IMG/VR virus record: IMGVR_UViG_3300035698_008008
Location: 1-25,107 of that record
DNA: 25,107 nucleotides
Source of the DNA: a virus
Strand: one strand, 5' to 3'
A program made the position numbers and the translations under genes. Of the stretch, positions 1-25,107 are shown piece by piece. Numbering within the stretch: position 1 is the stretch's first letter; each line of letters begins with the position of its first letter. Under the pieces are notes generated by a model, which did not search any database, had not been told where the DNA came from, and was given only the letters and a program-made list of their open reading frames with translations.

Positions 1-381
1 AATCCAGAACCACTAAAAATAATACCGGGAATCCCGGTAGATGAAGAAAAACTATTAAATCCTGGTAAAGATATTTATCTTTCAAGGGAGTCGATAAAAG
101 AATCGATGCACAAATTATGTATAGAAATGTTTGGAGAAGATGAGTGGGGATCATTGCATGAATTAATTGACAGAGAAAGCGATTTTGATAATTATGCACA
201 AAATCCCACAAGTACCGCATATGGGTTATTCCAATTTTTGGATAGCACGTGGTCCGGTACTGGGATAGAAAAAACATCTGATACTTTAGATCAAATAGAA
301 GCGGGTTTTATATATATACATGGAAGATATGAGACTCCAAGTAGGGCGTTGAAATTTCACGACATAATGAACTGGTATTAA
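1..381 (+). CDS. Lytic transglycosylase (SLT/lysozyme-like), 5'-truncated by window edge
   Basis: The reading frame is open from base 1 to the TAA at 379-381, so this is the last 126 residues of a longer protein. An ATG at 106 also lies in frame, but the frame upstream of it has no stop. The C-terminal part carries the signature of SLT-type peptidoglycan lytic transglycosylases. RESDF contains the likely catalytic Glu (codon 175-177), followed by an A-x-N-P segment and then AYGLFQFLDSTW, the usual GLxQ-(x)-TW block. Such enzymes cleave the MurNAc-GlcNAc bond of peptidoglycan, either for lysis or, when part of a virion protein, for DNA entry. Which role applies cannot be decided, because the N-terminus lies outside the window. 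The gene is followed directly by a promoter for the recombination module, so it probably ends a transcription unit. Confidence 0.75.
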   Translation, partial: NPEPLKIIPGIPVDEEKLLNPGKDIYLSRESIKESMHKLCIEMFGEDEWGSLHELIDRESDFDNYAQNPTSTAYGLFQFLDSTWSGTGIEKTSDTLDQIEAGFIYIHGRYETPSRALKFHDIMNWY

Positions 382-385
382 ATGT

Positions 386-414
386 TTGACAAAAAACAGT
401 AAATATGTTATTGT
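386..414 (+). promoter_or_regulatory. Sigma70-type promoter P1 for the recombination operon
   Basis: TTGACA at 386-391 matches the -35 consensus exactly. A 17-bp spacer leads to TATTGT at 409-414, preceded by TGT at 406-408, an extended -10 (TGn) element. Transcription would start near 420 and give a leader of about 138 nt before the ATG at 559. Confidence 0.6.
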
Positions 415-420
415 AAATGT

Positions 421-558
421 AGAAGATTAAAAAGTGGGTAGACAAACTAATATAAATATAGTTTGAAAATTTACACCACTTTAAGGAGGGAAACTGGTGG
501 CCTCGATTCGGGGTCACTGGTTCCAAAAAAAAGAATATAAATAAAATAAGGAGCATTT
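421..558 (+). promoter_or_regulatory. Structured 5' leader of the recombination operon
   Basis: The leader contains two stem-loops. The first pairs 431-437 (AAAGTGG) with 476-482 (CCACTTT) and encloses an inner CAAACT/AGTTTG stem (443-448 with 460-465). The second is a 14-bp hairpin, 492-505 with 509-522, around an ATT triloop. Several of its pairs are G-U, so the pairing is stronger as RNA than as a DNA palindrome. A strong AAGGAGG at 484-490 sits between the two structures and can serve the GTG at 497. The downstream gene has its own AAGGAG at 548-553. The run after the second hairpin is A, not T, so it is not an intrinsic terminator. Whether it is a riboswitch, a protein-binding site or an attenuator cannot be told. 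Confidence 0.45.
497..544 (+). CDS. Possible 15-codon leader peptide inside a hairpin
   Basis: A GTG codon 6 nt after the AAGGAGG at 484-490 opens a 15-codon frame ending at the TAA 542-544, predicted peptide MASIRGHWFQKKEYK. The frame runs through the 14-bp hairpin at 492-522, so ribosomes translating it would melt that structure. The main evidence is the unusually good ribosome binding site that otherwise serves nothing. No homologue is recognised, and it could be chance. It would sit between promoter P1 and the Sak4-like gene. Confidence 0.3.
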   Translation: MASIRGHWFQKKEYK

Positions 559-1392
559 ATGAAGTTGTATAATACTTCAGACGAACAAGAAAGACCGTCG
601 ACAATTATGATGGTATACGGAGATGGAGGAGTAGGTAAAACTACTTTTGCATCAACTGCGCCAAATCCAATATTAGCCGATTGTGAAAATGGGTCTAAAT
701 ATTTTGGATTAAGAGGTATTTCCGTAATAGTCGGCAGAATTGAAAAGTGGTCGGATGTTGTAGAATTTATTAAAGAAGCGAAAAAATCAAAGTACAAAAC
801 CATTATTATAGATCCTATCGGAGAATTAATGGATAAGCTTCAAGTGTATATGGTAAATGAAGCAGACAAAAAGTTAGTACAATCAGATGGATCACCAACA
901 ATGGCAGGATGGGGTTGGCTCAAAAAGCAAATTAGAAATGTTTTTAAAGTATTAAGAGATACTGGAAAAAATGTTATCCTTGTGGCTCATATAGACGAGA
1001 AGGAAGATGAAGGAAGAATGATAAAACGTCCGATGATCGCTACAAAGATATCGGCCGAGCTTGTAAATATGGTGGATATTGTTGGATATATGACAGTAGT
1101 ATCAGATGGTGAAAAAGAACGCAGAGTAATTCTAGTGGATCCTACTAGCGATAAATATGTAGCCAAAGATAGAACCGGGACTCTTGGAAAAGTAATCGCT
1201 CCTAATTTTACTCAAATAATTAAAGCTATAAATGGAGATAAAAAATATAAGTGGGCCAAAGAAGTTATAGTTCCCAAAAAAACCGATAAGCCAGACGAGA
1301 AATCAGAGACATCGGAGAAGAAAGAAAAATTACAAAAAAAACTAGACAAAATTAAAGGAGGAAAAAATGCCAGTGGAAAAAGTAAATCATAA
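559..1392 (+). CDS. Sak4-like AAA ATPase (phage ssDNA-annealing recombinase, RecA-fold)
   Basis: The protein is 277 aa. A Walker A motif, GDGGVGKTT, lies at residues 21-29, and a Walker B strand ending in Asp85 (TIIIDP) follows. A polar residue block, LVAHIDEK around His144, sits where RecA-fold proteins have their sensor motif. This matches the AAA_24/Sak4 family, shortened RecA-like ATPases used by phages as single-strand annealing or recombination proteins. The last ~50 residues are a Lys/Glu-rich tail, probably disordered. The AAGGAG at 548-553 fixes the ATG start. The downstream exonuclease overlaps it by 26 nt and an SSB-like gene follows, the partner expected for Sak4, which works with SSB. 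Family assignment is from motifs and context only; a generic phage ATP-binding protein is the alternative. Confidence 0.8.
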   Translation: MKLYNTSDEQERPSTIMMVYGDGGVGKTTFASTAPNPILADCENGSKYFGLRGISVIVGRIEKWSDVVEFIKEAKKSKYKTIIIDPIGELMDKLQVYMVNEADKKLVQSDGSPTMAGWGWLKKQIRNVFKVLRDTGKNVILVAHIDEKEDEGRMIKRPMIATKISAELVNMVDIVGYMTVVSDGEKERRVILVDPTSDKYVAKDRTGTLGKVIAPNFTQIIKAINGDKKYKWAKEVIVPKKTDKPDEKSETSEKKEKLQKKLDKIKGGKNASGKSKS

Positions 1393-2158
1393 AGCGTATG
1401 GGGGCAAAGTAAGCATAAACTTTTATCCTAATTCCCATCAGTACAAAAAAGAAGGTGAAAGAAAAGGGATAATATCAGTTACCGGAGCGACAGGAATTAT
1501 AGACAAATCGAGATTCTTAATTCCATGGGCAGTCGGAGAGGCTGGAAAACATCTTAAGTCTTATTTGGAGTCCGTTACTGGTCAGAAGATAACGTCTGAA
1601 GAACTGTATCCGGTAGTAGATGATGCCCTAAAGGCCCACACTGTCAAGAAGGATAAAGCAGCTTCAATCGGTAACATGGTTCATGATTTTGCTGAAAAGT
1701 TTGCGCTGGATCAAAAAGTATCTTTACCAGAAGTTTTACCAGATGAGGCTATGAATGGTATCAATGCTTTCTTGGATTGGTACAAAAATAACGATGTAAA
1801 ATTTCATCACGCTGAAAGACTCATGTATTCCAAGAGATATGAATATGTAGGTTTGGCAGATGCGATCGCAACCATCGATGGGAAGAAATATCTCATTGAC
1901 TACAAGACAGGAAAGGCCATCTACGACGAGGCATATTATCAAGTAGCTGGATACATACAGGCCTATGAAGAAGAAACCGGGGAAAAACTCGACGGTGGGA
2001 TCATACTAAATTTTGGAAAAGAAACTGGCGAGATGAATGACATTCAGACATTTGGAAGAGCAGACTATATCAAATACAAGAATGTATTCCTCGCATGCTT
2101 GACAATCAAGAAAATGCAAAAAGAAATGAATAAAAGATATTATGCAAAAAGGAGATAA
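1367..2158 (+). CDS. PD-(D/E)XK exonuclease, Cas4/RecB-like
   Basis: The protein is 263 aa and starts at an ATG preceded by AAAGGAGG inside the end of the Sak4-like gene. Nuclease core residues are visible in order: His106 in a MVHDFAEKF helix, Asp165 in GLAD, the D-x-K pair Asp178/Lys180 in LIDYKTG, and the Q-x3-Y helix motif Gln192...Tyr196 (QVAGY). This order (H, D, D/ExK, QxxxY) is typical of the RecB/Cas4/AddB nuclease family in phage recombination loci. The enzyme would resect DNA ends to expose single strands for the upstream annealing protein. No Cys cluster for an iron-sulphur centre is visible, unlike true Cas4. The overlap with the previous gene and the SSB-like gene starting right after its stop indicate one co-translated module. 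Confidence 0.8.
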   Translation: MPVEKVNHKAYGGKVSINFYPNSHQYKKEGERKGIISVTGATGIIDKSRFLIPWAVGEAGKHLKSYLESVTGQKITSEELYPVVDDALKAHTVKKDKAASIGNMVHDFAEKFALDQKVSLPEVLPDEAMNGINAFLDWYKNNDVKFHHAERLMYSKRYEYVGLADAIATIDGKKYLIDYKTGKAIYDEAYYQVAGYIQAYEEETGEKLDGGIILNFGKETGEMNDIQTFGRADYIKYKNVFLACLTIKKMQKEMNKRYYAKRR

Positions 2159-2159
2159 A

Positions 2160-2693
2160 ATGAGAAAATACAAAGTTAGCGGCTACGATTACGAGCCAAA
2201 AGAAAATAGTAAGTACCTTTCGTTAAAAAGTAAAGGTGATTCAATCCGAGTCAGAATAGTGTCGAAGCCAGTTGCCTTTATAGACGAATATCGAGGAAAA
2301 AAGTTTGAAGTATTTTGTTGGCAGTTGATTGATAGGGAAGATGGAGAATTAAAGGTTTTCAAGGGATATGCAGAGATCTTCAAAAAAGTTAAAGAAATTA
2401 CTCAGGAAAAAGGTGATCCAATCAATTATGATATTACTATCACTAGGCTGGAAGACAAAAAATGCTACTACAAAGTAGAGGCTGAAGAAAAAAAGTCAGG
2501 CCTTACTTCAGAGGAGAGATCAACGATTCAAGAGCCATTAGATCTAATTAAAATGTTTCAAATTGATAATGATAATATAATACCCGGATTTGAAAACGAA
2601 TATGAAGACGAAGATGAAGACGCCGTTGATACAGAGAAAAAAAACGATAAAAAAACCGATGAAGATATTAGCCTAGACGACATACCTTTTTAA
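2160..2693 (+). CDS. SSB-like single-stranded DNA binding protein
   Basis: The protein has 177 aa when started at the ATG 2160, chosen because AAGGAG lies 5 nt upstream; an in-frame ATG at 2142 has no such site. The N-terminal ~110 residues look like a beta-rich fold with alternating hydrophobic strands, compatible with an OB fold, but I cannot show this from sequence alone. The tail is strongly acidic (runs of Glu/Asp) and ends in LDDIPF, the signature C-terminal tip by which bacterial and phage SSBs recruit partner proteins. With the ATPase and exonuclease just upstream, this fits the SSB of a phage recombination module. The core does not look like canonical E. coli SSB, so the family may be diverged. 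Confidence 0.65.
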   Translation: MRKYKVSGYDYEPKENSKYLSLKSKGDSIRVRIVSKPVAFIDEYRGKKFEVFCWQLIDREDGELKVFKGYAEIFKKVKEITQEKGDPINYDITITRLEDKKCYYKVEAEEKKSGLTSEERSTIQEPLDLIKMFQIDNDNIIPGFENEYEDEDEDAVDTEKKNDKKTDEDISLDDIPF

Positions 2694-2699
2694 GGATAT

Positions 2700-3209
2700 A
2701 TGAAAGATCATAAAGAAAATTTGGAGAAAGAAATAAAGAATGGTAAGTCCGTTGTTACCAGGCGCATATCAAAGATCGAAGAAATAGAGAGTATCGAAAA
2801 GATAATAAATAGTCTAAAAGATTATTTGGAAAAAGATAGATTCGATACTTTCACCATAGACCAATTGATAATAATAAACGTGAGACTCACTACATTCCTA
2901 CCCAGGCTAACTAAGATCGCGTCAGAAGCCCAGTTCGAGGCAAATATGGCATATTCATATAGGAAATTTGAATATTCGAAGGATTGGAAAATAAGAAAAC
3001 AGGAATTAAAAAATACGATCGCGAGAGTGACAAATAAAGACATTGAAGCTGATTTAGATGTATCTCACTGGCCATTAGTTAGAAAAGAAATAGAGAAAAA
3101 ATACTATGCAGATATAGCTATTAATTATGTAAATTTTGTTACAAAGCTAATAAATACCTTAAAGGATAGAATTAAACAACTTCAAAGCGAATACGCTTTA
3201 CATCAATAG
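2700..3209 (+). CDS. Helical, possibly coiled-coil protein of the recombination region
   Basis: 169 aa with AAGGAT just before the ATG. The composition is Lys/Glu/Ile-rich, with long amphipathic stretches suggesting an almost wholly helical protein, and no membrane segment or signal peptide. A short central block (DVSHWPLVRKEIEKKYYADIA) is the least repetitive part and may be the most conserved. I do not recognise a family. It begins 6 nt after the SSB-like gene, so it is probably co-translated with it and may belong to the replication or recombination module. Confidence 0.55.
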   Translation: MKDHKENLEKEIKNGKSVVTRRISKIEEIESIEKIINSLKDYLEKDRFDTFTIDQLIIINVRLTTFLPRLTKIASEAQFEANMAYSYRKFEYSKDWKIRKQELKNTIARVTNKDIEADLDVSHWPLVRKEIEKKYYADIAINYVNFVTKLINTLKDRIKQLQSEYALHQ

Positions 3210-3217
3210 GAGAATTA

Positions 3218-3418
3218 ATGAAAAAAGACGATATAAAAAATATAGGAAGACCGAGAATACCTGATTCAAAAAAAAGGGTAAGCATCCATGCCAAGGTCTG
3301 TAAAAAAGCAAAAAAGGTGATGATAAAATTATCAAAAAAAGATAAGAGCGTATCAACATCTTCAATAGTCCGGGGTTATACGGAAGCCGGATTGAAAAAA
3401 GATGGTCATATGAAGTAA
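3218..3418 (+). CDS. Small basic DNA-binding protein, ribbon-helix-helix-like
   Basis: 66 aa, very Lys-rich, with AGGAG upstream of the ATG. After a GRPRIP segment comes a strand-like KKRVSIHA, then two predicted helices (VCKKAKKVMIKLSKK and STSSIVRGYTEAGLK) separated by a short turn. That strand-helix-helix order and length suit ribbon-helix-helix regulators of the MetJ/Arc type. The call is by pattern only. It could regulate one of the nearby promoters. Confidence 0.45.
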   Translation: MKKDDIKNIGRPRIPDSKKRVSIHAKVCKKAKKVMIKLSKKDKSVSTSSIVRGYTEAGLKKDGHMK

Positions 3419-3435
3419 ATAATTAAGGAGGAGAA

Positions 3436-3711
3436 ATGAAAAAAAGATCTCGTTTTCATGGAGTATATTGGAAAAATAAGAATAGAAGGTGGTGTGTGGA
3501 GGTATATCACAATAAGAAATTCCGCTACATAGGATCATATGGGAGTGAAATAGATGCGGCCATAGGATTATGCCTGTATGTACGGTCGAATAATATAATT
3601 AGCCTACACAACAAAATGTCAGAAAACGAAAGAATGTTGGGAGTAGAGAGCGTCTCAAATCTGGACATATTTGAAAGAATAACTCTATTTTGGAAGAAAT
3701 TATGCGAATGA
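3436..3711 (+). CDS. Stand-alone AP2/ERF-type DNA-binding domain protein
   Basis: 91 aa with a strong AAGGAGG site. Residues ~5-50 follow the AP2 pattern: RFHGVYWKNKNRRWCVEV (three-strand sheet with the G-V and W landmarks), a KKFRYIGSYGSEIDAA segment and the A-A-x-G helix. In phages this domain usually sits beside an HNH nuclease domain in homing endonucleases. Here no HNH motif is present and the remaining ~40 residues are featureless. The gene ends in TGA overlapping the next start (ATGA at 3708-3711), so it is translationally coupled to a PD-(D/E)XK nuclease. It may be a DNA-binding partner of that nuclease, or a remnant of a homing gene. Confidence 0.7.
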   Translation: MKKRSRFHGVYWKNKNRRWCVEVYHNKKFRYIGSYGSEIDAAIGLCLYVRSNNIISLHNKMSENERMLGVESVSNLDIFERITLFWKKLCE

Positions 3712-4097
3712 CAGTAGGTGAATTTAGAACTTATTTTAAAAATAAGACAGTCAAAAAAAATAAGTATGGGGCCAAAAAAACTACTTATAAAGACAGGACA
3801 TTTCATAGTGGTATGGAAAAAATGGATGCAATGTGGCTTGAGCAGATGGTTAAAGATGGTAAAATTAAAAACCTAGAGTCTCAAAAAAAGATATCAATTG
3901 ATATCAATGGGCATCATATGTGGAATCACTTTGTAGACTTTGAGGTAACGCTTAACAATGGGAAAAAGATATGGGTTGAAACTAAGGGTTTTGAGACCCT
4001 CCCATGGAAGAGAAATGTAAAATTAATCAATGCATTATACGATCAGATATACCTAACAAACCCAAAAGAAAAAGAAATATTAAGAGCTTACGAATAA
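3702..4097 (+). CDS. DUF1064-type PD-(D/E)XK phage endonuclease
   Basis: 131 aa from the ATG at 3702, chosen for a GGAAG 5 nt upstream; the ATG at 3708 in the ATGA overlap is an alternative. The protein matches the DUF1064 pattern: NKYGAKKT, then F-x-S-x-x-E (Glu39) starting the helix of a PD-(D/E)XK fold, an N-L-E-x-Q-x-K strand, Asp79 in FVDFEV, and the catalytic E-x-K pair Glu93/Lys95 in VETKG. DUF1064 proteins are common in phage replication and recombination regions and are thought to act as structure-specific or resolvase-like nucleases. The substrate is not known. It overlaps the AP2 gene and precedes several small unknown genes. Confidence 0.7.
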   Translation: MRMTVGEFRTYFKNKTVKKNKYGAKKTTYKDRTFHSGMEKMDAMWLEQMVKDGKIKNLESQKKISIDINGHHMWNHFVDFEVTLNNGKKIWVETKGFETLPWKRNVKLINALYDQIYLTNPKEKEILRAYE

Positions 4098-4117
4098 AAA
4101 ATAAAAAATGGAGCACC

Positions 4118-4405
4118 ATGACAGATATAGTAGGAAAATATGTTAAATTTCTTTCGGAGAAATCAGTTGAAGAATTGATGGAATTATCAACCGCCAGACA
4201 CAATGTTTTATGCAAGAACCGTGTGTTTATCAAGCACAGAGATGCCTACAGGGCACACTTAAGGGGGATTGATTTTGATGTAATCAGCGACTATTTAACC
4301 ACGGATATGACGAGAATAGAGATAGAAATAAAGCATAAAAAAAGTATTGACACCGCCATGAAGAGATTCAAAACAATAACAGTGGAAAAAATAATAGGCA
4401 AATAA
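4118..4405 (+). CDS. Hypothetical small protein
   Basis: 95 aa from the ATG at 4118, which has GGAG just upstream. The frame extends further 5' (to 4004) but that part overlaps the nuclease gene out of frame and lacks a ribosome binding site. Basic, mostly helical by eye, with an LSEKSVEELMELS helix near the N-terminus and a Lys-rich C-terminal half. No family recognised. It lies in the small-gene tail of the operon that begins at P1. Confidence 0.5.
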   Translation: MTDIVGKYVKFLSEKSVEELMELSTARHNVLCKNRVFIKHRDAYRAHLRGIDFDVISDYLTTDMTRIEIEIKHKKSIDTAMKRFKTITVEKIIGK

Positions 4406-4421
4406 TAAAAAAAGGATAAAA

Positions 4422-4847
4422 ATGGTACTTGAAACTATTGGAAAAAAGATGAAAGAAGGAGCAGAAAAAATCAAAGAAGCTGCAGTAGGAAAGAAATTTA
4501 AAAAGCCGGTTTACAAGATAGTTAAAATAAGCAAAAAGGACGTCAAGGCTATTACGGATATTATGACTGAATTTCAGTCGTCAGTTGAGTCTTTTAACCA
4601 ATCAGCAGAGGCACTTGCCAGGGCACAAAAAGTGTTCGGTATAAGATTCGATTCAAAGGAAAATTCTAACAAAAGGATGACAAAATTTAATGTTGGTATA
4701 GGAGAGAAATACAAAATATCACGTACGTTACCTGTAAATGTTGATTTGAAAAATGGAGAGATCCGTGTTCTTCAAAATCCAGTTGAAGCCGCAGTATGGG
4801 AGAAGAACGAAGAGATTAAAAGAAACAAAGAAAATAAGAAAAAATAG
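4422..4847 (+). CDS. Hypothetical protein, last gene before a terminator
   Basis: 141 aa, started by AAAGGA 7 nt before the ATG. The N-terminal ~30 residues form a Lys-rich amphipathic stretch (IGKKMKEGAEKIKEAA), the middle is helical, and the C-terminal third contains a possible short beta region before a Lys/Glu-rich end. There is no signal peptide or membrane segment. No family recognised. The intrinsic terminator at 4878-4914 closes its transcription unit. Confidence 0.5.
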   Translation: MVLETIGKKMKEGAEKIKEAAVGKKFKKPVYKIVKISKKDVKAITDIMTEFQSSVESFNQSAEALARAQKVFGIRFDSKENSNKRMTKFNVGIGEKYKISRTLPVNVDLKNGEIRVLQNPVEAAVWEKNEEIKRNKENKKK

Positions 4848-4861
4848 TGCTATTTCTTTTA

Positions 4862-4870
4862 TGATACAAT
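4862..4870 (+). promoter_or_regulatory. Extended -10 promoter candidate P2
   Basis: TGA-TACAAT is an extended -10 element with a 5/6 hexamer. No -35 match is seen at 16-18 bp spacing. A transcript would start near 4877, at the very base of the terminator hairpin, so the product would be only about 38 nt. Its surroundings (TTATGATACAATAT) closely resemble those of P3 75 bp downstream. Confidence 0.35.
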
Positions 4871-4877
4871 ATGAATG

Positions 4878-4914
4878 AGAGGCAGTTTAGGGTGCTCCTT
4901 CCTGCCTCTTTTTT
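4878..4914 (+). terminator. Intrinsic terminator after the recombination/small-gene operon
   Basis: AGAGGCAG (4878-4885) pairs perfectly with CTGCCTCT (4902-4909). The loop contains a minor AGG/CCT pairing, and T6 runs from 4909 to 4914. It follows the stop codon of the gene ending at 4847 and precedes promoter P3. Confidence 0.8.
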
Positions 4915-4916
4915 GT

Positions 4917-4945
4917 TTGACAAAAATGATTATTTATGATACGAT
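4917..4945 (+). promoter_or_regulatory. Sigma70-type promoter P3
   Basis: TTGACA (4917-4922), 17-bp spacer, TACGAT (4940-4945) with a TGA extended -10 at 4937-4939. It begins 3 bp after the terminator T-tract. The predicted start near 4952 lies only ~10 nt before the ATG at 4962, giving a nearly leaderless message with no Shine-Dalgarno sequence. Confidence 0.65.
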
Positions 4946-4961
4946 ATATATAGATTAACAA

Positions 4962-5225
4962 ATGGGATGGGCAAGCGGAACAGATGTAGCAATGGTATTT
5001 GAAAAGATATTAGTAAAGTATGTACCAAAAGACAAACTATTAAAAGAAACTGAAAAGGTATTAAGAGAGCTTACAGACCAAGATTGGGATTGTGTTAATG
5101 AGGTAGAGTTATTTGATTTTGTTGATAAAAAACTTATAGTAGATGAACCAGAGGGTTATGATCAGGAAGATATTATAGAATATAAAAAGGATATCAAAAG
5201 ATATACTAAAAAGTTTCTAAAGTAA
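4962..5225 (+). CDS. 'MGWASG' family small phage protein
   Basis: 87 aa. The N-terminus MGWASGTDVA and the internal TDQDWDCVNEVELF pattern match a widespread family of small acidic phage proteins that begin MGWASG and carry a D-x-D-W/C-D-(T/V)-x-(D/E)-E block. Their role is unknown. The family match at the first residues supports this exact start, even though no ribosome binding site lies upstream; promoter P3 would place the start codon about 10 nt into the transcript. The protein is acidic and helical and probably cytoplasmic. Confidence 0.65.
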   Translation: MGWASGTDVAMVFEKILVKYVPKDKLLKETEKVLRELTDQDWDCVNEVELFDFVDKKLIVDEPEGYDQEDIIEYKKDIKRYTKKFLK

Positions 5226-5250
5226 AATTAGATATATTAGAAGGGGAATG

Positions 5251-5466
5251 ATGAAAATTGAAAATACAAAAACTTTTCAAGTGACAATAAAGTCAGACTA
5301 TAAGAGTAAATTTGGTACAGATTTTATGGAAAATGTTTTAAGATCTATATGTGAAAGTATGGACTTATCTAAAAAAGGATACCATGTGATTATAAAAAAT
5401 ATAGATGATCCCGAAGAAAAAACACCGCATAGTGCATTGAAAGACGTTATGCATGACACACACTAA
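5251..5466 (+). CDS. Hypothetical small protein
   Basis: 71 aa from the ATG at 5251; an ATG directly before it (5248) adds one Met and sits too close to the AAGGGG at 5241-5246. An alternation of strand-like (TFQVTIKS, YHVIIKNI) and helical (ENVLRSICESMDLS) segments suggests a small alpha/beta fold. No family recognised. It is the last gene of the short P3 unit, closed by the terminator at 5499-5528. Confidence 0.5.
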   Translation: MKIENTKTFQVTIKSDYKSKFGTDFMENVLRSICESMDLSKKGYHVIIKNIDDPEEKTPHSALKDVMHDTH

Positions 5467-5498
5467 CTTTATTTACCATAATATAAGAACTAAACATT

Positions 5499-5528
5499 AA
5501 ATGTATCTCGCGAGAGGTGCATTTTTTT
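5499..5528 (+). terminator. Intrinsic terminator with GCGA tetraloop
   Basis: An ~11-bp stem (5499-5509 with 5514-5524, two G-U pairs) is closed by the GNRA-type loop GCGA (5510-5513) and followed by T7 at 5522-5528. It separates the small-gene region from the packaging genes. Confidence 0.75.
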
Positions 5529-5536
5529 GATATAAT
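5528..5536 (+). promoter_or_regulatory. Extended -10 promoter P4 for the packaging/head operon
   Basis: TGA-TATAAT is a perfect extended -10 sequence. Its upstream region is the terminator hairpin, so no normal -35 exists. Transcription would start near 5543, just upstream of the AAAGGAG serving the ATG at 5564. Confidence 0.55.
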
Positions 5537-5563
5537 TTACTTATAGTAAAGGAGCAACAATAT

Positions 5564-6049
5564 ATGAAGAAGACGACTACAAAGCAAGCCGGGAGCATTA
5601 TGAACCTAAATCCAACTGGAAGAGGGGGGTTCGGTGATCATCCGGAAAATAGATCTGATGGTAGGTGGGACAAAAAGAATAGTCAAAGTTATTGGCTAAA
5701 TTTTTTTAATAGTTTAACGGTGGAAGAGTTGAAGGCTTATCCATATAACAACCCACCGTCAAAGATGACTGTAGCGTGTGCCAAAGCATATGAATGGACT
5801 TTAAGGGCACAAATAAATTTAAATGTATATAAAGAGACAACAAACAGAACTGAGGGCGTGCCTAATCCAGACAATGGTGAAAACTTGGTTCCAGAAGGAG
5901 AAGAAAATGAAGAAGTTGACTTATCAAAACCGTTGCAAGATATTGCAAGAGCAATTCTCGCAATCGCAGGAGATAATAAAGTTGATAAAAAGTGCAAAAA
6001 AAAGTCAAAGAGGGATGATAAGGGAACTGTACATAAGCGCGATAAATAA
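5564..6049 (+). CDS. Putative terminase small subunit
   Basis: 161 aa with AAAGGAG 9 nt before the ATG. The N-terminus has an N-L-x-P-x-x-x-G-G region followed by NRSDGRWDKK and a helical LNFFNSLTVEELKAY segment. This is similar in style to phage TerS/DUF5681-type proteins, which open with a basic NLKPF...RNPGGRPKG-like arm and a DNA-binding helical domain. The C-terminal third is acidic and then very Lys-rich. The main support is position: first gene of the head operon, overlapping the large terminase gene. If correct, it recognises the packaging site and feeds DNA to the motor. Residue-level evidence is modest. Confidence 0.5.
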   Translation: MKKTTTKQAGSIMNLNPTGRGGFGDHPENRSDGRWDKKNSQSYWLNFFNSLTVEELKAYPYNNPPSKMTVACAKAYEWTLRAQINLNVYKETTNRTEGVPNPDNGENLVPEGEENEEVDLSKPLQDIARAILAIAGDNKVDKKCKKKSKRDDKGTVHKRDK

Positions 6050-7505
6050 ACTCGGACTGCCTTTCTTGTCTCAATGCATATTAGGTTATAAAAACAATAT
6101 CCATCATTATGACTGGTTCGGGATATTGGATAATAAGTTAATACAGAATGCAAAAGGTAAATTAGTTCACAATAATACTAAGAAAAAGAACAATAAAATA
6201 ATGGTTCTGGCTGCTAGAAGTCATGGTAAGAGCACTGTTTTTACTGTAGAAAATTCTATAAATGAGATATTAAAAGATGTGAACGTAAGGATTATAATAG
6301 TCTCAAATGCACTCGATCAGTCAAAGGCCTTTCTTAGAGAAATAAAGGGTCAGCTGTTAAATAACGAGGTAGTTAATTTTTTATATCCAAATTTAGTCCC
6401 GATAACTAAAAAGAAAATGGACAAGAGTAAGTGGTCCGAAACAGAAATCATATTGAATCGAACTGATAACAAAATAAAAGATCCGACCATTTCAGTTGTT
6501 GGTGTAGGTGGATCATTACTTTCAAGACGTGCCGATGTTATTATCTGCGATGATATTTTGAACAATGAGAATACCAGAACTCCGGAGCAGAGAAGGAAGT
6601 TTTTTGATTGGTTTATGAAAGTCCTACTGCCTATATTGGAGCCGGGAGGAAAACTTATTGTAGTTGGAACGACTTTTAACGTAGACGATCTATATCAAAA
6701 GTTTATGAGAGATAAAACATTTGATGTGAGGCTTAGACAGGATTCAATAGTCGACGAGGAAAAGAATAAGGTCATTTGGCCCGAAAGATGGTCCTGGGAT
6801 CAATTGATGGACAAAAAGAAGTCGATGGGATCGATAGCCTTTAATCAGCAATACAGAAACATCGCCATTGACGATGAGACAGCTAAATTCAAACATCAAT
6901 GGGTAATGCAGTGTCTCGACAAGCAAAGGAGCTTACTGTCCAAATACTCGCCTGTTGAGTCGGACATGGGAAGAATTAAGATATCACAAGGCGTTGACGT
7001 GGCTATAAAGGAAGATGGTGATTATTTTGTAATCGTTACATTGGCTGGAGATAGTTTAGGAAATAGATATTTGTTGAACATAGTAAGAGAAAGAGTATCC
7101 CCTGCGGTTCAAAGAGAATTGATAAAACAACAGGGCAGTGCGTTTAATCCGGGAAAAATAAAAGTAGAGAATAATGCGTACCAGGACGCTCTTAGAATGG
7201 ACTTGGCTGATTCAACAGCGTTGCCGATCGAAGGGCACACTACTGGAAGTGAAAAGTACGATTTGGAAATAGGAGTAGACTCACTGGCAATACTATTTGA
7301 AAATAAGAAATTCAAATTACCGTATTCAGAGGATCCAAGAACTCAACAGCTGGTTGGCGTACTAATAGAAGAATTGCTGCAATATCCATCTGGACATACC
7401 GGTGATGTTCTAATGGCCTTATGGCTTGCCAATTTGGGATTAAGGGAAATGAGTGTCGGCGGAGAAGTGGAACAGATAGATTTTGATATTGATAGCAATA
7501 GTTGA
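6015..7505 (+). CDS. terL: Terminase large subunit (packaging ATPase-nuclease)
   Basis: With the ATG at 6015 the protein has 496 aa. Walker A-like AARSHGKST holds Lys72, and Walker B IICDD has Asp179/Asp180. VVGTTFNVDDLY is the coupling motif (motif III). The C-terminal RNase H-like nuclease shows Asp328 (GVDVA), Glu385 (VENNAYQ) and Asp464 (GDVLMALW). It translocates DNA into the prohead and cuts it. The start is uncertain. An ATG at 5907 has an ideal AAGGAG with 6-nt spacing and would add 36 residues, but it overlaps TerS by 143 nt; the frame is open even from 5823. The 6015 start puts the usual LPF-LSQ-ILG region near the N-terminus. Confidence 0.93.
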   Translation: MIRELYISAINKLGLPFLSQCILGYKNNIHHYDWFGILDNKLIQNAKGKLVHNNTKKKNNKIMVLAARSHGKSTVFTVENSINEILKDVNVRIIIVSNALDQSKAFLREIKGQLLNNEVVNFLYPNLVPITKKKMDKSKWSETEIILNRTDNKIKDPTISVVGVGGSLLSRRADVIICDDILNNENTRTPEQRRKFFDWFMKVLLPILEPGGKLIVVGTTFNVDDLYQKFMRDKTFDVRLRQDSIVDEEKNKVIWPERWSWDQLMDKKKSMGSIAFNQQYRNIAIDDETAKFKHQWVMQCLDKQRSLLSKYSPVESDMGRIKISQGVDVAIKEDGDYFVIVTLAGDSLGNRYLLNIVRERVSPAVQRELIKQQGSAFNPGKIKVENNAYQDALRMDLADSTALPIEGHTTGSEKYDLEIGVDSLAILFENKKFKLPYSEDPRTQQLVGVLIEELLQYPSGHTGDVLMALWLANLGLREMSVGGEVEQIDFDIDSNS

Positions 7506-7550
7506 TATAGTTATTGTAAGTATCTATGAACTATTTTCGGAGGTAATTAA

Positions 7551-9071
7551 ATGCAAAAGAAAAAAACATTATTGTCAGTAATCAAAGAAACTATAGGAAG
7601 AATATCTCCTCCTACTTTTCTAAACAATATGGTTGATTACTACAACCTAGTATTTAACAAACACGAGACAATCGATTACTCTAAATGTAATTATGGGCTA
7701 ACAAAGGCCCTATACTACGCATCGATAATATCTGATCAAAATGGTGACAACCACGGAAAGGGCTTTCAATTAGGAGCCGTTTTTTGTAAACCAATCATAA
7801 ACTCAACGATCGCTTTTACTCTTCCTGATCCTATACAGATTGACATACAAGAAGGAGATGAAGAAATAGAAAAAGATGTCAATGAATTTTTGAGTAATCA
7901 AAATGGCACGATGTTAAAGTTCGTAAAAAATGGATTTAGAGACGGTGATTCATATTTATATTTTCATATGAACGGAGTTGTATCGATAATAAGTCCAGAC
8001 TATGTGACTAAATTTGTAGATCCAATAAATGGAAATAGAATTATCGGATATGATATAAAAACAGTTGTCGCATCTCCAGACAAAGAAGGCGAGAAAGAAT
8101 CATATATTTTATCTATCAGAAAAGATTACGAAAAAAATACAGTCACCGAATCTGCTAGTAAAATATCGTCTGATGGAACTAAAAAGGAAATATCAAAAAT
8201 TGTATACGAAGATGCGCCGATGAAGATGGTGCATTTTGCGAATGAACTAGAACCAGGCGACGTATACGGACAGACAGAATTTCAAGGACTGTATTATCTA
8301 ATTAGAAATTATCATTCTGTTGAAGAGCAAGCAATAAAATCAAATATATTTAATAATACTCCAATACCGTATGTGACCGGAGCAAGTAGTCTTAGCGACT
8401 TTAAAACAGAGAATGAGACTACCGATTCAGTGTCCGGTAAGAAAACTATAAAATGGCAAGCAGGAAAAATGTTGACCGCCGGCAAAGATGCCAAATTCGG
8501 AATGCTAGAGGCAATGGATAGTACAAAAGGATCGATCGGACTATTACAAGTTTTATTTTGGCAGATATGTCAGAACTCGGAAACACCTGAATTTGTAATG
8601 GGTACAGCGGTTTCTTCAAGTAAGGCTTCAGTGTCAGAGCAGGTCCCAGTAATGGTCAAAAAAGCGTCTAGGAAGCAAACAGAACTAACGCCTGTATTTG
8701 AAGAGATAATAAATATTTATATGTGGGTGGCTGGTCAAAATAGGAATGGGCTTTATACCGGGGTAGATATAAAAGAAGTCAATTACAAAATAGTAATGCC
8801 TCAAATTTTGAGCGACGATCTCAAGCTAAACTTGGAAATAGTTAAAGCATTACTCACCGAAGGAACTATCACGAAAGCGACTGCAATGAAAATGCTAAGC
8901 GTAGATAAATATGTTACCGATATAGATTTAGAAGTAGAGAAAGCAAATAAAGAAGAAGAAGACAGCATCAACCGTGGATCTCTATTTAATGAAGTCGACA
9001 CCGAACGAGCTAAGGACGAGAAGAAAAAACAATCAGATTCAGAAGAAGAAGAGGATAAAGAGACCAAATAA
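7551..9071 (+). CDS. Portal protein (SPP1 gp6-like)
   Basis: 506 aa with GGAGG before the ATG, of normal portal length. An N-terminal region of helices precedes a KPIINSTIAF segment, then the GFRDGDSYLYFH beta block and the ISPDYV strand seen in SPP1-type portals. The central GDVYGQTEFQGLYYLI...EQAIKSNIFNNTPIPYV helical stem region follows. SETPEFVMGTAVSSSKASVSEQ is the typical crown segment, and the C-terminus is highly acidic. Portals form the dodecameric ring at the packaging vertex. Its position between TerL and the Mu gpF-like gene is canonical. Its stop overlaps the next start by one base. Confidence 0.88.
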   Translation: MQKKKTLLSVIKETIGRISPPTFLNNMVDYYNLVFNKHETIDYSKCNYGLTKALYYASIISDQNGDNHGKGFQLGAVFCKPIINSTIAFTLPDPIQIDIQEGDEEIEKDVNEFLSNQNGTMLKFVKNGFRDGDSYLYFHMNGVVSIISPDYVTKFVDPINGNRIIGYDIKTVVASPDKEGEKESYILSIRKDYEKNTVTESASKISSDGTKKEISKIVYEDAPMKMVHFANELEPGDVYGQTEFQGLYYLIRNYHSVEEQAIKSNIFNNTPIPYVTGASSLSDFKTENETTDSVSGKKTIKWQAGKMLTAGKDAKFGMLEAMDSTKGSIGLLQVLFWQICQNSETPEFVMGTAVSSSKASVSEQVPVMVKKASRKQTELTPVFEEIINIYMWVAGQNRNGLYTGVDIKEVNYKIVMPQILSDDLKLNLEIVKALLTEGTITKATAMKMLSVDKYVTDIDLEVEKANKEEEDSINRGSLFNEVDTERAKDEKKKQSDSEEEEDKETK

Positions 9072-10054
9072 TGGCAAATATTGATAAGGAGCTACTTAAA
9101 ATATTGATCGACCAAGAAGATGAACTTGATTTTGAATTGGAAAAATTGAGAAAAAAGTTCGGTAGAGAAATAAGAAGACAGGGCTCTAAAATTAATGATG
9201 AAAGTAAAATACAGAAGCTCACCCCAGTGCTTATTGCTGGGTTTATTGCTTCGCTTACCAACCTGCTGTCTAAGACAAACGTGGGGGCTTCTGAAGCCAT
9301 AGGAAAACGAGATATAGGAGTTTTATCTAAACTGATGAAAGGGATAAAGGATCCGCAAGCAAATATTTTATTAAAAACATTCGAGAAGGAAGTTAGAGCA
9401 TATACTTCCCAAGTACATAAGACAATATTTACAAGAAAAGTATTTAAAAACAGAACTCTATCGTCGAGGATATTAAGCCTTAAATCTGGATCAACTAAGA
9501 CTGTTCGAAACATTATACATATAGGAGTATCCGAAGGTAAAAGCACGATAGAAATTGCAAGGCAAGTTGAACAGTATATCAAACCAAAGGGAAAGCTATT
9601 GAGAGTATCCCCGTGGAAATGGTACAAGGAAAGATTTCCATCATACAGAGTTAGCGATTTAAAAAATATACCGCCGGGAAGTGTCAGCTACAATTCATTT
9701 ATGATAGCGAGAACCGAGACAGCATTTACATATAGGAATACCACAGTAGAATTAAATAAAAATGAGCCGTGGGCCAAAGGATTTATCTGGAATCTATCGG
9801 CTTCCCATCCAGTGTTTGACATATGCGATGATTGGGCCGCAGGAAGCCCATACAAGGCTGGAAACCTACCAGATGGACATCCCAACGGATTATGCCACGT
9901 TACAACTGCTATAGCCTCAAAGAAAGAAATGAGACGATATATAAAGGGAGGAAAGGTTCCAAAAAAGATCAAAGGAAAGCCCGCCATAACACAAAAGCAA
10001 TTTGCAAAAAAACATAAAAAGAAAAAAACAAAAGAAGTTAAAAAAATAATATAG
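9071..10054 (+). CDS. Mu gpF-like minor head / head morphogenesis protein
   Basis: 327 aa, starting at an ATG that shares its A with the portal stop. The N-terminal half is helical. The C-terminal half carries the Phage_Mu_F signature: Arg214-Thr-Glu216 (IARTETAFTYRN), then a W-x-L region, His246-Pro and Asp250-x-Cys252 (HPVFDICDDW), then DGHPNGLCH with His270, Cys275 and His276, which may bind a metal. This domain occurs in minor capsid proteins such as SPP1 gp7, which is made next to the portal and enters the procapsid with it. A Lys-rich tail of ~45 residues follows. Gene order supports the call. Confidence 0.85.
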   Translation: MANIDKELLKILIDQEDELDFELEKLRKKFGREIRRQGSKINDESKIQKLTPVLIAGFIASLTNLLSKTNVGASEAIGKRDIGVLSKLMKGIKDPQANILLKTFEKEVRAYTSQVHKTIFTRKVFKNRTLSSRILSLKSGSTKTVRNIIHIGVSEGKSTIEIARQVEQYIKPKGKLLRVSPWKWYKERFPSYRVSDLKNIPPGSVSYNSFMIARTETAFTYRNTTVELNKNEPWAKGFIWNLSASHPVFDICDDWAAGSPYKAGNLPDGHPNGLCHVTTAIASKKEMRRYIKGGKVPKKIKGKPAITQKQFAKKHKKKKTKEVKKII

Positions 10055-10065
10055 AAGGAGCAATT

Positions 10066-10386
10066 ATGGAAAGAACACAAGACGATCTAAAAACCATTAG
10101 ACAAAATAGTGGTTATTATGGTACTAAAAAAAGCGTTAGCAAAAAAATCGTAAAGAAAAAAACAAAGACAAAAAAGACAGAGAAGAAAGATGATGGCGAA
10201 GAAAAGACAGAAAAAATAGACAAAAAGACCGTCGGAAAAAAGGAAGAAAAAGAAACCAAAGACGATGGTGATTCAAAGAAATTGGAAAAAAAGTACCTCA
10301 GTAAAACTCAAATAAAAAATCTTCCATCTGGATTAAAGAAGACAATTATAAATAATAAAATGTCATCGGAAAAGGGGCAAAAATGA
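10066..10386 (+). CDS. Lysine-rich low-complexity protein
   Basis: 106 aa with GAAGGAG upstream. More than a third of residues are Lys, mixed with Glu, Asp and Thr; no folded domain is visible, except perhaps a short C-terminal helix (LSKTQIKNLPSGLKKTII). It is likely disordered and nucleic-acid-binding or acidic/basic packing material inside the head. Its stop overlaps the next start as ATGA. No family recognised. Confidence 0.55.
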   Translation: MERTQDDLKTIRQNSGYYGTKKSVSKKIVKKKTKTKKTEKKDDGEEKTEKIDKKTVGKKEEKETKDDGDSKKLEKKYLSKTQIKNLPSGLKKTIINNKMSSEKGQK

Positions 10387-10610
10387 GATTCAAAGAAGAT
10401 CATGTATTCACTGTCAACAGTGAAGGTAAATATGAAGAAGAAAGTTTAGTTCGAGCTAACATCGGTTTGGGTATTGATGCGATGATAGGTATAAGAACAT
10501 CAGACAAACAGCACGAGAGACAATCATATATATACAATAAAGATGTTTGGGATAGCGCTAAAGCCAAAGAGCATTTCGAAAAACATTTTAAAAACAAGAA
10601 GGGAAAATAA
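10383..10610 (+). CDS. Small head-region protein with QSY-x3-K-x6-AK motif
   Basis: 75 aa, coupled by ATGA overlap to the gene before and sharing its stop's final base with the glycosyltransferase start. The C-terminal half reads like the short motif that phage portal/protease-region proteins often carry at their ends: I-G-x-R-x-S-x-K-Q-x-E-R-QSYIYNKDVWDSAKAKEHFEKH. In those cases it resembles QSY-x-F-x-K-x-x-(W/F)-x-x-x-x-A-K-x-W-x-x-x-H. The function of that motif is unknown to me. No catalytic residues are apparent. Confidence 0.5.
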   Translation: MRFKEDHVFTVNSEGKYEEESLVRANIGLGIDAMIGIRTSDKQHERQSYIYNKDVWDSAKAKEHFEKHFKNKKGK

Positions 10611-12880
10611 TGTATATATGTGGAATTTGCAAAACACCGAGCTCGTCTGAAAGATGTGGTCTTTGTGGTGGTAAGGCAATTGTGCCAATAGAAGAAGAGA
10701 GTCACACAACTATGCCTGTTCCGGAAGAGAAGTTTAAACCTATAAAAGGAAAGATCGCTTATCTCGACCAATACACATTTCCTGCATTCGTTGGTGGCGC
10801 TCAAATATCTATGTTTACTCTACTTAAAGACTTGCAAAAGAATGGCAAGGATATCGTTGTAGGTGGACAGGACGCCAGTAAAATGACCAGGGATGGGATT
10901 AGAATAAGACATTTGGATCGGATCGATAGTTTCCTAAAAGAAGAAAGACCAGAAGTAGTATTGACTCAATTGAACGTATCAGGTGAAGTTGTGGCTGAGT
11001 GTAAAAAACTTGGCATAAAAACATATCTATTTGTAAGAAGCTTCGTAGAGCATTTTTGCCCTAGATGTAGACCATCATATGGTGGAAACTGCTACAAGCC
11101 AGGATACAAGGCAGACATTCTTACATGCCCAGCTGATTGTGAGAACGACGTCTTAAAATCGAATAGGAGCACATTCAAAATGGCCGACAACATCGTTGTC
11201 AATTCAAAATATATGAAGAAGTCAGTTAAAAGATTTTTCAACAGAGATAGCATAGTTTTATACCCTCAAATAAAAAAAGAAAAGTACCTCGTAAAGGCTA
11301 AGAAAAAAAAGTATGTGACATGTTTCGCTCCATCTAAAGGTGAGGGTGTGCTGTCGGATATTATAAATGGAATGCCAGACGTTAAATTTATGATTATTGG
11401 AGATGGATATTCTAGACTAAAAACAATATTTCCTCATATCAATGGTTCTCAAAAAGTTGAAGATATAAGAGATTGCCTTTCTGAAACAAAGATAACGATA
11501 GCGTGTCCTCAATCCCACCTAGAGGCATTTGGAAGAACGCCCGTTGAGTCTGGATTTAATGGCATACCTACAATATCTTCTAATCAAGGAGGACTGCCAG
11601 AATCAACCGGTCCCGGAGGATTATTGATAGACGACTACAAAAATTATAAAGAATGGATAAAGGCGATAAACAAATTACTGGACGACAAAAAACTCTATAA
11701 GAAGCTATCCATTGCGGCCGAAAAAAATTCGAAAAAATTTGACGATATAAAACCGATATTAAAACAACTCGAAAAAGATTCTTCTGCCGTGGAGGTAGAT
11801 GATGACATAGATATTTTGGCAAAAAGAAGTCAGAAGAGAATATACTTCGTCACTGAAAACTGCAACTTCTATTCTGGTGGAAGATACTTCAATTATGAGA
11901 TTATAAAGGCCATTGAGGAACTAGGATACGATCTAACGGTATTTACCAATGCTCACCCTGTGTTTGGTCATGATTTCAAGTTATACAAGCCACACAAGGA
12001 GCTAGTCGCTAAAATGAGCGACATGGAAAAAACTTTAGAAAAATATCCTAAACCGGACCTAGTAATGGCATCTCCAACGTGGGGAAATATTGCTGCGATG
12101 AAATATGCTAAGAAATTTAACGTACCGATAATATGTCAGATACTCGATCCGCTAAATATGTTGACCGAGATGTTTCCAGATAACGAAGAATACGAAAATA
12201 ACTTTTTTGGACCAATGGCCAAAGTTATGAAGGGTAATAAAGACATCGATCTTTTTGTAATGACCGAGGAATGTAAAAAATGGACGCAGAAATGGTTAGA
12301 AAATGATAAAATAGAAATAGTGAGTCCGGTCGTAAACAGTAGAGAATTATCAACGGCCCCTGATTGCAAAAAAACAAATGATATATGTTATGTTTCCAGA
12401 TTGGTAGAAAGAAAGAACTTCAGACATACGCTAGAGGCGTTTTCCAAGCTTCCTAAAAAATGGACTCTAAATATAGTCACAAGCTTCTCCCAGATCGATC
12501 ATGATAAATTGCTAGAAGAATTTGGTATAAAAGACAGAGTTATAATGCACATGAACTTAAATGATTTTGAGAAGTTTAAGTTGTTCAAAAAATGTAAAGT
12601 GATGCTCAACTCTTCATTATACGAAGGATATGGAATGTGGCTAATCGAGGCTATGGCTTGCGGAATGAAGACTGTTTGCTACAGACAAAAAAACTTTATA
12701 GAGATCATGGAAGACAATGATGAGTATGTCCATCTGTCAAAGTTTAATGACGTGGAAGATCTTACAAAAAACCTAAAAAAAGTATGTAGTTTTGAAGAAA
12801 AATTGAAACCGATTAATGATTATAATTTTGGAAAAATGGTTGGTCAAGTAAGAGATATGTTAGATAAGAGATTATTATGA
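10610..12880 (+). CDS. Two-domain GT4 glycosyltransferase fusion with N-terminal zinc ribbon
   Basis: 756 aa, unusually long because two GT-B enzymes are fused. Residues 1-21 form a zinc ribbon (Cys4, Cys7, Cys16, Cys19). Domain 1 (~45-400) starts with IAYLDQY...FVGGAQ and ends with EAFGRTPVE, the E-x7-E donor site (Glu305/Glu313). It contains a five-Cys insert (Cys150, 153, 161, 173, 177). Domain 2 (~414-756) has SGGRYFNYEI, CYVSRLVERKNF and EGYGMWLIE (Glu672/Glu680). Both domains keep their E-x7-E, so both may be active, adding two sugars in turn. It sits between head genes and a methyltransferase joined by ATGA overlap. Donor sugars and acceptor are unknown; the neighbouring reductase points to a deoxyhexose. 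Confidence 0.88.
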   Translation: MYICGICKTPSSSERCGLCGGKAIVPIEEESHTTMPVPEEKFKPIKGKIAYLDQYTFPAFVGGAQISMFTLLKDLQKNGKDIVVGGQDASKMTRDGIRIRHLDRIDSFLKEERPEVVLTQLNVSGEVVAECKKLGIKTYLFVRSFVEHFCPRCRPSYGGNCYKPGYKADILTCPADCENDVLKSNRSTFKMADNIVVNSKYMKKSVKRFFNRDSIVLYPQIKKEKYLVKAKKKKYVTCFAPSKGEGVLSDIINGMPDVKFMIIGDGYSRLKTIFPHINGSQKVEDIRDCLSETKITIACPQSHLEAFGRTPVESGFNGIPTISSNQGGLPESTGPGGLLIDDYKNYKEWIKAINKLLDDKKLYKKLSIAAEKNSKKFDDIKPILKQLEKDSSAVEVDDDIDILAKRSQKRIYFVTENCNFYSGGRYFNYEIIKAIEELGYDLTVFTNAHPVFGHDFKLYKPHKELVAKMSDMEKTLEKYPKPDLVMASPTWGNIAAMKYAKKFNVPIICQILDPLNMLTEMFPDNEEYENNFFGPMAKVMKGNKDIDLFVMTEECKKWTQKWLENDKIEIVSPVVNSRELSTAPDCKKTNDICYVSRLVERKNFRHTLEAFSKLPKKWTLNIVTSFSQIDHDKLLEEFGIKDRVIMHMNLNDFEKFKLFKKCKVMLNSSLYEGYGMWLIEAMACGMKTVCYRQKNFIEIMEDNDEYVHLSKFNDVEDLTKNLKKVCSFEEKLKPINDYNFGKMVGQVRDMLDKRLL

Positions 12881-13458
12881 AATGCAATATCTGTGATAAG
12901 GAAGTAAAATTTGAAGCACATCGAGGAAGAAAAGGAGTAAGATGTCCTATTTGTAAGTCTTTAATGAGGCATAGATTTATATATTATGCCTTAGAGAAAT
13001 GTTTAGAAAAAAAGGTATCGATATTACACTACTCGCCACATCCGGGGCTAAAGGATAAAATAAAAAGTTTTGATGTCGACTACACATCGATGGATATATA
13101 CCCAGGAGAGGGCGTTGTGTCGACAGCAGAGGACCTTCCGTTTAAGGATAATAGTTTCGACTTTATAATTTGCATTCATGTTTTAGAACACGTTAAGGAT
13201 GACGTAAAGGCATTGAAAGAAATGAAAAGAGTATTGAAAGATGGAGGGATAGCCATTATACAAACTCCTTTTGAAAATACTCCAAGTCAGGCTGATCATA
13301 TGAGGGTATATAATCCGATGAAATTAATTGGGTTTTTAGCTTCAATCATAGGTGAATGTAAAACAGAGATAAGTATCGGAATGGAAGATGGAAAATTATA
13401 CAATTTTGAAAGCGCTAAAAATATATTATATTATGCAAAAAAGAAAGGAAATAAATGA
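12877..13458 (+). CDS. Zinc-ribbon class I SAM-dependent methyltransferase
   Basis: 193 aa, coupled by ATGA overlaps on both sides. The N-terminus is a zinc ribbon, Cys3, Cys6, Cys23 and Cys26 (CNIC...RCPIC), leading into LMRHRFIYYALEK. The Methyltransf_11-type core follows. The usual G-x-G-x-G loop is replaced by ILHYSPHPGLKDK, then come the acidic SMDIYPGE strand, STAEDLPFKDNSFDFIICIHVLEHV (motifs II-IV) and RVLKDGGIAIIQTPF. This ribbon-plus-core arrangement recurs among methyltransferases of sugar gene clusters. It probably O-methylates a sugar made or transferred by its neighbours, though a protein target is possible. The gene length is normal and complete. Confidence 0.82.
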   Translation: MKCNICDKEVKFEAHRGRKGVRCPICKSLMRHRFIYYALEKCLEKKVSILHYSPHPGLKDKIKSFDVDYTSMDIYPGEGVVSTAEDLPFKDNSFDFIICIHVLEHVKDDVKALKEMKRVLKDGGIAIIQTPFENTPSQADHMRVYNPMKLIGFLASIIGECKTEISIGMEDGKLYNFESAKNILYYAKKKGNK

Positions 13459-14366
13459 AAGCAATTGTAACCGGAGCCAATGGATTTGTCGGAAAGCACC
13501 TATCCGAATATCTTAAATCACAAGGAGTAGAGGTTATACCGATAGGATTACCAAAATATAATTTGAATGATCCCGATGTTGTAGACGAGCTCATATACAC
13601 GATAGAACCTGATTATATTTTCCATTTGGCCGCAAAGGCATTCGTACCAACTAGTTTTAGAAATTCTTGGGCCGTACAAGAGAATAATGTGAGGCCGGCA
13701 GTAAATATTTTTGAGTCAGTATTAAACTACGGACTTTCTACAAAAATATTAGTTGCCTGTAGTTCAGAGGAGTATGGAAAAGTAAAACCAGACGAAGTTC
13801 CAATGAACGAAAATAATGAAGTCTTTAGAAGATCTAGCTCTCCATATGGAATTTCAAAGATGATGATGGAAGCAAATGCAAAATGGTATGCGGATACTTA
13901 TGGATTAAATATAATAATTACCCGCGCATTCAATCATACTGGCCCAGGACGTGGTGAACAGTATGTTTGCTCTACATTTTCAAAACAAATAGTGGAAATT
14001 GAAAAAGGAAAAAAGGATGCAATAAAGGTAGGAAATTTAGAAGCAAAGAGAGATTTCACCGATGTCAGAGATATGGTAAGGGCATATTGGTTGGCTGCAA
14101 GTAAATGTATTCCAGGAGAGCCATATAATATATGCTCGAATAAAACCATTTCAATACGTGAGATTTTGGATAGATTGATAAAACTATCCAACATGGAATC
14201 AATAACTGTAAATGATGACCCTGCAAGAATGAGACCATCTGAAGTTCCATTGCTTTATGGAGATAATAGTAAGTTTGTAAAATCAACAGGATGGAAACCA
14301 GAGATTTCAATGGATAAAACCTTGGAAGACATGCTGGATTTTTGGAGAAAGGAAATAAATGACTGA
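13455..14366 (+). CDS. NAD(P)-dependent sugar epimerase/reductase, GDP-4-keto-6-deoxymannose reductase-like
   Basis: 303 aa extended SDR with AAAGGA before the ATG. G-x-x-G-x-x-G is Gly7, Gly10, Gly13. Active-site residues are Ser103/Ser104 (CSSEEYG) and Tyr131-x3-Lys135 (SPYGISK). RAFNHTGPGRGEQYVCS, VGNLEAKRDFTDVRDMVRAYW and the later ARMRPSEVPLLYGD and TGWKPE segments follow the Rmd type (GDP-4-keto-6-deoxy-D-mannose reductase) rather than GDP-mannose dehydratase. Rmd makes GDP-D-rhamnose from the dehydratase product. No dehydratase is in the window, so the host or another phage region would have to supply the substrate. A different nucleotide-sugar epimerase remains possible. Confidence 0.82.
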   Translation: MKAIVTGANGFVGKHLSEYLKSQGVEVIPIGLPKYNLNDPDVVDELIYTIEPDYIFHLAAKAFVPTSFRNSWAVQENNVRPAVNIFESVLNYGLSTKILVACSSEEYGKVKPDEVPMNENNEVFRRSSSPYGISKMMMEANAKWYADTYGLNIIITRAFNHTGPGRGEQYVCSTFSKQIVEIEKGKKDAIKVGNLEAKRDFTDVRDMVRAYWLAASKCIPGEPYNICSNKTISIREILDRLIKLSNMESITVNDDPARMRPSEVPLLYGDNSKFVKSTGWKPEISMDKTLEDMLDFWRKEIND

Positions 14367-14661
14367 TAAAGTATTATGTTCTGTTTGTAAAAAACAGGTC
14401 ATCGCACACGTCACGGAAAATAATTTGGTTGATATTAAAAGAGGAAAGCACAGGATCGTTGTTGTCGGTAAAGATTTTTCAGTAATATCAACGTGCCCAT
14501 TCAGTGATTGCGGAGGAGAGACTACGATCATAGTTAAATATGGTAAAATAAGTACAAGCGATCTACTAGTTAAAAAGGAAATCAAAAAAGATGAAAAACA
14601 ATTACAAGAACCCAAAGTTAAAAAAGAGAACGAAGAAAGTGAAGAGGATGACAAAGAATGA
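14359..14661 (+). CDS. Small zinc-ribbon-like protein with charged tail
   Basis: 100 aa, overlapping the reductase stop by 8 nt. Cys7-x2-Cys10 and Cys46-x4-Cys51 (CPFSDCGG) could form a zinc site around a beta-rich core of ~60 residues. The last ~35 residues are a Lys/Glu tail. It is the third protein in the cassette with Cys pairs. No family recognised. Its role could be structural, adaptor or unrelated to sugars. Confidence 0.5.
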   Translation: MTDKVLCSVCKKQVIAHVTENNLVDIKRGKHRIVVVGKDFSVISTCPFSDCGGETTIIVKYGKISTSDLLVKKEIKKDEKQLQEPKVKKENEESEEDDKE

Positions 14662-15001
14662 TGAGAAAAAAAGTAAACTTTCAAAGGAATTATTGAATGA
14701 GGAAAAAATAGAAGAAGAGAAAAAGCAAAAATCAAACAATAATGGTCCATTGATTCCATTGAACGATAGTGATGACGGCTCATCAGTAAAGAAAAAAGAG
14801 GAAGAAAAAAAGCCTGAAAAAGAAATAAAGGAAAAGATAAAATCCGCTCCTAAACTAACTATTATTGAGGTAATGGGAGCTATCGCAACATTCCCGAATG
14901 AAAAGGCATCTATTGTTTATAAGAAGCTCAAAGACAATGATAGAGTAAAATATATTTATGGCACTGACCAGGAGATGAAGAGACGAGGTTATGTCGTCTA
15001 G
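14648..15001 (+). CDS. Hypothetical protein with charged N-terminus
   Basis: 117 aa from the ATG at 14648, which overlaps the previous gene by 14 nt; an upstream in-frame start (14591) would overlap by 71 nt and only lengthen a Lys-rich stretch. Residues 1-65 are low-complexity Lys/Glu. The C-terminal ~50 (TIIEVMGAIATFPNEKASIVYKKLKDNDRVKYIYG) look like a small folded helix-strand domain. No family recognised. It is the last gene before promoter P5 and the hairpin at 15044-15093. Confidence 0.5.
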   Translation: MTKNDEKKSKLSKELLNEEKIEEEKKQKSNNNGPLIPLNDSDDGSSVKKKEEEKKPEKEIKEKIKSAPKLTIIEVMGAIATFPNEKASIVYKKLKDNDRVKYIYGTDQEMKRRGYVV

Positions 15002-15002
15002 T

Positions 15003-15030
15003 TTGACATTGGCTTAATCAATGATAAAAT
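15003..15030 (+). promoter_or_regulatory. Sigma70-type promoter P5 before the capsid module
   Basis: TTGACA (15003-15008), 16-bp spacer, TAAAAT (15025-15030) with a TGA extended -10 at 15022-15024. It is the best consensus match in the window. Transcription would start near 15037, 7 nt before a strong hairpin with a U tract. Confidence 0.65.
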
Positions 15031-15043
15031 ATAACTAGAGCAA

Positions 15044-15093
15044 GGCTGTATAGGCCGTTCCACATTTTGTGGCGGATATATAGTCTTTTTTTT
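15044..15093 (+). terminator. Hairpin plus T8 between P5 and the protease gene (terminator or attenuator)
   Basis: The outer stem pairs 15044-15052 with 15077-15085 (9 bp, two G-U). The inner stem pairs 15055-15057 with 15073-15075 and 15060-15064 (CCACA) with 15068-15072 (TGTGG) around a TTT loop. T8 follows at 15086-15093. This is a textbook intrinsic terminator, yet it lies after P5 and 8 nt before the protease ATG. Confidence 0.65.
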
Positions 15094-15101
15094 ATAAAAT
15101 T

Positions 15102-16202
15102 ATGAAATATAAAAAACAAAGAATCGTAGAGAGTATAGATATAATTGCCGAGATGTCTTCAAAGGCTGATGGATTTAATATTGATGTTCCTTTCGCTAAA
15201 GGCGTTAATATCAAAGAAATAGTTGACGAAGATAAAGATCCAATGTTCGTAACGATAGAAGCGATCAACAACACTATTTCGAGGAATGGAAACAATTGGA
15301 CTATTGAATCTTTAATGGAGATAGCAGAGCAAATAAACCTAAAGAAACCAGATGCATATATGGGCCATCTTGCAGAGAACGAGAGGAAAAGCAAAGCACC
15401 TCGTCCTGAAACGATATGGCTTGGTTCGCTAGTTAAAGAGGTCGATGGAAAACAGAGATTGTTCATTAAGGGATATGTAATGCCATACGCTAATGAACTA
15501 AAAACTTATCTTAGAAAAGCGAAAGCCGCAAGTAAGAAAGTTTCGGTTTCTGTATACGGTCTTGCCCAAAAAGCCTGGGATAGCATGAAGAAGGCTTATA
15601 ATATCACCAAGTTTGAACTTGAGAGTATTGATTGGGCCCGATCTGGATCGGAAGGCGTTCCAAATTCTGGATTTATGAAATTAACAAGTGAAATGAAAGA
15701 GGAGAACATTATGGATAAAGCAAAAATAATCCAAGAAATGTCCCTAGCGGATTTAAAAGAACATAACCAAGATTTGTTTAATAAAATAAACAAGTCTGGA
15801 TATGATAGTGCAGAGAAAAAACTTTCAAAAGATTTATGTTTAGTTCAAGAGATGAAAGATATTAAAGAAGAACTATCCATAGATGGAAAGTTAGTTGCTA
15901 AAGATGTTATTACAGAAATGAAAGATGACATCAAGAGTATGATCGGTGGATATATTGATAGTAAGGTATCAAGCGTAAGCAACCTAGCAGTTAGAAAAGT
16001 TGTTAAATCAATGATAGTTTCTGAAATGTCAGGTGGAAATTACACTAAAGAATCAGCAGATAGTGCAATTAATAAAACACTAGAATCGTCAGAAGGAAAA
16101 TATCTGATTCAAGAGATGAACTCTAACCTTGAGCCAAAAATTACTAAAGAAATCGATAGCAAAAAAGATAAAAACAAACAAAGCAAATTTATTAAAATGT
16201 AA
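15102..16202 (+). CDS. Prohead maturation protease fused to scaffold domain
   Basis: 366 aa. The N-terminal ~195 residues look like a phage capsid maturation protease: His89 in YMGHLAE, then WLGSLVKEV and LFIKGYV strands, Ser148/Ser150 in KVSVSVYG as nucleophile, and Asp177 in ESIDWARSGSEGV near the end of the domain. The remainder is helical, Lys-rich and scaffold-like. An (I/V/L)-x-E-M motif recurs at Glu17, 212, 250, 272, 308 and 338, with a weaker copy (TSEM) at Glu197; the same motif occurs twice in the capsid protein N-terminus. Glu17, 197 and 212 would free the protease core. No ribosome binding site precedes this ATG, only the U-rich end of a hairpin. A strong internal site lies before residue 204. 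Confidence 0.75.
   Translation: MKYKKQRIVESIDIIAEMSSKADGFNIDVPFAKGVNIKEIVDEDKDPMFVTIEAINNTISRNGNNWTIESLMEIAEQINLKKPDAYMGHLAENERKSKAPRPETIWLGSLVKEVDGKQRLFIKGYVMPYANELKTYLRKAKAASKKVSVSVYGLAQKAWDSMKKAYNITKFELESIDWARSGSEGVPNSGFMKLTSEMKEENIMDKAKIIQEMSLADLKEHNQDLFNKINKSGYDSAEKKLSKDLCLVQEMKDIKEELSIDGKLVAKDVITEMKDDIKSMIGGYIDSKVSSVSNLAVRKVVKSMIVSEMSGGNYTKESADSAINKTLESSEGKYLIQEMNSNLEPKITKEIDSKKDKNKQSKFIKM
15699..15704 (+). promoter_or_regulatory. Internal ribosome binding site in the protease gene
   Basis: GAGGAG 6 nt before the in-frame ATG at 15711 (codon 204), at the junction of protease and scaffold regions. It is much stronger than anything before the gene's own start codon. Confidence 0.5.
15711..16202 (+). 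CDS. Nested scaffold protein from internal start
   Basis: Internal initiation at ATG 15711 would give residues 204-366 of the protease gene as a separate 163-aa scaffold without the protease domain, the arrangement known for lambda C/Nu3. The segment is helical and charged, has no Trp, and carries five of the seven (I/V/L)-x-E-M motifs, so it would be destroyed by the protease during maturation. The evidence is the GAGGAG site and the domain boundary coinciding with it. It is inferred, not shown. Confidence 0.45.
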   Translation: MDKAKIIQEMSLADLKEHNQDLFNKINKSGYDSAEKKLSKDLCLVQEMKDIKEELSIDGKLVAKDVITEMKDDIKSMIGGYIDSKVSSVSNLAVRKVVKSMIVSEMSGGNYTKESADSAINKTLESSEGKYLIQEMNSNLEPKITKEIDSKKDKNKQSKFIKM

Positions 16203-16218
16203 ATAGAAAGGGCATAAA

Positions 16219-16581
16219 ATGTCTGAATTTCAAGAACAAGTCACTAACAACAACAAAGAAACATTAAGATCCGACGGAAGAGCCGTTGATGTTTTGTTAG
16301 ACAAAACCTATTACAAAGGTGGAGCCGCTCTAAGAGAAGGTTTTCACGGAATAATTATGAATGAAGGTGATTCTGGTGAAACTGTTGCAATGGAAATTGC
16401 TCAACGTGTTCACGAGATTACTGTAGCTGGCGGAATTACTGCAGCTAAAGGCGAATTACTTTATATAAGTACTGCTGGTGTAGTCAGTAACGATGATACG
16501 GGCAGACTGTTTATGAGAGTTGTTCAAGCAAAAGATGCAAACAATGTTCTTTGGGGCTTACTTTTGCCACAAAATGACTAA
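16219..16581 (+). CDS. Head decoration / capsid-stabilising protein
   Basis: 120 aa with AAAGGG before the ATG, located directly before the major capsid protein. The C-terminal two thirds (AQRVHEITVAGGITAAKGELLYIS...GRLFMRVVQAKDANNVLWGLLLPQ) form a small beta-barrel-like pattern: a strand, G-x-x-x-x-G-(E/D)-x-L-Y, then strands with an A-K-D turn. This resembles phage capsid cement proteins such as the DUF2190 group. It would bind the outside of the mature shell. No cleavage motif of the (I/V)-x-E-M type is present. The position and size favour this over other roles. Confidence 0.65.
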   Translation: MSEFQEQVTNNNKETLRSDGRAVDVLLDKTYYKGGAALREGFHGIIMNEGDSGETVAMEIAQRVHEITVAGGITAAKGELLYISTAGVVSNDDTGRLFMRVVQAKDANNVLWGLLLPQND

Positions 16582-16610
16582 TAATAACAAATAATTAACA
16601 AAGGAAAAAT

Positions 16611-17660
16611 ATGTTTGACAAAGAATTATTTGAAAGAGCTCACAATAAAGCAACCAGTATAATCCAAGAAATGTCTAAAGGAAAAAGAGATTTTGGTGTT
16701 GAGTGGGGAAAAGCTTTCAATGAAGGAAAAGCAACAATTCAAGAAATGATCGGTACTGCCGATGGTGGTGAAGATTTCATCACAAAAATAACTTACGACG
16801 TATACAAAGGTAGAGAATCAGCACCTTTGCTTTACAAATCAATTTTTAACACACTAACAGATCCAAACTTTCCTAAGACTCTAATCGACAACGAAATGGG
16901 ACCTGTCCAAGTTGTATTTTTAGAGAAACTAGAAGGTGGAGAAGTTAAATTCGGTTCAATGGGCCCTGGTTTTCAGAAGACAGTTACTTTTCTAACCTAC
17001 GCTGCTGGAATTGAATATAACGAAGACATGGTTGAATACAATCAAACATGGAAGCTTTCAGAAGTTGGACTCGCATTCGGTGAAGCTTATAACAAGCTTC
17101 TTAATCACATTCACCTATATCCAGTCATTTCCGACACATATGTTACTACTGGTGCTAACATTGCAGCTCAAAAAGTTGCTCAAGAAGGTAACAATGCATA
17201 TGGTACAGGTGGAGTCGCTCAACTTATTGCATTCGATACAGATCTTGAAACTACACTTAGAAACGCTCTAACTGTATTACCTAAAGGATCGATCGTATTG
17301 GCAAACACTGCTGATCAGTTCATCCTAGAAGATGCAATTGCTGGATCAATGTATCCCGATACAAGTCCATCTCTTGTTAAGACTAAACTTAAAGCCGCTA
17401 ACTTCATATTCTATGATGGTGATGAGGTTGTTGTTCAAGGAAAAACCTACACTTATACTGGTGTAACTGCTGGACTTATCTACTTAATCGTTCCAAAAAG
17501 ACAGTTTAAAGAATATGTCAAACATGATTTAAGAATCGACGCAGACGATGGTGATCTTTCAAGACTAATCGTTTCTCAAATCGTTGGTAGAGCAAGACGT
17601 GCTGTTCTTATCGGAACTTCTGGTAAATACGGTGCAGTTAAAGTTGATATAGTAGCATAA
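16611..17660 (+). CDS. Major capsid protein (HK97 fold)
   Basis: 349 aa with AAAGGA before the ATG. Residues 1-45 are a charged helical arm containing two copies of the cleavage-like motif (IIQEMS at Glu20, TIQEM at Glu45). Cleavage at Glu45 would leave a 304-aa shell protein starting MIGTADGGEDF. The rest suits the HK97 fold: an N-arm, an E-loop region (~85-120, FLEKLEGGEVKFGSMGPG), a spine helix (EVGLAFGEAYNKLLNHI), an A-domain with VLPKGSIVLANTADQFI and a final beta strand. Codons differ from the neighbours (more CTT, GCT, ACT and C-ending codons), as expected for a highly expressed gene. Neighbours are protease/scaffold and decoration genes. Confidence 0.85.
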   Translation: MFDKELFERAHNKATSIIQEMSKGKRDFGVEWGKAFNEGKATIQEMIGTADGGEDFITKITYDVYKGRESAPLLYKSIFNTLTDPNFPKTLIDNEMGPVQVVFLEKLEGGEVKFGSMGPGFQKTVTFLTYAAGIEYNEDMVEYNQTWKLSEVGLAFGEAYNKLLNHIHLYPVISDTYVTTGANIAAQKVAQEGNNAYGTGGVAQLIAFDTDLETTLRNALTVLPKGSIVLANTADQFILEDAIAGSMYPDTSPSLVKTKLKAANFIFYDGDEVVVQGKTYTYTGVTAGLIYLIVPKRQFKEYVKHDLRIDADDGDLSRLIVSQIVGRARRAVLIGTSGKYGAVKVDIVA

Positions 17661-17679
17661 TTAAAACATTGAAGGACTA

Positions 17680-17868
17680 ATGAATAGTGCCTTTATAGTT
17701 CTATATCGTCTATGGCAACTTGGTGGATACGGAAGTACCAATGTATGGAAATTATTTGTAAGAGCTATCGGTGTAGCAAGTCAAACCGATAAAAGCTGGA
17801 ACGAATTTCAACAAACATATGGCCAAGATGTGAACTATACATATCAATTGCTATTAAAGAAAATGTAA
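17680..17868 (+). CDS. Small aromatic-rich protein after the capsid gene
   Basis: 62 aa with AAGGA before the ATG. Three Trp and five Tyr are spread along a short sequence (LYRLWQLGGYGSTNVWKLF, SWNEFQQTYGQ). It lacks a clear membrane segment. Its position between the major capsid protein and a hairpin pair suggests a minor virion or head-assembly part, but no family is recognised. Confidence 0.5.
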   Translation: MNSAFIVLYRLWQLGGYGSTNVWKLFVRAIGVASQTDKSWNEFQQTYGQDVNYTYQLLLKKM

Positions 17869-17875
17869 TTTTATT

Positions 17876-17917
17876 GACGGGTGTTTAACTCACCCGTCTT
17901 TAGCAGGAAGCCCCTGC
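17876..17917 (+). terminator. Twin hairpins after the capsid operon
   Basis: A perfect 8-bp stem, GACGGGTG (17876-17883) with CACCCGTC (17891-17898), is followed by only TTT. A second hairpin, GCAGG (17903-17907) with CCTGC (17913-17917), comes next. Because the T tract is short, a weak terminator or an RNA processing/stability element is equally likely. Confidence 0.45.
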
Positions 17918-17931
17918 ACGAAAGGACATAT

Positions 17932-19014
17932 ATGTCTAATAAATTGAACATGATCAACTGGATCCAATCTGTTGGTCAAGGACAGGGATACAGTGGAGCT
18001 GGTGAAAATAGTATTTTAGCTTTAGAAGAATTGGGAATTGATGTCAGATTAATGGGTTTTTCAAATGTCCCAAAAAAGAATTTAACAAAAAAGGGTTTAG
18101 AGATTAAAAAGAAACCATTTGTCATGGCTCAAGTAGGTGTCACGTTTGGATTTCCGAATGCATTCTCTAGTATGAATAATCCTATAAAAATAGGTTACAC
18201 AGAATGGGAAACAGATAAATTCCCAAGCATTCCTTGTGACTGGGCTGGACCAGAGGGAAATGCTGTAAAGATTATTAACAATTTAGATATGTTGTGGGTA
18301 GCATGCAATCACAACAAGAGACTTTTTGAGAGGGCTGGAGTAAAAATACCTATAGAGGTAGTGCCTCATGGTGTAAATCCAGAACAATATCCTTTGATAA
18401 TAAGACCTAAGCGAAAAACATTTACATTCTTGATGCTTGGTACTCTAACGTCGAGAAAAGACCCAGGAAGGGTTCTGAGCGCGTTTATTGATCTTTTTAA
18501 GGACAACATGGACGTTAGAATGGTATTTAAGACGCAAAGTGGTGTAATGGGCCACATAGAACTTCCATACAAAAATGTAGATATTATTGATAGATCCGCA
18601 ACGATGGAAGAAATGGAAGGATATTATAGAAACGCCGATTGTTTCGTATTTCCTAGCAGAGGAGAGGGATTCGGTCTTCCTCCAGTTGAGGCAATGGCCA
18701 CAGGTCTTCCAACAATATTCACAGAAACGACAGGCATGAACGACTATGCAGATGAGAGATATAACTATCCTGTATCTGTAGCCAGAAAAGAAAAAGTATC
18801 CCGTTATCCTAGAAGATGGGGAGATGTTGGCAATTGGGATATTTGTGACTTTGAAGATTTAAAAAGAAAAATGAAATATGTCGTTGAACATAGAGAAGAA
18901 GCATATAAGAAGGGAATTGAGGCATCGAAGTGGGTTCATAAAAATTGGACTTTCAAAAATAGCGCAGAGAAGATGATTAAATTGATAGAAGGTTTAATCG
19001 AGAATAGGAGATAA
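17932..19014 (+). CDS. GT4-type glycosyltransferase
   Basis: 360 aa from the ATG at 17932, which has AAAGGA upstream; the frame is open back to a GTG at 17881, but that would translate through both hairpins. GT-B fold landmarks are a QGQGYSGAGENSI glycine loop at the N-terminus, VVPHGVNPEQYP, FLMLGTLTSRKDPGRVL (start of the C-terminal Rossmann half) and EGFGLPPVE with the E-x7-E pair Glu245/Glu253. It transfers a sugar from a nucleotide donor and is cytosolic. Its place between capsid and fibre genes, apart from the sugar cassette upstream, suggests a virion protein as acceptor, but a host glycan is possible. Confidence 0.85.
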   Translation: MSNKLNMINWIQSVGQGQGYSGAGENSILALEELGIDVRLMGFSNVPKKNLTKKGLEIKKKPFVMAQVGVTFGFPNAFSSMNNPIKIGYTEWETDKFPSIPCDWAGPEGNAVKIINNLDMLWVACNHNKRLFERAGVKIPIEVVPHGVNPEQYPLIIRPKRKTFTFLMLGTLTSRKDPGRVLSAFIDLFKDNMDVRMVFKTQSGVMGHIELPYKNVDIIDRSATMEEMEGYYRNADCFVFPSRGEGFGLPPVEAMATGLPTIFTETTGMNDYADERYNYPVSVARKEKVSRYPRRWGDVGNWDICDFEDLKRKMKYVVEHREEAYKKGIEASKWVHKNWTFKNSAEKMIKLIEGLIENRR

Positions 19015-19015
19015 T

Positions 19016-19495
19016 TTGATTAATAAAGAAATTGTAAATTGGAATCCTAAGTGGATATTAGAAAAATTTAATAATAAAAACGACTATAAAAAAGGCGTCT
19101 CATATTTTAGAAAAGAATTTAAAGGAAATTTGCTTACAAATGTAGGCATAAATGAGATGGCAAAATTAATTGCCGGAACTGGTGCAGTTAAATATGATAA
19201 TGCAAATGCTTTTCTTGCAGTAGGTACTTCAAGTACTGTTGCGTCTGCTACGAATACAAGCCTTACTAATGAAGTAAGAAAAGCCATGGATATTGGATTT
19301 CCTACGAATGGAGCTTCTCAACAGATAACATGGAGATCCACATTCGGAATCGCAGACGCAAACCAAGCATGGAATGAGTTCGGTGTATATAATCATGCTT
19401 CTGCCGGGGTACTTCTCAATAGAAAGGTATCTGGACAGGGAATAAAAGTTGCAGGACAAATATGGCAACTTACTCTAGAAATCACTTTTAGTTAA
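19016..19495 (+). CDS. Conserved small virion-type protein
   Basis: 159 aa with a TTG start: AGGAG lies 5 nt upstream and the previous stop ends at 19014. It follows a pattern often found in phage tail/fibre regions: GNLLTNVGINEMAKLIAG, then an A-x-N-A-F-L-A-V-G-x-S-S-T segment, T-S-L-T-N-E-x-x-K-A-M-D-x-G-x-P, Q-x-I-T-W-R-S-T-F-G and A-W-N-E-F-G-V, ending in W-Q-L-T-L-E-I-T-F-S. This gives an all-beta, immunoglobulin-like profile. The exact role (collar, baseplate or fibre adaptor) is unknown. It directly precedes the large fibre gene. Confidence 0.6.
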   Translation: MINKEIVNWNPKWILEKFNNKNDYKKGVSYFRKEFKGNLLTNVGINEMAKLIAGTGAVKYDNANAFLAVGTSSTVASATNTSLTNEVRKAMDIGFPTNGASQQITWRSTFGIADANQAWNEFGVYNHASAGVLLNRKVSGQGIKVAGQIWQLTLEITFS

Positions 19496-19516
19496 TAGTT
19501 AACACACGGGACTTAT

Positions 19517-22500
19517 ATGACCACATTCATGAATGGAAAAAACGATGCTATCGATACCCTGCAAAATGTCGGGGGTATAAATAATACTACCGATCCCGTA
19601 GTAGTACAAGTGTCGAATGGTGGTCTTTATTCTGCTTCTAATTTTCCAATAAGAATAGATAATGAAATACTTTTATGTACTACCAGGTCTGGCAACAACT
19701 TAACATGTTCTAGGGCGCAAGAAGGAACTTTAATTGCAGCTCATGCGGAAGGTGCTTCTGTAGCTCAGACAATAACAGTTAAATATATAACTGATCTTAA
19801 TGGTGCGGTTAATACTCTAGAGGGCGGAGTAGGTAATTGGAATACTGCATATGCTCACTCGCAATTAGTTTCTGGAAATCCACATAACGTCACACTTGCT
19901 GACGTTGGTGGAACTACAGATCATACTGCACTAAGTAATATCGGAACTAACACTCATGGTCAGATTGATACTCATATAAGTAATGGAGCAATCCATTTTA
20001 CTGAAGAAAGTATCGATCATGGCGCAATACAGGGATTAGAAGACGATGACCATGAGCAATATATTCTAGTAAATGGAATTCGTGCTTTTTCTGGCAATCA
20101 ATCGATGGGCTCAAACAAGATTACAAGCCTGGCAAGTCCTATAGATGGAAATGATGCTGTAAATAAAGATTATGTTGATGGTTTAATACAAGGTCTTGAC
20201 TGGCAAGAATCAGTGATAGATATAGTTGATTTTACTGATGCGGAGCCTGCTGGACCAACCATAGTAGATAGATATATAAATACGGTAACTGGATTATCTA
20301 CAGTTACAGGACAAGCAGTAGTTGAAAACTATATATATCAATGGAATGGCGTAGACTGGACTCCAATACCACCAGATGAAGGTTTTGCAACCTGGGTTGA
20401 AGATGAGGACGTTGTATATGTATTTAATGGTTCTTCCTGGATAAAATTTGGAACAACAGTTACACATAACAATACTACTTTAAAGCAAGGCGGACAATCC
20501 GATCAATATTACCATTTAAATGCTTCTGAATATACTGAACTTACTGGTTGGCTAGATGATGTAACTCTAGGAAATACTGGCGCTATGTCAGGACTAGGAA
20601 CAATAGAATTTGGAGAAGGAACAGGTACAGATCAAATATCACAGGCGATATCTACTTCTGGCGGTGGGATAGTAATGTCTATAAAGGCACAAGACGCTCA
20701 AGTCGGTTCTGGTGCAGAGGGCGGTGGATTTGGAGCAATAGTAGGTAAAGGAGATGGAGCAGGTGAAAATGGAAACTTTTTTACTGACGCAGAAGAAATA
20801 TACTTTTTAAATCCTACAGGAACAAGATTTATATTTGGTGGAATAGTAAGTGGAAATGCGCATGACGTTGAAATATTTGGCGGGGAATCAGTAGATGCAA
20901 TTGGTGGTGATACATGTATATATGGTGGAATTGGAGATACAGCAAACGGTAATTTACTTCTAGGATATTCAAATGATGATGCTGCAATAGTAGGTATCGT
21001 AAATATGTATAATCAATATACGTTTCCTACATCAGACGGAAACAATACTCAGGTACTTAAAACAGATGGATCCGGTGCTTTAACATTCGCTAATGTATTA
21101 GCGTCCGAAGTCCCAATAGTTGATTCTGGTGGATATTTTACGGGAGAAGAAGTTGAAACTGCATTACAAGAAATATATCCCAAATTAGCACTGACAACTA
21201 TAAACCATACTTCTGGTTCAGATTTAATTGGTATCCCAATATTAGGTTCTGCTACATATAAAACTATCCACGAGTTTGCAGATCAATTCGGTTCAGCTGG
21301 TAGAGGTACTGGTGGTAATGTCACAGACGCGGGAAGTGAAAATCTTGCAGTGGCTCTAGGTACTGGTTTTATAAAAGCAACAGATGACGACACAGCAGAA
21401 TTACTATCATTTGATTGGATAGCAAACAACACTTTGGCAACAACAACAGATACACACCAACACGTAGGAATTATATATAATAGTGGAACTCCAATTATAG
21501 ATATTAGAGCAACTGAAAACTACGATTTAGACACAGAATTTTCGTTGGCCTCAATAGTAAATGAGGGTGGAACTTTACATATATTGTGCAATCCGTGGTG
21601 GGTTACAGACGGAATTACAAATATAATTGAAAGATTTAGAGCAGACGGATACATTATAAGAGATCAAAATGTAGGTGGATTAGTGACTAGCGTGACAGGA
21701 ACTAGAAATATTGCAGTGACTACTGGTACATTATGGTCAAATCTTAACGAATTTGTCATTCCGGCAATAGATACAAATGTATCCGGTACAGTAGAATATT
21801 ACTGGTATAACGGAGTTGCTGGTACGTGGAATAATTCAGACGTTACCCAATACTCAGTATTAATATGGAATAATACGGCTTTGGCCACACTTCAAAACTT
21901 AAACAACAACAGATATGCTAATATATGGGTTTATGCCGAAGCAGACGATAAAGAAATATCTATTATATACCCACAGGCCGAATATGTTTCGTCAGCAGGA
22001 GCAGAAGCAGAAGCACCTCCAACATTATTACCGCCACACATACAAGAACACGCAATTTTAATTGGTAGGATATTAATAAAACAAGGTACAGATGTACCAA
22101 TTCAAGTCGACACTGCGTGGGAAACATCATTTTCACCATCACAGGCTTCTGACCACGGAAACCTTGCAGGATTAGCCGATGACGATCATGCACAGTATTT
22201 ATTAGTAAACGGCACAAGAGCAACGACAGTTGATAATTTAGTTACTAGAGTAATTCAAGTATTGGTGACCGATCCTAGCGGTGACGCATTGACAACAGGC
22301 GATGGAAAAGCTTATGTAAGAATTAACGAAGCATTAACTGGTTGGAATTTAACAGCAATAGGAGGACACGTTACAACAGTTTCAAGTACCGGGCTACCAT
22401 CAATAGCTTTATACAATGTTACAGATTCACAAGATATGCTTTCAACCAACTTAACTATTGACGCTAACGAGAAAGACTCAAGCACAGCCACGACACCGGC

Positions 22501-22624
22501 AGTGATCGATACTGATCAAGATGATGTAGCTACCGGGGATGAATTAAGGATTGATATTGATGGGGCTGGTACGGGAGCCAAGGGTCTTATAATAGATTTA
22601 ACTTTTCAAAAGCCTAGCGCTTAA
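19517..22624 (+). CDS. Large tail fibre / receptor-binding protein
   Basis: 1035 aa, Gly/Thr/Asn-rich, almost free of Cys, beta-structured. The N-terminal ~150 residues probably attach to the virion. Next come fibre repeats: HNVTLADVGG, TDHTALSNIGTNTHGQIDTHI, and a MGSNKITSLASPIDGNDAVNKDYVDG link typical of tail fibres. A DHG-x3-GL-x-DDDH-x-QY-x-LVNG-x-RA unit occurs twice (residues ~167 and ~879), flanking the shaft. The C-terminal ~120 residues form a beta-sandwich-like tip (VLVTDPSGDALTTGDGKAYV...). It likely binds host surface glycan. No ribosome binding site better than GGGAC precedes the ATG. Confidence 0.8.
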   Translation: MTTFMNGKNDAIDTLQNVGGINNTTDPVVVQVSNGGLYSASNFPIRIDNEILLCTTRSGNNLTCSRAQEGTLIAAHAEGASVAQTITVKYITDLNGAVNTLEGGVGNWNTAYAHSQLVSGNPHNVTLADVGGTTDHTALSNIGTNTHGQIDTHISNGAIHFTEESIDHGAIQGLEDDDHEQYILVNGIRAFSGNQSMGSNKITSLASPIDGNDAVNKDYVDGLIQGLDWQESVIDIVDFTDAEPAGPTIVDRYINTVTGLSTVTGQAVVENYIYQWNGVDWTPIPPDEGFATWVEDEDVVYVFNGSSWIKFGTTVTHNNTTLKQGGQSDQYYHLNASEYTELTGWLDDVTLGNTGAMSGLGTIEFGEGTGTDQISQAISTSGGGIVMSIKAQDAQVGSGAEGGGFGAIVGKGDGAGENGNFFTDAEEIYFLNPTGTRFIFGGIVSGNAHDVEIFGGESVDAIGGDTCIYGGIGDTANGNLLLGYSNDDAAIVGIVNMYNQYTFPTSDGNNTQVLKTDGSGALTFANVLASEVPIVDSGGYFTGEEVETALQEIYPKLALTTINHTSGSDLIGIPILGSATYKTIHEFADQFGSAGRGTGGNVTDAGSENLAVALGTGFIKATDDDTAELLSFDWIANNTLATTTDTHQHVGIIYNSGTPIIDIRATENYDLDTEFSLASIVNEGGTLHILCNPWWVTDGITNIIERFRADGYIIRDQNVGGLVTSVTGTRNIAVTTGTLWSNLNEFVIPAIDTNVSGTVEYYWYNGVAGTWNNSDVTQYSVLIWNNTALATLQNLNNNRYANIWVYAEADDKEISIIYPQAEYVSSAGAEAEAPPTLLPPHIQEHAILIGRILIKQGTDVPIQVDTAWETSFSPSQASDHGNLAGLADDDHAQYLLVNGTRATTVDNLVTRVIQVLVTDPSGDALTTGDGKAYVRINEALTGWNLTAIGGHVTTVSSTGLPSIALYNVTDSQDMLSTNLTIDANEKDSSTATTPAVIDTDQDDVATGDELRIDIDGAGTGAKGLIIDLTFQKPSA

Positions 22625-22634
22625 GGAGTAAATT

Positions 22635-23969
22635 ATGCGAGAAATGATAACATCTCGGACGATCAGAAATAAAACCTATGATCTAGGTGATAATAAAAGA
22701 CGCTTAGTTGCCTCGTCTGGTCCGGTACATTATTCATCACCAATATCCCACAGGCTAGAAAATATTAACCTGGAATTTAAAGAGCTTGACGATAAGTTCT
22801 TAATAGATGAAAACACTGTCACCCATGGAGGAAGAAAAGATAAATTACTGCATAAATATATTGGTTTAAGATATGACGCCAACAGACAGTTTGAGGTAAC
22901 GATAAAATCTATATTGCTGGATGGGATAGAAAAGGTCACTGGTGATAGTTTCGAATCGATCGAAAAACTTAACGGGAATACACTACAACATACATTGCCT
23001 AGTGGTATTAAAATGCAATCTATTCAAACAAATTCTACGTTCAAAAACTATGTAAAAGTGGATAATAAAATTAGTTCCTTTCAAATAAAAGAAATAATGC
23101 ACCTAGATGGTATGTATGTTGCAAATAAGCTCGTAGATGGCGAATACGTACCTATAGATTATCAGTATATAATAAAAGACTCAAAAAAAGATAAGATTTT
23201 ATATAGGATCGATGCGCCAAAGATCAAAGACAAAAATGGATATATTTCAAGCTGGACTGGTCATAAATTAGAGAAAATAAATGACGAGGTAATATATACA
23301 AAGTATTCAACGCCAGAAGTATCAGACACACTTAATAATGACGAATTATACCCGTTATATATTGACGCAGACACTATATACGCAAGTGCTTACGATAGTA
23401 GGATTTGGGGTGCTCGTAACATAAACTATGCAGATTCTGCTCAAAATGCAACCAGTTTCAACATATTAAATACAGGATCTAGTAATATTTTCTGTATTGG
23501 AGGATTTAGAGATGGGGCAAAATATTCTGTATCAAGATTTTTTACAGACTTTGACACTTCCGGGATAGGTTCTAGTAGTAATATACTAAGTGCAATATGG
23601 AGTGCTTTTACCAGAATTACTAATGCTTCAGATGTAGAGCTTCAAGGTGGTACACAAGTATTACCTAGTACCATAGCAGACTTCTGGGCGTATGATGGTA
23701 ATACCTACGGATACATACCTACTTGGGCGTCTTCTGGGTACAATAATATAACCCTCAATTCTGATGGCAGGGATTTTATAAATAAAACAGGAATAACGAA
23801 ATTTTGTGCCAGGAGTAAATTTATTGATATTGATTTGGATACCGTAACGACTGGTAATTATATTAATGGTTGTCATTTTTCAGAGTATTCTGGGACGACC
23901 AGAGATCCTAAACTTGTAGTTGATTATGAGCCAGGTGGCGGATTTATACCAAAAACAATATTATTTTAA
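22635..23969 (+). CDS. Second large virion surface protein
   Basis: 444 aa with AAGGAG before the ATG. The N-terminal half has a beta-rich mixed pattern (KLLHKYIGLRYDANRQFEVTIKSI). The C-terminal ~190 residues resemble a jelly-roll carbohydrate-binding-like module. They start near DTIYASAYDSRIWGARN and end in HFSEYSGTTRDPKLVVDYEP, a close style match to the F-x-x-x-E-(Y/S)-x-G-T-x-x-x-P-x-L-V-V-x-Y ending of DNRLRE-type adhesive modules. Together with the preceding fibre it may bind surface sugars. Family assignment is tentative. Confidence 0.5.
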   Translation: MREMITSRTIRNKTYDLGDNKRRLVASSGPVHYSSPISHRLENINLEFKELDDKFLIDENTVTHGGRKDKLLHKYIGLRYDANRQFEVTIKSILLDGIEKVTGDSFESIEKLNGNTLQHTLPSGIKMQSIQTNSTFKNYVKVDNKISSFQIKEIMHLDGMYVANKLVDGEYVPIDYQYIIKDSKKDKILYRIDAPKIKDKNGYISSWTGHKLEKINDEVIYTKYSTPEVSDTLNNDELYPLYIDADTIYASAYDSRIWGARNINYADSAQNATSFNILNTGSSNIFCIGGFRDGAKYSVSRFFTDFDTSGIGSSSNILSAIWSAFTRITNASDVELQGGTQVLPSTIADFWAYDGNTYGYIPTWASSGYNNITLNSDGRDFINKTGITKFCARSKFIDIDLDTVTTGNYINGCHFSEYSGTTRDPKLVVDYEPGGGFIPKTILF

Positions 23970-23983
23970 TAAACGGAGTAAAT

Positions 23984-24175
23984 ATGTTTATAAGACGAAA
24001 AAAAAGACTAAGAAGACAGGCAATCAGGAAATTTGGTAACGATACCGAAAAAATAGATCAGTTCATCGATGATGGAATTAATCTTGAAATAAAAAAAAGA
24101 GAAGATGATAAAAATATGTTAGAATATAAGCATATAAATAAAAGCACAAAAAGTGCAAAAAAGGGAGCAAAATGA
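23984..24175 (+). CDS. Small basic protein
   Basis: 63 aa, CGGAG before the ATG, ATGA overlap with the next gene. Very rich in Lys and Arg; the first 20 residues (MFIRRKKRLRRQAIRKFG) form a basic helix. No family recognised. Confidence 0.45.
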   Translation: MFIRRKKRLRRQAIRKFGNDTEKIDQFIDDGINLEIKKREDDKNMLEYKHINKSTKSAKKGAK

Positions 24176-24660
24176 GAGTAAAATTGAATGTTTTCCAAGA
24201 GATCAAAGATTTCTATGGAAATATAATTAAGGAAAGAAAGCTAGACGGAGAAAAAAAACCAATTCCTATCGTTTCCGGTGAAGATGAAAAAGGAAAAGAT
24301 AAAATTATTGGGTTCGAAAAAGAATCAGTAAAACTTCAAAAGGTAATCATAAATCTATGCCAAGGATACCAAAGTAGAGAAAAAAGACCACTTAATAATA
24401 GCGAAGTTTACATCTTGGGTACATTGGTAGCCGGAGCAAAAACTGACGGAATAGTAGAATTTACTTCCGATCAACACAAGTCTTTAAAAAAGTTAGTTTC
24501 GGATACAGAAATAAAACTCAAATCACCACTAGGAAAAACCGAGATTATAGATTCATTAACTGCAGAAGTGGGTGGACAAATAATTGATATGGTAAAAAAG
24601 GCAGAAAAAATAGAAGAAGTAAAAACAGAAGCTCCAAAAACAGAGGAGCCAAAGAAATAG
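24172..24660 (+). CDS. Hypothetical protein, possibly head-tail region
   Basis: 162 aa with AAGGGAG before the ATG. The N-terminal 25 residues are strand-helix, the central part (NNSEVYILGTLVAGAKTDGIVEFTSDQHKSLKKLV) is an amphipathic helix bundle candidate, and the tail is a Lys/Glu/Pro-rich repeat (TEAPKTEEPKK). No family recognised. The gene sits between the fibre-type genes and a probable connector gene. Confidence 0.5.
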   Translation: MRVKLNVFQEIKDFYGNIIKERKLDGEKKPIPIVSGEDEKGKDKIIGFEKESVKLQKVIINLCQGYQSREKRPLNNSEVYILGTLVAGAKTDGIVEFTSDQHKSLKKLVSDTEIKLKSPLGKTEIIDSLTAEVGGQIIDMVKKAEKIEEVKTEAPKTEEPKK

Positions 24661-24666
24661 GATATT

Positions 24667-24972
24667 ATGTCTAGACAACCAACATTATTTAATACGCAGT
24701 TATTTGGTCAGGCAGGGTTTAATACCTCTGAAATTCCGAATAAACAATTATCTGATGTTGGGACAATAATAGAGATAGTAGACGTAGAATCGAACATAGA
24801 GTTTATATTGATTGTCGATTCTGTTTCCGGGGAAGATAAATTGTCAATAAACGCATCATTTCCAAATTTAAGGTTCTTCAGTAGCGGTAAAAATAGGATG
24901 AATCAGGCAAAGAGAAAACTTAAAGATAGGAGAAAATTGGCAAACGATGACGTTAAATATACAAATATATAA
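24667..24972 (+). CDS. Hypothetical protein
   Basis: 101 aa, AGGAT before the ATG. A beta-rich middle (TIIEIVDVESNIEFILIVDSVSG) and a basic helical C-terminus (NRMNQAKRKLKDRRKLAN). No family recognised. It is separated by 5 nt from the next gene and may be a small virion part. Confidence 0.45.
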   Translation: MSRQPTLFNTQLFGQAGFNTSEIPNKQLSDVGTIIEIVDVESNIEFILIVDSVSGEDKLSINASFPNLRFFSSGKNRMNQAKRKLKDRRKLANDDVKYTNI

Positions 24973-24977
24973 ACAAT

Positions 24978-25107
24978 ATGACTGCAAACGAACAAATTAG
25001 ATTTCAATTAAGTGACCCAATAAGAGATGCTTTTGACACAAAGTCCGGCGATGGGTTATCGGTTATATTTGACTTGGTTCATCGTTCTATCATCGCATAT
25101 ACGGTCA
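24978..25107 (+). CDS. Probable head-tail connector/neck protein, 3'-truncated by window edge
   Basis: The ATG at 24978 opens a frame of 43 codons that runs off the window. The start, TANEQIRFQLSDPI..., and GDGLSVIFDLVHRSIIAYTV resemble the opening of connector/adaptor proteins, which often read I-R-x-x-L-x-D and G-D-G-x-x-x-x-F-x-L-x-H-x-P-V-x-x-x-(S/T)-V. The piece is too short for certainty. Confidence 0.4.
   Translation, partial: MTANEQIRFQLSDPIRDAFDTKSGDGLSVIFDLVHRSIIAYTV

Follow-up and report, generated by a model that had tools for sequence, protein, structure and literature searches.

In phage T4, the prohead protease gp21 cuts after the glutamate of L/I-x-E, with LIE-9 as the candidate site of its N-terminal autocleavage (PMC9026906), and 65 N-terminal residues are removed from the capsid protein (PMC9958956). 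As a yardstick, we counted 16 [IL]xE motifs in the T4 scaffold gp22 against 5.7 expected; the residues that follow them are diverse, and gp22 has only two E-M. The T4 capsid protein gp23 has LTE65-A, in agreement with the 65-residue removal (PMC9958956). In phage SPN3US, gp245 cuts after AXE, with a preference for Ser at P1' (PMC10052503). Here we describe a head gene operon in a virus record of 25,107 bases (IMGVR_UViG_3300035698_008008; this whole stretch of DNA is called the window) that very probably constitutes a prohead maturation system, in which a gp21-like protease cuts shared phi-x-Glu-Met sites.

The protease-scaffold protein and its Glu-Met sites

The protease-scaffold gene lies downstream of genes for a terminase, a portal protein and a head-morphogenesis protein, as judged by PHROG matches (Table 1). 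Its 366-aa product matched phrog_3219 (7.5e-17), a family annotated in PHROG as of unknown function, and no Pfam or NCBIfam model reached its cut-off with the protease. The AlphaFold2 (AF2) model, built from 43 sequences, has a confident domain at residues 25-195 followed by a helical C-terminal part, and the only significant Foldseek matches to it were the three chains of T4 gp21 in 5jbl (E 1.2e-4, prob 1.00). Aligned to 5jbl by VIA-align, the model gave Z 12.0 and an rmsd of 3.4 over 147 aligned residues, and the next rows were the herpesvirus proteases or assemblins of pseudorabies virus, cytomegalovirus and Epstein-Barr virus, with Z of 5-7. His89, Ser150 and Asp177 are invariant across the 43 aligned sequences, and from their position in the sequence we take His89 and Ser150 to match His85 and Ser140 of T4. 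As shown by model and fold match, the N-terminal domain is predicted to be a serine protease with the T4 gp21/assemblin fold, and the helical part in line with it within the same protein would be the scaffold. Low-confidence loops of the model lie at residues 16-23, at Glu17, and at 199-205, adjoining Glu197. Elsewhere in the head region, at 10610-12880, 13455-14366 and 17881-19014, we recognized by eye glycosyltransferase genes and an apparent nucleotide-sugar epimerase gene, one of these sugar-related genes standing directly after the capsid gene; in a relative, L002, the corresponding place holds an ORF of similar sequence.

The nine E-M sites that an earlier note on this DNA had claimed, at Glu17, 197, 212, 250, 272, 308 and 338 of the protease-scaffold protein and at Glu20 and Glu45 of the capsid protein, were all found at those residues, and Glu197, which it had called weaker, reads LTS-E-M, with Thr at P3 and Leu at P4. 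A third E-M of the capsid protein, Glu95 (DNEM), is in the shell domain and lacks the hydrophobic residue at P3. The earlier note had also called chance unlikely and asked for a count in shuffled proteins. In composition-preserving shuffles, 20,000 per protein, the six [IVL]xEM of the 366-aa protein compare with 0.35 expected, a number that none of the 20,000 shuffles reached, and the two of the capsid protein, both in the N-terminal arm, compare with 0.10 expected (p=0.003). The other 28 ORFs of the window (7178 aa) hold 11 EM vs 12.8 expected and four [ILV]xEM vs 2.8. The E-M motif is thus confirmed as real, non-random and confined to the protease-scaffold and capsid proteins. Chance and compositional bias as its source are ruled out by the shuffles together with the other ORFs. 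The fact that the codons at the sites vary freely, with GAA or GAG for Glu and with GCC, AGT, CAA, ACA or TCT before it, implies that the constraint acts on the protein.

Not only does the 366-aa gene encode both a protease and a putative scaffold, but it also contains a candidate nested start, which is in frame at codon 204, seven codons past Glu197, and does not fall on an E-M. No clear ribosome-binding site precedes the main start at 15102. Similar nested starts with a Shine-Dalgarno sequence, at most 60 codons after the core, were present in 54 of the 108 relatives; the figure for in-frame ATGs of the core was 15/339. To judge from these sequence signals, translation from the nested start probably also yields the scaffold as a separate protein.

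Table 1. Features of the protease-scaffold and capsid region, in window positions
Feature	Position	Strand	Basis or remark
Prohead protease-scaffold fusion protein, 366 aa, phrog_3219	15102..16202	+	ORF, PHROG match, AF2 fold match
Site IAEM, Glu17	15144..15155	+	Predicted N-terminal propeptide removal; low-confidence loop 16-23
Predicted protease domain, residues 25-195	15174..15686	+	High-pLDDT block without internal E-M
His89, Ser150, Asp177	15366-15368, 15549-15551, 15630-15632	+	Invariant columns in relatives
Site TSEM, Glu197	15684..15695	+	Predicted protease/scaffold release; E-M in 39/42 aligned relatives at this column
Candidate nested start, AGAGGAG, 6-nt spacer, ATG 15711-15713	15698..15713	+	163-aa scaffold protein
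Site IQEM, Glu212	15729..15740	+	Sequence motif
Site VQEM, Glu250, scaffold	15843..15854	+	Sequence motif
Site ITEM, Glu272, scaffold	15909..15920	+	Sequence motif
Site VSEM, Glu308, scaffold	16017..16028	+	Sequence motif
Site IQEM, Glu338, scaffold	16107..16118	+	Sequence motif
Capsid decoration (cement) protein candidate, 120 aa	16219..16581	+	No E-M; position and size like the phiCD27 protein matching PF09956 Phage_cement_2
Major capsid protein precursor, 349 aa, phrog_3116	16611..17660	+	PHROG 1.2e-70; 9gay by sequence and fold
Site IQEM, Glu20, capsid arm	16662..16673	+	Position shifts or site lost in relatives
Site IQEM, Glu45	16737..16748	+	Predicted mature capsid N-terminus, Met46; low-confidence segment 41-49
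Predicted mature capsid protein, Met46-Ala349, 304 aa	16746..17657	+	HK97-like fold

Site layout and the P2 residue across the family

The capsid and protease-scaffold genes have homologues, arranged as in the window and with a small gene between the two, in Weizmannia phage Youna2, Bacillus phages BSP7 and BalMu-1 and Clostridioides phage phiCD27, and likewise in 24 bacterial contigs, the titles of which are nearly all of Bacillota, and in many contigs of IMG/VR. The small protein of the window, 120 aa long, has no family match in Pfam/NCBIfam or PHROG. Scanning viral contigs with the protease sequence alone gave no relative, and alignment-based searches were needed. In an alignment of six diverse phages, the Glu17 and Glu197 columns of the protease and the Glu45-Met46 columns of the capsid protein are invariant, though the phiCD27 residue at the Glu197 column, and the propeptide register generally, are less certain owing to stretches of different length.

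The 43 aligned proteins were split into propeptide, core and scaffold. Within the window clade, a branch of the capsid tree with 100/100 support and 10 rows, the scaffolds hold 51 EM vs 7.9 expected and the propeptides nine vs 1.9, and the cores have none vs 2.7. The excess recurs outside the clade in scaffolds (150 vs 32.1) and before the core (49 vs 9.6); the cores there have 14 EM vs 6.1 expected and are not depleted, so that only the window clade avoids the motif in the core. Across 108 non-redundant relatives, the scaffolds contain 473 EM vs 93.5 expected, and a comparable site stands before the core in 102 (32 by shuffling) and no more than 30 residues after it in 104 (20 by shuffling). 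The residue following [ILV]-[ASTVCIG]-Gly-Glu is Met in 232 of 348 cases (17-fold enriched) and Ile in 71 (3.3-fold), and conversely X is Glu in 232 of the 234 instances of [ILV]-[ASTVCIG]-Gly-X-Met. Met at P1', which the earlier note had singled out as unusual, is therefore a strongly enriched feature here, and it is not one of T4 gp21 targets.

The residue at P2 differs by lineage. In the window clade it is Ser, Ala, Arg, Thr or Gln at scaffold sites and Gln, Arg, Lys, Glu, Ser or Ala in capsid proteins, never Gly in either, whereas outside the clade all 56 capsid proteins with EM have Gly there, as do 136 of 150 scaffold sites. The earlier motif is best refined to phi-x-[G or S/A/Q/T/R/K]-E-M, in which lineage determines P2. 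On comparison of the sequences, such a pattern fits substrates in two proteins that would be tracking one protease; since the P2 shift is mostly one event, it is supporting and not conclusive.

In the case of a further relative (L104), both capsid-arm sites are Gly-Glu-Leu (5839-6879), and its protease-scaffold protein has GEM, GEL, GEI, GEV and GEQ sites. P1' seems, from these sites, to be relaxed in the lineage of L104.

A different change can be put forth, tentatively, for L108 (IMGVR_UViG_3300017923_000007; loci 4388-5446 and 5896-6885), in which P1 may have switched from Glu to Lys/Arg at all four comparable places, a natural charge swap of protease and substrate in step. The basic sites are VSK-M in the propeptide, LTK-M at the protease end, VGR-M at the scaffold C-terminus, where two relatives (L055 and L071) have VGE-M, and ISR-V in the capsid protein. 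E-M is absent from the scaffold, propeptide and capsid arm of L108, and the one that is left, at residues 32-33, is at the edge of the protease core. Its scaffold has five [ILVMA]x[KR]M vs 0.73 expected (p=0.0002), the protease retains the His, Ser and Asp, and where relatives have the basic protease loop SKRGWNY it has the acidic EDYEDEYEF; in L109 the loop is without basic residues, yet the Glu sites are kept. Searches with the L108 capsid protein, with its protease and with alignments found no relative sharing the switch. Considering that 22% of the L108 scaffold is Lys+Arg and that there is no second genome, the switch stays a lead from one genome only.

The predicted mature capsid protein and the proposed maturation pathway

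The capsid family phrog_3116 is annotated in PHROG as of unknown function; the window capsid protein matched 9gay, phiCD508 gp49, by sequence (1.6e-47) and by fold (Z 22.5, HK97 fold). Its model has low confidence at residues 1-50, and the shell fold starts from residue 51. Of 73 aligned capsid proteins, 72 have Glu at the Glu45 column and 66 have Met at the next; four close relatives have Ile in place of Met, two have Leu, and L108 has Arg-Val at the pair of columns. With seven of the 73 having Ile, Leu or Val at P1', Met is a strong preference and not an absolute rule. The arm of the window clade has a mean identity of 28%, as against 57% for the mature part, and Glu45-Met46 is present in 10/10; the earlier note had asked for an alignment of homologues to show whether the sites are kept while the flanks vary. 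The Glu20-type arm site is missing in L002, which has IIKEQ instead.

Over 345 residues, the phiCD27 capsid protein does not differ from the phiCD508 gp49 of 9gay, 9gaz and 9gb0. Its conserved site is KPLGE55-M56, which predicts a mature protein of 290 residues, and the deposited gp49 chains comprise 287, 286, 280 and 274 of the 345 residues. In the VIA-align alignments, window residue 69, equivalent to phiCD27 Glu81, aligns with residue 26 of 9gay and residue 25 of 9gb0. The numbering of the entries is thus offset by 55-56 from the full-length phiCD27 protein, with residue 1 at about Met56-Met57, with an uncertainty, for 9gay, of about one or two residues, and it follows that the modelled mature shell starts at, or within 1-2 residues of, the predicted Glu55 cut. 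The modelled part and the offset numbering of 9gay agree with removal of the arm, and could also come from disorder of an arm that is uncut. The phiCD508 paper names gp47 a capsid protease and reports it in virions; no cleavage site is given in its main text. None of the papers searched, in their main text, describes a Glu-Met site in these phages or gives an N-terminus for them.

It can be envisioned that, in the assembled prohead, the protease would cut after Glu at phi-x-Glu|Met and so release itself at both ends, at Glu17 on the N-terminal side and at Glu197 (or 212) on the C-terminal side. The scaffold would be cut into short peptides at Glu212, 250, 272, 308 and 338, and the capsid arm would be removed at Glu20 and finally at Glu45, to leave a shell subunit of 304 aa. 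The nested start at 15711 would supply extra scaffold without protease, and the folded core is without a site, so the protease would not destroy itself there. We infer the cutting itself and its order, alongside a site code established statistically and by homology. The maturation reading of the earlier note, with self-cutting, scaffold shredding and capsid trimming, gains support from the predicted gp21-like fold with sites flanking the core, from conserved sites with variable flanks, from the P2 residues of scaffold and capsid, which appear to differ together by lineage, and from the homologous solved capsid, whose model starts no more than one or two residues from the predicted cut.

A structural or binding role for E-M, such as a helix cap or a contact repeat common to scaffold and capsid arm, would account for the scaffold sites that fall within or at the ends of helices in the AF2 model, and scaffold and capsid arm do have to interact. 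We consider it improbable that this replaces cleavage: the sites lie on both sides of the protease core with none in the cores of the window clade, the terminal ones sit in low-confidence stretches, the adjoining protease has the gp21 fold and its T4 relative cuts after L/I-x-E (PMC9026906), and one site coincides with the start of a solved mature capsid. The 9gay numbering, which permits either Met56 or Met57 as the first residue, leaves room for a cut at an adjacent bond, either following Met or preceding Glu; such a cut, or one restricted to the capsid and terminal sites with the scaffold largely intact, is very improbable, since the enzymes of T4, phiKZ, SPN3US and 201phi2-1 cut C-terminal to Glu (PMC9026906, PMC10052503) and enrichment is as strong at the scaffold sites as at the other sites.

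A signal at the DNA level is ruled out by the codon variation. That the GA(A/G)ATG strings act as nucleotide signals, for example as internal starts, and the dipeptide is a by-product, has in its favour the nested start near Glu197, the ATG of which is not that of an E-M; as the number and position of sites follow protein regions, this explanation is extremely improbable.

With this reading, two PHROG families of unknown function in Bacillota phages acquire one, phrog_3219 as protease-scaffold and phrog_3116 as major capsid protein, and exact mature N-termini are predicted for the cultivable phages phiCD27/phiCD508, Bacillus BSP7 and Weizmannia Youna2. The family would also be one that keeps both predicted autocleavage sites of its gp21-like protease, and the lineage-specific P2 together with the possible P1 switch makes protease-substrate co-evolution directly testable.

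Comparison with known head maturation systems

A nested scaffold gene after the protease is known from lambda C/Nu3 and Mu I/Z, and the strong in-frame start of the window could likewise yield scaffold alone; lambda C has a different protease fold. SPN3US gp245 and phiKZ gp175 likewise cut after Glu at a short motif in many head proteins and cleave themselves (PMC10052503, PMC9026906). SPN3US differs from the window in having Ala at P3 and the Ser preference at P1', and both are giant phages, likened to the window by motif and self-cleavage only. The head module of phiCD27/phiCD508, comprising the protease gp47, the decoration protein gp48 and the capsid protein gp49, has homologous genes in the same order (tblastn 5e-45 for the capsid and 5e-8 for the protease of a phiCD27/phiCD508-like module), with GEM sites at matching places; unlike the window, it has Gly at P2 and more sites in the arm, and the window in turn has glycosyltransferase genes in its head region.

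With T4 gp21/gp22/gp23 the window shares the predicted protease fold, Glu at P1, a hydrophobic residue at P3 and the over-representation of the motif in the scaffold, as well as an N-terminal autocleavage candidate (Glu17, corresponding to LIE-9) and a capsid arm that is removed in T4 (65 residues) and predicted to be removed here (45). In contrast to T4, protease and scaffold are one polypeptide in the window, P2 is fixed by lineage, the C-terminal site of the protease (Glu197) is conserved, and P1' is nearly always Met, where T4 sites carry many residues. The operon thus encodes a prohead-protease system of the T4 kind, to which the whole family adds a Met at P1' (second choice Ile) that is not a feature of the T4 sites.
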